Assembly (NCBI GenBank): GCA_028283855.1
Contig: JAPWJX010000003.1
Coordinates: forward strand, 1,302,001 to 1,366,000
Origin: Verrucomicrobium sp.
Lineage (GTDB): Bacteria > Verrucomicrobiota > Verrucomicrobiia > Methylacidiphilales > GAS474
Reading direction: 5' to 3'
DNA: 64,000 nucleotides
Shown piece by piece: positions 1 through 64,000 of this stretch. The position numbers were made by a program, and so were the translations under genes. The number at the start of each line of letters is the position of its first letter. Position 1 is the stretch's first letter. Below the pieces are notes generated by a model. The model was not told the origin of the DNA. It did no database searches and saw nothing but the letters and a program-made list of their open reading frames with translations.

Positions 1-3
1 CGC

Positions 4-1956
4 GTGCGGGACTGGATGCGGGAGCAAGACGTGCTGGCCCGCCGCTGGCTCCACGGCCTGCCCGCGCGGCCCCGCCTGGAAAAGCGGCTCAAGGAATTGC
101 TCTACACCCCGGCCCTGACCGTGCCGGAAAAGGGGGGCGACACCTACTTCTACGAGCGGAAGGAAGCCCATCAGGAAAAATACGTCCAGGTCTGCCGCCA
201 GGGCCTGCACGGAGCGGAGCGCGTCCTTCTTGATCCCGCCGCCCTGAGCCCGGACGGCAGCGTCTCCCTGGGCGTCTGGGCGCCCAGCTACGACGGAAAG
301 TGGGTCGCCTACGCCCTCCGCCGCAACAACTCGGACGAGGCGACGCTCCATCTGCTCGACGTCGCCACGGGCCGCACGCGGGAGGGGGAGGAGATCGCGG
401 GGGCCAAATACGCCCACCCCTCCTGGACCCCTTCCGGCGACGGATTCTACTACACGCGCCTCCCCGTCGATCCCGCGATCCCCGTCGCCGACCGCCCGGG
501 CCGCGCGGAGATCCGCTTTCACAAGCTGGGCACCGATCCCGGGCAGGACCCGCTCATCCACCCGGCCACGGGCGATCCCAAGACCTTCCTGGGCGTCGAG
601 CTGGCGGAGGAGGGGCGCTGGCTCTTCGTCAGCGTCAGCCATGGCTGGAACAGCGTCGACCTTTTCTACCGCGACCTGGCCGATCCCAAGGGCGATTGGA
701 AAACGCTGGCCAAGGGCCTGCGCGGTCAGACCGGCGTCACCGCGTGGAGGGACGTCTTCTACATCCAGACGGCGGACGGCTCGCCTCATATGCGGGGCGC
801 GCTCTACCGCGTACCCGCCGCCCGGCCGGAGCGGAAGAACTGGGAATGCATCGTGCCGGAGGGGGAGGGGACACTCCACGCGGCCCAGCTCCTCGGCGGG
901 CGCTGGGTCCTGGCCTACGTGCGCGACGCGGCCAGCTACCTGGAATTGCGCGATCTGGACGGGAAGAATCCGCGCCCCGTCCCGCTCCCCGGCGTGGGGA
1001 GCTGCGGCGGCCTCTCCGGCCGCGCCGCCGATCCTGAGGTCTTCTACGGCTTCACCTCCTTCACCCAGCCGCTGGAGATCTTCCGCCTGGACGCCGCCAC
1101 CGGCGGGCAGGAGCTATGGGACCAGGTGCGGGCCCCCGTCGACGCCGCGCCCTATGAGGTGAGCCAGGTCTTCTTCCAATCCAAGGACGGCACGCGCGTC
1201 CCCATGTTCATCGTCCGGCGGAAGGACGCGCCGCGCGACGGGAGGCAGCCGCTCCTCTTGACCGGCTACGGAGGCTTCTCCGTCAGCATGGAGCCGGGCT
1301 TTTCCGCCAGCCTTTACGCGTGGCTGGAGGCGGGCGGCGCCTACGCCGTGCCGAACCTGCGCGGCGGGGGCGAATACGGGGAATCGTGGCACCAGGCGGG
1401 CATGGGCCGCCGGAAGCAGAACGTCTTCGACGATTTCATCGCCGCCGCCGAATACCTGGTGGCGGAAAAATACACCGCCCCGGACCGCCTGGCCATCCTG
1501 GGCGGGTCGAATGGCGGGCTCCTGGTCGGCGCGGCCCTGACCCAGCGGCCCGACCTCTACCGGGCCGTCGTCTGCGCCGTGCCCCTCCTGGACATGCTCC
1601 GCTATCCCCTCTTCGGCAGCGGCCGCACCTGGATCGAGGAATACGGCGATCCGCGCGACCCGCAGGACTACCAGGCCCTGCGCGCCTATTCCCCTTACCA
1701 CCACGTGAAACCGGGTACCGCCTATCCCGCCGTCCTGATGCTTTCCGCGGACAGCGACGACCGCGTCGACCCGATGCACGCGCGGAAGATGGTGGCCGCC
1801 CTTCAGGCGGACCAGGCGGGGCCCGCCCCGATCCTGCTGCGCATCGAGAAGAACGCGGGCCACGGCGGGGCCGACCTGGTCCGCTCCGCCGTCGAGCAGA
1901 AGGCCGACATGTACGCCTTCCTCTGCGCGGAGCTGGGGATCGACCCGAAGCGATGA
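4..1956 (+). CDS. Prolyl oligopeptidase (S9A family), 5'-truncated by window edge
   Basis: Serine peptidase that cleaves short peptides after proline. An N-terminal beta-propeller region (to about residue 390) is followed by an alpha/beta-hydrolase domain. The nucleophile motif GGSNGG puts the catalytic Ser near residue 502 as numbered here. The Asp lies in the DSDDRV stretch near 585 and the His in NAGHGG near 620, so the triad is complete. The reading frame is open at the left edge. The first visible residues correspond to a point some 20-40 residues into typical family members, so the true start is outside the window. Its stop overlaps the start of the peptide-binding lipoprotein gene (ATGA), implying coupled expression with a peptide importer. 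No signal peptide can be judged because the N-terminus is missing. Confidence 0.93.
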   Translation: MRDWMREQDVLARRWLHGLPARPRLEKRLKELLYTPALTVPEKGGDTYFYERKEAHQEKYVQVCRQGLHGAERVLLDPAALSPDGSVSLGVWAPSYDGKWVAYALRRNNSDEATLHLLDVATGRTREGEEIAGAKYAHPSWTPSGDGFYYTRLPVDPAIPVADRPGRAEIRFHKLGTDPGQDPLIHPATGDPKTFLGVELAEEGRWLFVSVSHGWNSVDLFYRDLADPKGDWKTLAKGLRGQTGVTAWRDVFYIQTADGSPHMRGALYRVPAARPERKNWECIVPEGEGTLHAAQLLGGRWVLAYVRDAASYLELRDLDGKNPRPVPLPGVGSCGGLSGRAADPEVFYGFTSFTQPLEIFRLDAATGGQELWDQVRAPVDAAPYEVSQVFFQSKDGTRVPMFIVRRKDAPRDGRQPLLLTGYGGFSVSMEPGFSASLYAWLEAGGAYAVPNLRGGGEYGESWHQAGMGRRKQNVFDDFIAAAEYLVAEKYTAPDRLAILGGSNGGLLVGAALTQRPDLYRAVVCAVPLLDMLRYPLFGSGRTWIEEYGDPRDPQDYQALRAYSPYHHVKPGTAYPAVLMLSADSDDRVDPMHARKMVAALQADQAGPAPILLRIEKNAGHGGADLVRSAVEQKADMYAFLCAELGIDPKR

Positions 1957-3584
1957 GGATCGCCGCCGTCATCCTGGGCGCGGCCCTCCTCCTGGCGGGC
2001 TGCAAGGGGCGGGAAACCCCCGTCCAGCGCGGCGACGGGGACGGCGTCCTCCTCCTGGGCAACGGCGGCGAGCCCTCCCAGCTCGATCCCCACCTCGTCA
2101 CCGGCCAGTCGGACGCGAACATCGACTTCACCCTCTTCGAGGGGCTCCTCACCGTCGACCCGCAGACCCTGGCTCCCGTGCCGGGCGTGGCGGAGCGGTG
2201 GGAGGTGACGCCGGACGGCCTCACCTACACCTTCCACCTGCGGCACGACGCCCGCTGGTCCAACGGCGATCCCGTCACCTCCGCCGACTTCCTCTACTCC
2301 TGCCGCCGGATCCTTTCCCCGGCCCTGGGCTCCGAGTACGCCTACATGCACTTCATGGTGAAGAACGCGGAGGCCTACAACGCCGGGAAGATCGCCGACT
2401 TTTCCCAGGTCGGCTACGAGGCGCCGGACCCCTACACCTTCCGCGTCCGGCTGGAGCATCCGGTGCCCTACTTCCCCTCCCTCATCACCCACCACACCTG
2501 GATCCCGGTCCACCGGGCGTGCATCGAGAAATTCGGCGCGATGGACGAGCGCGGCACCCGCTGGGTCCTGCCGGGAAACATGGTCGGCAACGGGCCCTTC
2601 CGCCTCAAGGCGTGGAAGGTCAACGAATTGGTCGAGGTGGAGAAGAACCCCTACTACTGGGACGCCGCGCGCGTCCGGCTCCGGGCCGTCCGCTTCCTCC
2701 CCTACGACGACGGCGACGCGGAGGAGCGGGCCTTCCGCTCCGGCCAGCTCCACGTCTCCGCCGTGCCGGTGGCGAAGCTCGACCTCTACCGGAAGAAGTA
2801 TCCCCAATACCTCCATGCCTTCCCGCAGATGGCCACCACCTTCCTGAAGGTCAACGTGACCAAGCCGCCCCTGGACAAGCCGGAAGTCCGCCGCGCCCTG
2901 GCCATGGCGATCGACCGGGAGTCCATCGTCCGCACCGTGCTGAAGGGGGATCAGGTCCCCGCCTTCCGGCTGACCCCGCCCGACATGGCGGGCTACACCG
3001 GCCGCGCCCATTTCGACGAGAGCGTGGCGGAGGCCCGCGCGTTGATGGCGAAGGCGGGCTATCCCGGCGGCAAGGGCTTCCCGCGGCTGGAGCTGCTCAT
3101 GCCCGGCGCGGGGGCGGGCGGCCTTTTGGCGGAGGCCATTCAGCAGATGTGGCGGAAGAACCTGGGCATCGACGTGGCGATCGTGAACCAGGAGGGGAAG
3201 GTCTACGAGGAATGGCTCCGCAACCTCAAATACCAGATCTGCTTCTACGGCTGGATCGGCGACTACGTCGACCCGAACACCTTCCTCGACATCTTCGTCA
3301 CCAACGGGGGGAACAACCAGACCGGCTGGGCCGATCCCGCCTACGACAAGGCGCTGGCCGAGGCCAACCGCACCCTCGACCCCGCCGCGCGGCGGGAGCT
3401 TTTGCAAAAGAGCGAGGCGATCCTCGTCTCCCAGATGCCGATGATCCCGCTCTTCTTCTCCGTGGGCCGCACCCTGTGGCGGCCCGACGTGAAGGGCTGG
3501 TATTCCAACGTCCTCGGCGCCCATCCCCTGAAATACGTCTGGCTCGACCCGGCCACCGCCGGTCCCGCCCGCATCGGCCACTGA
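1953..3584 (+). CDS. Peptide ABC transporter substrate-binding lipoprotein (OppA/DppA-like, SBP family 5)
   Basis: Extracytoplasmic oligopeptide/dipeptide-binding protein of 543 residues. It begins with a lipoprotein signal peptide ending in the lipobox LLAGC (Cys17). The mature part has the family hallmarks: an N-terminal GGEPSQLDPH segment, FEGLLTVDP, then a GLTYTFHLR block and a C-terminal domain with NQTGW and DPAARRELL stretches. The start at 1953 overlaps the stop of the upstream peptidase by four bases. The stop at 3584 lies one base before the permease gene. Context indicates a peptide uptake operon fed or followed by the oligopeptidase. Substrate length preference cannot be read from sequence. 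Confidence 0.93.
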   Translation: MRIAAVILGAALLLAGCKGRETPVQRGDGDGVLLLGNGGEPSQLDPHLVTGQSDANIDFTLFEGLLTVDPQTLAPVPGVAERWEVTPDGLTYTFHLRHDARWSNGDPVTSADFLYSCRRILSPALGSEYAYMHFMVKNAEAYNAGKIADFSQVGYEAPDPYTFRVRLEHPVPYFPSLITHHTWIPVHRACIEKFGAMDERGTRWVLPGNMVGNGPFRLKAWKVNELVEVEKNPYYWDAARVRLRAVRFLPYDDGDAEERAFRSGQLHVSAVPVAKLDLYRKKYPQYLHAFPQMATTFLKVNVTKPPLDKPEVRRALAMAIDRESIVRTVLKGDQVPAFRLTPPDMAGYTGRAHFDESVAEARALMAKAGYPGGKGFPRLELLMPGAGAGGLLAEAIQQMWRKNLGIDVAIVNQEGKVYEEWLRNLKYQICFYGWIGDYVDPNTFLDIFVTNGGNNQTGWADPAYDKALAEANRTLDPAARRELLQKSEAILVSQMPMIPLFFSVGRTLWRPDVKGWYSNVLGAHPLKYVWLDPATAGPARIGH

Positions 3585-3585
3585 C

Positions 3586-4515
3586 ATGACGCGCTACGTC
3601 TTCCGCCGCCTGCTTGAGATCGTGCCGGTCCTCTTCATCGTCGCCACGCTCACCTTCTTCCTCATCCACTTCGTGCCCGGCGGGCCGTTCTCCGCCGCGC
3701 AGAACCGGACCATCCCGAAGGAGGTCCTGGCCCACATCGAGCACCACTACGCCCTGGACCAGCCGGTCTGGAAGCAATACCTCCTCTACCTGGGCCACTT
3801 CCTGAAAGGGGACCTGGGCCCTTCCTACAAATACCCCACGCGCACGGTCAACGAGCTGATCGCCCAGGCCTTTCCCGTCTCCGCCGAGCTGGGATTGTGG
3901 GGCCTGGCGCTGGCCATCTTCCTGGGGCTCCCCATCGGCCTCCTTTCCGCGCTGCGGCCGAGCACCCGCTACGACTACGTTCCCATGGGCCTGGCCCTGC
4001 TGGGGATGAGCATCCCGGCCTTCGTCGTCGGGCCGCTCCTCATCGTCCTCTTCGCCATCGGGCTGGGGTGGCTCGACGCGGCGGGGTGGTATTCCTGGAG
4101 CGACCGTGTCCTCCCCGTCCTCACCCTGGGCATCGGCGGCGCGGCGGGCCTGGCGCGGTTGACGCGCAACAGCATGATGGAGGTCCTCTCCCAGGACTTC
4201 ATCCGCTCCGCGCGGGCGAAGGGGGCTTCCGAATGGGCCGTCGTCTTCCGCCACGCCCTGCCCAGCGGCATGACGCCCGTGCTGGCCGCCATGGGGCCGG
4301 TCCTGGCCGACGTCCTCACCGGCTCCTTCGCCGTCGAGATGATCTTCCAGATTCCCGGCCTGGGGCGGCTCTTCGTCAACGCCGCCTTCAACCGGGATTA
4401 CACCATGGTGATGGGCTCGACCCTCTTCTACGCCCTCCTGCTTCTCCTCTTCAATTTGGTCTTCGACCTGGTGCTCGTCGCCCTCAACCCCCGCCTGAAA
4501 AATGAGCAGCGGTAG
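3586..4515 (+). CDS. Peptide ABC transporter permease, OppB/DppB type
   Basis: Inner-membrane permease of 309 residues, the usual size for DppB/OppB. It opens with the typical MTRYVFRRLLEIVPVLF start and first membrane helix. The periplasmic PGGPF motif follows and later the cytoplasmic EAA-type loop (DFIRSARAKGASEWAVVFRHALP) that docks an ATPase. It pairs with the next gene to form the heterodimeric channel for the preceding binding protein. It overlaps the OppC-type gene by 14 bases. No ATPase genes (oppD/oppF) follow, so the transporter must borrow ATPases encoded elsewhere. Confidence 0.94.
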   Translation: MTRYVFRRLLEIVPVLFIVATLTFFLIHFVPGGPFSAAQNRTIPKEVLAHIEHHYALDQPVWKQYLLYLGHFLKGDLGPSYKYPTRTVNELIAQAFPVSAELGLWGLALAIFLGLPIGLLSALRPSTRYDYVPMGLALLGMSIPAFVVGPLLIVLFAIGLGWLDAAGWYSWSDRVLPVLTLGIGGAAGLARLTRNSMMEVLSQDFIRSARAKGASEWAVVFRHALPSGMTPVLAAMGPVLADVLTGSFAVEMIFQIPGLGRLFVNAAFNRDYTMVMGSTLFYALLLLLFNLVFDLVLVALNPRLKNEQR

Positions 4516-5362
4516 TCACCTGACCCCCTGGCAGCTCTTCCGCGTCCGCTTCCGGGCGAACCGGCTGGCGGTCGCCTCCCTCTGGTTCCTGGCGGCGATG
4601 CTCCTGCTGGTCGTCGTCGGCCCGTGGCTCTCCCCCTACACCTACGCGGTGAACGACCTGAAGCTCGGCGCGCACGGCCCCACCGTTCATCACTGGCTGG
4701 GGACCGACATGTTGGGGCGCGACCTGCTCGTGCGGCTCCTCTACGGCGGGCGGATTTCCTTCGCCGTGGCGGCCTTGGCGGCCTCCGTGGCGCTGGTGAT
4801 CGGCGTCGCCTACGGCGCGGTGGCAGGGTATTACGGCCGGTGGATCGACTCCGGCATGATGCGCGTGGTCGACATCCTCTCCATCCTGCCCTTCACCGTC
4901 TTCCTGATCCTGCTGCGGAGCTTCTTTGGGCGGGACTTCATCCTCCTCTTCGTCGCCATCGGCGGCGTCTCCTGGCTGACCATGGCGCGCATCGTCCGCG
5001 GGCAGGTGCAGGCGCTGCGGAACCAGGAATTCGTGGCGGCGGCGCGGAGCCTGGGGGCTTCTCCCTGGCGGATCGTCTCCCGCCATCTGATCCCCAACAC
5101 GCTGGGGCCGGTCATCGCCTACACGGCGCTGATGATCCCGTCGGTCATGATGGCGGAGGCGTTCTTAAGCTTTATCGGCCTGGGCGTGCAGCCGCCGATG
5201 AGTTCCTGGGGATCGCTGATCAACGCGGGCATCCACGGCATGGAGGAATACCCGTGGCTGATCGTCTTCCCCTGCGTGGCCTTCGCGGGGACGCTTCTGG
5301 CCTTCAACTTCCTGGGCGACGGCCTGCGGGACGCCCTTGATCCCCGCTCGTCCGGACGTTAG
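4502..5362 (+). CDS. Peptide ABC transporter permease, OppC/DppC type
   Basis: Second permease subunit, 286 residues. The N-terminal helix is followed by the periplasmic HWLGTDMLGRDLLVRLLYGGR motif region characteristic of DppC/OppC. The EAA loop NQEFVAAARSLGASPWRIVSRHLIPN is conserved, and the C-terminus has the LNFLGDGLRDALDPR-type ending. It starts inside the 3' end of the OppB-type gene. It is the last gene of the operon. Its stop codon overlaps the stop of a small gene on the opposite strand. Confidence 0.94.
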   Translation: MSSGSHLTPWQLFRVRFRANRLAVASLWFLAAMLLLVVVGPWLSPYTYAVNDLKLGAHGPTVHHWLGTDMLGRDLLVRLLYGGRISFAVAALAASVALVIGVAYGAVAGYYGRWIDSGMMRVVDILSILPFTVFLILLRSFFGRDFILLFVAIGGVSWLTMARIVRGQVQALRNQEFVAAARSLGASPWRIVSRHLIPNTLGPVIAYTALMIPSVMMAEAFLSFIGLGVQPPMSSWGSLINAGIHGMEEYPWLIVFPCVAFAGTLLAFNFLGDGLRDALDPRSSGR

Positions 5363-5592
5363 CGGACCGGGGCCTTGGAGTCGGGAGAGCCGGTGCGGCA
5401 AGGGGTGCCGCTGCGTTTGGCCTCTTCCAGGCCTTTCCCGGTGAGCTTGGGCGGGAAGTAAACGGGCTCGCCCGCGCAGGCGCGTTGCGCGTCAAACCGG
5501 GCGATGGCTTTTTCTCCCTGCCAGACGGCGGCGGCAAGGGCGGCGGATCCGGCGGTCACGGCGGTCCAAAGAAGGAGGTCGGTCTTTTTCAT
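5359..5592 (-). CDS. Small membrane-anchored protein, unknown function (two cysteines)
   Basis: I do not recognise this 77-residue protein. It starts MKKTD, has one hydrophobic segment at about residues 6-25 (anchor or signal), then a short polar domain with two cysteines (RACAGEP and GTPCRTG) that could pair outside the cytoplasm. It is the last of four closely spaced small genes read leftwards (6765 to 5359). Two of the others have a comparable layout: an N-terminal hydrophobic segment and a late Cys pair. It converges on the peptide permease gene with overlapping stop codons. Confidence 0.6.
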   Translation of the reverse strand: MKKTDLLLWTAVTAGSAALAAAVWQGEKAIARFDAQRACAGEPVYFPPKLTGKGLEEAKRSGTPCRTGSPDSKAPVR

Positions 5593-5612
5593 GGATGGGG
5601 TGGGATGCGGGA

Positions 5613-6008
5613 TTAACGTTGCGGGGCCGCGCCTTCCGGCGCGCGCCCGATGGTGACGGCGCCGCTGCGCTGGAGGGCCTTGAAGTCGTCCTTGCCCAGG
5701 GCCACGGTGCAGGTTTCCCCCTTGCTAAAGGAATGGCAGTTTAGAGCCAAGGGCTTCCCGGCGCTTTCGACGTGGAGCACGGGCTGCGTCCTGGCATCCC
5801 GGGCATCCAGGTAGGCGGCTCCCTTCGCCAAGCCGCCCAGCGTGGAGGCGCCGAGCGCGGTCACGGCCAGCAGGAGGGCGGGCATGCCGACGGCGGGATG
5901 GCGGTTGACTGCGTATTCGTCTAGGCACTGGCCGATGCTCCAGCCCTTTTCATGGCGCTGGGCGGAGAGGAAGCGGAAGGTTTCGGCTTGGTTCTTAAGG
6001 AAGCTCAT
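5613..6008 (-). CDS. Small membrane-anchored protein, unknown function
   Basis: Unrecognised 131-residue protein. The first ~35 residues are polar. A hydrophobic stretch (roughly 43-62, alanine/leucine/glycine rich) follows, then a C-terminal domain with two cysteines about eight residues apart (LNCHSFSKGETC) and a D-F-K-A-L segment. The topology suggests a single-pass protein with an exported C-terminal domain. Its start overlaps the end of the upstream 188-residue gene by 14 bases, indicating an operon. The C-terminal domain resembles that of the lone gene at 7874-8266 in layout; the similarity is by eye only. Confidence 0.62.
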   Translation of the reverse strand: MSFLKNQAETFRFLSAQRHEKGWSIGQCLDEYAVNRHPAVGMPALLLAVTALGASTLGGLAKGAAYLDARDARTQPVLHVESAGKPLALNCHSFSKGETCTVALGKDDFKALQRSGAVTIGRAPEGAAPQR

Positions 6009-6561
6009 AGGGATTGCGGGTGGGGGTGAGGCCTTGTTTTTCCAGGTAGGCCCGCGCGTCGGCCTGGGCGCGCGCGGCTCCTTGCAGATCTTCCCGCTCC
6101 AGTTCGAAGGAGCAGGTCCAGCCTTTCCGGGCCGGGGAGCAGGCGGCTTCGACCGGCATGTAGTATTCGATCTCCAGCGGGAAAGCGGGCTTGGCCAGGT
6201 CTTCCTTCACGAAAGGGGCGTATTCCCCGGTGTCGGCCACGTTGCGCCGGGAAACCGGGGCCGTGCAATGCTCCACGGTGCTGAGAGGAGCGGGATCGGG
6301 CGCGCAGGTGGCGGTCAGGGGAATGCGCGGGGCCGTGGTGGTCAGGTCGATTTTCCCGCCCCGGTCGGCGGCGTGCTCGCGGGCCAGGGTGGCGGCATCC
6401 TTCGGCGGCGGATCGGGGAGGCGTTGGAAGGTCGGTTCGGGCGCGGAGGACTTATGGAGCTCCGCGTCGATTCCCGGCAGGAGATGTTGCCGGGCGGCGA
6501 CGAGGCCGCCGACGCCGGAGGCCAGGGCGATGCCGAGAAGAAGGGCGGGCGGTTTCCGCAT
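5995..6561 (-). CDS. Exported or membrane-anchored protein, unknown function
   Basis: Unrecognised 188-residue protein. It starts MRKPPALLLGIAL with an N-terminal hydrophobic segment (about 5-22) that could be a signal anchor. A charged central region and a C-terminal domain with several cysteines follow (CAPDP, EHCTAP, ACSPARKGWTC). The closing pattern of cysteine, KGWTC and an acidic EDLQG segment parallels that of the downstream 131-residue protein, so the two may be distant paralogues. It sits between a 62-residue gene upstream and the 131-residue gene it overlaps. Confidence 0.62.
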   Translation of the reverse strand: MRKPPALLLGIALASGVGGLVAARQHLLPGIDAELHKSSAPEPTFQRLPDPPPKDAATLAREHAADRGGKIDLTTTAPRIPLTATCAPDPAPLSTVEHCTAPVSRRNVADTGEYAPFVKEDLAKPAFPLEIEYYMPVEAACSPARKGWTCSFELEREDLQGAARAQADARAYLEKQGLTPTRNPYELP

Positions 6562-6576
6562 GGCCTTCTCCTTGGC

Positions 6577-6765
6577 TCAAAGACGGCACGCGCTCAGGAT
6601 TTCCAGGCTGTGCAGACGGGATTCGGTCTTGCGGGCGTGGGCGGAGCGCTGCGCCTCGGTCATGCTGCCGGCTTCCAGCTTGGCCTTCGGGGTTTCCTTC
6701 GCGGAATCACGGGCCGTGCGAGCCACATTTGCCAGCGCCGACATGTAATCGAGGTAAGTTTCCAT
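6577..6765 (-). CDS. Small hypothetical protein (62 aa)
   Basis: Short unrecognised protein, polar and probably helical, with no membrane segment (METYLDYMSALANVAR at the start). It is the first gene of the leftward group of four small genes. There is no Shine-Dalgarno-like sequence before its ATG. Instead an AT-rich box (6770-6783) ends four bases upstream of the ATG, so either the transcript is nearly leaderless or translation starts at the second Met (residue 8). The same box occurs upstream of two other small genes in this window, which supports this being a real transcription unit. Confidence 0.5.
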   Translation of the reverse strand: METYLDYMSALANVARTARDSAKETPKAKLEAGSMTEAQRSAHARKTESRLHSLEILSACRL

Positions 6766-6769
6766 GCCC

Positions 6770-6783
6770 TATAATTCGGCTAT
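6770..6783 (-). promoter_or_regulatory. Conserved AT-rich upstream box, copy 1
   Basis: Read on the minus strand the box is ATAGCCGAATTATA, immediately upstream of the 62-residue gene. It matches 13 of 14 bases of the box at 28984-28997. Eleven bases are also identical at 8277-8287. All three lie ahead of small orphan genes. It may be a promoter core or an operator. Confidence 0.45.
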
Positions 6784-6806
6784 CCGAGGGGGAAATGCCC
6801 CGGAAA

Positions 6807-7823
6807 TCAGCTTTCCAGGGCGGCCCCGCGCTCCCGGTACCAGGCCACGAAGCGGTCGATGCCGGAGGAAAGGGGGGTGTTGGGGGAGAAGCCGGTGGCC
6901 TTTTCCAGGGCCTCGACGTCGGCGGCGGTGGCGGGGACGTCGCCCGGCTGCATGGGGAGGAAGCGGAGCTGGGCCGCTTTGCCGGTGGCCCGCTCGATCT
7001 CCGCGATGAAGGCGCGCAGGGCCACGGGGCTGTGGTTGCCGATGTTGTAGAGGCGGAAGGGGGCGCTGCTGGTGGCCGGATCGGGCCGGGCGGCGTCCCA
7101 GGCGGGATCGGGCGCGGCGGGCCGTTCCAGGGAGCGGCAGACGCCCTCCACGACGTCGTCGATGTAGGTGAAGTCCCGCTCCATCTTTCCCTCGTTGTAG
7201 ACCTCGATCGGTTCCCCCCGCAGGATGGAGCGGGTGAACTTGTAGTAGGCCATGTCCGGCCGTCCCCAGGGGCCGTAGACGGTGAAGAAGCGCAGCCCCG
7301 TGGTGGGGATGCGGTAGAGGTGGGAATAGGTGTGGGCCATCAGCTCGTTGGCCTTCTTCGTGGCGGCGTAAAGGGAAACGGGGTGGTCGACGGTTTCGCC
7401 GACGCGGAAGGGGAGGGTGCGGTTGAGGCCGTAGACGGAGCTGGAACTGGCGTAGACGAGGTGCCGGGCCTCCGTGCGGCGGGCGCCCTCCAGGACGGTG
7501 AGGAAGCCCTCGATGTTGCTCTGGGTATAGGCGTGGGGGTTTTCCAGGCTGTAGCGGACCCCGGCTTGCGCCGCCATGTGGGCGATGTGGGTGAACTTCT
7601 CCTTCGCGAAGAGGGCCGCCGTGGGCTCCTTCTCCGAAAGGTCGAGCTTTTGGAAGCGGAAGTTCTTGGGGAAGGGAAACTCGGCCAGCCGGGCCTCTTT
7701 CAGGCGCGGGTTGTAGTAATCGTTCAGGTTGTCGACGCCGACGACCTCATGCCCGGCCTGCGCCAGCTTGAGGGCGACGTGCGCGCCGACGAATCCCGCG
7801 GCGCCAGTGACGAGAGCCTTCAT
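6807..7823 (-). CDS. UDP-glucuronate 4-epimerase-like NAD-dependent epimerase
   Basis: Short-chain dehydrogenase/reductase of 338 residues that interconverts UDP-glucuronate and UDP-galacturonate (CapI-type assignment). It has an N-terminal NAD-binding TGAAGFVG glycine motif and the DNLNDYYNPRLKEARL segment typical of this subfamily. The catalytic YASSSSVYG serine block and the YAATKKANE Tyr/Lys pair are present, as is the RFFTVYGPWGRPDMA substrate loop. Length agrees with the family. It lies alone on the minus strand between two groups of small genes. Together with the UDP-xylose synthase at 25 kb and UDP-glucose pyrophosphorylase at 46 kb it points to acidic-sugar polysaccharide synthesis. 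Confidence 0.88.
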   Translation of the reverse strand: MKALVTGAAGFVGAHVALKLAQAGHEVVGVDNLNDYYNPRLKEARLAEFPFPKNFRFQKLDLSEKEPTAALFAKEKFTHIAHMAAQAGVRYSLENPHAYTQSNIEGFLTVLEGARRTEARHLVYASSSSVYGLNRTLPFRVGETVDHPVSLYAATKKANELMAHTYSHLYRIPTTGLRFFTVYGPWGRPDMAYYKFTRSILRGEPIEVYNEGKMERDFTYIDDVVEGVCRSLERPAAPDPAWDAARPDPATSSAPFRLYNIGNHSPVALRAFIAEIERATGKAAQLRFLPMQPGDVPATAADVEALEKATGFSPNTPLSSGIDRFVAWYRERGAALES

Positions 7824-7873
7824 GGGCTGACCATCGAAGCGCAGGGCCGCCCCGGGGTCAAAGGCAAATGCGG

Positions 7874-8266
7874 TTAGCGTTGCGGGAGGGAGTAGACCTG
7901 GGCGAACTGGCGGTCGATCCGGCTTCCGGCGTCGGCCCGGACGGCCTGGGCGAAGGCTTCCTTGGAAAACTTACCGCCCGCGCCGCAGTCCCGGCCTCCG
8001 TCGGCCAGGGGCGCGCAGCGCACGGTGACGTCGCCCTTGGGCGTGGAAACGGTGAGGGTCCCGGAGGCTAGCTGGGCCTGAGCGGCCTGATCCTTGACGG
8101 GGGCCAGGGCTTTGTCCAGAGCGGCGTCATGGCGCGTCCGTGCCCGGTTCTCCATTCCGGCAGTGATTCCTCCGGCGATGGAGACGCCGACCAGGAGGCC
8201 CGCGATGGCGTCGTTGAGGATGGTCCACTTGGTGCGGGTGGGTTCGGGGACGGGTTGGGTGCTCAT
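7874..8266 (-). CDS. Small membrane-anchored protein, unknown function
   Basis: Unrecognised protein of about 130 residues. The likely start is the ATG giving MSTQPVPEP; an in-frame TTG lies four codons upstream at 8278. A polar N-terminus precedes one glycine/alanine-rich hydrophobic segment (about residues 22-40). A helical charged stretch follows, then a C-terminal domain with two cysteines (VRCAPL, RDCGAG) and an FSKEAFAQA segment. The layout matches the 131-residue protein at 5613-6008. It stands alone, with the upstream box ATAGCCGAATT ten bases before the ATG. Confidence 0.6.
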   Translation of the reverse strand: MSTQPVPEPTRTKWTILNDAIAGLLVGVSIAGGITAGMENRARTRHDAALDKALAPVKDQAAQAQLASGTLTVSTPKGDVTVRCAPLADGGRDCGAGGKFSKEAFAQAVRADAGSRIDRQFAQVYSLPQR

Positions 8267-8276
8267 GGTTGTTGTC

Positions 8277-8287
8277 AATTCGGCTAT
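8277..8287 (-). promoter_or_regulatory. Conserved AT-rich upstream box, copy 2
   Basis: The minus-strand sequence ATAGCCGAATT sits ten bases upstream of the small gene at 8266. It is identical over 11 bases to the box at 6773-6783. It lies between this gene and the end of ubiD. Confidence 0.42.
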
Positions 8288-9757
8288 TTAGCGGGGGAAT
8301 TTCCGCTCGATCTCCGCCAGGAGGCCGGCGGGGAGCCTGCACTCCTCCGGCCAGCCCCGGGTGTAGCCCTCGCCGGGGAGCTTCCGCGTGGCGTCGAAGC
8401 CGACGTGGGAGCCGATGTTCGCCACGGTGGGGGCGTGGTCCAGGGCGTCGCACGGCCCCTTGGTGAAGAGGCTGTCCCGCTGCGGGTCGATGTTGGCGCA
8501 GAGGTGGAAGAGGACGTCGCTGGTGTCGTGGACGTTCACGTCCTCGTCGACCACCACGATGATCTTGGCGAACATCATCTGCCCCATTCCCCAGAGGGCG
8601 TGCATGATCTTGTAGGCCTGGTAGGGGTACTGCTTCTTGATGCTGACGAAGACGAGGTTGTGGAAGACCCCCTCCGCCGGGAGCGCCATGTCGACGATCT
8701 CCGGGAAGTTCATCTTGAAGACCGGCAGGAAGACGCGGACGCTGGCCGTCCCCAGGTAGAAGTCTTCCATGGGCGGCTTTCCGACGATCGTGGCGGGGTA
8801 AACGGCGTCCTTCCGGTGGGTGATGCAGGTGACGTGGAAGGCGGGGTAATTGTCCACCGGGGTGTAGAAGCCGGTGTGGTCGCCAAAGGGGCCCTCCGGC
8901 CGGAGGGGCTCGGCGGGGTCGACGTAGCCCTCGATGACGAAGTCGGAATCGGCGGGAACTTCCAGGTCGCTCGTCTCGCACTTCACCAGGTCGATCGACT
9001 TGCCGCGCAGGAACCCGGCCAGGAGCAGCTCGTCGAAGCCGTCTGGCATCGGCGCGGTGGCGGCGAAGGTCAGGGCCGGATCGGCCCCCAGGCAGACGGC
9101 CACGGGCATGCGCGTGCCCGTCTCGTAATAGCGTTTCCCGTGGCGTGCGCCGACCTTGTGGACCTGCCAGTGCATCCCGGTCGTCCAGGGGGAGAAGACC
9201 TGCATCCGGTACATGCCGATGTTCCGCTCCCCGCTGTCGGGGTCGCGGGTGTGGACGTTCGGCAGGGTGACGAAGGGGCCGCCGTCTTCCGGCCAGCAGG
9301 TGAGGACGGGCAGGGCGTCCAGGCCGATGCCGCCGTCCTCCGCGCGCAGGATGACGTCCTTGCACGGGCCGCTCTTCACGCGGGTCGGCTTGGCGTGGAG
9401 GAGGACGTCGAGGCCCGCGCGGAAAAGCTCCCACCCTTCCGAAAGGGAGCGGGGCGGCTTGGCCTTGAGGAGGTAGGCGATCTTGCCCGCCACCTCGTCC
9501 ACGGAGGGGGAGCTAAGGGCCAGGGCCATCCGCTTCTCCGAGCCGTAGGCGTTGATGAGGACGGGGAAGCGGGAGGCCATCCGGTTCGGCAGGACCGGCT
9601 TCTCGATGAGCAGGGCCTTGCCGCCGCCGGGGGATTTCATCTCCCGGTCGGCCAGGGCGGTGATTTCCAGCTCCGTGCGGACGGGTTCCGTGATGCGGCG
9701 CAGCTCGCCGGCGGCGTCGAGTTTCGCGATGAAGTCGCGGGTTGAGGAATAAGCCAT
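8288..9757 (-). CDS. UbiD family decarboxylase
   Basis: Prenylated-FMN-dependent (de)carboxylase, 489 residues, the usual UbiD length. It starts MAYSSTRDFIAKLDAAGELRRI, a standard family opening. The conserved EITALADREMKSPGGGKALL region, the NRMASRFPVLINAYGS block and the C-terminal GCTRGW-like ending are in place. Family members act on aromatic acids, for example in ubiquinone or futalosine-type menaquinone synthesis. Which applies here is unclear because no quinone genes are nearby and no UbiX partner is in the window. Its start directly abuts the stop of cysH, so the two are probably cotranscribed. Confidence 0.88.
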   Translation of the reverse strand: MAYSSTRDFIAKLDAAGELRRITEPVRTELEITALADREMKSPGGGKALLIEKPVLPNRMASRFPVLINAYGSEKRMALALSSPSVDEVAGKIAYLLKAKPPRSLSEGWELFRAGLDVLLHAKPTRVKSGPCKDVILRAEDGGIGLDALPVLTCWPEDGGPFVTLPNVHTRDPDSGERNIGMYRMQVFSPWTTGMHWQVHKVGARHGKRYYETGTRMPVAVCLGADPALTFAATAPMPDGFDELLLAGFLRGKSIDLVKCETSDLEVPADSDFVIEGYVDPAEPLRPEGPFGDHTGFYTPVDNYPAFHVTCITHRKDAVYPATIVGKPPMEDFYLGTASVRVFLPVFKMNFPEIVDMALPAEGVFHNLVFVSIKKQYPYQAYKIMHALWGMGQMMFAKIIVVVDEDVNVHDTSDVLFHLCANIDPQRDSLFTKGPCDALDHAPTVANIGSHVGFDATRKLPGEGYTRGWPEECRLPAGLLAEIERKFPR

Positions 9758-10480
9758 TTAGATTTTTTCCACGCCGACGTGCAGGCCGCATTCCCGCTTG
9801 AGCCCGCCGAAGCGGGTCTCCTCCTCGGTCATGCCCTCCGTCAGCTTCCGGGTGCTGTGCGTGTCCCCGATGGAGACGTAGCCCTGCTCCCAAAGGGGGT
9901 GGTAGGGAAGTTGATGTTTGGAGAGATAGGCGCCGACGTCCCGGTCGGTCCAGTCCAGGATGGGATGAACCTTCAGCCGCCCGTCCTGCACGCCCAGGAA
10001 GCCCAGCTCCCGGCGCGTCGAGGCCTGCTGCCGCCGCAGCCCGGCGATCCAGCCCCACGCGCCCAGCTCCTCCAGCGCGCGGCGCATCGGCTCCACCTTC
10101 ACGATCTCGTTGTAGCGGGTGATCCCCTCCACGCCCTGCTCCCAGAGCTTGCCGTGGCGGGCCTCCAGCTCGGCGGGGGAGGGGAGCGCGCGGTAGGTTT
10201 TCAAATTCAGCTTCAGGCGGCCCGTCAGCTCCTCCACGAAGCGGAGCGTTTCCGGGAAATGGTAGCCCGTGTCGAGGAAGACGACCGGGATCTCCGGCCA
10301 GACCTGCGCCGCCATGTGGAGGCAGACCGCCGCCTGCGCGCCGAAGCTGGAGGAAAGGACGATCCGCCGCTGGAGCGTCTCCACCGCCCAGGCGGTCCGC
10401 GCCTCCGCCGTCATCCCGGCCAGGCGCTCCTGCGCGGCGGGAAGATCGAGGTTCAAGGGTGAAAAGAGAGGCACGCTCAA
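9758..10480 (-). CDS. cysH: Phosphoadenosine phosphosulfate reductase
   Basis: Reduces PAPS (or APS) to sulfite in assimilatory sulfate reduction; 240 residues. The phosphosulfate-binding [13 protein letters not shown] loop, the [12 protein letters not shown] segment and the C-terminal catalytic ECGLH motif are visible. The two CC pairs that bind an iron-sulfur cluster in APS-type reductases are absent, which favours PAPS as substrate and agrees with the APS kinase domain encoded nearby. The start is a TTG at 10480 (or a GTG two codons later). It is divergent from cysD, with a short inverted repeat in the shared promoter region. Confidence 0.92.
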
Positions 10481-10488
10481 AGTCTACT

Positions 10489-10502
10489 TAGCCGATAGGC
10501 TA
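10489..10502. promoter_or_regulatory. Inverted repeat in the cysH/cysD divergent promoter region
   Basis: The perfect palindrome TAGCC-GATA-GGCTA (5-bp arms, 4-base spacer) lies in the 70-base gap between cysH and cysD. It is followed by an AT-rich run. Its position suits an operator controlling both arms of sulfate assimilation. The regulator is not identifiable from the window. Confidence 0.4.
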
Positions 10503-10550
10503 TTAAAAATTCCAGGTTGCCAGGCAGGCGGGCTCCGTCATTGTAGCTCT

Positions 10551-11354
10551 GTGAGCCATCTCGACAAACTCGAGGCCCAAAGCATCTTCATCTTCCGGGA
10601 GGCCTACCATGCCTTCCGCAAGATTGCCATGCCCTGGTCGATGGGCAAGGACTCAAACGTCCTTATCTGGCTGGCGAAAAAGGCCTTCGGCGGCCACATC
10701 CCTTTTCCGCTCCTCCACGTCGACACGACCTACGAGTTCCCGGAGATGATCGCCTTCCGGGATTGGGCGGCGAAGGAGTACGGCCTCGACCTCATCGTAA
10801 AGATCAACGAGGAGGCCCGCGCCCGGGGCGTTGGCTACGAGACGCACGACCCCATCACCGTCACCCACGAGCTGAAGACCGTGGCCCTTCAGCAGGCCAT
10901 GGCGGAGCACCAATGGGACGGCCTCATCACCGGCATCCGCCGGGACGAGGACTCGACCCGGGCGAAGGAACGCTACTTCTCCCCCCGCAACGCCGACTTC
11001 GAGTGGGATTACAAGGACCAGCCGCCCGAGTTCTGGAACCAATTCACCACCCGCATCCAGCCGGGGGAGCACGTCCGCATCCAGCCGCTCTTGGACTGGG
11101 CGGAGATCGACATCTGGCGCTACATCGAGCGGGAGTCGATCCCCGTGCCGCGGATGTACTTCTCCCGGGAGGGGAAGCGCTACCGCTCCCTGGGCTGCTG
11201 GCCCATCACCCACCCCGTCCCCAGCCACGCCGCCACCGTGGCGGAGATCATCGAGGAACTGCGGACGACGAAGACCTCCGAGCGCGCCGGCCGCGCCCAG
11301 GACCACCACGAGCGGAACGCCATGCAGAAGCTGCGGGCGAAAGGGTTCATGTGA
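10551..11354 (+). CDS. cysD: Sulfate adenylyltransferase subunit 2 (ATP sulfurylase small subunit)
   Basis: Forms APS from ATP and sulfate together with the GTPase subunit CysN. It has 267 residues from a GTG start giving [20 protein letters not shown], which matches the standard CysD N-terminus. The frame stays open far upstream but that part overlaps cysH and is not homologous. The PP-loop [38 protein letters not shown] and the C-terminal [10 protein letters not shown] and AGRAQDHH segments are all conserved. The stop overlaps the GTG of cysNC, so the subunits are translationally coupled. Confidence 0.95.
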
Positions 11355-13291
11355 GCGGCGCGAACGGAAACGGCGCAAGCGGCCTTTTGGCCGACGTCGA
11401 CGCGCAGCGGCTGAAGATCGTCATCGTCGGCCACGTCGACCACGGCAAGTCGACCCTCATCGGGCGGCTCTTCTTCGACACCCATTCCCTGCCGGACGGG
11501 AAGGTGGAGGCGATCCGCAAGGCCTGCGAGGCGGAGGGGATGGACTTCGAATACGCCTTCCTCCTGGACGCCCTCCTGGAAGAGCAGGAGCAGAACATCA
11601 CCATCGACACGACGCAGATCCAGTTCCGCACCCAGCGGCGGCCCTACGTCATCATCGACGCGCCCGGGCACAAGGAGTTCCTGAAGAACATGATCACCGG
11701 CGCGGCCAGCGCCGACGCGGCGATCCTCCTCATCGACGCGAAGGAAGGCGTGCAGGAGCAGTCCCGCCGCCACGGCTTCCTCCTTTCCCTCCTGGGCGTG
11801 CGGCAGGTCATCGTGGCCGTGAACAAGATGGACTTGGTCGGCTTCAGCCAGGAACGCTTCGAGGCGCTGGAACGGGAATACCGGGAATTCCTGGGGAAGC
11901 TGGACGTCGTTCCCGCCCATTTCATTCCCGTCTCCGCCAAGCACGGCCACCACATCACCGGCCCCAGCGCCGAGATGCCGTGGTACCGGGGCCCCGCCGT
12001 CCTCCAGGCCCTCGACGCCTTCGCCCTGCCCGCCTCCCGCGCCGACCAGCCGCTGCGCGTCACCGTGCAGGACGTCTACCGCTTCGACGCGCGGCGGATC
12101 ATCGCGGGCCGCGTCGAGTCCGGCTCCCTCTCCGTGGGGGACGAGGTCGTCTTCTGGCCGGACCGGAAGCGGAGCCGCGTCAAGTCCCTGGAACTGTGGG
12201 GCAGCCCCGGCGCGGAGCGCTCCGTCGCGGGGCAGTCGACCGCCTTCACCTTGGAAGAGCAGATTTTCGTGGAGCGGGGGCAGATCGCCAGCCATCCGCA
12301 GGAAGGCCCCATCGAGGGGCAGACCTTCTCCGCCCGCCTTTTCTGGCTGCATGAGGCGCCGCTTCGCGCGGGCGCCTCCTACCCGCTGCGCCTCGGCACG
12401 CAGGAGGCGGAGGCCCGCATTGTGCGGATCGAGCGGGTCGTCGACTCCGGCACGCTGGAAGTCTCCCCGGGCGAGGCCGCCCAGGTGCGGAAGAACGAGG
12501 TGGCGGAGGTCACCTTCCGCACCCGCCGCCCCATCGCCTTCGACAACGTCGACCGGATCACGGAAACCGGCCGCTTCGTCCTCCTGCAGGGGGACCGGAT
12601 CGGCGGCGGCGGGATCATCCACGGGGGCGAATACGCCGCCCTGGACCGGGACGGCGTCCGCGCCGACAACCTGGGCTGGACGGAAGGGGAGGTGACGCCG
12701 GAGGCGCGCCGCCTCCACTTCGGCCATCGGGGCGCGGTCCTGTGGCTGACCGGCCTTTCCGGCTCGGGCAAGTCGACCCTGGCCTCCCGGCTGGAGCGGG
12801 CCCTTTTCCGGGAAGGGATCGGCGCCTTCGTCCTGGACGGGGACAACCTGCGGCACGGCCTGGCCTCCGACCTTGGCTTTTCGGAGGAGGACCGCGCGGA
12901 GAACATCCGCCGCGCCGGGGAGGTGGCCAAGCTGATGGCGGAGGCGGGCCTCGTCGTCGTTGTCTCCCTCATCTCCCCTTTCCGCACGGAGCGGCAGAAA
13001 GTCCGCCACCTCTGCCACGAGGCGGGCATCCCCTTCGCGGAGGTCTACGTGAACGCCCCGCTGGAAGCCTGCGAGGCCCGCGACCCGAAGGGGCTCTACA
13101 AGAAGGCCCGCGCCGGCCAGATCCCGAATTTCACCGGCATCGACTCCCCCTACGAGCCGCCCGCCGAGCCGGAGCTGGAATTGAAGACGGCGGAGCTTTC
13201 GCCGGAGGACGCCCTCCGCGCGCTCCTGGACAAGGCGCGCGCCCTGACCCGCGCCGAGGGGGGGCTGGTCCTCCCGGGCGGCGGGATTTAG
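11351..13291 (+). CDS. cysNC: Bifunctional ATP sulfurylase GTPase subunit / APS kinase (CysN-CysC fusion)
   Basis: A 646-residue fusion. The N-terminal elongation-factor-like GTPase (CysN) has GHVDHGKST at about residues 27-35, DAPGH and NKMD motifs. It drives APS formation by CysD. The C-terminal APS kinase domain begins near residue 460 with [12 protein letters not shown], then DGDNLRHGL, the SPFRTER loop and [10 protein letters not shown], and phosphorylates APS to PAPS. The GTG start overlaps the cysD stop. The gene ends four bases before the stop of the convergent sulfur-carrier operon, so the two sulfur units share their 3' ends. No canonical terminator is visible there. Confidence 0.95.
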
Positions 13292-13295
13292 TTCC

Positions 13296-13544
13296 TTAAC
13301 CCTCGATCGTGTTGATCTCGACGGGCTCCACCTGGACGCCCTCGCTCTCCAGCCACTTCACGGCGGCCTGAATGACGGGGCGCTCCCCCTCGATCTCCAG
13401 GGCGATGATCCCGACGTCCTTCGTGACGCTGGAATTGCGGATGCTGAAGATGACGTCGAATTTCCGGCCCATCAGGCAGATGAGCGGCTTCTCCACGAGG
13501 ACGCCGGTGAAGGTGAGCCAAAAACGCTGTTTTTCCTGGGCCAT
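13296..13544 (-). CDS. NIL domain protein
   Basis: An 82-residue protein beginning MAQEKQRFWLTFTG. The whole chain corresponds to the NIL domain, an ACT-like fold found at the end of the methionine importer ATPase MetN and in small proteins near sulfur-metabolism genes. The typical order of an RFWL strand, a glycine-rich turn and a NIEG-like regulatory region (here DVGIIALEIEGE) is seen. Its ATG lies two bases after the stop of the sulfur-carrier gene and has a GGAGGTTG ribosome site. Operon position and the SAM riboswitch upstream suggest a role in methionine or homocysteine metabolism, perhaps as ligand sensor or sulfur-relay partner. The exact role is unknown. Confidence 0.82.
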   Translation of the reverse strand: MAQEKQRFWLTFTGVLVEKPLICLMGRKFDVIFSIRNSSVTKDVGIIALEIEGERPVIQAAVKWLESEGVQVEPVEINTIEG

Positions 13545-13546
13545 AA

Positions 13547-13822
13547 TCAACCTCCGGCGATGGCGGGGACGATGCTGATCTCGTCGCCGGGTTTCACGGC
13601 CGTCGCCTTTTCCTGGAGGAAGCGGATGTCCTCCCCGTTGACGTAGATGTTCACGAAGCGGCGGACGTTCCCCTCCGCGTCGAGCAGGCGCTCGCCGATG
13701 CCGGGGAACTGGCTCTCCAGGCTGGAGAGGAGGTCGCCGATCGTGTCGCCTTCGGCGTCGACGGTCTCGCGGTTCTGGGTGAGGTTGCGGAGCGGGGTCG
13801 GGATGGTGACGGGTATGGACAT
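13547..13822 (-). CDS. MoaD/ThiS-family sulfur carrier protein
   Basis: A 91-residue ubiquitin-like protein starting MSIPVTIPTPLRNLT and ending in the exposed di-glycine tail AIAGG. That tail is the site where E1-like enzymes form a C-terminal thiocarboxylate in this family. The core has the usual NIYVNGEDIRFLQ and VKPGDEISIVPA strands. No MoeB/ThiF activating enzyme or molybdopterin gene is nearby, which argues against a MoaD role. The closest functional analogues by context are CysO-like carriers feeding amino-acid biosynthesis. It is 12 bases downstream of the threonine-synthase homologue and 2 bases upstream of the NIL gene. Confidence 0.88.
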   Translation of the reverse strand: MSIPVTIPTPLRNLTQNRETVDAEGDTIGDLLSSLESQFPGIGERLLDAEGNVRRFVNIYVNGEDIRFLQEKATAVKPGDEISIVPAIAGG

Positions 13823-13834
13823 AAAATTCTGAGG

Positions 13835-15085
13835 TTAAGCGGCGGCGGGAACGGCCTCGCCGGTGAGGAGGGCGTCGAACTCCCGCAGGGAGGGCTGGAT
13901 GACGCGGGGGGCGCCGATGTGCTGGGCCACGGCCTCGGCGGTCTTGAGGCCATGGCCCGTGATACAGAGCACGGCGGCCTCGTCCCGGGGGATCTTGCCC
14001 GTGGCGATGAGTTTCTTTGCGCAGGCGACGGTGACGCCGCCCGCCGTCTCGGCGAAGATGCCCTCCGTCTCCGCCAGCAGCTTGATGGCGTCGATGATTT
14101 CCGGGTCGCTGGCGTCTTCCGCCGCGCCGCCGGTCTGCCGCATGGCGTGGACGGCGTAGTAGCCGTCGGCCGGGGTGCCGATGGCCAGGGACTTGGCGAT
14201 GGTGTCCGGTTTCGGCACGGGCTTGATGAGGTCGGTCCCGCCCTTGAAGGCGGCGGCGATGGGGCTGCACCCGGTGGCCTGCGCGCCGTAAACGGAGAAG
14301 GGCGCCTCGTCCACCAGGCCGACTTTCACGGCTTCCTGGTAGGCCTTGGTGATCTTGGTCAACAGGGAGCCGGAGGCCATGGGGGCCACGGTGTGGCGCG
14401 GGATCTTCCAGCCGAGCTGCTCGAGGATCTCGAAGCCCATGGTCTTAGACCCCTCCGCGTAGTAGGGGCGCAGGTTCACGTTGACGAAGCCCCAGCCGTA
14501 CTTGCCCGCGATCTCGGAGCAAAGGCGGTTCACCTGGTCGTAAGGGCCGCGGATGCCGATGACCTCCGTGCCGTAGACGAGGCTGTTGAGGACCTTGCTC
14601 TGCTCCAGGTCGGCGGGGATCAGGACGTAGCTCTTCAGCCCCGCGCTGGCCGCGTTGGCGGCCACGCTGTTGGCCAGGTTCCCGGTGGAGGCGCAGGCGA
14701 CGACCTCGAAGCCGAGTTCCCGCGCGCGGGAAAGGGCCACGGCGACGACGCGGTCCTTGAAGGAAAGGGTGGGGTAGTTGACGCTGTCGTTCTTGATGTA
14801 GAGCTCGCGGATGCCCAGGGCCTTGGCCAGGCGGTCGGCCTTCACCAGGGGGGTGAAGCCGACCTGGAGGCCCACCGTCGGGTCGCCGTCGATGGGCAAA
14901 AGCTCCCGATACCGCCACATGCCCGCCGGGCGGGAGGCCACGGCCTTGCGGCTGATATGCTGCTTGATGGCGTCGTAGTCGTAATCGGCCTCCAGGGGGC
15001 CGAAGTCGAACTCGCACACGTGGATCGCCTTCTTCGGATAGAGGCGGCCGCACTCGCGGCATTTCAAGTTGCTGAAGAATTCCAT
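13835..15085 (-). CDS. Threonine synthase-family PLP enzyme under SAM-I riboswitch control
   Basis: A 416-residue PLP enzyme of the threonine synthase family. It starts at the ATG giving MEFFSNLKCREC. The frame continues upstream, but that stretch is riboswitch RNA. An N-terminal Cys-rich segment (Cys9, Cys12, Cys24) precedes the fold-type II catalytic domain. The PLP lysine is Lys110 in SFKDR, and CASTGNLANSVA is the phosphate-binding loop. Classical threonine synthase converts O-phosphohomoserine to threonine. Here the leader carries a SAM-I riboswitch and the following genes encode a sulfur carrier and a NIL protein, so O-phosphohomoserine may instead be converted to homocysteine. That reassignment is inference; ordinary threonine synthase remains possible. 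Confidence 0.85.
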   Translation of the reverse strand: MEFFSNLKCRECGRLYPKKAIHVCEFDFGPLEADYDYDAIKQHISRKAVASRPAGMWRYRELLPIDGDPTVGLQVGFTPLVKADRLAKALGIRELYIKNDSVNYPTLSFKDRVVAVALSRARELGFEVVACASTGNLANSVAANAASAGLKSYVLIPADLEQSKVLNSLVYGTEVIGIRGPYDQVNRLCSEIAGKYGWGFVNVNLRPYYAEGSKTMGFEILEQLGWKIPRHTVAPMASGSLLTKITKAYQEAVKVGLVDEAPFSVYGAQATGCSPIAAAFKGGTDLIKPVPKPDTIAKSLAIGTPADGYYAVHAMRQTGGAAEDASDPEIIDAIKLLAETEGIFAETAGGVTVACAKKLIATGKIPRDEAAVLCITGHGLKTAEAVAQHIGAPRVIQPSLREFDALLTGEAVPAAA

Positions 15086-15087
15086 AA

Positions 15088-15118
15088 TCTCTCGTTTTCT
15101 CGGCCCTGGATCGAGAGA
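15088..15118 (-). promoter_or_regulatory. Shine-Dalgarno-sequestering hairpin (expression platform)
   Basis: On the minus strand TCTCTCG (15112-15118) can pair with CGAGAGA (15088-15094). The latter contains the purine-rich ribosome site just before the ATG at 15085. No stem followed by a T-run occurs between the aptamer and the start codon. The switch therefore probably acts on translation rather than by termination. Alternative pairing with the downstream P1 strand is plausible but not shown. Confidence 0.5.
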
Positions 15119-15159
15119 CGGAGAGGGGAGGAGGCTGCCGGAGACCGGGCTGCCCGCCT

Positions 15160-15286
15160 CTCTCATCCTTCCCGGACGCCCGAAATGGGGGCCGGAGCTG
15201 GGTTTGGCACCTGGCGGAAAGGCGTCGCCGCCTTCCCGGTTGCCGCAGCATCGTCGGGCCAGTCCCTCCGCTGCTCTCGATAAGAG
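15160..15286 (-). promoter_or_regulatory. SAM-I (S-box) riboswitch aptamer
   Basis: The minus strand reads CTCTTATCGAGAGCAGCGGA then GGGACTGGCCCGACGATG, GCTGCGGCAACC, later GGTGCCAAACCCAGC, and closes with GGATGAGAG. These are the conserved blocks of the S-box in the right order. P1 pairs CTCTTATC (15279-15286) with GATGAGAG (15160-15167) over eight pairs. P2 pairs GCAGC with GCTGC. It lies 75 bases upstream of the threonine-synthase-family gene and is the only riboswitch I recognise in the window. SAM binding normally lowers expression of methionine biosynthesis or uptake genes. Confidence 0.95.
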
Positions 15287-15385
15287 TCGGCCCATAGATT
15301 GAAGGGCGGGAAGCCGATGTCAATCATGCTTTGGACTGGACGGGGGGGCCGGGCCTTGCCACTCTGATGGGAAGTCCCATCCGAC

Positions 15386-15724
15386 ATGGCATTTATCAGC
15401 GTGGAGGAGGCCAAAGCGGGCCTCGTGCTAGAAGACAGCGTGAAAAACAGCCATGGCCAGCTGTTGGTCGCCGCCGGCACCACGCTGACCGAGCGACACC
15501 TGACCCTTTTGCGGTCCTGGGGCGTCACCCAGGTTCCCGTCTCCGCCAGCGGCGCCGCCGCCAAGGAGCTGGCCGACAGCCAGCAGCTCAGCCAGGAGAA
15601 CCTGGCCAAGGCGGAGACCTCCCTGCTGGAAATCTTCTCCCTGGCCCAGGCGGACGATCCGGTCATGCAGGAAATCTACCGCCAGTGCGTCGCGCGCAAG
15701 GCGAAGCTAGCCCCTTCCTCATGA
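15386..15724 (+). CDS. Small protein resembling the N-terminal domain of HD-GYP-type signalling proteins
   Basis: A 112-residue protein starting MAFISVEEAKAGLVL. Residues 3-55 match the short beta-rich module (GLVLEDSVKNSHGQLLVAAGTTLT, then a helix and GVTQVPV) often found before HD-GYP or HDOD domains. The rest is a helical tail. It is the first gene of a signalling operon and overlaps the HDOD gene by four bases (ATGA). It may be a regulatory subunit of that protein. No catalytic residues are apparent. Confidence 0.7.
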   Translation: MAFISVEEAKAGLVLEDSVKNSHGQLLVAAGTTLTERHLTLLRSWGVTQVPVSASGAAAKELADSQQLSQENLAKAETSLLEIFSLAQADDPVMQEIYRQCVARKAKLAPSS

Positions 15725-16611
15725 GCCAGCCCGTTTCACCCAGCTCGAGTTCGATCGAGGCGCCCGCCCGCGGCGGCACCATCGACCTCATCGACAACCT
15801 GGACGAGATGCCGTCCCTGCCGATGAGCTACCTGGAGATCAAGCGGGAGGTGAACAACCCCGCCTCCTCCCTCTCCCGCATCGGCGAGGTCATCAGCAAG
15901 GACCAGAGCCTCACCCTGCGCCTCCTGCGCCTGGCCAACAGCGCCTTCTTCGGCTTTCCCCGCCGCATTGACACCATCAGCGAGGCGATCTCCGTCATCG
16001 GCCTTCAGCAGGTGCGGGATTTGGCGCTTTGCACCAAGGTCATCGAGATGTTCCGCGGCATCCCGGCCGACCTCCTGGAGACCACCCCCTTCTGGATGCA
16101 CAGCGTCGGCTGCGGCATCGCCGCCCGCGTCCTGGCCGCCCATCAGCGGGAGACGAACCTGGAGCGCTTCTTCGTTGCCGGCCTCCTGCACGACGTGGGC
16201 CGCCTGGTCCTCTGCCTCCGCCAGCCGGAGGCGATGCGGAACATCCTTCAGCGCGCCCGCCAGCAAAAGGAGCCCCTGCACAAGGTGGAGCGGGAGTTCA
16301 TGGGCTACGACCACACCGACGTGGGCGCCGCCCTCCTGAAGGCGTGGGACCTCCCCGCCCCGCTGGTCAACGCCGTCTCCTACCACCACCGCCCCCTCAT
16401 CAACACCGCCTCCCCGAACGACGCGGCCATCATCCACCTGGCCGACATCTTCGCCCACGGCATGGAGCTGGGCAAAAGCGGCGAGCACTATGTCCCGCCG
16501 CTGGCCTCCGGGGCCTGGAAGCGGGAGCCCACCGTCTTCAACAGCGCGATGAAGGAGATCGACCGCCAGTTCGCCGAGGTGAGCGGCATCTTCCTTTCCC
16601 TGAAAAACTAA
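15721..16611 (+). CDS. HDOD domain protein
   Basis: A 296-residue protein. After a serine-rich N-terminus, the HDOD domain spans about residues 20-220 with LPSLPMSYLEI-like helices, NSAFFGFPRRIDTISEAI, and an HD-type pair in GLLHDVGRL. HDOD proteins are non-enzymatic relatives of HD phosphohydrolases that act in signalling, including cyclic-di-GMP-linked and motility pathways. The start is the ATG overlapping the previous stop. It precedes a GAF-like gene by 16 bases. Specific partners are unknown. Confidence 0.85.
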   Translation: MSQPVSPSSSSIEAPARGGTIDLIDNLDEMPSLPMSYLEIKREVNNPASSLSRIGEVISKDQSLTLRLLRLANSAFFGFPRRIDTISEAISVIGLQQVRDLALCTKVIEMFRGIPADLLETTPFWMHSVGCGIAARVLAAHQRETNLERFFVAGLLHDVGRLVLCLRQPEAMRNILQRARQQKEPLHKVEREFMGYDHTDVGAALLKAWDLPAPLVNAVSYHHRPLINTASPNDAAIIHLADIFAHGMELGKSGEHYVPPLASGAWKREPTVFNSAMKEIDRQFAEVSGIFLSLKN

Positions 16612-16627
16612 GGAAGGACCCAAGGCC

Positions 16628-17170
16628 ATGTTTCCTTCCGCCGCGCTGAACGACACCGATCTCCGCCGCCGGCCGAATCCCTACGAGAAGCTGATCGAGA
16701 AGCTGGCCGCGCTGGAAGTCTTCCAGCGCCAGCTGCGCGAGTGCGACACGCAGGAGCGCGTCATCGAGATCACCGCGGACCACGTCCGCCGCCTGGTGCC
16801 CTTCTACCAGCTCGGCTTCTGGATGGTCGACCCGGAACGGCTCGAGTTCGTCCCCGGCCACTGCTATCCCGCCGCCGCCGCCCGCCCCCTGCAGGAAGTC
16901 GTGGCGGATGAGATCGGGGACGGCACCTTCGCCTGGGCGCTTCAGCAGACCCGCGCCGTCCTGGTCAACCACCAGCGGACCGGCCAGACCCTTTTCCTCA
17001 ACGGCCTCTCCACGCGCAGCCGCACCCTGGGCATGTTCGTCGGCATCATCCATCCGGATGAGGTGCGGCAGCTGGAACACGCGCGGGAACTGCTCTCCCT
17101 CATCTTCCTGGGGGTGACCTACACGCTGGAAAACTTCCAGCTCCTGGCCGAGCTTAAGAAGCAGGCCTAG
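16628..17170 (+). CDS. GAF-like sensory domain protein
   Basis: A 180-residue protein with no membrane segment. The segment from about residue 25 (EKLAALEVFQRQL) to the end resembles a stand-alone GAF domain: a helix, then VPFYQLGFWMVDPERLEF strands, a DGTFAWALQQTRAVLV segment and a closing long helix. A GAF assignment is by fold pattern, not by invariant residues. It is the third gene of the operon with the HDOD protein and probably gives it a sensory input. Confidence 0.65.
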   Translation: MFPSAALNDTDLRRRPNPYEKLIEKLAALEVFQRQLRECDTQERVIEITADHVRRLVPFYQLGFWMVDPERLEFVPGHCYPAAAARPLQEVVADEIGDGTFAWALQQTRAVLVNHQRTGQTLFLNGLSTRSRTLGMFVGIIHPDEVRQLEHARELLSLIFLGVTYTLENFQLLAELKKQA

Positions 17171-17177
17171 CCCCAGC

Positions 17178-18338
17178 ATGCGGGCTTTTTTCCGCGCGGC
17201 CGTTTTCCTCGTCCTCCTTTTGCCCGCCCTCCTCCGCGCGGAGGGCTGGTTCCGCTCCGAAAGCGCGGGCGGCCTCTGCCTGGCCGAGACGCGCGATCCC
17301 GTCCTGAGCGACGACCTGGCCGCCCTGGCGGAGCAGGTCCGGCGGCAGGCGGGCTTTCCCGCCGCGGGGCCGGGCGGGCGGCTTCTCCTCCGCGTGGAGG
17401 ACCAAGCCCCCGCCCCCGCCATTTTTACTCGGCGCGGGAAGGATTGGCAGGTCACCTTTTCCGGCCCGGCGCGGCTCGACGCCGCGTGGGTCCGCCCCTT
17501 GATGTCCGGCTGGCTCCTGCGGGACGCCGCGCAGGCGGGCCTGCCGGAGGGCGTCCAGACCCCCCCCTTCTGGCTGGCGGAAGGCGCGGTCCAAGCCGCC
17601 GTCGGCGGGCAGGAAATTCTCTTGGCGCAGATCGTCCGCCGCGCCGGGAAAGGGGGGAAGGTGCCGCCGCTGGCGGAGATTTTCCAATGGGCCGGCCCGG
17701 GAGAGGAGCCGCTCTTTTCCGCCTGGCGGCAGGCCTTCTCCTGGCGGGCGCGCGCCTTCCTGGCGGCTGATCCGGCCCGCGCCGATTTCCTGGCGAAATG
17801 GTGGCAGCCCGCCCCGGCCGATCCCGCGCTGGAGAAGGCGTGGCAGGCCTTCGCCCGCGAGCCGTCGCCCGCCGGTCCGCTCGCGTCCTGGGAGGAGACG
17901 GTGGAGGGCGTCCGCGCGGAGCGGGAGACCGGCCTGGTCCTGCCCGCGGAGGGAAAGCTGCCGGAAAAGAGCGCAGCCTGGGAGGACCTGCCCAAGCTGC
18001 GGGACGACCCGCGCTTCCGCGCGGCGGCGTCGGCGAAGATCGCCCGGATGGAGGTCATGGAAATGCGCGCGCAGTTTGCCTGGCGGCCGGTCTTGGCGCT
18101 CTACCGCGACGCGCTCGACGCCCTGGTCCGCGGTCATGCGGACCGTTTCCCGCAGCGCCTGGCGCTGGCGCGGAAAGGGGAGCGGGAAACGGCCGACCTG
18201 GCCCGCCGCGTCGGCGACTACCTCAATTGGTTCGAGGTGACGCGCGCGCCGCTGCCCCGGGCTGGATCGCCCTTCGCGGGCTACTTCAGGCTGGCGACGG
18301 AGTTCGAGGCCGCGCCCTTGTCCCCCGCCGGGCCGTAG
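17178..18338 (+). CDS. Exported protein of unknown function (386 aa)
   Basis: Unrecognised. It has a clear signal peptide (MRAFFRAAVFLVLLLPALLRAEG) with a likely cleavage near residue 21. A mostly helical, Trp- and Ala-rich mature domain follows. No known catalytic motif is evident; the LWLAEG-like segment around residue 135 superficially resembles peptidase-like scaffolds but lacks a metal motif. It lies seven bases after the GAF gene and so may belong to the same transcript. Its last 58 bases overlap the 3' end of the convergent amidase gene. Confidence 0.72.
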   Translation: MRAFFRAAVFLVLLLPALLRAEGWFRSESAGGLCLAETRDPVLSDDLAALAEQVRRQAGFPAAGPGGRLLLRVEDQAPAPAIFTRRGKDWQVTFSGPARLDAAWVRPLMSGWLLRDAAQAGLPEGVQTPPFWLAEGAVQAAVGGQEILLAQIVRRAGKGGKVPPLAEIFQWAGPGEEPLFSAWRQAFSWRARAFLAADPARADFLAKWWQPAPADPALEKAWQAFAREPSPAGPLASWEETVEGVRAERETGLVLPAEGKLPEKSAAWEDLPKLRDDPRFRAAASAKIARMEVMEMRAQFAWRPVLALYRDALDALVRGHADRFPQRLALARKGERETADLARRVGDYLNWFEVTRAPLPRAGSPFAGYFRLATEFEAAPLSPAGP

Positions 18339-19615
18339 GCGTCCAGGAGTCCGGCCACCACGCAGTCGGCGTATTCGCGGAAGATGCTCGGGTAGAAGCG
18401 GCCGCGGAAGAGGCGTTCCCCCTCGTAATCGCCCGCCACCAGGCGGCGGGCCACCGTGGCGTTGTTCATGAAATAGGGCTCCGTCGTCACCACCGGGCCG
18501 TCGTACTGCCGGTTGGCGCCCAAATTGCGGGCCACCACGTAATAGTTGCCGGGGTCGACCAGGCGGGTCGTCGCCGTGTTGCCGTATTCGACCGGCTTGA
18601 GCCGGGTGGCGGCGGTGAAGGCCCGCGCGATGGAGGCGGCCACCTCGTATTCCACCGGCGTGACCCGGTCCAGGACCTTGTAGAAAAGCCGGAGCTGCTC
18701 GTCCGGGTCCAGGGCCTCCTGCGGCGTGTAGGCCCCCTCGACGAAGAAGATGTTCCGGTTGTCGGAGACCAGGCGGCAGCGGCCGCTGGAAGGAGTGGCG
18801 TTGATGTAGAGGACCAGGGTGACGTCCGGCTGGAAGGAGCGGCGGATCTTCGCCCCGCGGGCCAGGAACTCGTATTTGCGCTCGAAGAGGAGGTGGCTCA
18901 TCTCCTCGATGTGCCCGCGCAGCACGCGCTCCCGCTGGCTCGGCGGGATCACCTTCCAGCGCGGCTTCCAGTCCAGGAGCGCGGCCAGCGCCTCCTCCCG
19001 CAGGTCGGCGGGGCGCAGGTCGGTGACGGGGTCGGTGTCCCGGCGGGTGGGGAAGACGGTGGCGCCCAGGGCGGTCAGCCGCTTTTCCAAAAGGCGGGCG
19101 GTGATGAGGTTCATGTCCCCCTCCTGGATGCGGCCCACGCCGGGATAGAGGGTGGAGCGGTCCTCCACCTGCCCCCAGTCCCCGCCGATGTGGCCGGGGT
19201 CGATGGCGATGCGCAGGCCCTGGAGCGGCTTGCCCTCCGGCTTCGGGGCGGCGCGGAACTGGGCGGGCGTCCGGTAGCGCCAGGGGGCCTTTTCCTTCCC
19301 CGCCGTGGCGAAGGCCAGGTGGAACTGCTCCACGCGCCGCTCCGCGCCGCTGGGGTAGAGGGTGAAGCCCTGGTCGTCGATCTTCAGCAGGGGAACCAGC
19401 GCGCGGCCGGGGTCGAAGAGGCGCAGGGACGCCTCGAACTGGGAGCGGGTGAGCGCCCCGTCATAGCGGGCCATCCAAAACCACGGGTTAGGGCTGCCCC
19501 CGGCCTGGGTCACGGGCACGTCGGCATGCTTGCCGAAGAGCCCCGAAAAAAGCCCGGCGGCCAGGACGGGGGCGCACCAGGCGGAAAATAATCCACCGAA
19601 CATCGGCGGCATCAT
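18281..19615 (-). CDS. N-acetylmuramoyl-L-alanine amidase-like exported protein (divergent Amidase_3)
   Basis: About 444 residues from the chosen ATG at 19615 (MMPPMFGGLFS, giving a signal peptide). An in-frame ATG at 19699 would overlap lysA, and another lies at 19603. A central domain carries Amidase_3 hallmarks: IAIDPGHIGGDWG with the first zinc His, EGDMNLITARLLEKRL with the zinc Glu, and TEPYFMNNATVARR with the likely catalytic Glu. The usual second zinc His (SIHAN in the family) appears as LYINA, so a ligand may be missing. It would act in the periplasm on peptidoglycan if active. It is divergent from lysA. Confidence 0.75.
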   Translation of the reverse strand: MMPPMFGGLFSAWCAPVLAAGLFSGLFGKHADVPVTQAGGSPNPWFWMARYDGALTRSQFEASLRLFDPGRALVPLLKIDDQGFTLYPSGAERRVEQFHLAFATAGKEKAPWRYRTPAQFRAAPKPEGKPLQGLRIAIDPGHIGGDWGQVEDRSTLYPGVGRIQEGDMNLITARLLEKRLTALGATVFPTRRDTDPVTDLRPADLREEALAALLDWKPRWKVIPPSQRERVLRGHIEEMSHLLFERKYEFLARGAKIRRSFQPDVTLVLYINATPSSGRCRLVSDNRNIFFVEGAYTPQEALDPDEQLRLFYKVLDRVTPVEYEVAASIARAFTAATRLKPVEYGNTATTRLVDPGNYYVVARNLGANRQYDGPVVTTEPYFMNNATVARRLVAGDYEGERLFRGRFYPSIFREYADCVVAGLLDAYGPAGDKGAASNSVASLK

Positions 19616-19697
19616 GCCGTCCCGCGCCCGGCTGACAAGACCCGTGCGGGCCTGTTTACACCCAGGGGCCGGTTTGCTAAACCTAGCTTCCTTTTTC

Positions 19698-20975
19698 ATG
19701 CACCATTTCCATCTTCAGAACGGCGGCCTGCACGTGGAGGGAGTCTCCCTTGACGCCCTGGCCAAGAAGCACGGCACCCCCCTCTACGTCTATTCCGGCA
19801 ACACCATCCTGGACCACTTCCGCCGCCTGCGGCAGGCGATGGCGCCGGTCGATCCCATGATCTGCTATGCCGTGAAGGCCAATTCCAACCTGGCCGTCCT
19901 CCGCCTCCTGGCGAAGGAGGGGAGCGGCTTCGACGTCGTCAGCGGCGGGGAGCTCTACCGCGCCCAGCAGGCGGGGGCCGACCCGGCCCGCTGCACCTTC
20001 GCCGGCGTGGGGAAGACCCGCGCGGAAATCGAGCAGGCGCTGCGCGCCGGCATCTACTGCTTCAACGTGGAGAGCGAGCCCGAGCTGCGCTTCATCAACG
20101 AGGTGGCGGGCCGCCTCAAGAAGAAGGCCCCCGTGGCCGTCCGCGTGAACCCGAACGTCGACGCGGGCACGCACAAGAAGATCACCACCGGCACCTACGA
20201 GAACAAGTTCGGCATCGCCTTCGAGGAAGTCGCCGCCCTCTACCGCGCCGCCTCCCGCCTGCCGCACCTGCATTTGCGCGGCGTGCAGATGCATATCGGC
20301 TCCCAGATCACCGGGCCGAAGCCCTTCGTCGCCGCGGTGAAGAAGATGGCTCCCCTGGTCCGCGAGCTGAAGGCGGCCTACGGCATCGAGTTCTTCGACG
20401 TCGGCGGCGGCCTGGGCATCGTCTACGACCGCGCCCTGGAAAGCGGCGAGAAGAAGTGGTGGAAGGGCCGCCAGCCCGCCATGACGCCGGACGTCTACGC
20501 CCGGCACCTGCTGCCCCTCCTCAAGCCCCTGGGCCTGCGCATCCTCATGGAGCCGGGCCGCTTCCTGGTGGGCAACGCCGGGGTCCTCCTCACCGAGGTG
20601 CTCTACGTGAAGAAGACCGGCCGGAAGAACTTCGTCATCGTCGACGCGGCGATGAACGACCTCATCCGCCCCGCCTTCTACGACTCCTACCACGAGATCG
20701 TCCCCCTCCAGCCCCGGGGCGGCAAGGCCCTGAGCAGCGACGTCGTCGGCCCCGTCTGCGAGTCGGGCGACTTCTTCTGCCACGACCGCCCGCTGGCCCC
20801 CGTCCGCTCCGGCGACCGCCTGGCCCTTTTGAGCGCGGGCGCCTACGGCTTCACCATGGCCTCCAACTACAACACCCGTCCCCGCGCCGCCGAGGTGCTG
20901 GTCAACGGCGGCAAGCCCCGGCTGGTCCGCCGCCGGGAGGAGCTGGCCGACCTGCTGAAGGGGGAAAGCGCGTGA
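19698..20975 (+). CDS. lysA: Diaminopimelate decarboxylase
   Basis: Last step of lysine synthesis: meso-diaminopimelate to lysine, PLP-dependent, cytoplasmic. It has 425 residues from the ATG giving MHHFHLQNGGLHVEG. The PLP lysine is Lys60 in YAVKANSN. HIGSQI, the DVGGGLGI phosphate loop, EPGRFLVGNAG and the CESGDFF active-site Cys segment are all present. It is first in a tightly coupled lysA-dapF-dapA-dapB operon and its stop overlaps the GTG of dapF. No Shine-Dalgarno is obvious before the ATG. Confidence 0.96.
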   Translation: MHHFHLQNGGLHVEGVSLDALAKKHGTPLYVYSGNTILDHFRRLRQAMAPVDPMICYAVKANSNLAVLRLLAKEGSGFDVVSGGELYRAQQAGADPARCTFAGVGKTRAEIEQALRAGIYCFNVESEPELRFINEVAGRLKKKAPVAVRVNPNVDAGTHKKITTGTYENKFGIAFEEVAALYRAASRLPHLHLRGVQMHIGSQITGPKPFVAAVKKMAPLVRELKAAYGIEFFDVGGGLGIVYDRALESGEKKWWKGRQPAMTPDVYARHLLPLLKPLGLRILMEPGRFLVGNAGVLLTEVLYVKKTGRKNFVIVDAAMNDLIRPAFYDSYHEIVPLQPRGGKALSSDVVGPVCESGDFFCHDRPLAPVRSGDRLALLSAGAYGFTMASNYNTRPRAAEVLVNGGKPRLVRRREELADLLKGESA

Positions 20976-21775
20976 AGCTCCCCTTCGTCAAGATGACCGG
21001 GGCGGGGAACGACTTCGTCATGGTCGACAACCGCGCCCTTTCCTTCCCCCTGGACAAGGAGCGGATCGCCGCCCTGTGCGACCGCCGCTTCGGCATCGGC
21101 GCCGACGGCCTGCTGGCCGTGGAGCCGGGCGCGGAGGGGGCCGACTTCCGCATGCGCTACTACAACGCCGACGGCGGCGAGGCCGAGATGTGCGGCAACG
21201 GCGCGCGGTGCTTCGCCCAATACGTCCGCCACCTCGGCGCGGCCGCCGGGCAGGCCACCTCCTTCCTTACCCCCGCCGGGCGGATCGAGGCCCGTTACGA
21301 GGGGGAGGAAATCCAGCTCACCCTCACCCCGCCGCAGGACTGGAAGCTTTCCCAGACCCTCGACACCCCCGCCGGGCCGCTGGAAGTCCACTCTGTCAAC
21401 ACCGGCGTGCCCCACGCCGTCGTCTTCGTGCCGGACGTGGCGGCGGTCGACGTCGCCACCCTCGGCGCCGCCCTGCGCCGCCACGCGGCGTTCGCGCCGA
21501 AGGGGACCAACGCCAACTTCGTCCAGGTCACCGGGGCCGATTCCCTGCGCGTCCGCACCTTCGAGCGCGGCGTGGAGGGGGAGACCCTGGCCTGCGGCAC
21601 CGGCGTCGTCGCCTCCGCCCTGCTGGCCCACCGCCTCGGCAAAGTCGCCGCGCCGGTCCGCGTCACCGTGGAGGGGCGCGCCATCCTCACCGTCGGCTTC
21701 CAGGAGGGCTACCAGAACGTCACCCTCCAGGGCCCGGCCCTCGTCGTCTATACCGGAGAAATCTCATGGAACTAG
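20972..21775 (+). CDS. dapF: Diaminopimelate epimerase
   Basis: Converts LL- to meso-diaminopimelate for lysine and peptidoglycan; 267 residues. The two active-site cysteines are in EMCGNGARC and LACGTG. The opening VKLPFVKMTGAGNDFVMVDN is standard. The start codon is GTG, overlapping the lysA stop (GTGA). It overlaps the start of dapA by ten bases. The coupling suggests fixed stoichiometry across the pathway. Confidence 0.96.
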   Translation: MKLPFVKMTGAGNDFVMVDNRALSFPLDKERIAALCDRRFGIGADGLLAVEPGAEGADFRMRYYNADGGEAEMCGNGARCFAQYVRHLGAAAGQATSFLTPAGRIEARYEGEEIQLTLTPPQDWKLSQTLDTPAGPLEVHSVNTGVPHAVVFVPDVAAVDVATLGAALRRHAAFAPKGTNANFVQVTGADSLRVRTFERGVEGETLACGTGVVASALLAHRLGKVAAPVRVTVEGRAILTVGFQEGYQNVTLQGPALVVYTGEISWN

Positions 21776-22650
21776 TTTTGCACGGCGTCTACACCGCCCT
21801 CGTCACCCCCTTCCGCGACGGCAAGGTCGACGAAGCCGCTTTCCGCCGTCTCGTCGAGGAACAGGTCGCCGGAGGCGTCACCGGCATCGTGCCGGTCGGC
21901 ACCACCGGGGAATCGCCCACCCTGGACTATGACGAGCACTTCCGCGTCATCCAGCTGGCGGTGGAGACGGCGCAGGGCCGCGTCGCCGTCCTGGCGGGGA
22001 CCGGCTCCAACAGCACCGCGGAGGCCATCAAGCTCTCCCAAGGCGCGCAGGACCTGGGGGCCGACGGCCTCCTCGTCGTCACCCCCTATTACAACAAGCC
22101 GAGCCAGGAAGGCCTCTACCGCTACTACACCGACGTGGCGGAGGCGACGAAGATCCCCCTCGTCCTCTACAGCGTCCCCGGACGCTGCGGCGTGGAGATC
22201 GGCGTGGAGACGGCGGCCCGCCTGGCCGCCCACCCGCGCATCGTCGCGCTGAAGGAGGCGGGCGGCAACGTCGACCGCGGCAGCGCGCTGCGCCAGGCCG
22301 TGCCGGAATCCTTCGCCCTCTTCTCCGGGGACGACGGGCTGACCCTCCCGTTCCTCTCCGTCGGCGCGGTCGGCGTCATCAGCGTCGCCTCCAACCTCGT
22401 CCCCCGGGAAGTCGTCGCCCTCGTCCAGGAATGGCGCGCCGGGAAATTTGCCGAGGCGGAGGCGCGCCACCGCCGCCTCTACCCGCTCTTCCGCGACCTC
22501 TTTATCGAGAGCAACCCCGTCCCCGTGAAGACCGCCCTGGCCCGCCAAGGGTGGATGACCGCCGACGTGCGCGGCCCGCTGGCTCCGGTGAGCGCGGCCA
22601 GCCTGGCCAAGCTGGAGGTTACCCTGGCCGCCCTGGGAGAGGCCCGCTGA
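21766..22650 (+). CDS. dapA: 4-hydroxy-tetrahydrodipicolinate synthase
   Basis: Condenses pyruvate with aspartate semialdehyde, the entry step to diaminopimelate; 294 residues. It is a TIM-barrel enzyme with GTTGESPTL near the N-terminus, the YYNKPSQEGLY tyrosine loop and the Schiff-base Lys163 in VALKEAGGN. It starts inside the end of dapF and ends one base before dapB. Confidence 0.96.
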   Translation: MELVLHGVYTALVTPFRDGKVDEAAFRRLVEEQVAGGVTGIVPVGTTGESPTLDYDEHFRVIQLAVETAQGRVAVLAGTGSNSTAEAIKLSQGAQDLGADGLLVVTPYYNKPSQEGLYRYYTDVAEATKIPLVLYSVPGRCGVEIGVETAARLAAHPRIVALKEAGGNVDRGSALRQAVPESFALFSGDDGLTLPFLSVGAVGVISVASNLVPREVVALVQEWRAGKFAEAEARHRRLYPLFRDLFIESNPVPVKTALARQGWMTADVRGPLAPVSAASLAKLEVTLAALGEAR

Positions 22651-22651
22651 C

Positions 22652-23368
22652 ATGAAGATCGCCGTCGTCGGCGCCGCCGGGCGCCTCGGTTCCGCCATCG
22701 TTCGCCTGGGCGGGGAGGAAACCGCGCCCGTCCGCCGCGGCGACGACCTGGCCGCCGCCGTCCGCGCCGCTTCCGCCGTCATCGACGTCAGCCACCACAG
22801 CCTGACCGGCGCGCTGGTGGACGCGGCCCTCGCGGCGGGCAGGGGCCTAGTCATCGGCACCACCGGCCATCCGGAGGCCGAGCTGGCCCGCCTGCGGGAA
22901 GCCTCCGCGAAGATCCCCGTCCTCCTGGCGCCGAACTTCTCCGTCGGCGTCACCCTCCTGGGCTTCCTGGCGCAAAAGGCCGCCGAAGTCCTGCGGGACT
23001 ACGACCAGGAGATCGTCGAGATGCACCACCGGCACAAGAAGGACGCCCCCAGCGGCACCGCCCGCCGCCTGGCGGAGGTCCTCTGCGCCGTGAAGGGGAA
23101 GCCCTACGCCGCGCTGGTCCGCGACGGCCGCTCCGGGGAAACCGGGGCGCGCACGGCGGACGAGATCGGTCTCCACGCCCTGCGGGGAGGAGACGTCATC
23201 GGGGACCACACCGTCGTCTTCGCCGGGGAAGGGGAGCGGATCGAGCTGACCCACAAGGCCTCCACCCGGGACACCTTCGCCGTGGGCGCGCTGCGCGCCG
23301 CCCGCTGGATCGCGGGGAAGCCGCCCGGCTGGTACGGGATGGAAGACGCCTTGGGCCTGAAGATTTAA
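22652..23368 (+). CDS. dapB: 4-hydroxy-tetrahydrodipicolinate reductase
   Basis: NAD(P)H-dependent reductase acting after DapA; 238 residues, slightly shorter than the common 250-270. The N-terminal dinucleotide motif VVGAAGRLG, GTTGH, APNFSVGV and the signature MHHRHKKDAPSGTA are all conserved. It is the last gene of the lysine/DAP operon. Neither the dapD/dapE nor the dapL branch is encoded in this window. Confidence 0.96.
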   Translation: MKIAVVGAAGRLGSAIVRLGGEETAPVRRGDDLAAAVRAASAVIDVSHHSLTGALVDAALAAGRGLVIGTTGHPEAELARLREASAKIPVLLAPNFSVGVTLLGFLAQKAAEVLRDYDQEIVEMHHRHKKDAPSGTARRLAEVLCAVKGKPYAALVRDGRSGETGARTADEIGLHALRGGDVIGDHTVVFAGEGERIELTHKASTRDTFAVGALRAARWIAGKPPGWYGMEDALGLKI

Positions 23369-23379
23369 GGTTTCTGGAA

Positions 23380-23394
23380 GCGCGTGGCACGCGC
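23380..23394 (+). terminator. GC-rich hairpin after dapB, possible weak terminator
   Basis: GCGCGT-GGC-ACGCGC forms a perfect 6-bp stem with a 3-base loop, starting 12 bases after the dapB stop. It is not followed by a T-run. It could mark the transcript end, or a partial attenuator before the next gene, but is not a canonical intrinsic terminator. Confidence 0.3.
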
Positions 23395-23411
23395 GGTGCT
23401 TCGCCTTACCC

Positions 23412-23849
23412 ATGAGTCAGCTGAAAAACCTTTGGAAGCCCGATTCCTTCACCGAATGGCTTTATCCTAAGGATCCCAACGCGCCGACTTTGGGGGAAAT
23501 CGCGGCTGCCCGGGCGCAATCGCTCGGAAAGGAAAAGGCCGGTTTTCTCGGTCGTGCCATGGAGGTGCCGCGCGTCGTTCATCGGATGGGCCTGGCGAAT
23601 TCCGCCTTCATCGGCGCCGAAAGCGGCCTGACGGGGCTGCTGCCTTTGGTGAGCGCGGCGTCCCCCTTGGCCCACGGCGGTTCTCCCGCGGAAGCCGTGG
23701 CCTTTGGCGTGGGGGGCTTGGCGACCAGCGCCGTGCTCCTGAAAAAGGAGCTTCTGCCCCGCTTTGCCTCCATATGGAACGAGGCCAAACAGGCCGACAT
23801 GAAGGGCATCCAGGGCCGGGCGTCCGAACGGGGCGGGAAAAGCGATTAA
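23412..23849 (+). CDS. Hypothetical protein (145 aa)
   Basis: Unrecognised. It is polar at the N-terminus (MSQLKNLWKPDSFTEWLYPKD) and has a central Gly/Ala/Leu-rich region (about residues 70-110) that may contain one or two membrane segments. The C-terminus is charged. No cysteines. Short intergenic spacing after dapB is occupied by a GC-rich hairpin. It is unlike its enzyme neighbours and resembles the small orphan proteins seen elsewhere in this window in size and style only. Confidence 0.6.
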   Translation: MSQLKNLWKPDSFTEWLYPKDPNAPTLGEIAAARAQSLGKEKAGFLGRAMEVPRVVHRMGLANSAFIGAESGLTGLLPLVSAASPLAHGGSPAEAVAFGVGGLATSAVLLKKELLPRFASIWNEAKQADMKGIQGRASERGGKSD

Positions 23850-23882
23850 TCCGCCTGGCGGATTGAAGATTTGAGTTTCCCT

Positions 23883-23903
23883 GCTCATGTTAAAGACATG
23901 AGC
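23883..23903 (+). promoter_or_regulatory. Inverted repeat enclosing the superoxide dismutase start codon
   Basis: GCTCATGT-TAAAG-ACATGAGC is a perfect 8-bp inverted repeat with a 5-base loop. Its right arm contains the ATG at 23898. There is no Shine-Dalgarno in front. The loop also holds a four-codon frame (ATG at 23887, stop at 23999 minus 100, i.e. 23899-23901) whose stop overlaps the start codon. It could be an mRNA hairpin that limits initiation, or a protein-binding site. Confidence 0.4.
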
Positions 23904-24650
23904 ATCACGCGCCGCCAAGCCCTCCGCACCGCCTTCTCCGCCGCCGCCGTTTCCCTGGCCGGGACCTCCCTCTTCCGGCCTTTCCTAGCCCAGGCCGCCC
24001 CGGCTCCCGCCGCCGCGCCGGCGCCCGCCGGTCCCTACGTCCTGCCGCCGCTCTCCTACGCCTACGACGCGCTGGAGCCGTACGTCGACGCCGAGACGAT
24101 GCACCTCCATCACGACAAGCACCACGCCGCCTACGTCGCCAAGCTGAACGAGGCCGTCGCCGCCTACCCGGAACTGGGAAAAAAACCGGTCGACGAGCTC
24201 CTGCGCGATTTCCAGGCCGTGCCGGACGCCATCAAGAAAGCCGTCCGCAACCAGGGCGGCGGACATGCCAACCATTCCCTCTTCTGGAAGACCCTGGCGA
24301 AGAACGGCGGCTCCGGCCCGAAGGGTGAGCTGGCCGCCGCCATCGACCGCGACCTGGGCGGCCTGGAAAAGTTCCAGGCCGACTTCACGAAGGAGGCCCT
24401 GGGCGTCTTCGGCAGCGGCTGGGCGTGGGTCATCGTCGATCCGTTGACGAAGAAGCTTTCCCTGGAATCGACGCCGAACCAGGACAGCCCGCTTTTGGAG
24501 GGGAAGACCCCGCTCTTCGGCCTCGACGTCTGGGAGCACGCCTACTACCTGAAGTACAAGAACAAGCGGCCGGACTACGCGGCGGCGTTCTGGAAGGTTC
24601 TCAACTGGGACTACGTTTCCGGCCAATACGCCGATTTGAAGAAGGCCTGA
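23898..24650 (+). CDS. Superoxide dismutase, Fe/Mn family, with Tat-type signal
   Basis: Dismutates superoxide; 250 residues from the ATG giving MSITRRQALR. The N-terminus has a twin-arginine motif and a hydrophobic stretch ending near residue 35, so the enzyme is probably exported folded. Metal-ligand motifs are present: LHHDKHHAAYV, HANHSLFW and DVWEHAYYLKY. The NQDSPL segment places a Gln in the position typical of the Mn-type or cambialistic enzymes. The frame is open back to 23871, but that extension would put the Tat motif inside the chain. Confidence 0.92.
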   Translation: MSITRRQALRTAFSAAAVSLAGTSLFRPFLAQAAPAPAAAPAPAGPYVLPPLSYAYDALEPYVDAETMHLHHDKHHAAYVAKLNEAVAAYPELGKKPVDELLRDFQAVPDAIKKAVRNQGGGHANHSLFWKTLAKNGGSGPKGELAAAIDRDLGGLEKFQADFTKEALGVFGSGWAWVIVDPLTKKLSLESTPNQDSPLLEGKTPLFGLDVWEHAYYLKYKNKRPDYAAAFWKVLNWDYVSGQYADLKKA

Positions 24651-24664
24651 CGGGCCTTCTCCTC

Positions 24665-24943
24665 ATGGAATCTCCGCAAAAACCCGTCTTACAAAAGGCG
24701 GCGGAATTCCTCGCCCGGTATCAGATCTTGGAAGGGTTGGAAGAGGTCATCGCCTACCGGGAACTCCTGGGCGAAGTCCTCAACGCGAACGGCCTGCTGG
24801 GCGAGGGGGCGGAGATCGGCGTGAAGCGCGCGGTTCGGGAATTCGCCCAGGGCCAGGGGTATAAGATCCTGACCACGGGAGTTTTTGGCCGAAATGAAGA
24901 ACTGGAACTCCCTTCCTGGTTCATCATCAAGAAAAGAGCCTAA
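24665..24943 (+). CDS. Hypothetical protein (92 aa)
   Basis: Unrecognised soluble protein starting MESPQKPVLQKAAEFLARY, largely helical, with a C-terminal basic-hydrophobic WFIIKKRA. No membrane segment or cysteine. It lies 14 bases after the superoxide dismutase stop and may be cotranscribed. It ends just before the convergent tRNA-His. Confidence 0.55.
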   Translation: MESPQKPVLQKAAEFLARYQILEGLEEVIAYRELLGEVLNANGLLGEGAEIGVKRAVREFAQGQGYKILTTGVFGRNEELELPSWFIIKKRA

Positions 24944-24956
24944 AAAGAGAAAAGCG

Positions 24957-25029
24957 GGCGACCGACGGGACTCGAACCCGCAACAGCCAGAATCACAATC
25001 TGGTGAACTACCATTGTTCTACGGCCGCC
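24957..25029 (-). tRNA. tRNA-His (anticodon GTG)
   Basis: The minus strand folds into a full cloverleaf. The acceptor GCGGCCG pairs with CGGTCGC. The anticodon stem CCAGA/TCTGG holds loop TTGTGAT with anticodon GTG, and the T-arm contains TTCGAGT. An extra G at position -1 faces discriminator C73, the identity hallmark of tRNA-His. The 3' CCA is not encoded. Confidence 0.96.
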
Positions 25030-25157
25030 ATTGGCAGGCCGGTTAATTAACCAGAGCGCCCCTGGAAACGCAAAGCGCTTTTCACGGGCCACCTAAGAAA
25101 TTCTCCTTACCTATTTCCGTTTTACTTCGGAAGGACCTTAGATTTTAATATCAATTA

Positions 25158-26105
25158 ATGAAAGTTGCCGTCGTGACCGGAGCCGCCGGTTTCCTGGGAA
25201 GCCATTTAACCGACCGTCTCCTGGCGGAAGGGTATCGCGTCATCGGCCTGGACGATTACGTCACCGGCAATTCGGTCAACCTGGCCCATCTGGCCAACGA
25301 CCCCCGTTTCCAGTTCCAGGAGCAGGACGTCACCGAGTTCATCGAGATCCCGGGCCAGGTCGATTACGTCTTCCACTTCGCCTCCCCCGCCAGCCCGATC
25401 GATTACCTCCAGGTGCCGATCCCCACGCTGAAAGTCGGCGCCCTGGGCACCCACAACAGCCTGGGCCTGGCCAAGGCGAAGAAGGCTTCCTTCTTCCTGG
25501 CCTCCACCTCCGAGTGCTACGGCGACCCCCTCGTCCACCCGCAGACGGAAGACTACTGGGGCAACGTCAACCCCATCGGGCCGCGCGGCTGCTATGACGA
25601 GGCCAAGCGCTTCGCCGAGGCGATGACGATGGCCTACCACCGCTACCACCACGTCGACACGCACATCGTCCGCATCTTCAACACCTACGGGCCCCGCATG
25701 CGCCTGCAGGACGGCCGCGTCGTCCCCGCCTTCCTGGGGCAGGCCCTCCAGGGGCAGCCGCTCACCGTCTTCGGCGACGGGAGCCAGACCCGCAGCTTCT
25801 GCTACGTCTCCGACCTGATCGACGGCATCTTCCGCCTCTCCCGGGCCGACTACCACGAGCCGGTGAACATCGGCAATCCGCTGGAGCTGACCATCAAGGA
25901 ATTCGCCGAGCGGATCGTCCGCCTCACCGGCACGAAGAGCGCCATCTCCTACCAGCCGCTGCCGACCGACGATCCCAAGCAGCGCCGCCCGGACATCACC
26001 CGCGCCAAGACCCTCCTGGGCTGGGAGCCGAAGGTCGACCTGGAAGCGGGCCTGCGGGAAACCATCGCCTACTTCAAAACCCGCCTTGCGGAGGTCGTTC
26101 CTTAG
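25158..26105 (+). CDS. UDP-glucuronate decarboxylase (UDP-xylose synthase)
   Basis: NAD-dependent SDR enzyme of 315 residues converting UDP-glucuronate to UDP-xylose. It has the [11 protein letters not shown] nucleotide motif, the subfamily signature [34 protein letters not shown] with the catalytic Tyr/Lys, and [10 protein letters not shown]. The C-terminal [19 protein letters not shown] is typical. The start ATG is preceded by an AT-rich leader, and the gene begins a new transcription unit after tRNA-His. The protease gene follows after five bases. Confidence 0.93.
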
Positions 26106-26110
26106 GTGAT

Positions 26111-27904
26111 GTGAAGACGCGCTTTCCCATGCGTGCGGGCGCGGTCCTTTGGACGGCCTTTTTCTTTGTGGCCGCCGGGGTGGGTTTTTTGCAGGCCGCC
26201 CCGGACGCGGCCAACACGCCGCTTTCCCCGGACATCCCGCCGGGCAGCTCCAGCCCCGTCTTCACCGCGCCGGCGGCGCAGAGCGGCCTGGGCGTCGGCG
26301 GCACGCCCGTGCCGGAGAACGAGGGCCACCCCTCCGACGATAAGGAATACTACACGAAGCTCTTCAACCGGGTCCTGGAACTGGTCCGCCGCGACTACGT
26401 CGACGCGGACAAGGCCACCTACCGCAAGCTCGTCTACGCCGCCCTGGCCGGCATGCTCGGCTCCCTCGACCCGCACAGCCAGTTCCTGGAGGAAGAGGAC
26501 TTCGCCATGATGGAGCGGGACACCCACGGCCTCTTCACCGGCCTGGGCCTCATCCTGGGCCTGGACAAGAACAACTCGATGGTCGTCGTCTCCGCATTGG
26601 AGGACACGCCCGCCTCCCGCGCCGGGCTCCTGCCGGGGGACCACATCCTGCGCATCAACGGCGTCTCCACGCAGAAGATGCCCTTCGCCGTCGCCATCCG
26701 CGCCCTGCGCGGCAAGCGCGGGGACCAGGTCCACCTTACCGTCTACCGGCCGCAGTCCTTCCTGGCCAAGGCCACCGACGAGAGCGGCGACAAGACGCCG
26801 GAAGCCTCCCTCAACATCTTCGACGTGACCCTCACGCGGGAACTTCTCCAGGTCGACACGGTGAAGGAAGTCCGCGTCCTGCCCTCCACCGGCCCCAACC
26901 AGCCCCGCATCGGCTACATCCGCATCGAGCAGTTCGCGGAGGACACCGCCGCCGACTTCGCCAAGGCCCTCCAGACCCTCAAAGACCAGGACGTCCAGGC
27001 CCTCGTCCTGGACCTGCGGAACAATCCCGGCGGCGTCCTCCAGGCCGCCGTCGACATCGCGGGCTCCTTCCTGCCGCGGGGCACCGTCATCGTCTCCACC
27101 ACCGGCCGGGCCGCCGCCGCCCGGCACGAGTTCGCCGCGCGCCTGTCCGGGCCGCCCGCCACCTACCCCGTGGCCGTCCTGGTCAACGAATACAGCGCCA
27201 GCGGGCCGGAAATGGTCTCCGGGGCGCTGCAGGACCTGCGCCGCGCCGTCATCGTCGGCCAGCCCACCTTCGGCAAGGGGTCGATGCAGAGCGTCATCAG
27301 CCTGGGGGACAGCGTCGGCATCCGCCTGACCACGGCGAAGTATTACACCCCCAACCACCGCCTCATCAACGAGCGCGGCATCACGCCGGACATCCTGGTC
27401 CCCGTCACCACGCGGGAGCAGCGGGACCTGGTCCTCCTTCACTCCCCCTCGCTCCTCACCCCGGAACAGAAGACGGAGATCGCCAACTTCCGCGACACCC
27501 AGCTGGAGCGCGCCGTCATCGCCCTGCGCGGCGTCCTCCTCCACGACGCGCGCTCCGCGCAGGACGCCGCGCCGCCGATCCCCAAGGCCCTTCCCCCCGC
27601 GCCGGAGCCGGAAGTCGTCTTCCCGGCGATTCCCGTGACGCCTCCGGCCGACGCGTCCGCCGCCCCCGCGCCTTCCCCTGCCGGGACGAACTCCCCCGCC
27701 GCAAACGGCGCGGCATTGCCGCCGCCCCCGTCGCCGGAAATCGTCCTGCCCGCCAAGTCGGCCGCGCCTCCCGCCGCCGCACCGGCCGCCGTGCCGGTGG
27801 AGAATCCCGCGCCCCAGGAAGTCGCCCCGCTGAAGGCCACCCCCGTCCCGGCCAGCGATCCGGCGGCCCCGCCGCTGCCCCAGGGCGGCGACTCCTCCGA
27901 CTGA
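26111..27904 (+). CDS. C-terminal processing peptidase, S41 family
   Basis: Periplasmic serine protease with 597 residues. The GTG start gives a positively charged N-terminus and a signal-like hydrophobic segment ending around residue 35. A PDZ domain lies at about 130-215 (GLGLILGLDKNN, DHILRINGV). The catalytic region carries the Ser in EYSASGPE and the Lys in FGKGSMQS. The last ~100 residues are a Pro/Ala-rich tail of low complexity. The stop overlaps the tsaD ATG (TGATG). Confidence 0.92.
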   Translation: MKTRFPMRAGAVLWTAFFFVAAGVGFLQAAPDAANTPLSPDIPPGSSSPVFTAPAAQSGLGVGGTPVPENEGHPSDDKEYYTKLFNRVLELVRRDYVDADKATYRKLVYAALAGMLGSLDPHSQFLEEEDFAMMERDTHGLFTGLGLILGLDKNNSMVVVSALEDTPASRAGLLPGDHILRINGVSTQKMPFAVAIRALRGKRGDQVHLTVYRPQSFLAKATDESGDKTPEASLNIFDVTLTRELLQVDTVKEVRVLPSTGPNQPRIGYIRIEQFAEDTAADFAKALQTLKDQDVQALVLDLRNNPGGVLQAAVDIAGSFLPRGTVIVSTTGRAAAARHEFAARLSGPPATYPVAVLVNEYSASGPEMVSGALQDLRRAVIVGQPTFGKGSMQSVISLGDSVGIRLTTAKYYTPNHRLINERGITPDILVPVTTREQRDLVLLHSPSLLTPEQKTEIANFRDTQLERAVIALRGVLLHDARSAQDAAPPIPKALPPAPEPEVVFPAIPVTPPADASAAPAPSPAGTNSPAANGAALPPPPSPEIVLPAKSAAPPAAAPAAVPVENPAPQEVAPLKATPVPASDPAAPPLPQGGDSSD

Positions 27905-28941
27905 TGGCCTGGCTCGGCATCGAGACTTCCTGTGACGAGAGCGCGGCCTCCGTCATCGAGGCGTCCGGGCGCTCCCTGCGCATCCTCTCCTCCCTGGTCG
28001 GCTCCCAGGTGGCCCGCCACCGCCCCTACGGCGGCGTGGTGCCGGAAGTCGCCGTGCGGGAACATCTGCGGAATCTCCCCGTCCTGGTCCCCAGCGCGCT
28101 GGAGGAGGCCGGAATCGCCCCCGAGGCGCTGGAGGGAATCGCCGTCACCCAGGGGCCTGGCCTGGCCACCTCCCTCCTGGTCGGCCATGCCTACGCGCGC
28201 GGCCTCGGCCTGCGGCTGGGCCTGCCCGTGCGGGGGATCAACCATTTGGAAGGCCACCTCCTCTCCCCGTTCTTTGACGACGCGGGCGGGGCGGCCTTCC
28301 CGTTCGTCGGCCTGGTGGTCAGCGGCGGGCACACCCTCCTGGTCGAGGCGCGCGGCTGGGGCGATTACGTGCGGCTGGGCGGCACCGTGGACGACGCGGC
28401 GGGGGAAGTCTTCGACAAGGTGGCGCGGCTCCTGGGCCTCGGCTATCCCGGCGGACCGGAGATCGAGGGGATCGCCCGGGAAGGGGACGCCCTCGCGCAT
28501 GACTTCCCGCAGAGCTTCCCGGAGCGGGACAACTTCAACTTCAGCTTCAGCGGGCTGAAGACCTCCGTCCGCTACTTCCTGGAAAAGCACCCGGAGAAGC
28601 TGGCCGACCGCGCCTTCGTCGCCGACGTGGCCGCCTCCTTTCAGCGGGCCGTCGTCGAGGTGCTGATCCGCAAGGCCGTCCGCGCCGCCCGGGCCCGCGG
28701 TGTGAAGGCGGTGGCCATGGCGGGGGGCGTCGCCTGCAACGGCGCGCTCCGCGCCGCGCTGGGAGCGGCGGTGGAAAAGGCGGGTCTGCGCCTCGCCGTC
28801 GCGCCCGCCTCCCTCTGCACGGACAACGCCGCCATGATTGCCGGAATCGCCGCTTTGAAGCAGGCCGCCGGAGCGGTTCCGGACGGGGTGCCGGACGACG
28901 TCGATCCGAACCTCTCTCTCTTCGCTTCCAGGGCCGTGTAA
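27904..28941 (+). CDS. tsaD: tRNA N6-adenosine threonylcarbamoyltransferase
   Basis: Makes the t6A37 modification of ANN-decoding tRNAs with TsaB, TsaC and TsaE; 345 residues. It starts MAWLGIETSCDESAASV, the invariant family opening. The Fe-binding His pair is in NHLEGHLLSPF. VSGGHTLL, GGTVDDAAGEVFDKVAR, FNFSFSGLKTSV and GGVACNGALR are all present. It overlaps the preceding protease gene by one base. Confidence 0.96.
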   Translation: MAWLGIETSCDESAASVIEASGRSLRILSSLVGSQVARHRPYGGVVPEVAVREHLRNLPVLVPSALEEAGIAPEALEGIAVTQGPGLATSLLVGHAYARGLGLRLGLPVRGINHLEGHLLSPFFDDAGGAAFPFVGLVVSGGHTLLVEARGWGDYVRLGGTVDDAAGEVFDKVARLLGLGYPGGPEIEGIAREGDALAHDFPQSFPERDNFNFSFSGLKTSVRYFLEKHPEKLADRAFVADVAASFQRAVVEVLIRKAVRAARARGVKAVAMAGGVACNGALRAALGAAVEKAGLRLAVAPASLCTDNAAMIAGIAALKQAAGAVPDGVPDDVDPNLSLFASRAV

Positions 28942-28983
28942 CGATTCGATGACGCGGCGGTTTTCCGTGGAATAACGGATGAA

Positions 28984-28997
28984 ATAGGCGAATTATA
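28984..28997 (+). promoter_or_regulatory. Conserved AT-rich upstream box, copy 3
   Basis: ATAGGCGAATTATA, 37 bases upstream of the 61-residue orphan gene. It matches 13 of 14 bases with the box before the small gene at 6765. The following TATAAAG could act as a -10-like element. Confidence 0.45.
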
Positions 28998-29003
28998 AAG
29001 CGT

Positions 29004-29035
29004 AGGAAAAAACTACTTACCGAAGGAAAAAACTA
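29004..29035 (+). repeat. Direct repeat of a ribosome-site-like 12-mer
   Basis: AGGAAAAAACTA occurs twice, at 29004-29015 and 29024-29035, separated by eight bases. The second copy runs into the start codon of the small gene and supplies its AGGA ribosome site. The duplication of the site is unusual. Confidence 0.6.
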
Positions 29036-29220
29036 TGAGCGATTGGAATGCCTCCGCGGATCGTGCCATTGGCCAGCAGCTGCGCCTGAACGAAATTCGT
29101 CAGCGTAAGCTCATCGAAATTCCGAAGGGCACGCCTCGTGCCGGGGCCAAGGTGGACGTTCCCGCTCCGACGGTTTCCACCGGCATCGACCCGGACATCC
29201 ATTTCCGGCCGCTCGGCTAG
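29035..29220 (+). CDS. Small orphan protein (61 aa)
   Basis: Unrecognised soluble protein starting MSDWNASADRAIGQQLRLNE, with a charged helical first half and a Pro/Thr-rich second half ending DIHFRPLG. There is a good AGGA ribosome site (duplicated upstream) and an AT-rich promoter-like region with the shared box. It is monocistronic: the next gene (bioD) is convergent, its stop starting two bases on. Confidence 0.6.
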   Translation: MSDWNASADRAIGQQLRLNEIRQRKLIEIPKGTPRAGAKVDVPAPTVSTGIDPDIHFRPLG

Positions 29221-29221
29221 T

Positions 29222-29866
29222 TCACTCTCCCGCCAGCCATGGCGCGCCCCGGTCCGGGAGCGCTCCGTGCGCGGCGATTTCGACGACGGGCAGCCCCGTC
29301 CACTCCCGCAGCGCCGCGCCGTTCGTCCGCGCGGCCAGATCCCCCTCCGGCGAAAGGTGGTGGTTCAGCACCACGCCCGCCACGTCCAGCCCGCTTTTCC
29401 CCACGCTTTCGATCGTCAACAGGACGTGATTGAGCGTCCCCAGGCCGCCGTGGCCCACGATGACCACCGGCAGGCCGAGTTCCTTGGCCCAATCGGCCAC
29501 GGTCCGCTTTTTTTCCAGCGGCACCAGCCAGCCGCCCACGCCCTCCACCGCCACGTGGGAAAAGCGCGCCCGCGCGGCGGCGATCGAGGCGCCGATCGCG
29601 TCGTAGTCGATCCGGCCCGTTTCCTTCGGCTGGAGGGAGGCGACCCAGGGGGAGAGCGGAAGGTCGAAGACACACGGATTGATCGCGTCGAGGGAAAGGG
29701 CGTCCTGCGCGGCGGCTTGGAGCTCTTTGGCGTCGTCCCGGTCGCCCGCGCTGATCGGCTTGAGGCCCACCGCGCTCACGCCCCGGGCGCGCCAGTGGCG
29801 GACCCATTGGGTGGTGAAGCGGGTCTTCCCCACGCCGGTGCCGGTGCCCGTGACGAAGAGCTGCAC
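29222..29866 (-). CDS. bioD: Dethiobiotin synthetase
   Basis: ATP-dependent carboxylation of 7,8-diaminopelargonate in biotin synthesis; 214 residues. The start is a GTG giving VQLFVTGTGTGVGKTRFTTQ, with the P-loop at about residues 6-14. KPISAGD, the VEGVGGWLVPL segment and GHGGLGTLNH match the family. The frame continues upstream into the GYF_2 gene but that is not BioD sequence. No other biotin genes are in the window. The gap to the upstream GYF_2 gene is only seven bases, so they are probably cotranscribed. Confidence 0.92.
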   Translation of the reverse strand: MQLFVTGTGTGVGKTRFTTQWVRHWRARGVSAVGLKPISAGDRDDAKELQAAAQDALSLDAINPCVFDLPLSPWVASLQPKETGRIDYDAIGASIAAARARFSHVAVEGVGGWLVPLEKKRTVADWAKELGLPVVIVGHGGLGTLNHVLLTIESVGKSGLDVAGVVLNHHLSPEGDLAARTNGAALREWTGLPVVEIAAHGALPDRGAPWLAGE

Positions 29867-29873
29867 GGGGCCC

Positions 29874-30926
29874 CTATTCCAAGCCCTTGGCCCGCAGCCG
29901 CCGCCGCGCGTCGAAGACGTAGAGCGTGAAGTAGGCGACGAGGAATGGCGCCAAAAGCGCGGTGCCGCCATAGACCAGGGCCTGGGAGACGAGCGTGCCG
30001 TGCGGCCATTTCTCCGCCATTTGGGCGACGTCCCCCACGATGAGAAGAGCCAAAAACCACGGGAAGATCCCCGCCACCAACCGCAGGTCTCCGCCGGAAA
30101 AGAGGCCATCCTTTCCGCTAAAGCGGACCAAATCCCCGGCCCGGCGCAGGGCAAAGAGGCCGCTCCACTTCTCCAAGATTACCACCTGCGGGACAATGAG
30201 GTAGCGCACGGCCAGAAGCAGGGCGGGATAGGCCACGACCGTGGCGAGGGCAAAGGCCAGCGGGCGCAGCCAGCCCATGCTTCCCCTGGCAAACGTGATA
30301 AAAACGCCGACCAAGAGAATCCAGGAGGAAAGAACGCAGGCGCGCAGGAACTGCGTCCAGAGAAGGGCGCCCAGCCGCCCGCGCAGGGCGCGGAAGGCTT
30401 CCCTCACGGAGGCCCGGCCCGTCCGGTCGAGCGCGCCGTAGTAGGCGGTAAGGACCGCCTCCCCCGCGACCAGGACGGCCACGGCCAGCGCGACGAGGGC
30501 CCAGGCCTTGCCGGAATGCATCCACGGGGGAGGCTCGCCGTTCGTTTGCAGGGGGGTGGGGAAGAAGTGGTTGAAGACCTGAACCGGCAGCTGCATGAGC
30601 AGGGCCAGCGGGCAGACCGCCCAAAAGCCGTGGCGATAGAGTTCCCATGCGCGGGAGAGAAGGGAGGTGGCGGACTCGCCCACCGCCGGCGGTTCCTCCC
30701 ACGCGGCGGGTTCGGATTCCGGTTCAGGTTCGGGAGCGGCGGGCGGCTCCGGCGCGGGGGCGGGCACTTCGGCGAAGGTGAGGAAAGGCCCCTCCTGCGG
30801 GGTGCCTTCCACGCGCAGACGGCTGGAGTCCGCCAGCTTTCCTTCAGCCCGCCAGCGGAGGAGCGTTGCATACGGCACGGGTCCGTACATGTGTCCGTCC
30901 GGGGCGTGATAAAGGTAGCGTGGCAT
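29874..30926 (-). CDS. GYF_2 (DUF4339) domain membrane protein
   Basis: A 350-residue protein starting MPRYLYHAPDGHMYGPV. Residues 1-50 form a GYF_2/DUF4339 domain (GPVPYATLLRWRAEGKL). A Pro/Glu-rich linker (about 52-85) follows, then a membrane domain with five or six helices and a final basic tail. The GYF_2 part is a presumed peptide-binding module and the membrane part resembles no enzyme I know. It lies upstream of bioD on the minus strand. Confidence 0.75.
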   Translation of the reverse strand: MPRYLYHAPDGHMYGPVPYATLLRWRAEGKLADSSRLRVEGTPQEGPFLTFAEVPAPAPEPPAAPEPEPESEPAAWEEPPAVGESATSLLSRAWELYRHGFWAVCPLALLMQLPVQVFNHFFPTPLQTNGEPPPWMHSGKAWALVALAVAVLVAGEAVLTAYYGALDRTGRASVREAFRALRGRLGALLWTQFLRACVLSSWILLVGVFITFARGSMGWLRPLAFALATVVAYPALLLAVRYLIVPQVVILEKWSGLFALRRAGDLVRFSGKDGLFSGGDLRLVAGIFPWFLALLIVGDVAQMAEKWPHGTLVSQALVYGGTALLAPFLVAYFTLYVFDARRRLRAKGLE

Positions 30927-31030
30927 GGGAGGGGGTTATTTTAGCGCCTGGACAGGGGCGGAGCGCAATTCCGAACAAAAAAACATTGCGCGAAAGGCCC
31001 GTGTTTGGAAAATGACCCTTTCACACATTT

Positions 31031-31264
31031 ATGGCCACGCTTACCGACAAATACGCCGAGAACGTCGCCGGCAAATACTACGTCGACACCCAGTGCATCG
31101 ACTGCGACCTCTGCCGCGAGACGGCCCCCAGCAATTTCACCCGCCAGGATGACGGCGGCTACTCCTACGTCTACAAGCAGCCCTCGACCCCCGAGGAAGA
31201 GACCGCCTGCAAAGAGGCCAAGGAAGGCTGCCCCGTCGAGGCCATCGGCGACGACGGCGCCTAA
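31031..31264 (+). CDS. Single-cluster ferredoxin
   Basis: A 77-residue electron carrier with one 4Fe-4S cluster: C-I-D-C-D-L-C near residues 22-28 and a distal C-P in EGCPVEAIG. The second cluster-binding motif of bacterial 2x[4Fe-4S] ferredoxins is missing. The length and acidic character fit the small Fer4 family. It is monocistronic, with a strong terminator 27 bases after its stop. Redox partner unknown. Confidence 0.88.
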   Translation: MATLTDKYAENVAGKYYVDTQCIDCDLCRETAPSNFTRQDDGGYSYVYKQPSTPEEETACKEAKEGCPVEAIGDDGA

Positions 31265-31290
31265 GCCTTCTTCCATCCCCGTAAAACGAC

Positions 31291-31324
31291 GAAGCCCGAG
31301 TGTTTACTCGGGCTTCGCTTTTTT
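31291..31324. terminator. Intrinsic terminator after the ferredoxin gene
   Basis: GAAGCCCGAGT-GTTT-ACTCGGGCTTC forms a perfect 11-bp stem followed by GCTTTTTTT on the plus strand. It overlaps the last codons of the convergent kinase gene. It should stop ferredoxin transcripts. It may also help on the minus strand, though the T-run there is poor. Confidence 0.85.
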
Positions 31325-32257
31325 CCAGTAGGCGATCTTCGCCAGCGCCAGCGCCTCCAATAGTTCCTCATAGGAGCCGAAGCGGTCTTCCGGCCGCCGT
31401 TGCAGGGCCCGGTCGATGATCGCCGCCGTCTCTTCCGAGACGTGCGGAGCCACGCTCCGCAGCGGCGGCGGCGGGCCTTCGCCGCCTTCTTCATAGCGCC
31501 GCGCCACCTTTTCCAAATCCTGCTCCAAATGGGGCGCGCGTCCCGTCAGGGCGTGAAAGAGCGTCGCCCCCAGGCTGTAGATGTCGCTGGCGAAGCCCTC
31601 CGGCGCCCGTTCCAGCCGTTCCGGCGGCAGGTAGCCGGCGGTGCCCCAGACCTCCCCGGCGTTTTCCTGCGGGGCCAGGGAGGGGAGGCAGAGGCCGAAG
31701 TCGACCAGCTTCGGATGGCCGACGGGGGAGAAGAGAATGTTGGCGGGCTTGATGTCGCGGTGGACCAGGCCTTGCGCGTAGGCCTTTTTCAACCCGGAGG
31801 CGATGCCCCGGCCCAGGTCGAGCGCCTCGGCCTCCCCCATCGGCCCGTGCGCGGCGATCCGCTGCTCCAGGTTGCCGCCCTGGAGGAACTCCGTCGCCAG
31901 GTAGACGAGGGAGTCGTGCTGCCCGGAATCGAGGAATTCCACGATGTTCGGGTGGTGGAGGGAGAGGAGCGTCTCCGCTTCCTGGAGGAGGTTTTCCTGG
32001 AAGCCGGGGGTGTTCAGATGGCCGCGGTGGATGATCTTCAGCGCCACCCAGCGCCGGGCGGGCGGGTCGAAGGCCAGGTAGACGGTGGCCATGCCGCCGG
32101 CGCCCAGCTTTTGCTCCACCAGGTAACGGCCAAAGGGGACGCGGTGGACAAAGGAAGTGCCGCATTGCGGGCAGATCATCTCCGTGCCGGGCGGCACCGC
32201 CTCCGCGGACATCGCCCCGCAGGAGGGGCAGGCGGGGACGGCGGCGGAAGGGTCCAT
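31304..32257 (-). CDS. Serine/threonine protein kinase with N-terminal zinc ribbon
   Basis: Hanks-type kinase of 317 residues. Residues 1-40 hold two Cys pairs (CPSCG, CPQCG) forming a zinc ribbon. The kinase domain has glycine loop LGAGGMATVY, ALK lysine, HRDIKPAN catalytic loop, DFG, and an APE-like PPERLE. No membrane segment or sensor domain follows, unlike typical PknB, so it is a cytoplasmic kinase. It is monocistronic. Confidence 0.9.
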   Translation of the reverse strand: MDPSAAVPACPSCGAMSAEAVPPGTEMICPQCGTSFVHRVPFGRYLVEQKLGAGGMATVYLAFDPPARRWVALKIIHRGHLNTPGFQENLLQEAETLLSLHHPNIVEFLDSGQHDSLVYLATEFLQGGNLEQRIAAHGPMGEAEALDLGRGIASGLKKAYAQGLVHRDIKPANILFSPVGHPKLVDFGLCLPSLAPQENAGEVWGTAGYLPPERLERAPEGFASDIYSLGATLFHALTGRAPHLEQDLEKVARRYEEGGEGPPPPLRSVAPHVSEETAAIIDRALQRRPEDRFGSYEELLEALALAKIAYWKKAKPE

Positions 32258-32346
32258 GGATTTATTACTAATCGACTGGCCGGGAAAAGCAAAAGAGAAG
32301 AAGGCTCGCCCGCGCCGCGCGGCGGTGGTCCAATGGGGGCGCCTCT

Positions 32347-33294
32347 ATGCATTTTTCCGCCGAAGATCTCATCCCTCACCGGGACCGCCGCCTCGACCAA
32401 TTTCTGGCCGAGGTTCTGAACCGTTCCCGCGCCGCCGTCCAGACCGCCATCGAGGCGGGCGGCGTCACCGTCACCCCGGGCAAGGGCCCCGGGACGAAGG
32501 CCTCCTACCGCCTGCGGGCGGGGGACGCCGTCGACGTGCGGGAGGAAACCCTGGAACGCCCCGTTTCCGAGGCGCCGCCGGAGGGGGAAGCGATGCCCCT
32601 CTCCATCCTCTTCGAGGACGAGGCCCTCCTGGTCCTGGACAAGCCGCCCGGCCTGGTCGTCCATCCGGCGGCGGGCCACGATTCCGGCACCCTGGTCAAC
32701 GCGCTGGTCCACCACTGCGGCCCGGCCTTGGCCTCCCGGGGCGGGGCGACGCGCCTCGGCATCGTCCACCGGCTCGACAAGGAAACCAGCGGCGTCATCG
32801 TCGTGGCCAAGAGCGACCTGGCCCATGAGCGCCTGGCCTCCCAGTTCGCCGCACGCACCGTGCGGAAGGTCTACCAGGCCCTTTGCCGGGGCCACTTCCG
32901 GCGGCCTAACGGGCACTGCCACGGCTCCATCGGGCGGCACCCCGTCCAGCGGCAAAAGATGGCCGTCATCCCCAAGGGGAAGCCCTCCACCACCGCGCGG
33001 GAAGCCCACACGGAATACCGCGTCCTGAAGCAGGGGAAGTCGGGCGCCCTCGTCGAGTGCCTTCTCCACACCGGGCGCACCCACCAGATCCGCGTCCACC
33101 TGGCCCACTTGGGCCATCCCGTCATCGGCGACATCGTCTACGGGCGGGACCGCACCGCGTGGAAAAACCAAATCGCCCGCCGCCAGATGCTCCACGCCCA
33201 CCGGCTGGGCCTGCGGCATCCCCTGACCGGGAAAGAGATTGAATTCGAGGCCCCGCTTCCCGAGGATTTTTCCTCCCTTTTGGCCTTTCTATGA
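32347..33294 (+). CDS. RluA/RluD-family pseudouridine synthase
   Basis: Isomerises uridine in 23S rRNA or tRNA; 315 residues. An N-terminal S4 RNA-binding domain (RRLDQFLAEVLN, about 14-75) is followed by the catalytic domain with HRLDKETSGV containing the catalytic Asp. The C-terminal GRTHQIRVHLAHLGHPVIGD motif is present. RluD is the likeliest subtype given length and S4 domain. Its stop overlaps the next gene (ATGA). Confidence 0.92.
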   Translation: MHFSAEDLIPHRDRRLDQFLAEVLNRSRAAVQTAIEAGGVTVTPGKGPGTKASYRLRAGDAVDVREETLERPVSEAPPEGEAMPLSILFEDEALLVLDKPPGLVVHPAAGHDSGTLVNALVHHCGPALASRGGATRLGIVHRLDKETSGVIVVAKSDLAHERLASQFAARTVRKVYQALCRGHFRRPNGHCHGSIGRHPVQRQKMAVIPKGKPSTTAREAHTEYRVLKQGKSGALVECLLHTGRTHQIRVHLAHLGHPVIGDIVYGRDRTAWKNQIARRQMLHAHRLGLRHPLTGKEIEFEAPLPEDFSSLLAFL

Positions 33295-34220
33295 ATCCCG
33301 ACTCCAAGATCCGGTTCCGCGAGGCCCTGGGCCGCTACGTCGAGATCCTCAAGCGGGAGGGCGTGAGCCAGGTGCCTCTGGACCGCCGGGCCCGCCAGGC
33401 CCTGGGCCGCCGCCGCGCCCCGGCTCCCGCCGCCGCGCCGGCCCCGCGCCCGGTCCGGGAGAGCGGGCCGGTACCTTCCCCCGCGAAGGCCTCCACCCCC
33501 GTCTCCGCGCCAAAGGCCGCCGTCACCATGCCCCTTTCCGCGGAGGCGGACGCCCCCGCCGCGGCGATCGCGCCGGAGCCAGTCCCCGCCGGGAGCAAGG
33601 CGGAGCGGCTGGCCGTCATCTCCGCCCGCGCGCGGGAATGCCAGCGGTGCCCGCACCTGGCCGCCTTCCGGACGAACGTCGTCGTCGGGGAGGGGAATCC
33701 CGACGCCAAACTCATGTTCGTCGGCGAAGCCCCCGGCGCGGACGAGGACAAGAGCGGCCGCCCCTTCGTGGGCCGGGCCGGGCAGCTCCTCAACAAGATG
33801 ATCGAGGCCATGGGCCTCACCCGGGAAGACGTCTACATCGGCAACATCCTCAAGTGCCGCCCGGACATGCCCGCGGGCGCGCCGGGCAACCGCAAGCCCA
33901 CCCCGGCGGAGATGAAGACCTGCATGCCCTACATCCTGGCGCAGATCGAAATCATCGAGCCGACCGTCATCGTCGCCCTGGGGGCCACCGCGCTGGAATC
34001 CCTCCTGGACACCAAGCTCCCCATCAGCAAGCTGCGGGGGAAATTCGTCGATTTCCGCGGCATCCAGATGATGCCCACCTTCCACCCTTCCTACCTCCTC
34101 CATAACCCGACCAACGAGACGAAGCGGAAGGTCTGGGAAGACCTCCTCCAGGTCATGGAGACCCTGAAGATGCCGATCAACGAGAAGCAGCGGGGCTTTT
34201 TCCTCGGTGCCGGCCGTTGA
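33291..34220 (+). CDS. Uracil-DNA glycosylase, family 4 (Fe-S)
   Basis: Removes uracil from DNA; 309 residues. The catalytic region starts near residue 103 with the cluster cysteines CQRC, then VGEAPGADEDKSGRPFVGRAG, a CRP...C pair and MMPTFHPSYLLHNP. The first ~100 residues are a short helix plus a long Ala/Pro linker not needed for the fold. It is coupled to the pseudouridine synthase. Confidence 0.92.
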   Translation: MNPDSKIRFREALGRYVEILKREGVSQVPLDRRARQALGRRRAPAPAAAPAPRPVRESGPVPSPAKASTPVSAPKAAVTMPLSAEADAPAAAIAPEPVPAGSKAERLAVISARARECQRCPHLAAFRTNVVVGEGNPDAKLMFVGEAPGADEDKSGRPFVGRAGQLLNKMIEAMGLTREDVYIGNILKCRPDMPAGAPGNRKPTPAEMKTCMPYILAQIEIIEPTVIVALGATALESLLDTKLPISKLRGKFVDFRGIQMMPTFHPSYLLHNPTNETKRKVWEDLLQVMETLKMPINEKQRGFFLGAGR

Positions 34221-34238
34221 GCCTGCTACGCTTCCCTC

Positions 34239-35348
34239 ATGAATAGCAAAGGCCGCGTCCTCCTCGGCATGAGCGGGGGGGTCGACTCCAGCGTCGCCGC
34301 CCACATGCTCAAAGAGCAGGGGTGGGAAGTCATCGGCGTGACCATGAAGGTCTGGCCCCAGGACTGCCTTTCCCGCGCGGAGGACAAGTGCTGCGGGCCG
34401 CAGGCCGTCGCCGACGCGCGCAGCGTCGCCCACGCCCTCGGCATTCCCCACTACGTCGTCGACGAGGCCGACGAGTTCGAGAAAGTCGTCATCGACTACT
34501 TCAGCAGCGAATACCGCCAGGGCCGCACGCCCAACCCGTGCGTCATGTGCAACGAGAAGCTCAAATTCGGCCGCCTCCAGCAAAAAGCCCTGGCTCTGGG
34601 CGCCACCCACGTCGCCACCGGCCACTACGCGCAGATCGACCACACGCCGCAGGGAGCCGTCCTCCGCCGCGCCCGCGATCCGCGCAAGGACCAGTCCTAC
34701 TTCCTCTTCAGCCTCCGCCAGGACCAGCTGGCCAAGTCCCTGACCCCCCTGGGCCACCTGGAAAAGCACGAGGTGCGCGCGGTGGCCAAGCAGCTCGGCC
34801 TGAAAGTCTACGACAAGGAGGACAGCCAGGAGATCTGCTTCGTCCCCGGCAACGACTACGCCGGATTCCTCAAGAGCCACCTGGGCGAGAAGGCCTTCCA
34901 CCCCGGCGGCATCTACCACCGGGACGGCACCCGCCTGGGCGAGCACGAGGGGATCGAGCTTTACACCGTCGGCCAGCGCAAAGGCCTGCCCGGCGGGCAG
35001 GGGAAGCCGCTCTACGTCGTCGACATCGATCCCGAGTCCCAGCGCGTCATCGTCGGCGACTATGACGACCTGATCCGGACCGACTGCACCATCGCCCAGA
35101 CGAACTGGCACGGCGGCGATCCCGCCCCTGGCACGGAGATCACGGTGAAAATCCGCTACAACTGGGCCGCCGTCCCCGCCCGCGTCGAGACGCTCCCCGG
35201 CCACCGGGCCCGCCTCGTCTTCGCCGAGCCGCAGCGCTCCGTCTCTCCCGGCCAGGCGGCGGTCTGCTACGTCGGCGACACCGTCATCGGCGGCGGCTGG
35301 ATCGAGCGGAGCGAGGTGGCCGTCCCCGCGCCCGCCCTTGTCGGATGA
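34239..35348 (+). CDS. mnmA: tRNA-specific 2-thiouridylase
   Basis: Adds sulfur to U34 of Lys, Glu and Gln tRNAs; 369 residues. The ATP-binding PP-loop SGGVDSS, PNPCVMCNEKLKFG with the catalytic Cys, GHYAQ, KDQSYFL and the second Cys in EICFVPGNDY are present. Sulfur normally comes from IscS via Tus proteins; none are nearby. Its stop overlaps cutA by four bases. Confidence 0.96.
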   Translation: MNSKGRVLLGMSGGVDSSVAAHMLKEQGWEVIGVTMKVWPQDCLSRAEDKCCGPQAVADARSVAHALGIPHYVVDEADEFEKVVIDYFSSEYRQGRTPNPCVMCNEKLKFGRLQQKALALGATHVATGHYAQIDHTPQGAVLRRARDPRKDQSYFLFSLRQDQLAKSLTPLGHLEKHEVRAVAKQLGLKVYDKEDSQEICFVPGNDYAGFLKSHLGEKAFHPGGIYHRDGTRLGEHEGIELYTVGQRKGLPGGQGKPLYVVDIDPESQRVIVGDYDDLIRTDCTIAQTNWHGGDPAPGTEITVKIRYNWAAVPARVETLPGHRARLVFAEPQRSVSPGQAAVCYVGDTVIGGGWIERSEVAVPAPALVG

Positions 35349-35662
35349 CGCCGATCGTCGTCCACGTCACCGTCCCGGACGCCGTCCTGGGCGCGGCCAT
35401 CGGCCGGGCCCTGGTGGAGGAAAGCCTGGCCGCCTGCGCCAGCATCGTCCCCGGGATCACCTCCATCTACCGCTGGCAGGGAGAAATCCAGCAGGCCGCC
35501 GAGCACCTGCTGGTCATCAAGAGCGCCCAGGAACTATGGGAGCCGCTTCAGGAGGCGATCCGCGCCCGCCACCCCTACGAGGTGCCGGAGATCGTCGCCT
35601 TCAAGGCGGAAGGCGCGTGGGAAGGCTACGCCGCCTGGTGGCGGGAGTGCCTCGGCTTCTAG
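35345..35662 (+). CDS. cutA: Divalent-ion tolerance protein CutA
   Basis: A 105-residue trimeric CutA1 protein: VTVPD, LAACASIVPGITSIYRWQGEI, and HPYEVPEIVAF are family signatures. Linked to divalent cation tolerance; biochemical function remains unclear in the family. It starts within the end of mnmA and ends five bases before the convergent membrane protein gene. Confidence 0.94.
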   Translation: MTPIVVHVTVPDAVLGAAIGRALVEESLAACASIVPGITSIYRWQGEIQQAAEHLLVIKSAQELWEPLQEAIRARHPYEVPEIVAFKAEGAWEGYAAWWRECLGF

Positions 35663-35666
35663 CTTT

Positions 35667-36122
35667 CTAGCGCCGGATCCGCACCGCCCAGCGGGCGATC
35701 TTCCCCGCGTAGGCAAAGAGGAGGAACCCGCTTAAGAAGTGGAGGAAGGAGGGCAGCACCCCGCCCACGTTGCGGAAAAACGGGGAGAGAAGCAGGGCGC
35801 TGGCCAGGGCCAGCCCGCCGGTAAAGGTCCACCAGATCCCCAGGACGGTCAGCGCGCCGCGGATGATCCCTTCCTCGTTGGCGGAGGCGTGGCGCTCCGT
35901 CTCCTTGAAGCCCAGGACGTCGGCCAGCCGCTGGCAGGAGAACATGAGGATCACCGCCAGGACGGCGCGGAGCAGGAGCGCCTCGAAGCGGTAGGAATTG
36001 CCGCTGAACCGCTCGAAATAGCCATGGGGCGGCACCGCCGCCGGCAGGTCGGACACCGCCGTGATGAAGAGGTAGAGGGCCAGGAGCTGGGCCCCGACGA
36101 GGAACCAGGAGCGCGCGTTCAT
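35667..36122 (-). CDS. Four-helix membrane protein, tandem family member 1
   Basis: Unrecognised 151-residue membrane protein with about four hydrophobic helices. It begins MNARSWFLVGAQLLALY and ends AGKIARWAVRIRR, matching the other two genes of this cluster at both ends. The loop before helix 3 is charged and includes an EEGIIRGAL segment also present in variant form in member 2. The three genes are read leftwards from 37034 with gaps of one base or an overlap. Confidence 0.68.
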   Translation of the reverse strand: MNARSWFLVGAQLLALYLFITAVSDLPAAVPPHGYFERFSGNSYRFEALLLRAVLAVILMFSCQRLADVLGFKETERHASANEEGIIRGALTVLGIWWTFTGGLALASALLLSPFFRNVGGVLPSFLHFLSGFLLFAYAGKIARWAVRIRR

Positions 36123-36123
36123 T

Positions 36124-36591
36124 TTAAAATCGAATGCGGATAGCCAGACGCGCGATGCGGGCGGCCCCCAAAATCAGGAGCAACGCGCAGGTGAATAGGA
36201 AAAGCGTTCCGAACCCGATGACCCAATTGGGGGTGCGCCCTTGAATGAAATAGATGCAGGCCATTTCGAACAATCCGGTCAGGAAAGGGAAAAGCCACAG
36301 GATGCCGATAATGGAGATCCCCGCGCGGATCAAGGACTCCTCGGCTATTTCCGCTGTGGTTTGAGGCTGTGCGTCGTATCCCAGACACGTGGCGATGCGT
36401 CGCGTCCCCACCGTCAGAATAAGGCCGGAGGCCGCGTTCACGATGAGCTGATACAAGCCATGCGGCCCCGGAAAAATGTGGATCGCGGTCGAAGCCGGGT
36501 CCAGCAGCATGGCGAGCGACGAAAAGACGTCGGCAAGCTGGTAGATGCCCAGCAAGTGCAAGCCGGCGACGAAAAGCGAGCGTGCGTTCAT
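36124..36591 (-). CDS. Four-helix membrane protein, tandem family member 2
   Basis: Unrecognised 155-residue paralogue starting MNARSLFVAGLHLLGIYQ and ending LGAARIARLAIRIRF. The central EIAEESLIRAGISIIGILWL corresponds to the EEGIIRGALTVLGIWW of member 1. Its codon use is visibly less G+C-biased than its two neighbours, suggesting a different history or weaker constraint. The start overlaps the end of member 3 by four bases (ATGA). Confidence 0.68.
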   Translation of the reverse strand: MNARSLFVAGLHLLGIYQLADVFSSLAMLLDPASTAIHIFPGPHGLYQLIVNAASGLILTVGTRRIATCLGYDAQPQTTAEIAEESLIRAGISIIGILWLFPFLTGLFEMACIYFIQGRTPNWVIGFGTLFLFTCALLLILGAARIARLAIRIRF

Positions 36592-37034
36592 TTCACTCGG
36601 ATGCGGATAAGCCAGCGGGCGATCCGCGCCGCGCCGGTGAGGAAGATCAGGCCGCTGACCAGGGCCAGGGAGGGGATGAGAAGGAAGAAGAGGCTGCGCG
36701 GGGAGGAGGCCTTGTGCGGAAAGAACAGCAGCAGGACCAGGGTGATGGCGGCGAAGGCCGCGCAGAGGATGCCGAAGACTTGGAGCCAGAGGGTGAGGCT
36801 TTCCGTTTCCTTTTGCTCCGCGCCGGGATCGCTTTCCCGGTAGCCGGCGCGGGAGACGATCCGCTCCGCGTAGACGACGCTCCCGGCCCCGACCAGGATG
36901 TCCAGGCCGATGCCGATCCAGGCCGCCGGCTGGGAGGGGATGAGGAAGGCTTCAAAGAGGCCCCACAGCCCATTGCCCGCCATGCCCAGGCCCACGAGCT
37001 GCACCGCGACGATGAGCTGGGACCGGCGGGTCAT
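36588..37034 (-). CDS. Four-helix membrane protein, tandem family member 3
   Basis: Unrecognised 148-residue paralogue, from the ATG giving MTRRSQLIVAVQLVGLG. It has about four hydrophobic helices and a C-terminal TGAARIARWLIRIRVK matching members 1 and 2. Its ATG lies five bases downstream of the glyS stop, so the trio is probably read from the glyS transcript. Confidence 0.68.
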   Translation of the reverse strand: MTRRSQLIVAVQLVGLGMAGNGLWGLFEAFLIPSQPAAWIGIGLDILVGAGSVVYAERIVSRAGYRESDPGAEQKETESLTLWLQVFGILCAAFAAITLVLLLFFPHKASSPRSLFFLLIPSLALVSGLIFLTGAARIARWLIRIRVK

Positions 37035-37039
37035 GGCGC

Positions 37040-38407
37040 TTAAGCCAGGGCGGCCAGGAGGCGGGGGAGCAGCTCGTCGATGGCGACGCGCTCCTGCTTC
37101 ATGGAATCGCGGTGGCGCAGGGTGACGGTGTCCTTCGGGCCTTCCTTGCCTTCCAGGGTCTCGAAGTCGACGGTGACGCCGAAGGGGGTGCCCGCCTCGT
37201 CCATCCGGCGGTAGCGGCGGCCGATGGCGCCGCTCTCGTCGTAGAAGACGACCATGTGGCGGCGCAGCTTTTCGACGATTTCCTTGGCCTTGGCGACCAG
37301 CTCCGGCTTGTTCTTCAGCAGCGGGAAGACGCCCACCTTGATGGGGGCGATCTTCGGCGCGAAGCGCAGGACGACGCGGACCTCCTCGTTGCCCTTCTCG
37401 TCGGTGGTCTTTTCCTCGTCGTAGGCCTGGCAAAGGACGGCCAGGACGGTGCGGTCCAGGCCCGCGCTGGGCTCCACCACGTGGGGGACCAGGCGTTCCT
37501 TGGTCTCCTCGTCGAAGTAGTCCAGGGCCTTGCCGCTCTTTTCCTGGTGGCGGGAAAGGTCGTAGTCGGTCCGGTAGGCGATGCCCTCCAGCTCCTGCAC
37601 GCCGAAGGGGAACTCGTATTCCAGGTCGTAGGTCTTCTTGGAGTAGAAGGCGCGCTCGCCGTCCGGGATGTCGTTGACGCGGATCTTGGTGCGGGGGATG
37701 CCGATCTCCTCATACCAGCGCAGGCGGTCCTCCAGCCACTGGTCGGTCAGGGCCAGGCCCTGGTCGGGCTTGCAGAAGTATTCGACTTCCATCTGCTCGA
37801 ACTCGCGGGAGCGGAAGGTGAAGTTGCGGGGGTTGATCTCGTTGCGGAAGGCCTTGCCCACCTGCGCGATGCCGAAGGGGAGCTTCTTGCGGGCCACCTC
37901 CAGCACGTTCTTGAACTGGACGAACATGGCCTGCGCCGTTTCCGGGCGGAGGTAGGTGATGGCGCTCTCATCCTGCACCGGGCCGACGTAGGTCTGGAAG
38001 AGGAGGTTGAACTTGCGCGCGGGCATCAGCTCCCCGCCGCATTCCGGGCAGGAGCCGGGCTTCTGGCCCTTCTTGTTCGGCGGGATCTGGTCGGCGCGGA
38101 AGCGGCTCTTGCACTCCTTGCAGTCGACCATGTCGTCGGAGAAATTGGCCTCGTGGCCGGTGGCCTGCCAGACGGCGCGGTTCATGAGGATGGCGCCGTC
38201 CATGCCCACGATGTCGTCCCGGTACTGGGTCATGGAGCGCCACCAATGGTCGCGGATGTTCCGCTTCAGGTCGGCGCCCAGCGGGCCGTAGTCCCAGACC
38301 CCGTTCAGCCCGCCGTAGATCTCGGAGGACTGAAAGATGAAGCCGCGCCGCTTGCAGAGAGCGACGATCTTTTCCATGATCTGGTTTTCCGTCTTAGTTT
38401 CCGCCAT
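37040..38407 (-). CDS. glyS: Glycyl-tRNA synthetase (single-chain, alpha-2 type)
   Basis: Charges tRNA-Gly; 455 residues from the ATG giving MAETKTENQIMEKIV. It is the eukaryote/archaeal-like homodimeric form, not the alpha2-beta2 form. It has SSEIYGGLNGVWDYGPLG, a zinc-binding insertion with CKECKSRF and CPECGGEL, RPETAQAMFVQFKN and FRNEINPRNFTFRSREFEQME. The frame extends upstream into the AsmA-like gene but lacks homology there. Divergent start, with only 24 bases to the AsmA-like gene. Confidence 0.95.
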   Translation of the reverse strand: MAETKTENQIMEKIVALCKRRGFIFQSSEIYGGLNGVWDYGPLGADLKRNIRDHWWRSMTQYRDDIVGMDGAILMNRAVWQATGHEANFSDDMVDCKECKSRFRADQIPPNKKGQKPGSCPECGGELMPARKFNLLFQTYVGPVQDESAITYLRPETAQAMFVQFKNVLEVARKKLPFGIAQVGKAFRNEINPRNFTFRSREFEQMEVEYFCKPDQGLALTDQWLEDRLRWYEEIGIPRTKIRVNDIPDGERAFYSKKTYDLEYEFPFGVQELEGIAYRTDYDLSRHQEKSGKALDYFDEETKERLVPHVVEPSAGLDRTVLAVLCQAYDEEKTTDEKGNEEVRVVLRFAPKIAPIKVGVFPLLKNKPELVAKAKEIVEKLRRHMVVFYDESGAIGRRYRRMDEAGTPFGVTVDFETLEGKEGPKDTVTLRHRDSMKQERVAIDELLPRLLAALA

Positions 38408-38431
38408 AAGGGGCTCTAGAATTAAAGAAGC

Positions 38432-40876
38432 GTGCCGAAATTGGAAGAAACAAAACTTTTGAAGGGGGCTTCCCGCAAAGCCGTGCGCCACATGGAGGCC
38501 GTCACCCTGACGGCCTGGCACCGGCTGCGCCGCTTCCTGGCCCAGCTGAGCCTCTCCACCCTGGGAGCGGTGGCGCTGGGGGTTTTGGCCGTATTCCTGA
38601 TCCTGCGCTTCTACGGCCTGCCGCCGCAGGTGAAGAATTACCTCCTGCGGGAACTGCGGGCCCGGGGGCTCAACGTTTCCATCGGCCGCGTCCTCCTGGA
38701 CCCCGCCGGGGCGGTCATCGCGCGGAACGTGCGCGTCTACCGGACCCCGGCGCAGGACGACCTTCTGGTGGGCGTCAGCCGGGTGCGGCTGGGCATCGGC
38801 TGGTTTTCCTGGTGGCAGGGGCGGCCCTTTTTGCAAAGCGCGGAGGTGAGCAATGCCACCGTCCGCTTCCCCCTGACGGAGCGGACCACCGCCGCCCTGG
38901 AAGACGTCCACGCCCATATCGAGTTCAATTCCCAGGGCCTCGTCGTCCGTTCCGCGGAGGCCCGCATCCTCAACCTCCTGGTCAGCCTGCGCGGGGCCAT
39001 TCTCCTTAACGGCCCGCTGCCGCGCCCTAAAGTTCCCGACGATCCCGATGCCGCCCGCCTCCACGCGCAGCGGCTGGAGGCGGCCTGGCGCCAGGCGGAG
39101 GATATCTCCGGCCGCTTCGACCCCCAGCACCCCCTGCGCCTCCACATCGACTTCACCGTGCCCACCGCCTCCCCGCTCGACGCCACGGCGCGCGTCGTCT
39201 TAAGCGGGCACGACGTCCGCTTTTCCGGGGCGCTGGTGCGGGAGATCGGGGCGGAGGCGGCCTATGCCAACCAGGTGGCCACCCTTTCGGCTCTGACCGT
39301 GCAGCTCTCCCGCGGCGCGTTGACTGTGACGGGGGAGGCCGACCTCAAGCAGCAGCGCGCCCACGCCGAGTTCTACAGCGACCTCGACTTCACCCCGCTG
39401 GCCGTGGCGCTGCCCTGGCGGGCGGGGGAGGCGGTCAGCCGCCTCGACTTCGGCGATCTGCCCGTCTTCAGCGGCCACGCGGAGGGCAGCTGGAAGGACG
39501 CCAAGCCGGACTGGAAAATGCAGGCTGACGTCGACTGGGAGAACTTCACCTACGGCGGCGCGCCGTTCCGCCGCCTGGTCATCCCGATCGCCTGCGACGG
39601 GCAGCGCCTCTTTATTCCCACCGCCGTTTTGGAGAGCGACCGCGGGTCCGTCCGCCTCGACGCCCTCTACGACCGGGCCATTCCCTCCATGCGGGCGAAG
39701 CTCGATTCCAACCTGGACATCACCCTTCTCACCGGCCTGGTCAGCCCGGCCTTTGACCGCTTCCTGGAGAGCCTCCACTTCAACGTCGCCGGCCCCGTGG
39801 CCTCCATCACCGTCTCCGGCTCCGGCAACGATCCGCGCCAGTGGCTCCTCTCCGGCCACGCCAAGGTGGAGAACTGCTCCTACAAGAAGATCGCCCTGGA
39901 TTCGCTGGAAACCGACTTCACCTTCCAGGACCTTGTCCTGGGGCTGAAGAACTTCACCGTCCGCCGCCCGGAGGGGACCGTGCGCGGGGAGTTCCAGGAC
40001 GACTTCGGCCGCCGCATCGTCCGCATCGGCGGCCTGGCGGCCGACGTTGACCTGCAGGCCGTCGCCCCCGCGCTGGGAAACAAGTTCGCCGGCTACGTCG
40101 CCCCCTACCGCTTCGACAAGCCGCCGAAGGCGAAGTTCTCCGGCCTCGTCGATCTCAACGACGACCGGGAAAAGCTGGAGACGAACCTGGTCGTCGACTT
40201 CGACTCCCCCGGCACCTTGCATTACATGCTCTACAAGTATCCTTTGGACATCGCCAAGGCCAAGGGCCGCCTCCGCGTCGAGGGGCGTTCCCTCTCCCTG
40301 CGCTGCGACGAGGGGCAGCTCTTCGACGGAAAGCTAAACGGCACCCTGGGCGTCGGCTTCCAGACGAAGGACCCCTCTCTGCGCGCCTCCTTCAAGCTGG
40401 ACGGCGGCGACTTCCACCAGGCCATGTCCAAGCTCTACAAGAACGAGCAGGCCAGCGGCACCGTCACCCTCCAGATGAGTCTGGCGGGCATCCTGGGGAA
40501 CCTGTCCTCCTTTACCGGGGACGGCTCCATCGGCGTGGAGAACGGTTACATCCTCTCCATTCCCTTCCTGGGCGGCCTCTCCAACCTGGTGGGGGCGATC
40601 ATCCCCGGCTTCGGCGCCAGCAAGGCCGACCACGGCAGCTGCACCTTCAAGATCGCCGACGGCGTCCTCCACACCGACGACCTGACCATCTCCAGCCTCA
40701 CCTTCAGCGCCATCGGCAACGGCCAGGCGGACTACGTCCGCAACGCCCTCGACTTCGACGTCCGCGTCAACGTGCGCGGCATCGTCGGCCTCCTCCTCTT
40801 CCCGGTCAGCAAGCTTTTCGAATATCACGGGAGCGGCACGCTGGAGAACCCCGTCTGGAAGTCCAAGATCCTATGA
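38432..40876 (+). CDS. AsmA-like envelope protein
   Basis: An 814-residue protein with a GTG start, a short cytoplasmic N-terminus, one membrane helix at about residues 46-65 and a long beta-rich periplasmic region. The C-terminal part (about 620-790: DGKLNGTLGVGF, GSIGVENGYILSIPFLGGLSNL, VLHTDDLTISSLTFSAIGNGQ) matches the AsmA/YhdP-type C-terminal domain. These proteins form lipid-transfer bridges between inner and outer membranes in other Gram-negatives. The stop overlaps the endonuclease gene (ATGA). Confidence 0.78.
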   Translation: MPKLEETKLLKGASRKAVRHMEAVTLTAWHRLRRFLAQLSLSTLGAVALGVLAVFLILRFYGLPPQVKNYLLRELRARGLNVSIGRVLLDPAGAVIARNVRVYRTPAQDDLLVGVSRVRLGIGWFSWWQGRPFLQSAEVSNATVRFPLTERTTAALEDVHAHIEFNSQGLVVRSAEARILNLLVSLRGAILLNGPLPRPKVPDDPDAARLHAQRLEAAWRQAEDISGRFDPQHPLRLHIDFTVPTASPLDATARVVLSGHDVRFSGALVREIGAEAAYANQVATLSALTVQLSRGALTVTGEADLKQQRAHAEFYSDLDFTPLAVALPWRAGEAVSRLDFGDLPVFSGHAEGSWKDAKPDWKMQADVDWENFTYGGAPFRRLVIPIACDGQRLFIPTAVLESDRGSVRLDALYDRAIPSMRAKLDSNLDITLLTGLVSPAFDRFLESLHFNVAGPVASITVSGSGNDPRQWLLSGHAKVENCSYKKIALDSLETDFTFQDLVLGLKNFTVRRPEGTVRGEFQDDFGRRIVRIGGLAADVDLQAVAPALGNKFAGYVAPYRFDKPPKAKFSGLVDLNDDREKLETNLVVDFDSPGTLHYMLYKYPLDIAKAKGRLRVEGRSLSLRCDEGQLFDGKLNGTLGVGFQTKDPSLRASFKLDGGDFHQAMSKLYKNEQASGTVTLQMSLAGILGNLSSFTGDGSIGVENGYILSIPFLGGLSNLVGAIIPGFGASKADHGSCTFKIADGVLHTDDLTISSLTFSAIGNGQADYVRNALDFDVRVNVRGIVGLLLFPVSKLFEYHGSGTLENPVWKSKIL

Positions 40877-41745
40877 GCAAAGACCCCTTCAAGGGGCGCC
40901 GCTTCGGCGCCCACACCTCGATCGCCGGCGGCGTGGCCCGCGCGGTGGAACGCGCGCAGGCCGTCCGCTTCAGCGCGGCGCAGATCTTCGTCAAAAACAA
41001 CAAGCAGTGGATGGCCCCGGCCCTTCCGGCGGAGGAGGCCAAGGCCTTCCGCCAGGCCGCCGACAAGTCCGGCATCTTCTTCTTCGGCCACAGCGGCTAC
41101 CTCATCAACCTCGGCTCCGCCAACCCGGAGATGGTGGAGAAGTCGGTTGCCTCCCTGGTGGCGGAGCTGGACCGCGCGGAGGCGCTGGGGCTGCCCTTCG
41201 TCGTCCACCACCCCGGCAGCCACGGCGGCGACGGGGAGGAGGCGGGCCTGGAGCGGATCAGCACCCGCCTGAAGGAAGTCATCCAGGCCACCAAGGGGCA
41301 CAAAGTCCGCCTCGCCCTGGAGGTCACCGCCGGGCAGGGGGGCCACCTGGGCTGGCGCTTCGAACACCTGCGCGCCCTCATCGACCGCGCGGGGAAAGCC
41401 GGGGAGAAGCGCCTGGGCGTCTGCCTGGACACCGCCCACCTCTTTGCCGCCGGCTACGACCTGCGCACCCCCGCCGATTACAAGAAGACCATGGCCGAGT
41501 TCGAGAAAGTCATCGGCAAGGACTGGCTCCTGGCCTTCCACCTGAACGATTCCAAAGTCCCCTTCGCCTCCCGCAAGGACCGGCACGACCATCTGGGGGA
41601 AGGGGAGATCGGCCTGGAGGCCTTCCGCCAAATCGTCGCCGACCCTCGCTGGCGGGACGTCCCCATGGTCCTGGAAACGCCCAAAGAAGAAGAAATGGCC
41701 GAGGACGTTGAGAACTGGAAGAAACTTTACGCGTCTATTAAGTAA
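40873..41745 (+). CDS. nfo: Endonuclease IV (AP endonuclease)
   Basis: Incises DNA at abasic sites with a tri-zinc centre; 290 residues. Metal ligands lie in the HSGYLINL, HHPGSH, LALEVTAGQG, CLDTAHLFAAGYD, AFHLNDSK and DRHDHLGEGEIG motifs. It functions downstream of uracil-DNA glycosylase, which is encoded 7 kb away. It starts inside the end of the AsmA-like gene. Confidence 0.95.
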   Translation: MSKDPFKGRRFGAHTSIAGGVARAVERAQAVRFSAAQIFVKNNKQWMAPALPAEEAKAFRQAADKSGIFFFGHSGYLINLGSANPEMVEKSVASLVAELDRAEALGLPFVVHHPGSHGGDGEEAGLERISTRLKEVIQATKGHKVRLALEVTAGQGGHLGWRFEHLRALIDRAGKAGEKRLGVCLDTAHLFAAGYDLRTPADYKKTMAEFEKVIGKDWLLAFHLNDSKVPFASRKDRHDHLGEGEIGLEAFRQIVADPRWRDVPMVLETPKEEEMAEDVENWKKLYASIK

Positions 41746-41805
41746 TTGATAGCGAGGAATATCGGGAAACTTTTTTTTGGTCTATTTTATGCTTCCTCTA
41801 AAATT

Positions 41806-42285
41806 ATGAAGGCGATCGGATGGACGAATTTTGCCTTAGTGGCGATGGCAACTTTACTTCTCGGCATCCAGTCGAGCGATGCGGCGCAGGCCGTGGCCGG
41901 CAGGACGATTTACACGGGAGGATTTCCCAATTTCTATTACACGTTAAACTCGACTCGTACCGGGCCTTGGGACGCCTCCTACGTGGGTTATTCCAGCAGC
42001 AGCGGATGGGTGGAAACCATCGGCGCCTTCGTGAACAACGTAAACCCCGGCTCCTATGCCGGCTCCACCGTGCATCAGGTGACCAGCAACGGCTTGCTTT
42101 GCTGGGAAGTGAGCACCTCGGCCTCTTTTGGATCGCAATTGGTTCCCTCGGACGGATACGTGTGGATGTGGCTTGATCTGAATGATTTGACGGAGAACAC
42201 GACCTCCACAACCCCTCCTTTGGGCAGCCTCGCCTGTGCCCTGACGGGGCAGGAAAAAGTGGCCTTGAACTGGAAAACGGAGTGA
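41806..42285 (+). CDS. Secreted protein, tandem family member 1 (TSNGL motif)
   Basis: Unrecognised 159-residue exported protein. The best start is the ATG at 41806 (MKAIGWTNFALVAMATLLL), giving a signal peptide ending near residue 27; the frame is open back to 41746. The mature domain is Gly/Ser/Thr-rich with few charges: TIYTGGFPN, SYVGYSSSSGW, QVTSNGLLCW, MWLDLNDLTEN, PPLGSLAC, VALNWK. The order of these motifs recurs in the next two genes. Base composition is lower in G+C than neighbouring genes. Confidence 0.72.
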   Translation: MKAIGWTNFALVAMATLLLGIQSSDAAQAVAGRTIYTGGFPNFYYTLNSTRTGPWDASYVGYSSSSGWVETIGAFVNNVNPGSYAGSTVHQVTSNGLLCWEVSTSASFGSQLVPSDGYVWMWLDLNDLTENTTSTTPPLGSLACALTGQEKVALNWKTE

Positions 42286-42290
42286 CGCAC

Positions 42291-42641
42291 ATGAAAAAAT
42301 TGGATTGGGCGGTCCGCTTGCTGGTCTTGTCGGCGGTTTTGGCTTTCCCGGCTCCCGGACGCGCCGCGCAAGTCATCCAGGGGAACGCGATTTATGCGAA
42401 TTTGAATTTTGTGGGGTACACAGCCACCTCCGGCCACGGCAATCCCAACTCCCCGACTTTGATGACCTCCAATGGGATGATCATTAACGCCTTGGGCGGC
42501 AATAGTTCGACGACGCCCGGCTGCAGCTGGGTCGACTTCAACGAATTAACGGTCAACCAGGCGGTGGAAGTGCCCGTCGGCGTGTTGGCGTGCCGCTCGA
42601 CTCCCGACGCCAACGTGCGGGTGGAATGGAGGGTGCAATGA
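42291..42641 (+). CDS. Secreted protein, tandem family member 2 (TSNGM motif)
   Basis: Unrecognised 116-residue exported protein from the ATG giving MKKLDWAVRLLVLSAV, with signal cleavage near residue 27. Motifs shared with members 1 and 3: AIYANLNFVGY, TLMTSNGMIINAL, CSWVDFNELTVNQA, PVGVLACRS, VRVEWRVQ. It is the shortest of the three, lacking the loop before the TSNG motif. It starts six bases after the previous stop and ends in an ATGA overlap with the next gene. Confidence 0.72.
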   Translation: MKKLDWAVRLLVLSAVLAFPAPGRAAQVIQGNAIYANLNFVGYTATSGHGNPNSPTLMTSNGMIINALGGNSSTTPGCSWVDFNELTVNQAVEVPVGVLACRSTPDANVRVEWRVQ

Positions 42642-43048
42642 AGTTTTTGAAGGCAAGCGTGACGTTCGCCCTCATGCTGGCGCTGGTTTTTGTCTGGGTG
42701 CCGATCCATGCGAAAGCCGCCTCTCTCAAAGGGCAGAGCGTGTATGGCACTTCCGGCACCGATCTATGGTCGGGCGGTTCCATCGGCTACGGCAGCGGCG
42801 CAAGCCTGCTCACCACCAACGGCCTCATTGTCCATTGCTCCAATTCCGGCCTTGCCAGCACCAATACCTACGGCGCGTTTGGAAGCATCCTATCCAACTG
42901 GCAGGGCGCCTGGGCCGATCTCAGCGACATCGCCATCAACACGGCTTCGACTCCCCCGCCGACGGGCTCCCTCTCCGTCAACAAGTCGCAGGGCGGCGCC
43001 GGAGGCGTCCAGCTTAACTGGAGCGTGACGCCTTCTCCCACAAATTAA
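42638..43048 (+). CDS. Secreted protein, tandem family member 3 (TTNGL motif)
   Basis: Unrecognised 136-residue exported protein, from the ATG giving MKFLKASVTFALMLAL, with signal cleavage near residue 27. Shared motifs: SVYGTSG, SIGYGSG, LLTTNGLIVHC, AWADLSDIAINT, PPPTGSLSV, VQLNWSVTP. The start codon overlaps the stop of member 2, so all three are made from one transcript. It ends in TPSPTN without an anchor or sorting signal. Confidence 0.72.
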   Translation: MKFLKASVTFALMLALVFVWVPIHAKAASLKGQSVYGTSGTDLWSGGSIGYGSGASLLTTNGLIVHCSNSGLASTNTYGAFGSILSNWQGAWADLSDIAINTASTPPPTGSLSVNKSQGGAGGVQLNWSVTPSPTN

Positions 43049-43135
43049 CCCGGCGGCGCGGAAGCCCTCCGCCCCCCGTCATCCCCGCTTAAAATAGGGG
43101 TTGGATTCGTTGTCCGCCGTCCTATCCTGAAAAGC

Positions 43136-43474
43136 ATGAGCACCCCGAACATCGTCGCCTACCTGAAGCCCACCTGCGGCTGGAGCATGGGCGTTCGCGC
43201 CGTCCTGGCCAAATACAAGCTGCCCTACGAAGACAAAGACATCATCAACGTCATCGAAAACCGCGAGGAAATGATCCGCAAGAGCGGCCAGCCCCTTTCC
43301 CCCTGCGTTGAAGTGAACGGCACCATGCTCGCCGACATCAGCGGCGAGGAGCTGGAAGCCTGGATGGTCGCCAACGGCGTCGTCCAGCCGGACGCCACCG
43401 ACACCGGCGTCCCCCTCAACCAGCCCTGCGCGCATGAGATGGTGCCCCCCGCGGCGGTGAAGGTGAATTTCTAA
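43136..43474 (+). CDS. Glutaredoxin-like protein (CGWS active site)
   Basis: A 112-residue thioredoxin-fold protein: a KPTCGWSMGVRAVL active site with a single Cys in the canonical pair (CGWS, reminiscent of monothiol CGFS glutaredoxins), followed by LPYEDKDI, the cis-Pro equivalent SPCVEVNG and GEELEAWM. The C-terminal tail carries another Cys (NQPCAHEM). It probably acts in thiol-disulfide or Fe-S handling. A hairpin with T-run inside the convergent NUDIX gene would terminate its transcript. Confidence 0.82.
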   Translation: MSTPNIVAYLKPTCGWSMGVRAVLAKYKLPYEDKDIINVIENREEMIRKSGQPLSPCVEVNGTMLADISGEELEAWMVANGVVQPDATDTGVPLNQPCAHEMVPPAAVKVNF

Positions 43475-43938
43475 CGCGGCGACGCCGTAGTTACTTTCCA
43501 CTCCCGCATCGTCTCGCCCTCGAAGAAGAAGCGGCCCTTGAAATAGGGGCCGCTTTTTTTGTTTAGCAGGAGGGGCAGCCAGTGCCGGTCATCCTGCCAC
43601 ATCCGGTCGTAGGGGATGTCCTCCCAGGCGGACCAGAAGGGGATCGCCTCCTCCGTCGTCTTCAGCTCCCCTTCGATCCCGTCGGCGCGGAAGACGACGC
43701 AGTCGATCCGCATCCCGTCGGCAAAGCGGAAGTAAAGCTCCCCCGCCCGCCGGACGCCCACGGGGCGGACGCCGATTTCCTCCTCCATCTCCCGGATGGC
43801 GGCCCGGCGGGGCGTCTCGCCCGGATCGATCTTTCCGCCCGGGCCGTTCACCTTCCCGGCGCCGAATCCGCGCCGCTTTTCGATGAGGAGAATGCGCCCG
43901 GGCTGGACGGCAAAGCAGAGGACGCAGCGCAGATGCAT
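43471..43938 (-). CDS. NUDIX hydrolase, MTH1-like (8-oxo-dGTPase type)
   Basis: A 155-residue hydrolase. The NUDIX box is GPGGKIDPGETPRRAAIREMEEEIG. Beyond the box, the AWEDIPYDRMWQDDRHWLPLLL segment and the following KGRFFF closely follow the arrangement of MTH1/NUDT1 sanitising enzymes, so oxidised purine nucleotides are the likely substrate. The start ATG at 43938 gives MHLRCVLCFAV. It overlaps the stop of the convergent glutaredoxin gene by four bases. Confidence 0.85.
   Translation of the reverse strand: MHLRCVLCFAVQPGRILLIEKRRGFGAGKVNGPGGKIDPGETPRRAAIREMEEEIGVRPVGVRRAGELYFRFADGMRIDCVVFRADGIEGELKTTEEAIPFWSAWEDIPYDRMWQDDRHWLPLLLNKKSGPYFKGRFFFEGETMREWKVTTASPR
43529..43560 (+). terminator. 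Intrinsic terminator for the glutaredoxin-like gene
   Basis: AAGCGGCCC and GGGCCGCTT form a 9-bp stem with a 9-base loop, followed by a run of Ts on the plus strand, about 55 bases after the glutaredoxin stop. The whole structure lies inside the 3' coding part of the convergent NUDIX gene. Confidence 0.75.
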
Positions 43939-44016
43939 GCCGCCTTCCTGCCATTCGCGGAGGGAAGCGTCAACGCGGCCTTTCCAAAGCCTTGGACAAG
44001 CTTTAGAAAAAGGAAA

Positions 44017-44718
44017 GTGGAACCGACTCCCGAAACCAAACCCTTCTTCTCCTGGCTGCGGAACCGCTTTCTGACCGGCCTCTTCACCGTCCTGCCGGTG
44101 CTCCTCACCTACTGGATCATTCGCTTCGTCTACAACGTGGTGAACGGCCCGGCCGACCGCTACATCCGCGCCCTGGTGGAAAACCACCTCCTGCCCGGCT
44201 CCGATTACTTCCTGGCCCATCATGAGGGGACCATCCCCGGCGCCGGCTTCGCCGTCACCCTGCTCCTCATCTTCCTGATCGGCATCGTCGCCAGCCACCT
44301 CGTCGGCCAGCGGTTCTTCCACTTTTTGGAAACCATCTTCCTGCGCATTCCCGTGGTGAAGGTGATTTACCAGGCCCTGCGCCAAGCCGTGCAGGCGGTG
44401 CAGCAGATCGGCGGCGACCCGTCCGCGGGGGGCAACCCCTTCCGGCAAGTCGCCTACATCACCCTGCCGGGGAGCGAGGCCAAGCTCTTCGGCTTCGTCA
44501 CGGGCCGGTTTGTCGACCCGGAGGGGACGGCCCAGGTCATCCTCTTCGTTCCCAATGCGCCGAGCCCTTTGGCGGGCTTCGTCCTGGCCGTGCCGGAGGA
44601 GAAGGTCCAGCTGGCTCCCTGGCTGACCGGGGAGCAGATGACTAAGATGGTCATTTCCATGGGGTTAATCTCCCCCATCACGGCCGCCACGGCGCCCGTG
44701 CCCGAGGGACAGGCCTGA
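44017..44718 (+). CDS. DUF502 family membrane protein
   Basis: A 233-residue integral membrane protein from the GTG giving VEPTPETKPFFSWLRNRFL. An in-frame ATG at 43933 would add 28 residues overlapping the NUDIX start. Two hydrophobic helices (LFTVLPVLLTYWIIRF and AVTLLLIFLIGIVASHLVG) are followed by a soluble domain with RIPVVKVIYQALRQAV and VLFVPNAPSPLAGFVLAVP-type segments. The family function is unknown. Divergent from the NUDIX gene. Confidence 0.85.
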   Translation: MEPTPETKPFFSWLRNRFLTGLFTVLPVLLTYWIIRFVYNVVNGPADRYIRALVENHLLPGSDYFLAHHEGTIPGAGFAVTLLLIFLIGIVASHLVGQRFFHFLETIFLRIPVVKVIYQALRQAVQAVQQIGGDPSAGGNPFRQVAYITLPGSEAKLFGFVTGRFVDPEGTAQVILFVPNAPSPLAGFVLAVPEEKVQLAPWLTGEQMTKMVISMGLISPITAATAPVPEGQA

Positions 44719-44764
44719 TTTTGCTAGGCGGTTGAGGCGGGGTCTGCCTAGATTCTGCCCCTCT

Positions 44765-45460
44765 ATGGCACGCTCCACCCTCCTCCTGATCGCGCTGATT
44801 CCTCTTTTCTTTGCCGGCTGCGGCAGGCAAAACAGCGCCACTATTAAAACCGACGACCAAAAAATCAGCTACGGAATCGGCCTGAACCTGGGCAAGAGCA
44901 TGAAACAGCAGGGCCTGGAGGTCGACGCGCAGGCGGTCGCCGCGGGCATCGCCGACGCGCAGTCCGGCGCCAAGCCCAAGGTGGCCATCAACGAAATCGA
45001 GTCCCTCATGCTGGCCAAGCAGCAGCAGCTCATGAAGGACCGCCTCAAGGCAGACGCGGCCGCCGCCAGCAAGAACGCCGCCGACGGCGAGGCCTTCCTG
45101 AAAGAGAATGAGAAGAAGGCCGGCGTGAAGACCACCGCCAGCGGCCTCCAATACAAGGTTGAGAAGGAAGGCAAAGGCAAGAAGCCGTCCGCCACCAGCA
45201 CCGTCACCGTCAACTACCGCGGCACCCTGATCGACGGCAAGGAATTCGACAGCTCCTACAAGCGCAACGAGCCCGCCACCTTCCCCGTCAACGGCGTCAT
45301 CCCCGGCTGGACCGAAGGGCTTCAGCTGATGACCGAAGGGTCCAAGTACCAGTTCTTCATCCCCGCCAAGCTGGCCTACGGCGAGCAGGGCGCGGGCAAC
45401 GGCGTCATTCCTCCCGGTGCGACGCTCGTCTTCGAGGTCGAGTTGCTGAAGATCGACTAA
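44765..45460 (+). CDS. FKBP-type peptidyl-prolyl isomerase lipoprotein
   Basis: A 231-residue Mip/FkpA-like protein. The N-terminus MARSTLLLIALIPLFFAGC provides a lipobox Cys. A helical dimerisation region (about 35-115, ISYGIGLNLGKSMKQQGL) precedes the FKBP domain with VTVNYRGTLIDGKEFDSSY, FPVNGVIPGWTEGLQLM and the IPPGATLVFEVELL ending. It probably helps fold periplasmic or outer-membrane proteins. A strong terminator follows. Confidence 0.93.
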   Translation: MARSTLLLIALIPLFFAGCGRQNSATIKTDDQKISYGIGLNLGKSMKQQGLEVDAQAVAAGIADAQSGAKPKVAINEIESLMLAKQQQLMKDRLKADAAAASKNAADGEAFLKENEKKAGVKTTASGLQYKVEKEGKGKKPSATSTVTVNYRGTLIDGKEFDSSYKRNEPATFPVNGVIPGWTEGLQLMTEGSKYQFFIPAKLAYGEQGAGNGVIPPGATLVFEVELLKID

Positions 45461-45474
45461 GCGCCCCAAATCGA

Positions 45475-45507
45475 AAAACCGCGGTCAGTAAAGGCCGCGG
45501 TTTTTTT
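45475..45507. terminator. Bidirectional intrinsic terminator (FKBP / UDP-glucose pyrophosphorylase)
   Basis: AAACCGCGG and CCGCGGTTT form a 9-bp stem with T-runs on both strands, between the convergent FKBP and pyrophosphorylase genes. Confidence 0.88.
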
Positions 45508-45543
45508 GTGCCCCAAGGGCCTGGGTCGTTACGTTAACGCGAC

Positions 45544-46920
45544 CTAGAGAGTGACCTCCCGGTCGGCGTAAGCGCCGGGGGGGAGGGGGGCGTCCTCACG
45601 CCGCGGGTTGGTTACCGTCACCGCGCCTTGCAGGCGGACGCCGGAGGAAAAGAGGACAGGCCCCCTTACCGTCAGGCGGCGGCAGGAGCGCAGGGAGGGG
45701 ATCCCGGCGGCAAACTTGGCGTCGAAATCGTCGATCCGCTTGTAGTGAGCCCCATCCAGGTCGATGAGCGGCAGGGCTTCCGCCCTTAGGCGGAGCGTTT
45801 CCTCCTCCAGCGCGTAAGCGTCGGAGCGGAGGGCCAGAAGGTCGTTGGTCGTCTTCACCGGCAGGAAGCGGGTGCGGGGGACGACGACGGCTTCCGCTCC
45901 CTCGAAGGCCTCGATGGCCGCGCCCATCGCCGTTTCCAGCTGGATGACGGCAGGGGAGGCGGGATCGCGCGGATCGACGGTCTTCCTGTTGAAGATGACC
46001 GGCAGGGCGATGGAGCCTTGCCCGGCCTCCAACGCGGCGCGGAGCTGCCGCAGGTCGATCCATAGATTGTTCGTGTTGAAGAAGCGATGCCGGGAAATGT
46101 CGCCGAAGGCGGCCTGGTCTTCCGGCGGGCATTGGGCGATTTCCCGCAGCCGCAGCCGTCCCGTGGCGCGGTCGCGGCAGAGGTGGCCTCCCTTGCGGTC
46201 GGCCTCCGTCCTTTCCGTCACCTCCATGAGGAAGGGGGCGCCGGACGCGGCGAAACGCTCCAGCAGGAGCGGGTCCAGGGTGGCTCCCAGGTTGTCGGCG
46301 TTGGATACGAAGAGGTAGCGAAAGCCCTGTTCCAGGAGGGAGGCGAGCCGTCCGCTGCCCGCCAACGCGGCGTAGAGGTCGCCGTGGCCGGGGGGGCACC
46401 AGGCCATATCGGGATCGGCCGCCTGGGCCGGGGCCAGGGTGGCGGCATCGACTTTCGGCGCCTTGTTTTGGAGCAGCTCCCAGGTTTCGGGGCCGCCCAG
46501 GGAGGGGTAGCGTTCCGCCAGAAAGGCGCGGGTGTCGGCGCTGGTGGTGAAGCTGTCCATCAGGAGGAAGCCAGGCCCGTCTCCCCCCTTCCGGAGCCGC
46601 AGGACATGGCGGCAGATCAGGTCCAGGAAGGTCAGCCCTTCCTTGACCGGCAGCAGGGACTTGGCCCGCTCCAGTCCCATGCCGGTGCCCAGGCCGCCGT
46701 TGAGTTTTAGAATGCAGGCTTGGGAAAGAAGGGAACGGTTGGAACTCTCTTTGCCCGGCTGATGGACCGGCAGGGAGGCGAGAGCTTCTATGGAAGGCTC
46801 CGGGATCTGGCCTGTTTCTCCCCGGGCCAGGGCTTCGTAACTGCGGCGGAAGGAGGAGATGGCGGCGGCGGAAGCGCCTGAGCCTTCCATCAAACGGGCG
46901 AAAAGGGAGAAATCAGCCAT
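45544..46920 (-). CDS. UTP--glucose-1-phosphate uridylyltransferase, eukaryote-type (UDPGP family)
   Basis: Makes UDP-glucose; 458 residues from the ATG giving MADFSLFARLMEG. The nucleotide-binding motif LKLNGGLGTGMG, the KSLLPVKEGLTFLDL lysine segment, SNADNLGATLD, FNTNNLWIDL and the C-terminal left-handed helix region are as in the eukaryotic UDPGP family rather than GalU. It supplies the precursor for UDP-glucuronate and hence the epimerase and UDP-xylose synthase encoded in this window. It is monocistronic. Confidence 0.9.
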   Translation of the reverse strand: MADFSLFARLMEGSGASAAAISSFRRSYEALARGETGQIPEPSIEALASLPVHQPGKESSNRSLLSQACILKLNGGLGTGMGLERAKSLLPVKEGLTFLDLICRHVLRLRKGGDGPGFLLMDSFTTSADTRAFLAERYPSLGGPETWELLQNKAPKVDAATLAPAQAADPDMAWCPPGHGDLYAALAGSGRLASLLEQGFRYLFVSNADNLGATLDPLLLERFAASGAPFLMEVTERTEADRKGGHLCRDRATGRLRLREIAQCPPEDQAAFGDISRHRFFNTNNLWIDLRQLRAALEAGQGSIALPVIFNRKTVDPRDPASPAVIQLETAMGAAIEAFEGAEAVVVPRTRFLPVKTTNDLLALRSDAYALEEETLRLRAEALPLIDLDGAHYKRIDDFDAKFAAGIPSLRSCRRLTVRGPVLFSSGVRLQGAVTVTNPRREDAPLPPGAYADREVTL

Positions 46921-47189
46921 TCTTTTATATCCAACGCGAATAAAGGGTGTTCGTTTGACCTTGGCCCTTCCCGATGGGGGAGGCAAGGCTCCTAATTTCC
47001 TTCAAACTCTTCCGACTCCAAATTTTTTTCGTGGAAAATGCCCGTTTTGCGGTCTCATTTGTTGCAATGTGCATGGGGCCATCGCTCTTTCTCATCGTTT
47101 TTTAAATGTTTCCTATATTCATATTATTAATAAGAAACGAGTTGTGAAATATGTCGTGCAAATGGCATGACCCCGGCTTGTAAAGGGGT
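46921..47189. other. AT-richer intergenic region
   Basis: About 270 bases between the pyrophosphorylase start and the DUF1328-like gene, clearly richer in A+T than the rest of the window, with several T- and A-runs. It must hold the promoters for both directions. I see no convincing RNA gene, riboswitch or long inverted repeat in it. A frame through the region has no homology I recognise. Confidence 0.5.
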
Positions 47190-47384
47190 GTGAAGAAATC
47201 TCTGCGATGCATCAAATCCCCTCCGGAATGGGAGGGATTCCTCTGCGGCGCGGCCATTGTCTTGGCGACGCTGGGTTTCAGCGGCTGGGCGGGCACGGCC
47301 AGCGGCATTGTACAGATTTTGGCCGTCATCTTCGGCGTCCTTCTTCTTTTCTCCTGCTATCTCTCCCGCCCTCACTCCTCCTAA
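47190..47384 (+). CDS. DUF1328-like small membrane protein
   Basis: A 64-residue protein with two membrane helices. Residues 18-58 (AAIVLATLGFSGWAGTASG then a second hydrophobic helix) follow the DUF1328/YtjA pattern of GFGGLAGTAAG-like turns. The GTG start at 47190 is tentative: the GGGG ribosome-like stretch lies too close and no other start codon is in frame nearby. Function unknown; it may be envelope-stress linked in other bacteria. It precedes the response regulator by 13 bases. Confidence 0.6.
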   Translation: MKKSLRCIKSPPEWEGFLCGAAIVLATLGFSGWAGTASGIVQILAVIFGVLLLFSCYLSRPHSS

Positions 47385-47397
47385 ATTCCCCCCCCTC

Positions 47398-48732
47398 ATG
47401 CGTATCCTCATTGTCGATGACGAAACCGCCATTCGCAAAACCACCCTCCTGGCGATCCAGGTGGAAGGCCATGAAGCCGACGCCGTGGACAGCGGCCATT
47501 TGGCCCTGCGCAAGATGGCGGAGGAATCTTACGACTTGGTTTTCCTGGATCTGCGCTTGGGCCGGGAGGACGGCCTCGACATCCTCAAGCAGATCCTAAA
47601 GATCAACGCCCAGCTGCCGGTGGTGGTCTTCACCGCCTTTGCCTCCGTGGAGACGGCGGTGGAAGCGATGCGGCGCGGGGCCTTTGATTACATCCCAAAG
47701 CCCTTTACCCCGGAGCATCTCCGGCAGGTCATCCAGAAAGTCCAGAAGACCCGGCGGCTGGAGGGGAAGATCGCCGATCTGGAGAACCGCATCTCCAAGA
47801 GCACGCCGGAAGCCGACCTGACCACGAAGGACCCGCTGCTTCAGGCGGTCTATGAGACGGCCTTCCGCGCCGCCGCGACGCCCGCCACGATTCTCATCCT
47901 GGGGGAAAGCGGCACGGGCAAAAGCGTCATAGCCCGCGCCATCCACCAGCGGAGCCTGCGGAAGGACCAGCCATTCGTCACCGTCAGCTGTCCCAGCCTT
48001 TCCCGGGAGCTTTTGGAGAGCGAGCTCTTCGGCCACCTGAAGGGCTCCTTTACCGGCGCGGTGAGCGACACGTGGGGCAAGGTGGCCGCCGCCGACAACG
48101 GCACCCTCTTCCTGGACGAGATCGGCGAGCTGCCGATGGAGATCCAGCCGAAGCTCCTGCGCCTCCTCCAGGAAAAGGAATACGAGCGGGTGGGGGAGAA
48201 CAAGCCCCGCCACGCCGACGCGCGCATCATCGCCGCGACGAACCGGGACCTAGCCGCCGGGGTGAAAGAGGGGCGCTTCCGCGAGGACCTCTTCTACCGG
48301 CTCAACGTCATCACCCTGCACATGCCGCCGCTGCGCGAGCGCCCGCACGACCTGATGACCATCGCGGACAATTACCTCGAATTTTTCGCCCGCCAGACGG
48401 CCAAGAAGGTTTCCGGCTTTTCGGAGGAGGTCCGGGACTGCATCCGCCGCTACCATTGGCCGGGGAACCTCCGCGAGCTGCGCAACGCGGTGGAGCGGGC
48501 CGTCATTCTTTGCAACGGGGAAAAGATCGGCCTTTCCGACCTGCCGGACGCCATCCACCTGACGCAGGGGGAGGCGTCCCTTAACCTAGGCGCGCAGGCG
48601 ACGCTCGACGAGCTGGAGCGGGAACACATCCGCCTGGTCCTGGCGAAGTCCCACAGCTTTGACGCCGCGGCCAAGACCCTGGGCATCGATCCGGCCACCC
48701 TTTACCGCAAGCGCAAGAAGCTAAGCCTCTGA
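47398..48732 (+). CDS. Sigma-54-dependent response regulator (NtrC family)
   Basis: A 444-residue regulator. A receiver domain (MRILIVDDETAIR; phospho-Asp in VFLDLRLG near residue 54; KPFTPEHL) precedes the AAA+ domain with Walker A GESGTGKS, the sigma-54 contact loop LKGSFTGA (GAFTGA in most members), Walker B LFLDEIGELP and the arginine region. A Fis-type helix-turn-helix at the end (SFDAAAKTLGIDPATLYRKRKKL) binds DNA. It is followed by a histidine kinase gene 34 bases on, its likely partner. Confidence 0.93.
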   Translation: MRILIVDDETAIRKTTLLAIQVEGHEADAVDSGHLALRKMAEESYDLVFLDLRLGREDGLDILKQILKINAQLPVVVFTAFASVETAVEAMRRGAFDYIPKPFTPEHLRQVIQKVQKTRRLEGKIADLENRISKSTPEADLTTKDPLLQAVYETAFRAAATPATILILGESGTGKSVIARAIHQRSLRKDQPFVTVSCPSLSRELLESELFGHLKGSFTGAVSDTWGKVAAADNGTLFLDEIGELPMEIQPKLLRLLQEKEYERVGENKPRHADARIIAATNRDLAAGVKEGRFREDLFYRLNVITLHMPPLRERPHDLMTIADNYLEFFARQTAKKVSGFSEEVRDCIRRYHWPGNLRELRNAVERAVILCNGEKIGLSDLPDAIHLTQGEASLNLGAQATLDELEREHIRLVLAKSHSFDAAAKTLGIDPATLYRKRKKLSL

Positions 48733-48766
48733 CCATGTTTCTCCTTTCTCAACCGGTCCCAAGACG

Positions 48767-50581
48767 ATGCTGAGATGGCGTCTTTCCCTGGGCATGGTCA
48801 CGCTGATGGCCCTCCTGCTCGCGGTGGGCTGCTACGCGGTGTGGCTCCTGGACAGCCTCGGCCCGGCGGTCAAGCGGGTGCTGGACAACAATTACCGCGC
48901 CATCAAGGCGATTGAGGATATCCGCGTTGCCACGCTGCGGATCAACAGCACCTACTTCAGCCCCAGCCCGGAGGCGCTGCCCAGCTTCGACAAGGCCGCC
49001 TTCGACGACAATCACCGGGCGATCGACGCCGCCGTCGAAGAGCTGCGCTCCGTGCCGATGCCCGCGGCCGAGTCGGAGGCCGCCCGCCGCCTGGACGGCG
49101 CGCTCGACACTTACTTGAGGCTTTATGGGAGGCTCTTTGCCGCCAGCACGCGGGACAAGACGGAGAGCCTGCTGATGATGCAGCGGATCCAGGACTCCAC
49201 CCTTCTCATCAGCGAGGCGGCCGACCGCCTCCTCTCCTTCAACGAAGAGGCGATGCTCGACGCCGACCGCAAGGCCCGCCAGCACGCGAAGGACTCCATT
49301 CATTTCCTGCTCCTGGCCATGGGCCTGGCGCTGGCCGTGGCCATTTACGCCTCCTATCGGATGGGGTCCGCCGTCCTGGAGCCCATCCGCGTGCTGACCG
49401 ATTTTACGGGACGCATCGGCTCCGGGCAGCTGGACATCAGCGCGCCGGTCCTTTCCGAGGACGAGCTGGGCAAGCTGGCCTCCTCCTTCAACACCATGGC
49501 GGCCCAGCTGCGCGCCTATCGTCAAACCACCTCGGAACGGATCTTCAAGCTCAACCATACCATGGAGGCGACGCTCTCCGCCTTCCCGGACCCGATCTTC
49601 GTCATCGACCGGGAGCGGCGCATCACCCTGCGCAATCCGGCGGCGCTCCGCTTCGGGGAGGAGCTGGGTTTCGGCGACGGGCTGCCGCCGGAAATGGCGG
49701 ACCGGATCACCCAGGCGCTGGAGACCGGCCTGGACTACCTCCCGTCCTCCTTCCGGGACACGCTCTTTTACCGCGTCAACGAGCAGGAGAAATCGTTCCT
49801 TCCGCGCGTCTTGGTCATGCGCGGCCAGCACGGGGAAATGGACGGATTGGCCGTCGTTCTTCAGGACATGACCCGCTTCCGCCTGATGGACGACGTGAAG
49901 ACCAATCTGATTTCCACCGTCAGCCACGAGCTGCGCACCCCGCTGACCAGCATCCGCATGGCCTTCCATATCCTCATGGAGCGGAAGATCGGCGCGTTGA
50001 CGGACAAGCAGGCCGACCTTTTGGGCGTCGCCCGGGAGGACGCGGAGCGGCTGCTCCGCACGCTGAATGACCTGCTAGACCTCGCCCGGCTGGAGGACGG
50101 CCGCCACAACCTGCACTACGACCTCGTCGCCCCCGAGGAGCTGGGCCGGGAGGTCGTCCAAGAGGCGGAAAGCGCCGCGGACCGCCATCACGTGCGGCTG
50201 GTGATAGAGGCCGGCAAGGAGGGCCTCCCCAGCATGATGATCGACCGCGCCCGGGTGAAGCACGTCCTGGCTCACTTCCTGGACAATGCCATCAAGCACT
50301 CCCCCTCCGGCGCCACCGTCCGCCTGGGCATCGAAAGGCGCCCGGGAGACCAGATACGCTTTTCCGTGGAGGACCAGGGGGAGGGGATCCCGTCCGAGTT
50401 CCAGGGGCGGATCTTTGACAAGTTCTTCCGCGTGCCCGGGCGGCCGAAGACCGGAGCGGGCATCGGCCTTTCCATCGCGCGCCAGATCGTGCAGGCCCAT
50501 TTGGGCCGCATCGGCGTTCACAGTGGCGCGCAGGGCGGAAGTGAGTTTTATTGTGAGCTGCCGCTCGACGGCAAAAATTAG
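48767..50581 (+). CDS. Membrane sensor histidine kinase
   Basis: A 604-residue kinase. Two membrane helices (about 7-27 and 182-200) flank a helical periplasmic sensor domain. A HAMP linker (EPIRVLTDFTGRIGSG), a PAS-like domain (AFPDPIFVIDRERRI), the HisKA box with the phospho-acceptor His in STVSHELRTPLTSIR, and an HATPase with LDNAIKHSP, DQGEGIP and GAGIGLSIAR follow. The layout resembles KinB-type kinases. It lies between the NtrC-type regulator and a second, frameshifted response regulator. Confidence 0.92.
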   Translation: MLRWRLSLGMVTLMALLLAVGCYAVWLLDSLGPAVKRVLDNNYRAIKAIEDIRVATLRINSTYFSPSPEALPSFDKAAFDDNHRAIDAAVEELRSVPMPAAESEAARRLDGALDTYLRLYGRLFAASTRDKTESLLMMQRIQDSTLLISEAADRLLSFNEEAMLDADRKARQHAKDSIHFLLLAMGLALAVAIYASYRMGSAVLEPIRVLTDFTGRIGSGQLDISAPVLSEDELGKLASSFNTMAAQLRAYRQTTSERIFKLNHTMEATLSAFPDPIFVIDRERRITLRNPAALRFGEELGFGDGLPPEMADRITQALETGLDYLPSSFRDTLFYRVNEQEKSFLPRVLVMRGQHGEMDGLAVVLQDMTRFRLMDDVKTNLISTVSHELRTPLTSIRMAFHILMERKIGALTDKQADLLGVAREDAERLLRTLNDLLDLARLEDGRHNLHYDLVAPEELGREVVQEAESAADRHHVRLVIEAGKEGLPSMMIDRARVKHVLAHFLDNAIKHSPSGATVRLGIERRPGDQIRFSVEDQGEGIPSEFQGRIFDKFFRVPGRPKTGAGIGLSIARQIVQAHLGRIGVHSGAQGGSEFYCELPLDGKN

Positions 50582-50604
50582 AAAGAATCCGAAGGAGAAG
50601 TTTT

Positions 50605-51283
50605 ATGACTAAGCGCATTCTGGTGGTCGACGACGAGCCCAACATCCGGCTGAGTTTCCGCTACGGGCTCTTGTCCGACGCGTGGCAGGTGGAGGAGGCG
50701 GCCAACGGCATGGAGGCGGTGGAAAAGGCCCGCAAGGCGCCGTATGACGTCATGCTGATCGACCTGCGGATGCCGGGAATGGACGGCCTCCAGACCCTGG
50801 CCAAGCTGCAGGAGGCCGGCCTCCGCATCCCCGCGGTCATGGTCAGCGCCCACGCCACCACGGACACCGTCCTGCAGGCCGTCCGCCTGGGAACGCTGGA
50901 TTGTCCTCACTAAGCCGGTGACGCCGGAGCAGCTCCGCGCCTCCCTGCAGGAAGTGCTGGGCCGGTTCGACTTCTCCCGCGCCCTGCCGCTGGCGCCGGG
51001 CCGCCCTTTCACGGCGGCGGAAAAGCTCCAGCTGGCCAAGTATCACGTTTTCGAAAACCGCTATAAGGAAGCGCGGGAGCTTCTTCAGCAACTAATCGAC
51101 GGGGGCGGCCATCAGGAGGAGGCGCTCCTCCTCCTGGGAATCCTTTGCGAGATCAGCCAGGACTTCTCCGGGGCGGAGGATTACTATCTGCGGGTGCTGC
51201 GGCCCTCCGTTCCCTCCTCTGAGTGGAAAGATCCCTCCCGGGCGCGCTGGCTCTTCGAGCATTTGAGCGGCCAGGACGAATAA
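50605..51283 (+). pseudogene. Response regulator with C-terminal helical repeat domain, interrupted by a one-base frameshift
   Basis: The receiver begins MTKRILVVDDEPNIRLSF, with phospho-Asp in MLIDLRMPGMDG, and runs in frame to a stop at 50911-50913. Just after LGTLD the expected F-L-T-K-P switch-lysine motif is encoded in another frame. Reading ACT-AAG-CCG from 50908 gives TKPVTPEQLRASL and continues to 51283. One extra base (around 50902-50905) explains the shift. The downstream part resembles a TPR-like helical domain (EALLLLGILCEISQDFSGAEDYY). If the base is real, only a truncated receiver of 102 residues is made, with possible re-initiation at the GTG at 50918. A sequencing error is the main alternative. 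Confidence 0.8.
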
Positions 51284-51285
51284 GC

Positions 51286-51318
51286 AAAAAGCCGCCCCGG
51301 AAACCGGGGCGGCTTTTT
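51286..51318. terminator. Bidirectional intrinsic terminator
   Basis: AAAAAGCCGCCCCGG-AAA-CCGGGGCGGCTTTTT is a perfect 15-bp stem with a 3-base loop. It separates the response regulator from the convergent LTXXQ gene. Confidence 0.93.
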
Positions 51319-51337
51319 CTTGGAAGCGGTGCCCGGG

Positions 51338-51724
51338 TTACTCCTGCGCCGCCTTGTGATGGTGGCCGGTCTTGGCGAATGTTTCCTTCTGCTCGGGGGT
51401 CAGGATGGCGTCGATCTTGGAGCGGGTCTGCTGGTGCAGGCTTTTGAACTGCGTCTTTTTTTCGTCCTTGGAGAGGCCGGAGTTGGCCTTGATGGCTTTG
51501 GCCGATTGGGCCTCGTTTGTGTAGATCGTCCGCGCCTGGGCCTGCTGGGCGGCGGTCAGGTTCAGTTTTTCGGTGAGTTTTTCGACGTGACGGTCGATCC
51601 GCTCCTGGGGGCCGCTTTCGGCGGTGGCCGGGGTCTTGGTCTGGGCGGAGGCGGCGCCGATGCCTGCCAAGGCCATGGCGGCGGTGAGAAGGAAGGCGCA
51701 GGTCAAACGCAGGGAATGTTTCAT
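51338..51724 (-). CDS. LTXXQ (Spy/CpxP-like) periplasmic protein 1
   Basis: A 128-residue exported protein. The signal peptide MKHSLRLTCAFLLTAAMALAGIGAASAQ is cleaved near residue 28. The mature helical part carries two LTXXQ motifs (LTAAQ, LTPEQ) typical of Spy/CpxP chaperone-type proteins that buffer envelope stress. It is the first of three such genes on this strand beside a two-component system. Its C-terminus is His-rich (GHHHKAAQE), which could bind metal. Confidence 0.85.
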   Translation of the reverse strand: MKHSLRLTCAFLLTAAMALAGIGAASAQTKTPATAESGPQERIDRHVEKLTEKLNLTAAQQAQARTIYTNEAQSAKAIKANSGLSKDEKKTQFKSLHQQTRSKIDAILTPEQKETFAKTGHHHKAAQE

Positions 51725-51780
51725 AGTTGCCCGATTGAACCGGGCTCCCCGCGGGAAGTTGCGGCCTAGTTGCCGGAGGC

Positions 51781-52506
51781 CTATTGGCTCATGGATTGGA
51801 TGGCCGCGCGCGTTTGCTGCTTCAGGGCTTCCAATTGGGCGATTTTTTGTTCCGACGTCAGATTGGGATCATTTTGAATGGCCTTCATTTGGGCCAATTG
51901 TTGCTGCACGAAAGTCTTCGTTTGAGATTGTTGAGAGGAGGCCGCCTGGGCGATTTTATTGACGTCGGGCGGATCGGAGGCGCTAATCAGCTTTTGGAAA
52001 GCTTCTTTTTGAGTGGCGTTGAAGCTGCCCTGTACTTTGGTGAGTCCCTCGGTGTAAAGGGAGTCGAGTTCGCTTTGAGATGCGGCGGGAGTATCCCCGT
52101 AGGAGGTGGCTTTAGCTTGAGCCTGTTTCAGGGTGCTGGAGAGGGAGTAGATGACCTGGTTTTTCTGATACATGCTGAGGTCCAGCTTTTCGACCAAGGT
52201 TTGCGTGCCGTTATTGACAGAGGAGGTGATCTCGTTAGAGGTCAGTGGCGATCCGGCCTTGGGGACGACGACGCCAGGGATTTTGGCGATCCCAACAGGA
52301 CCTTGCAGGGTAGGGAGGGTGGGAGAAGCCGCGGCGGCGGCCGCTGTGGCAGCTAGGCTGGAAAGAGAGGAGGAACTGCTAGAAGAAGAAGAGGAGGAGG
52401 AACTCGGGGTGTCATCGACGAAGCCTCCATTTTGGGCCCAGGCCATGCCCAGGACTGTCATCCACACGCCAAAGACCGCCGGGAGCGACTTGAAGGAGGA
52501 CTTCAT
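51781..52506 (-). CDS. Exported poly-serine LTXXQ-like protein 2
   Basis: A 241-residue exported protein. After a signal peptide (MKSSFKSLPAVFGVWMTVLGMAWAQ) comes a run of 13 serines and a Ser/Ala linker (about 35-65). A helical domain with LTSEQ near the C-terminus and an FNATQKEAFQKL segment echoes LTXXQ proteins. Codon use is less G+C-rich than neighbours. Probably a tethered or extended periplasmic helix protein; function unknown. Confidence 0.75.
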   Translation of the reverse strand: MKSSFKSLPAVFGVWMTVLGMAWAQNGGFVDDTPSSSSSSSSSSSSSLSSLAATAAAAAASPTLPTLQGPVGIAKIPGVVVPKAGSPLTSNEITSSVNNGTQTLVEKLDLSMYQKNQVIYSLSSTLKQAQAKATSYGDTPAASQSELDSLYTEGLTKVQGSFNATQKEAFQKLISASDPPDVNKIAQAASSQQSQTKTFVQQQLAQMKAIQNDPNLTSEQKIAQLEALKQQTRAAIQSMSQ

Positions 52507-52539
52507 ATCTCCCTATGCAAGCCAGTTGTGTGCCGGAAA

Positions 52540-52932
52540 TCAATCCGCAGGCGGACTTTCCGGGGCGGCTTTGGAAAGGTGTCCTGAGGCGTTGTTCAGG
52601 GAGGTGGCCAGGCGGTCCAGGGTCTCCTTCTGTTGGGCGGTCAAGATGGCGTCGGCCTGCTGGCGGCCGCTTTGGTAAAGCTCTTGCCATTGGGCCCGCT
52701 TTTGCTCGGAGGTCAGGGCCGCGTTATGGCGGATTTCCTCCGCCTTTTTGAACTTGTCCCGCAGGATCGGGCGGAGCTGGTCCTGTTGGGCGGGGGTCAG
52801 GGCCAGGCTTTGGGAAAGCATCATCAGGGTCATTTCCGCCGCGTTTTGCTTCGAGTCCGGGGTGGGCGCAGGAGCTTCCTGGGCAGAGGCCGCCAGGGGG
52901 GCAAAAAGGAGGAGCAGGGCAAGGAGGGGCAT
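52540..52932 (-). CDS. LTXXQ (Spy/CpxP-like) periplasmic protein 3
   Basis: A 130-residue exported protein from the ATG giving MPLLALLLLFAPLAASAQE, with cleavage near residue 18. Three repeats of the motif are visible: LTPAQQDQL, LTSEQKRAQW and LTAQQKETL. It is closest to classic Spy/CpxP in composition. It is separated from the divergent M20 peptidase gene by 81 bases. Confidence 0.82.
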   Translation of the reverse strand: MPLLALLLLFAPLAASAQEAPAPTPDSKQNAAEMTLMMLSQSLALTPAQQDQLRPILRDKFKKAEEIRHNAALTSEQKRAQWQELYQSGRQQADAILTAQQKETLDRLATSLNNASGHLSKAAPESPPAD

Positions 52933-53013
52933 AAGGGGGGGGAGCCAATTGAACCGGCCTGGGGACTGAAAGTCAATTGGCGGCCCCGGCGCTTTAAGGT
53001 AGCGTGCGCCATC

Positions 53014-54360
53014 ATGCAGGAATCCGCCCTGAACGATTTTCTCAAGTTCCTTTCCTTTGCCAGCATTTCGGCCGACTCGGCCTACCGGACCCCAACGCGG
53101 GAGTGTGCCGCCTGGCTGGTGGAGCGCCTGCGCGGCATGGGACTGGCGACGGAGCTGCACGAGACGGCGGGCCTCCCCGTCGTGGTGGCCCGGAGCAAGC
53201 CCCAGCCCGGCAAACCCACCGTCCTTATCTACGGCCACTATGACGTCCAGCCAGTCGATCCCCTGGCGCTGTGGACCCACCCCCCCTTCGAGCCCCACGT
53301 GGAAAACGGCGTCGTCACCGCGCGCGGCGCGGCGGACAACAAGGGGCAGATCCTGGCCCACATCCTGGGGGTGGAGGAAGCCCTGCGCCGGGACGGAGAG
53401 CTGCCGGTCAACGTCTGCTTCGTCATCGAGGGGGAGGAGGAGATCGGCAGCCCCAGCCTGGCTCCCTTCCTGGAAAAGGAGAAAGAGCGGCTGGCGGCCG
53501 ACGTCGTCGTCATCTCCGACAGCCCGATGATCGCCCCCGGCGTCCCCACCTTCACCTACGGCCTGCGCGGCGTCGCCGCCATGGAATTGCACGCCACCGG
53601 CCCGGCCCAGGACCTCCATTCGGGCATGTACGGCGGGGCCGTGGCCAATCCGGTGACCGTTCTGGCCCGGCTCATCGCCAGCCTCCACCGGCCGGACGGC
53701 AGCGTGGCGATCGAGGGCTTTTACGACGGCGTGGCCCCGCTGGCCGATTGGGAGCGGGAGGCCTGGCAAAAGCTGCCCCTGACGGAAGCCCGCCTCAAGG
53801 AGATGACCGGCGTGCCCGCCTTGGACGGGGAGGCGGCCTACCGCCCCTTGGAGCGCATCTGGGGCCGCCCCACCGCGGAGGTCAACGGCCTTTACGGCGG
53901 CTACCAGGGGGAAGGGTCCAAGACCGTCCTGCCGAAGGAGGCCCGGGCCAAGCTGACCTTCCGCCTGGTCCCCGGCCAAAAGGGTGAGGATGTCCTGGCC
54001 AAGGCGGCCAAGCACTTCCGGGCCCACTGCCCGCCCTCCATCCGGCTGGAAGTGGAGATCGGCCATGCGGGCGACCCCTACATCGTGGAGCCCCACACCG
54101 GCCACGGAAAGCGGGCCCAGGAAGCCCTTCAAGAAACCTTCCCCGGCGTCCCCCTGGCGCTCACGCGGGAAGGGGGGAGCATCCCTATCGTCGCCGATTT
54201 CAAGCGGATCCTGGGGGCCGACACCCTCCTCCTGGGCCTGTGCCTGCCCGATTGCAACGCCCACGCCCCCAACGAAACCTTCCCCCTGGCCAACCTGGAG
54301 GCGGGTATCCGGCTCAATCAGGCCCTTTTGCATAAATTAGGGTTGCCAGGCACGGCATGA
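53014..54360 (+). CDS. M20 family metallopeptidase (dipeptidase)
   Basis: A 448-residue di-zinc peptidase. Metal ligands lie in YGHYDVQP (His/Asp), ARGAADNKG (Asp), EGEEEIGS (catalytic Glu and ligand) and a later His in NAHAPNE. The dimerisation/lid domain occupies roughly 180-340. Likely hydrolyses dipeptides or N-acyl amino acids. No signal peptide, so cytoplasmic. The frame continues upstream, but the ATG at 53014 matches family starts. Confidence 0.93.
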   Translation: MQESALNDFLKFLSFASISADSAYRTPTRECAAWLVERLRGMGLATELHETAGLPVVVARSKPQPGKPTVLIYGHYDVQPVDPLALWTHPPFEPHVENGVVTARGAADNKGQILAHILGVEEALRRDGELPVNVCFVIEGEEEIGSPSLAPFLEKEKERLAADVVVISDSPMIAPGVPTFTYGLRGVAAMELHATGPAQDLHSGMYGGAVANPVTVLARLIASLHRPDGSVAIEGFYDGVAPLADWEREAWQKLPLTEARLKEMTGVPALDGEAAYRPLERIWGRPTAEVNGLYGGYQGEGSKTVLPKEARAKLTFRLVPGQKGEDVLAKAAKHFRAHCPPSIRLEVEIGHAGDPYIVEPHTGHGKRAQEALQETFPGVPLALTREGGSIPIVADFKRILGADTLLLGLCLPDCNAHAPNETFPLANLEAGIRLNQALLHKLGLPGTA

Positions 54361-54415
54361 TCTGTAAGCTCTCCCCTCCTTTCAGACCGAAGAAACAAAC
54401 TATTTAAAGGTAATT

Positions 54416-55102
54416 ATGGCTAAGACGATCTCTCTCAAGGCGCAGATCCGCACCGGCACCGGCCGCAGCGCCGCCAAGGCCCTCCGGGCCAAGGGCGAAA
54501 TCCCCGGCGTCATCTACGGCAAGCGCGGCACCTGGCCCGTCCAGATCAACAGCCAGGAGCTGAGCGAAGCGCTCCACCACGTCTCCAGCGAGAACGTGCT
54601 GGTCGACCTCCAGCTGAGCGGCGGCGAAAAGGCCGAGACGAAGTTCGTCTTCCTCCAGGAGGTCGAGCACCACTACCTCCAGGACAACATCGTCCACGTC
54701 GACCTGCACGAGATCGCGGCCGACGAAGAGATCCACGTTGAAGTCCCCGTTGTCGAAGTCGGCGAGCCCGTCGGCGTCCGCGTCGGCGGCGGCCTCATGG
54801 AGACCATCCTGCGCCGCCTCCGCGTCTCCTGCCTGCCGAAGTATCTCCCCGAGCAGATCACCGTCGACGTCAGCGCCCTGGAAATCGGCCAGGCCATCCA
54901 CGTCGGCCAGATCGCCCTGCCGGAAGGCGTCACCGTCCTCAACCCGAAGGACCAGTCCGTCGTCGCCGTCCACGCTCCTCTGACCGAGGACGAGGCCAAG
55001 GCCGCCGAGAGCACCGCCCCCGCGGCCGCCGCCACGGAGCCCGAGGTCCTCAAGGAAAAGAAGGAAGCCGCCCCCGCCGCCGAGGGCGACAAGAAGAAGT
55101 AA
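54416..55102 (+). CDS. rplY: 50S ribosomal protein L25 (CTC/TL5 type)
   Basis: Binds 5S rRNA in the large subunit; 228 residues. The N-terminal L25 domain (about 6-95: TGTGRSAAKALRAKGEIPGVIYG) is followed by the beta-rich CTC extension and a disordered Ala/Lys/Glu-rich tail. It opens the translation-related cluster with pth, rpsF, ssb and rplI. Confidence 0.95.
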   Translation: MAKTISLKAQIRTGTGRSAAKALRAKGEIPGVIYGKRGTWPVQINSQELSEALHHVSSENVLVDLQLSGGEKAETKFVFLQEVEHHYLQDNIVHVDLHEIAADEEIHVEVPVVEVGEPVGVRVGGGLMETILRRLRVSCLPKYLPEQITVDVSALEIGQAIHVGQIALPEGVTVLNPKDQSVVAVHAPLTEDEAKAAESTAPAAAATEPEVLKEKKEAAPAAEGDKKK

Positions 55103-55141
55103 CCGCCCCCGCGCGGTCCTTCCCGTCCCGGCCCGCCCCCG

Positions 55142-55708
55142 ATGCCGTCTTACCGGCTTATCGTCGGGCTGGGCAATCCCGGCTCCAAATACGAGGGGAC
55201 GCGGCACAACCTCGGTTTTGCCGCCCTGGACGCCGTCCTTTCCCCCGCCGCGTTCTCCCCGGAGAGCCGCGGCCCGGTCGAGGTCGCCCGCGAGGGCGAC
55301 GTCCGCTTCCTAAAGCCCCAGACCTACATGAACCTGAGCGGTCCCGCCGTGGCCGCCTGGCTCTCCTGGCTTAAGCTCACCCCGGCCGACCTCCTGGTGT
55401 TGGTCGACGACTTCGCGCTTCCCTTCGGCGAAATCCGCTTCCGCACCGGCGGCAGCCACGGCGGCCACAACGGCCTGCGCTCCATTGAGGAAACCCTGGG
55501 CACCCGGGACTACGCCCGCCTCCGCCTGGGCATGGGCCCCGTGCCGGAACGGTGGGCCGTGGAAGACTTCGTCCTGGCCCGTTTCACCCCGGAAGAGAAG
55601 GCGCAGCTCCCTCTTTTCCTCGATCGCGCAAAGGACGCGTTTCGCTGTTGCCAGGACCGGGGAATTTCGCTAGCAATGACCCTCTTTAACAAAAAACAGG
55701 AACTATGA
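55142..55708 (+). CDS. pth: Peptidyl-tRNA hydrolase
   Basis: Releases peptides from dropped-off peptidyl-tRNA; 188 residues. The family segments GLGNPGSKYEGTRHNLGF with the catalytic His, KPQTYMNLSG, VDDFALPFGEIRFR and GGHNGLRSI are present. It follows rplY closely and overlaps rpsF by four bases (ATGA). Confidence 0.96.
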   Translation: MPSYRLIVGLGNPGSKYEGTRHNLGFAALDAVLSPAAFSPESRGPVEVAREGDVRFLKPQTYMNLSGPAVAAWLSWLKLTPADLLVLVDDFALPFGEIRFRTGGSHGGHNGLRSIEETLGTRDYARLRLGMGPVPERWAVEDFVLARFTPEEKAQLPLFLDRAKDAFRCCQDRGISLAMTLFNKKQEL

Positions 55709-56022
55709 ATCGCTACGACGGACTCTACATTTTGGAAGCGCAGGAAAAGGCCGGGAAAGAAGATCCCATCAAGGCCTCTCTCGACGCCATCGAGAAGGAA
55801 ATCAACGCCCTTGGCGGCAGCGTGCAGGGCACCCAGAAGATGGACCGCCGCCGTTTCGAGCGCATCGCCGACGACGTCGACTCCGGCTTCTACGTGAACG
55901 TCCGCTTCTCCATGGAACCCTCCCAGATCGTCGCTCTGCGCAAGAAGCTCTCCCTCGGAAAGGCCGGCGTTTTCCGCCAGTTCTACCTGAAGGCGAACGA
56001 GAACGAAGCCGTCGCGGCCTAG
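55705..56022 (+). CDS. rpsF: 30S ribosomal protein S6
   Basis: A 105-residue small-subunit protein. It has MNRYDGLYILEAQE and a two-strand, two-helix pattern, with the DRRRFERIADDVDSGFYVNVRF segment typical of S6. It is followed by ssb, as in many bacteria. The usual rpsR (S18) is not found between ssb and rplI. Confidence 0.92.
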   Translation: MNRYDGLYILEAQEKAGKEDPIKASLDAIEKEINALGGSVQGTQKMDRRRFERIADDVDSGFYVNVRFSMEPSQIVALRKKLSLGKAGVFRQFYLKANENEAVAA

Positions 56023-56055
56023 TCTCCTTCCCGTCTTCTTAAAACTCCCACCGCC

Positions 56056-56535
56056 ATGGCCGACCTGAACAAAGTGATGCTCATCGGGAACCTCACCCGG
56101 GATCCCGAGGTGCGCTACACCCCGAAGGGCACCGCCGTCGGCGACCTGGCCATGGCCTTGAACAACTCCTTCAAGAGCCAGGACGGCCAGGTGCGTGAGG
56201 AAGTCTGCTACGTCGACCTCGTCGTATGGGGCCGCCAGGCGGAAACCGCCAAGCAGTACCTCAGCAAGGGCTCGCCCATCTTCGTCGAGGGCCGCCTCCA
56301 GCTCGACCAGTGGGAGACCAAGGAAGGCGAGAAACGCAACCGCCTCCGCGTCGTCGCGGAGCGCATCCAGTTCCTGGGCCGTCCCCGCGAAGGCGGCGGC
56401 GGCGGCGGTGGTGGAGCCCCCCGCGGCGAAGGCCGCAGCGGCGGCGACAGCTACAACCAGGCCCCCCCGCGCTCCCAGGCTCCCGCCTACGAGGCGCACG
56501 AGCCCGGCCCGTCCGACGACGACGTCCCTTTCTAA
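56056..56535 (+). CDS. ssb: Single-stranded DNA-binding protein
   Basis: A 159-residue SSB. The OB-fold starts MADLNKVMLIGNLTRDPEVRYTPKG. A Gly/Pro-rich linker from residue ~115 leads to the acidic tip DDDVPF that recruits partner proteins. It lies in the rpsF-ssb-rplI order. Confidence 0.96.
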   Translation: MADLNKVMLIGNLTRDPEVRYTPKGTAVGDLAMALNNSFKSQDGQVREEVCYVDLVVWGRQAETAKQYLSKGSPIFVEGRLQLDQWETKEGEKRNRLRVVAERIQFLGRPREGGGGGGGGAPRGEGRSGGDSYNQAPPRSQAPAYEAHEPGPSDDDVPF

Positions 56536-56590
56536 ACCGCAAGCCGGGCCCTTTCATCCATCTAAACCAACCACGAATCAAGGAACTGCC

Positions 56591-57136
56591 ATGCAAGTCG
56601 AAGTGCTACTGAAGAACAAGATCGAGGGCCTGGGCGTCGAGGCCGACGTCGTCTCCGTCCGCCCCGGTTACGCCCGTAATTTCCTGGTCCCCCAGGGCCA
56701 CGCCGTCCTGGCCACCTCCGCCACCAAGCGCCAGATCGAGCAGCTCAAGCAAAAGCGCGCCCAGCGCGAGGCCGAAGAGCTCAACGCCGCCCAGGAACTG
56801 GCCGGCAAGATCAACAAGCTGAACCTCACCTTCACCCTCGCCGCCGGCCAGGGCCAGGACAAGGTCTTCGGCTCCATCACCAATCACGACGTCATCGAGC
56901 GCCTGAAGGCGGAGGGTTACACCGTCGACCGCAAGCAGGTGAAGCTGGAGAAGCCGATCAAGGAGACCGGCTCCCACGAGATCATCATCGCCGTCCACCC
57001 GGAAATTTCCGCCAAGCTGAAGATCCAGGTCGCCACGCCCGCTCCCGAAGGGGAAGAGGCCGAAGGCGCCGAGGACGCCAAGGGCGCGCGCAAGACCGCC
57101 CGCAAGAGCACCAAGAAGCCCACCGCCTCGGCTTAA
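56591..57136 (+). CDS. rplI: 50S ribosomal protein L9
   Basis: A 181-residue L9. It has MQVEVLLKNKIEGLG, VSVRPGYARNFLVPQGHA (N-domain), a long connecting helix (QIEQLKQKRAQREAEEL) and a C-domain with FGSITNHDVIERL. The Lys/Ala-rich tail of ~30 residues is longer than usual. It follows ssb directly with no rpsR between them. Confidence 0.95.
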   Translation: MQVEVLLKNKIEGLGVEADVVSVRPGYARNFLVPQGHAVLATSATKRQIEQLKQKRAQREAEELNAAQELAGKINKLNLTFTLAAGQGQDKVFGSITNHDVIERLKAEGYTVDRKQVKLEKPIKETGSHEIIIAVHPEISAKLKIQVATPAPEGEEAEGAEDAKGARKTARKSTKKPTASA

Positions 57137-57228
57137 GCCGGGCGGTTGGGTTTTACCCCCTTGACGAAGCGCGGGTTCCTCCGCAGCATCGCCGCCTGCC
57201 TGTGCTTTACAGGTGTTAAGGGATTAAC

Positions 57229-59715
57229 GTGTACGTGAAGAGCACCAAGCAGCGGCTTTTACGCGGGAAGAGGGTAAAGGCCCTCTTCTCCGCGCTGCTT
57301 TTTGCCAGCTTTTCCTTCCAGGCCTTCCTCCTGCCCGCCGGCGCGCAGCCGCTGCCGGCCGGCGAGCAGAAGCTGAACGTCCCCCAGGTCCCCGACGCCG
57401 AAAAGCGGACCGTCCAGGCTCCCGACGCGGTCAAGGACACCAACTACGGCCCCGTCGTCAAAGACATTGAGGTCGTCTACGTCGGCCCCCAGTCGGTCAA
57501 CAAGAGCGTCATCCTCTCCAACATGCGGACGGCGGTCGGCCAACCCTACTCCCCCGCCACGGTGGAAGAGGACGTCCGCAACCTTTACGCCACCGGCCTC
57601 TTCACCAATCTCCGCATCTCCGACCAGCCGCTGGCCACCGGCATCAAGGTCACCGTCGTCGTCCAGCCGAAGCCGCTGGTGAAGGAAATCATCATCAACG
57701 GCGCCAAGCAGATCAAAGAGAAGCGCCTCCGCAAGGAAATCCACTCCAAGGCCGGCGAGCCCCTCAGCGAGGAGCAGATCGCCGAGGACTGCCAGAAGAT
57801 GCGGGACTACTACCAGAACAAGGGCTTCAACAACGTCCAGATCACCTACAAGATCGACGTCAACGAGCAGTTCGGCCGCGCCGTCGTCATCTTCACCGTA
57901 AACGAGGGGGCCAAGGCCTTCATCCGCCAGATCGTTTTCGCCGGGAACAAGGCCTTCACGGAAAAGGAACTGCGGAAGACCTTCAAGAAGACCCGCGTGA
58001 AGGACCTCATCTCCTTCATCGACAAGTCCGGCCTCTTCAAGGAAGACGACTTCCAGGACGACCTGCAGCACCTCAAGGAATTCTACCAGAACCACGGCTA
58101 CATCGACGTGGAGGTGAAGAAGACCGCCATCACCTACCCGAAGCCGGAGGAGATGAAGCTGACCATCACCGTCTTCGAGGGGATCCAATACCACGTCGGC
58201 TCCATCAAGGTCGACGGCAACACCCTTTACGACGTCGCCGCCATCCGCAAGGCCCTCAAGATGGGGGAGGGGGCCGTCTTCTCGCCCAAGGGCCTGCAGG
58301 ACGACGTGAAGGCGATCCGCGACCTCTACGGCAAGAACGGCTACATCGACGCCGAGGTCCGCCCCGACCGCATCTCCAACGTGGAGAGCGCCAAGATCGA
58401 CCTCGACTACCACATCGTCGAGGGGGCCCAGTCTTTCGTCGACCGCATCATCATCCAGGGCAACAACCGGACGAAGGACAAGGTCCTGCGCCGCGAATTG
58501 CCGCTGGCCCCGGGCGACGTCTACGACAGCGTCCGCGTCGACGCGGCCAAGAAGCGCCTGGAGAACCTCGGCTACTTTGAGAAGGTCGACATCAGCCCGC
58601 AGGACACCTCCGTGCCGAACCGCCGCAACATGGTCGTCACCGTCGAGGAAAAGCGCACCGGCAACATCACCTTCGGCGTCGGCTTCAGTTCCGTGGACAG
58701 CCTCCTCGGCTTCGTCGAGCTGTCCCAGGGCAACTTCGACATCGGCAACTGGCCCTACTTCACCGGCGGCGGCCAGAAGTTCCGCACCCGCGTCCAGTAC
58801 GGCCTCGTCCGCAAGGACTTCACCCTCTCCTTCACCGAGCCGTGGTTCATGGACAAGCCGCTCTCCGTCGGCTTCGACCTCTTCGCCCACCAGTTCAACA
58901 ACGATTACCAGAACGCCCTCTACTCCCAGTTGGAAATCGGCGCCGACGCGCGCGTCTCCAAGCAGCTGACCCCCTTCTGGACCGCCACGGTCATGTACAA
59001 GCTGCAGGAAATCTCCCTTTACGACTTCGACTCCTCCACCGCCGCCTCCATCCCCGGCCTTTACGCCCAGCGCGGCAGCCGCTCGGAAAGCTCCGTCACC
59101 GCCTCCCTTTCCTACGACACCCGGGACAACATCTTCCTGACCCGCCGCGGCGAGCAGGTCAACTTCATCGTCCAGGGCGCGGGCGGCCCTCTGCTGGGGC
59201 AGACGGACATCTACAAGCTGGAAGCCAACGCGCAGAAATTCTTCCCCCTGCCGTGGGACCTCATCTTCTCCATGAAGGGCGCTACCGGCGTGGTCAACTC
59301 CTACGGCGACATGCAGAGCTACCCCGGCGACTCGAACAAGGTGCCCCTCTTCGACCGCTTCTTCCTGGGCGGCTCCCGTTCCGTGCGCGGCTTCCAGAAC
59401 CGCGGCGTGGGCCCCGTCTACCCGGGCACCGACCAGCCCACCGGCGGCGACACCTACGGCTACATCAACTTCGAGCTCACCTGGCCCATCATCGACCGCG
59501 TGCGCGGCGCCGTCTTCTACGACGCGGGCTTCGTCGACCAGTCCTTTGCCGCCTACGGCGACATCCTGCCGGATTACAACGCCGCCGTCGGCGTCGGCCT
59601 GCGCCTGAACCTGCCCATCGGCCCGCTGCGCTTCGACTACGGCGTCCCCGTCAAATACGACTCCTGGAACAAGTCGAGCGGCCGCTTCAGCTTCGACGTC
59701 GGCTATCAATTCTAA
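57229..59715 (+). CDS. bamA: Outer membrane protein assembly factor BamA
   Basis: Core of the BAM complex; 828 residues. The GTG start gives a basic N-terminus and a long signal peptide to about residue 40. Five POTRA domains (about 75-425) precede the Omp85 16-strand barrel with the VRGF lid-lock motif (SVRGFQNRGVGP) and a C-terminal aromatic residue. Followed by skp and lpxD, the common bacterial order. Confidence 0.96.
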   Translation: MYVKSTKQRLLRGKRVKALFSALLFASFSFQAFLLPAGAQPLPAGEQKLNVPQVPDAEKRTVQAPDAVKDTNYGPVVKDIEVVYVGPQSVNKSVILSNMRTAVGQPYSPATVEEDVRNLYATGLFTNLRISDQPLATGIKVTVVVQPKPLVKEIIINGAKQIKEKRLRKEIHSKAGEPLSEEQIAEDCQKMRDYYQNKGFNNVQITYKIDVNEQFGRAVVIFTVNEGAKAFIRQIVFAGNKAFTEKELRKTFKKTRVKDLISFIDKSGLFKEDDFQDDLQHLKEFYQNHGYIDVEVKKTAITYPKPEEMKLTITVFEGIQYHVGSIKVDGNTLYDVAAIRKALKMGEGAVFSPKGLQDDVKAIRDLYGKNGYIDAEVRPDRISNVESAKIDLDYHIVEGAQSFVDRIIIQGNNRTKDKVLRRELPLAPGDVYDSVRVDAAKKRLENLGYFEKVDISPQDTSVPNRRNMVVTVEEKRTGNITFGVGFSSVDSLLGFVELSQGNFDIGNWPYFTGGGQKFRTRVQYGLVRKDFTLSFTEPWFMDKPLSVGFDLFAHQFNNDYQNALYSQLEIGADARVSKQLTPFWTATVMYKLQEISLYDFDSSTAASIPGLYAQRGSRSESSVTASLSYDTRDNIFLTRRGEQVNFIVQGAGGPLLGQTDIYKLEANAQKFFPLPWDLIFSMKGATGVVNSYGDMQSYPGDSNKVPLFDRFFLGGSRSVRGFQNRGVGPVYPGTDQPTGGDTYGYINFELTWPIIDRVRGAVFYDAGFVDQSFAAYGDILPDYNAAVGVGLRLNLPIGPLRFDYGVPVKYDSWNKSSGRFSFDVGYQF

Positions 59716-59726
59716 CCCAACCCATC

Positions 59727-60347
59727 ATGAAACGGATCCTCCTCATCGCCGCCATCTCCCTCCTGGCCGTTCCCGCCCTGCGCGCGGAACTGAAGATCGC
59801 CACCGTCGACCTGCAGGCCGTCTTCAACGGCTATTACAAGACGAAGGACGCCGACTCCCTTCTCAACGAGCGCGTCACCGGCTTCCGCAAGGAGCGGGAC
59901 GAGATGGTGGCCGACTACCAGAAGATGGTCGACGACGCCAAGAAGCTCCAGGAAGCGTCCGAGGACAAGACCCTTTCCGAGTCGGCCCGCGCCGCCAAGC
60001 AAAAGGCCTTCGACCAGAAGCGCCAGGAAATCGTCAACAAGCAGGGCCAGATGCGCGAGTTCGACGGCGTCCGCTCCCGCGAGTTTGAGGACCAGAGCCG
60101 CCGCATCCGCGCCGGTTTGGTGGACGAGATCACCAAGTTCGTCACCGAGACCAGCACGAAGGAGAAGTTCAACCTGGTCATCGACAAGTCCGCCCCCAGC
60201 ATGAACGGCACCCCCGTCGTCCTCTACTCCCAGGACGTGAAGGACATCACCGACGAGGTGATCAAGGGCCTTAACGCCACCAAGCCCGCCAACTACACGG
60301 CCCCTGCCGCCGCCGGCAGCAGCAACGCCCCCGCGGCCAAGCCCTAG
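59727..60347 (+). CDS. skp: OmpH/Skp family periplasmic chaperone
   Basis: A 206-residue exported chaperone: signal peptide MKRILLIAAISLLAVPALRA, the short conserved LKIATVDLQAVFNGYYKT strand, then a long coiled-coil arm (about 50-160) and a Pro/Ala tail. It should shuttle nascent outer-membrane proteins to BamA. It starts 11 bases after bamA. Confidence 0.9.
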   Translation: MKRILLIAAISLLAVPALRAELKIATVDLQAVFNGYYKTKDADSLLNERVTGFRKERDEMVADYQKMVDDAKKLQEASEDKTLSESARAAKQKAFDQKRQEIVNKQGQMREFDGVRSREFEDQSRRIRAGLVDEITKFVTETSTKEKFNLVIDKSAPSMNGTPVVLYSQDVKDITDEVIKGLNATKPANYTAPAAAGSSNAPAAKP

Positions 60348-60365
60348 TCCCCGTCCGCCCGCGCC

Positions 60366-61385
60366 ATGCCTGAGTTCACCCTGGCCCAGCTGGCCGAGAT
60401 GGTCGGCGGCAAGGTGGAGGGCGATTCCGGCCTCCGCATCGGCAACATCTCCGACCTGGCCGGAGCGGGCCCGGGCCATCTCTCCTTCCTGGGAAATCGC
60501 CGCTACCTCCAGGCGGCCAAGCAGACCGGCGCTTCCGCCATCCTAGTTCCCCTGGATGAGGACGAGTCCTTCCCCTGCGCCCTGATCCGCGTCGAATCGC
60601 CCTCCCTGGCCTTCGCCAAGGTGGCGGAGCATTTCCGCCCCGCGCCCGTTTCCTACGCTCCCGGCGTCCACCCCACCGCCGTCCTGGCGGCGGACGTCGT
60701 CCTGGGGGAGGGGGCCAGCATCCAGCCCCACGCCGTCGTCGAGGCGGGCGCCCGCATCGGCGCGCGCACGGTGATCGGTTCCGGCGTCCACGTCGGCGCG
60801 GGCGCCGTCATCGGGGAGGACTGCCTGCTTTACCCGCGCGTGGTGCTCCGGGAGCACTGCGTCCTGGGCAGCCGCGTCATTCTCCACGCCGGGGCGGTCA
60901 TCGGCTCGGACGGCTTCGGCTACGAGTTTAAGGAAGGCCGCCATGAGAAGATCCCCCAGATCGGCTACGTCCAGATCGACGACGACGTGGAGATCGGCTC
61001 CAACACGACCGTCGACCGCGGCCGCTTCGGCCGGACCTGGATCAAGAAGGGGGCCAAGATCGATAACCTAGTCATGATCGCCCACAACGTCGTGGTCGGG
61101 GAGCACTCCGTCCTCGTCGGGCAGGTCGGCGTTTCCGGCAGCACCGTCATCGGCAAATACGTCACGCTGGCGGGACAGGTCGGCCTGGCCGGGCATCTCC
61201 AGGTGGGGGACAAGGCGGTCATCACCGCCCAGTCCGGCGTGGCCAAGGACGTCCCCGCGGGCTCCGTCCTGAGCGGACGCCACGCGCTCCCGCTGCGGGA
61301 GAATTTGAAATTGGAAGCCCTGTTCCGGAAGCTCCCGGAGATGTGGGACAAGATCCGCGGCCTGGAAAAGGCCGCCGGAAAGTAG
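60366..61385 (+). CDS. lpxD: UDP-3-O-acylglucosamine N-acyltransferase
   Basis: Third step of lipid A synthesis; 339 residues. An N-terminal uridine-binding domain (about 1-100) precedes hexapeptide repeats forming a left-handed beta-helix. The catalytic His lies in LVMIAHNVVVGEHS. The presence of the gene implies lipid A in the outer membrane. It ends just before the convergent tRNA-Val. Confidence 0.95.
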   Translation: MPEFTLAQLAEMVGGKVEGDSGLRIGNISDLAGAGPGHLSFLGNRRYLQAAKQTGASAILVPLDEDESFPCALIRVESPSLAFAKVAEHFRPAPVSYAPGVHPTAVLAADVVLGEGASIQPHAVVEAGARIGARTVIGSGVHVGAGAVIGEDCLLYPRVVLREHCVLGSRVILHAGAVIGSDGFGYEFKEGRHEKIPQIGYVQIDDDVEIGSNTTVDRGRFGRTWIKKGAKIDNLVMIAHNVVVGEHSVLVGQVGVSGSTVIGKYVTLAGQVGLAGHLQVGDKAVITAQSGVAKDVPAGSVLSGRHALPLRENLKLEALFRKLPEMWDKIRGLEKAAGK

Positions 61386-61389
61386 AACC

Positions 61390-61461
61390 TGCGCGGTACA
61401 GGGTTCGAACCTGTGACCTTCCGCGTGTGAAGCGGACGCTCTACCGCTAAGCTAACCGCGC
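61390..61461 (-). tRNA. tRNA-Val (anticodon CAC)
   Basis: The minus strand gives a full cloverleaf: acceptor GCGCGGT/ACCGCGC, anticodon stem CCGC/GCGG with loop TTCACAC and anticodon CAC, and T-arm CAGGTTCGAACCCTG. Discriminator A. The 3' CCA is not encoded. Confidence 0.95.
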
Positions 61462-61545
61462 GTGGAGAGTAGGAAGAGCTAGCAGCAATTCTTCCCCCAG
61501 GCAAGGCTTGCTCGTGCGGTTCTTTCCGGGCAACTAAGGAGGCTG

Positions 61546-62421
<876 letters not shown>

Positions 62422-62422
62422 C

Positions 62423-63472
62423 ATGTCTCTTCCCGCCGCTTCCGGCTACCGGATGCCCGCCGAGTGGGCGCCGCACGCCGCCACCTGGCTTTCCTGGCCC
62501 CGTCCGGAGGGGATCAGCTTCCCCGGGGGCGAGACGGACGCCGACGCGATCTGGGGCCGCCTGGCGTCTCTCCTGGCGCAGGAGGAGGCGGTCCACATCA
62601 ACGTCTTTTCCCCCGTGCACCGGCAGGCGGTGGAGGCGGCCCTGCGCCAATGGGCGCCCGCGCCGCGCCATCCGGTCATCCTGCATCAGTTCCCGGCTTA
62701 CGAGCCGTGGTGCCGGGATCACGGCCCCATTTTCATCCAGAACGCGGCGGGGACGGCGGTCGTCGACTGGGACTACAACGCCTGGGGCGGCAAGTATCCG
62801 CCCTACGACTTTGACGACGCCGTGCCGCGCCACGTGGCCGACTACCTTGACATGCCTCTCTTTTCCCCCGGCCTGGTGATGGAGGGCGGCTCGCTCGACG
62901 TCGACGGGGAGGGGACGCTCCTGACCACGGAATCGTGCCTGCTCAACCCGAACCGCAATCCGGGCAAGAGCCGGGAGGAGATCGAGGCGGCTCTCCGGGG
63001 CTACTTGGGCGTGGAGAAGATCCTCTGGCTGGGGGACGGCATCCTGGGGGACGACACGGACGGCCACGTCGATGACCTGACCCGCTTTGTCTCGCCCGGC
63101 GTCGTCGTCACGGTGGTGGAGCGGGATCCGGCCGACGAGAACTATAAGCCTCTGCTGGAAAACCGCCGCCGCCTGGAGACGATGACCGACGCGCGCGGGC
63201 GGTCGCTGCGGGTCATTGACCTGCCCATGCCCGCGCCCCTGGTGCAGGACGGGCAGCGGCTCCCCGCCAGCTACGCCAATTTCTACATCGCCAACAACCA
63301 GGTCCTGGTCCCCGTCTTCGGCGACCCCCAGGACGATGTGGCCTGCTCCATCCTGGCCCCGCTCTTCCCGGGACGACGGATCGTGCCCTTCGCGGCCCGG
63401 GAACTCATCTGGGGCTTGGGCGCCCTCCACTGCATCACGCAGCAGCAGCCCCTTTTTTGGAAATCTGTGTAA
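62423..63472 (+). CDS. aguA: Agmatine deiminase
   Basis: Converts agmatine to N-carbamoylputrescine; 349 residues. The opening MPAEWAPHAATWLSWP, the WCRDHGPIF stretch, GDDTDGHVDD and the C-terminal catalytic Cys in GALHCITQQQP are conserved. An arginine decarboxylase to supply agmatine is not in the window. Confidence 0.95.
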   Translation: MSLPAASGYRMPAEWAPHAATWLSWPRPEGISFPGGETDADAIWGRLASLLAQEEAVHINVFSPVHRQAVEAALRQWAPAPRHPVILHQFPAYEPWCRDHGPIFIQNAAGTAVVDWDYNAWGGKYPPYDFDDAVPRHVADYLDMPLFSPGLVMEGGSLDVDGEGTLLTTESCLLNPNRNPGKSREEIEAALRGYLGVEKILWLGDGILGDDTDGHVDDLTRFVSPGVVVTVVERDPADENYKPLLENRRRLETMTDARGRSLRVIDLPMPAPLVQDGQRLPASYANFYIANNQVLVPVFGDPQDDVACSILAPLFPGRRIVPFAARELIWGLGALHCITQQQPLFWKSV

Positions 63473-63514
63473 AAAGCTTTGACCGCAAATGAGACGCACC
63501 TACCCTCCTTCCAG

Positions 63515-64000
63515 ATGAGGAAGTTCAGCTGGATCCTCTTTTTGCTCGTTGCCGTTCCTTCCTTCTCCTTTGCCCAGCAGGGAGATACGAACGGCCCCGT
63601 GGTTATTACCAAGGTGGAGGCCAATCTGGTCCCGACGCCCAATTACACCGTTTCCGCGGCGACTTCCACCCCGGTCACGCCCTCGCCTAAGTGGTTGCAG
63701 GTGAACTTCGATTTCACCGCACGGAACGAAAAGCCGTTCATCGACACTCTTCAGTTCCGCGTCTATGTGGAGGTGGCGGAACCGTCCGGCCCGGACGACC
63801 AGGAAGGCAGCCCGGCGCTCCTCGTCGGGGAGACGACGTTTATCAACGTGCCGAATGAGCGGGACCTGCACGGTTCCTTCTTCATCCATCCCTACACGAT
63901 CCGCCGTTTCGGCGGGGAAAACGCCTTTTCCAACTTTAAGGCGAAGCGGAACATCCGCGTGGAGGCGCTCATCGACGGGCAGCAAATCAGCTTCCACGAC
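63515..64000 (+). CDS. Exported protein, 3'-truncated by window edge
   Basis: Open reading frame of at least 162 codons without a stop before the window end. The signal peptide MRKFSWILFLLVAVPSFSFA is cleaved near residue 20. The mature part (GPVVITKVEANLVPTPNYTV, KWLQVNFDFTARNEKPFID) is beta-rich with no cysteines. It is reminiscent of the exported pilus-associated proteins of Verrucomicrobia (Amuc_1102-like), but this is a weak impression from strand pattern only. The TCCTTCCAG before the ATG is not a good ribosome site. Confidence 0.65.
   Translation, partial: MRKFSWILFLLVAVPSFSFAQQGDTNGPVVITKVEANLVPTPNYTVSAATSTPVTPSPKWLQVNFDFTARNEKPFIDTLQFRVYVEVAEPSGPDDQEGSPALLVGETTFINVPNERDLHGSFFIHPYTIRRFGGENAFSNFKAKRNIRVEALIDGQQISFHD

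Follow-up and report, generated by a model that had tools for sequence, protein, structure and literature searches.

A SAM-I riboswitch in Verrucomicrobiota precedes a threonine synthase homologue that is probably a MetM-type homocysteine synthase

The riboswitch and the genes that follow it

The window, by which we mean the whole stretch of 64,000 nucleotides analysed here (positions 1,302,001 to 1,366,000 of contig JAPWJX010000003.1 from Verrucomicrobium sp.), carries a 127 nt SAM-I riboswitch aptamer on the minus strand at 15286–15160. The initial annotation had called this an unambiguous SAM-I aptamer with an 8-bp P1 and a 5-bp P2, and a covariance search with cmscan confirms it: the RF00162 match scores 74.3 bits, well over the gathering score of 44.4 (E 1.5e-15), spans the full length of the model (1–108), and its boundaries agree to the base with those given earlier. 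Both helices are as described, P1 being formed by CUCUUAUC/GAUGAGAG (8 bp including one U-G; strands 15279-15286 and 15160-15167) and P2 by GCAGC/GCUGC (5 bp). A genome-wide search returned this site as the sole RF00162 match in the 2.56-Mb assembly. Aptamer, leader and downstream genes are all co-oriented on the minus strand, and the ATG of the first gene (15085) lies 74 nt past P1. To all appearances the aptamer is a fully typical member of the SAM-I (S-box) class, unusual only in the name of its target gene.

That target encodes a PLP enzyme of 416 aa (15085–13835, minus strand) which is homologous to threonine synthase (PF00291, TIGR00260), has a Cys-rich motif at its N-terminus, and scores 286.8 bits against TIGR00260 (thrC) and 294.6 against PRK08197, the latter slightly below the cut-off of 303. 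We describe it as MetM-like on the basis of its clade, its fixed residues and its replacement pattern, which are discussed below. The second gene (13822–13547, minus strand; PF02597) specifies a MetO-like sulfur-carrier protein of the MoaD/ThiS type, 91 aa in length, whose C-terminus reads PAIAGG, the terminal GG being invariant across 20 homologues; its nearest solved relative is CysO, from the CysM:CysO complex of M. tuberculosis. The third (13544–13296, minus strand; PF09383) encodes a stand-alone NIL-domain protein of about 82 aa. The NIL family profile matches the C-terminal domain of the transporter MetN (structures 3dhx/3dhw), a methionine-binding domain, and the position aligned to MetN Asn295 is occupied by Asn in 14 of 17 homologues, whereas the protein of the window has Ser there. 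This third protein probably binds methionine or serves as an accessory subunit. Given the kinship of its domain with that of MetN, it might more specifically be a dedicated part of the homocysteine synthase, a methionine-sensing feedback subunit that would add a second control atop the SAM switch, although we regard this more specific role as tentative and somewhat doubtful.

Assimilatory sulfate genes (cysH, cysD and cysNC, window 9758-13291) adjoin the switched operon and are convergent with it, cysD/cysNC facing the operon and cysH lying beyond. In some relatives cysH, cysD and cysNC continue the operon on the same strand. Two further neighbours were named from sequence: an HDOD-type gene (15331-16611, plus strand), divergent from the riboswitch leader, and a superoxide-dismutase-like protein with a twin-arginine-like leader (23871-24650), which comes after a run of lysA, dapF, dapA and dapB (19530-23368, plus strand).

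Elsewhere in the same genome, a separate canonical ThrC adjoins hom (homoserine dehydrogenase). MetE is present and full MetH is absent; MetX and MetA were searched for in this genome and neither was found. Its single PF01053 protein (locus L129, 4084-5319) is nearest to methionine gamma-lyase/cystathionine gamma-synthase-family models, all of which it matches below cut-off. The only ThiF-family gene found encodes a MoeB-type E1 fused to rhodanese (contig 9; locus L233, 2309-3497), and this gene reads in two frames, the frameshift being either the assembly's or the gene's own.

The expression platform

The leader between aptamer and start codon (15086–15159, minus strand) is the predicted expression platform and contains a likely Shine-Dalgarno sequence, GAGAG, at 15089-15093. 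A terminator was sought in this leader and none was found, nor is there a T-run, and the 90 nt after the aptamer show no unusual fold stability (z 0.74). Folding, which is suggestive only, offers a possible anti-sequestor pairing of 15160-15168 with 15108-15117, and in a hand-picked anti-sequestor model the Shine-Dalgarno sequence goes from 0.10 to 0.48 unpaired. This modelling suggests translational control of the window's leader, in which the ribosome-binding site may be hidden. Among the relatives, 17 of 56 leaders contain a terminator, compared with about 6% after shuffling, and for 16 of these 17 an antiterminator could be built from the P1 3' strand. On the strength of these potential structures, the switch of the terminator-type relatives is predicted to be a standard OFF switch with SAM.

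Recurrence in the class and beyond

In a survey of 141 genomes from the same class as the window, RF00162 was detected in 58, almost always as a single copy, giving 59 sites. At 56 of these the same enzyme (69–85% identical) is encoded 65–180 nt downstream as the first gene. Members of the MoaD family occur in 51 of the class genomes and those of the NIL family in 47. Of the three exceptional sites, one is at the end of a contig (G086), one is the second switch of its genome (G031) and one scores below threshold (G001). The second SAM-I of G031 (contig 57, locus L047; 71 bits) precedes AAA-type ATPase-like and metallopeptidase-like genes (named from sequence), not methionine genes. The RF00162-like match of G001 (locus L059, switch end at oriented 2158), at a sub-threshold 37.5 bits, is situated before cysH-cysD-cysNC in a genome without the MetM-like gene. 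Two tandem MoaD-like genes follow the MetM-like gene at loci L049, L051, L161, L169 and L178.

Related loci in other phyla were collected by a scan of GTDB genomes, which covers the best 80 loci among the matches listed and is not a census. Among these matches the enzyme is found at 59–68% identity in Deltaproteobacteria, Mariprofundus, Nitrospirae, Omnitrophota, Planctomycetota, a cyanobacterium and Elusimicrobia (according to record titles), with a MoaD gene in most of the listed loci and a NIL gene in many. The clusters, again among the matches listed, also hold genes for MoeB/ThiF (25/44), CysK (22/44), a JAB peptidase (14/44) and a TusA-like protein (10/44). We examined 43 scan loci, mostly from other phyla (one, from Kiritimatiellae, belongs to the window's own phylum or superphylum), and found RF00162 upstream in 19, in 17 cases within about 250 nt. 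Five Nitrospirota loci have the order enzyme, MoaD, NIL and then canonical ThrC, and a proposed homoserine kinase (L199) and aspartate kinase (L205) occur in this group. At the cyanobacterial locus L210 the Rfam matches were below their cut-offs and were disregarded. The metM–metO pair of the actinomycete Nonomuraea has its own RF00162 upstream (68.7 bits), and no NIL gene is present in the ORF list after the pair.

It could be argued that the switch mainly serves another part of the operon, the adjacency of the enzyme reflecting conserved gene order only, as the second SAM-I of G031 and the sub-threshold match of G001 precede other genes. We consider this extremely unlikely, since the enzyme comes first at the 56 class sites and at 17 of the 43 scan loci across phyla, and it is the later genes that vary. 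The association of RF00162 with this gene set, reported initially from a single locus, is a recurrent one. With the switch real and the association recurring, the earlier proposal that methionine status rather than threonine controls the operon is upheld as likely, with methionine/SAM as the probable signal.

Identity of the switched enzyme

The designation of the locus as a threonine-synthase-family operon stands in so far as the family models match, but only as a family label, as a separate ThrC lies beside hom and the switched enzyme belongs to a distinct clade that replaces MetX/MetY. Maximum-likelihood analysis places the switched enzymes from every sampled phylum in a single group, which includes those of Nonomuraea and the cyanobacterium. 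This group of switched threonine-synthase-like enzymes (TSL) is separate from the ThrC encoded in the same genomes, and also from other zinc-ribbon threonine synthases, the split between TSL and ThrC having 100/100 support. Both keep the PLP lysine and the SFKDR motif, whereas 24 positions are fixed differently, several of them within motifs such as STGNT, GNAGN and IGNPxSW of ThrC, which appear in TSL as STGNL, ASGSL and IGTPADG. In ThrC, the changed motifs presumably surround substrate and PLP.

The distribution of TSL was compared with that of the canonical enzymes of homocysteine synthesis across the 141 class genomes, 62 of which are carriers and 79 non-carriers. TSL and MetX occur together in 10 genomes, TSL without MetX in 52, MetX without TSL in 70, and neither in 9 (Fisher p 5e-19); the corresponding numbers for strong PF01053 matches are 16, 46, 75 and 4 (p 9e-19; 141 genomes). 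Shared ancestry inflates these p values, for which the genus-level count, with an exclusion p of about 1e-8, is a partial correction. Neither MetX nor a PF01053 enzyme is present in 45 of the 62 carriers, compared with 4 of the 79 non-carriers, and 3 of those 4 are incomplete genomes. There are counter-cases, as 10 carriers also possess MetX and 16 a PF01053 enzyme, and PF01053 was also found in 18 of the 43 genomes of the examined scan loci. MetA is absent from all but one of the 141 genomes, and MetH is present in most. Statistically, TSL stands in for the canonical MetX/MetA and MetY/MetB within the class. The PF01837 homocysteine enzyme was detected in 0 of the 141 class genomes, so that the PF01837/NIL-ferredoxin pathway is rejected.

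An enzyme of this kind has been described from Streptomyces albulus, where MetM is reported to be a new homocysteine synthase that uses O-phosphohomoserine; a sulfur-carrier gene, metO, accompanies it, and metM is preceded by a SAM riboswitch (Hasebe et al. 2024, AEM 90:e01247-24, doi 10.1128/aem.01247-24, as cited in PMC12172450). The window's enzyme is 53.6% identical to Nonomuraea MetM, with which it shares the clade, the gene order and the switch; the putative orthology to S. albulus MetM is based on this Nonomuraea protein as a stand-in. We favour the interpretation that the window's enzyme is most likely MetM, a homocysteine synthase using O-phosphohomoserine and a sulfur carrier, and that the operon is, very probably, a SAM-repressed homocysteine synthase operon of the MetM/MetO type. 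The initial annotation had regarded a threonine synthase homologue as an unexpected target of SAM-I. This view is not sustained, because with the enzyme read as MetM the target is methionine synthesis, and hence an expected one.

A genuine second threonine synthase would require the switch to tune the O-phosphohomoserine branch point between threonine and methionine. The family models do call the gene thrC, and a Microcystis homologue with 51.6% identity to MetM reportedly acts as threonine synthase and deaminase in vitro, a role in methionine synthesis in the cell having been doubted (PMC12172450); this result is the main counter-evidence to an identification as MetM. However, a canonical ThrC is already encoded beside hom, the switched enzyme forms its own clade with the 24 fixed differences, a sulfur carrier gene is adjacent, and the gene replaces MetX/MetY. 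Moreover, the feedback would run in the wrong direction, as repression of threonine synthesis at high SAM would leave more precursor for methionine. We thus consider a second threonine synthase improbable and, given the separate ThrC, the distinct clade and the gene-replacement pattern, reject the assignment as a true threonine synthase.

Nor do we favour a CysM/CysO-like enzyme, which would make cysteine or another thiolated product from activated serine and the MoaD-like carrier, with SAM controlling general sulfur assimilation. CysO as the nearest solved structure of the carrier, the adjoining sulfate-assimilation genes, and the JAB peptidase and CysK genes in the clusters of other phyla all fit such a function, but the enzyme is ThrC-like rather than CysM-like (TIGR01138 only 40 bits, thrC 286.8), and a separate CysK is encoded in 22 of 44 clusters among the matches listed. 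The observed anti-correlation is with homocysteine genes, the group that the survey covered. On the scores and the distribution, a CysM/CysO-type cysteine synthase is very unlikely.

Proposed pathway and its relation to known systems

As with the role of the NIL protein, we infer the substrate, the reaction, the sulfur route and the direction in which the window's leader switches. The MetM-like enzyme would take O-phosphohomoserine from the threonine pathway and exchange the phosphate for sulfur, which the MoaD-like protein would deliver as a thiocarboxylate at its C-terminal glycine; this carrier is likely charged by the E1/rhodanese protein, whose gene lies on another contig. The resulting homocysteine would then be methylated to methionine by MetE. 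At low SAM the operon would be on, and at high SAM the closing of P1 in the aptamer would lower expression. Some of the relatives would use terminators to this end, whereas the leader of the window probably conceals its ribosome-binding site.

As far as the published summary of the Streptomyces MetM/MetO system goes, it shares with the window the ThrC-homologous PLP enzyme, the adjacent sulfur-carrier gene and the upstream SAM riboswitch; the window adds the NIL gene and the adjoining sulfate genes, other phyla add ThiF, JAB, CysK and TusA, and the activity is a predicted one here. In the CysM/CysO/Mec system of M. tuberculosis, a MoaD-like carrier ending in GG likewise supplies a PLP enzyme, but its product is cysteine, not homocysteine, and its enzyme is of the CysM and not the ThrC type. 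Unlike in the Mec system, no JAB gene family was present among the conserved genes of the class operons. Wolinella succinogenes has a protein-thiocarboxylate methionine pathway in which HcyS acts with MetY (PF01053) on acylated homoserine. There too a sulfur carrier feeds homocysteine synthesis, whereas the window's enzyme has an unrelated PLP fold type. Operons combining MoaD, E1, JAB and cysteine synthase genes have been described (Iyer et al. 2006, PMC1779556). The DUF39 (PF01837)/NIL-ferredoxin pathway by which methanogens and Desulfovibrio make homocysteine also involves a NIL domain, and at least one more such pathway was noted as still undiscovered (Price et al. 2018, PMC5764234). A part for NIL in homocysteine synthesis would be common to both, but the NIL protein of the window is without the ferredoxin part and the class is without PF01837.

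The core idea is already known, because metM with a SAM riboswitch has been reported from Streptomyces: according to that summary, the MetM/MetO route and the SAM switch before metM have been known since 2024. What our data add is the spread across phyla, the replacement statistics and the usual NIL partner, which we did not find described in the literature searched, and no account of a SAM-I–metM–metO–NIL arrangement in Verrucomicrobiota was found there either (subscription journals were mostly outside its coverage).

The genes that are annotated as threonine synthase in Verrucomicrobiota, and likewise in several further phyla, probably provide the missing homocysteine step. Predictions of methionine auxotrophy would therefore be wrong, including those for complete Methylacidiphilaceae-type genomes that lack MetX or MetY. 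It is the riboswitch that points to the corrected annotation, and with the NIL gene the pathway has a well-defined candidate component that is open to testing.
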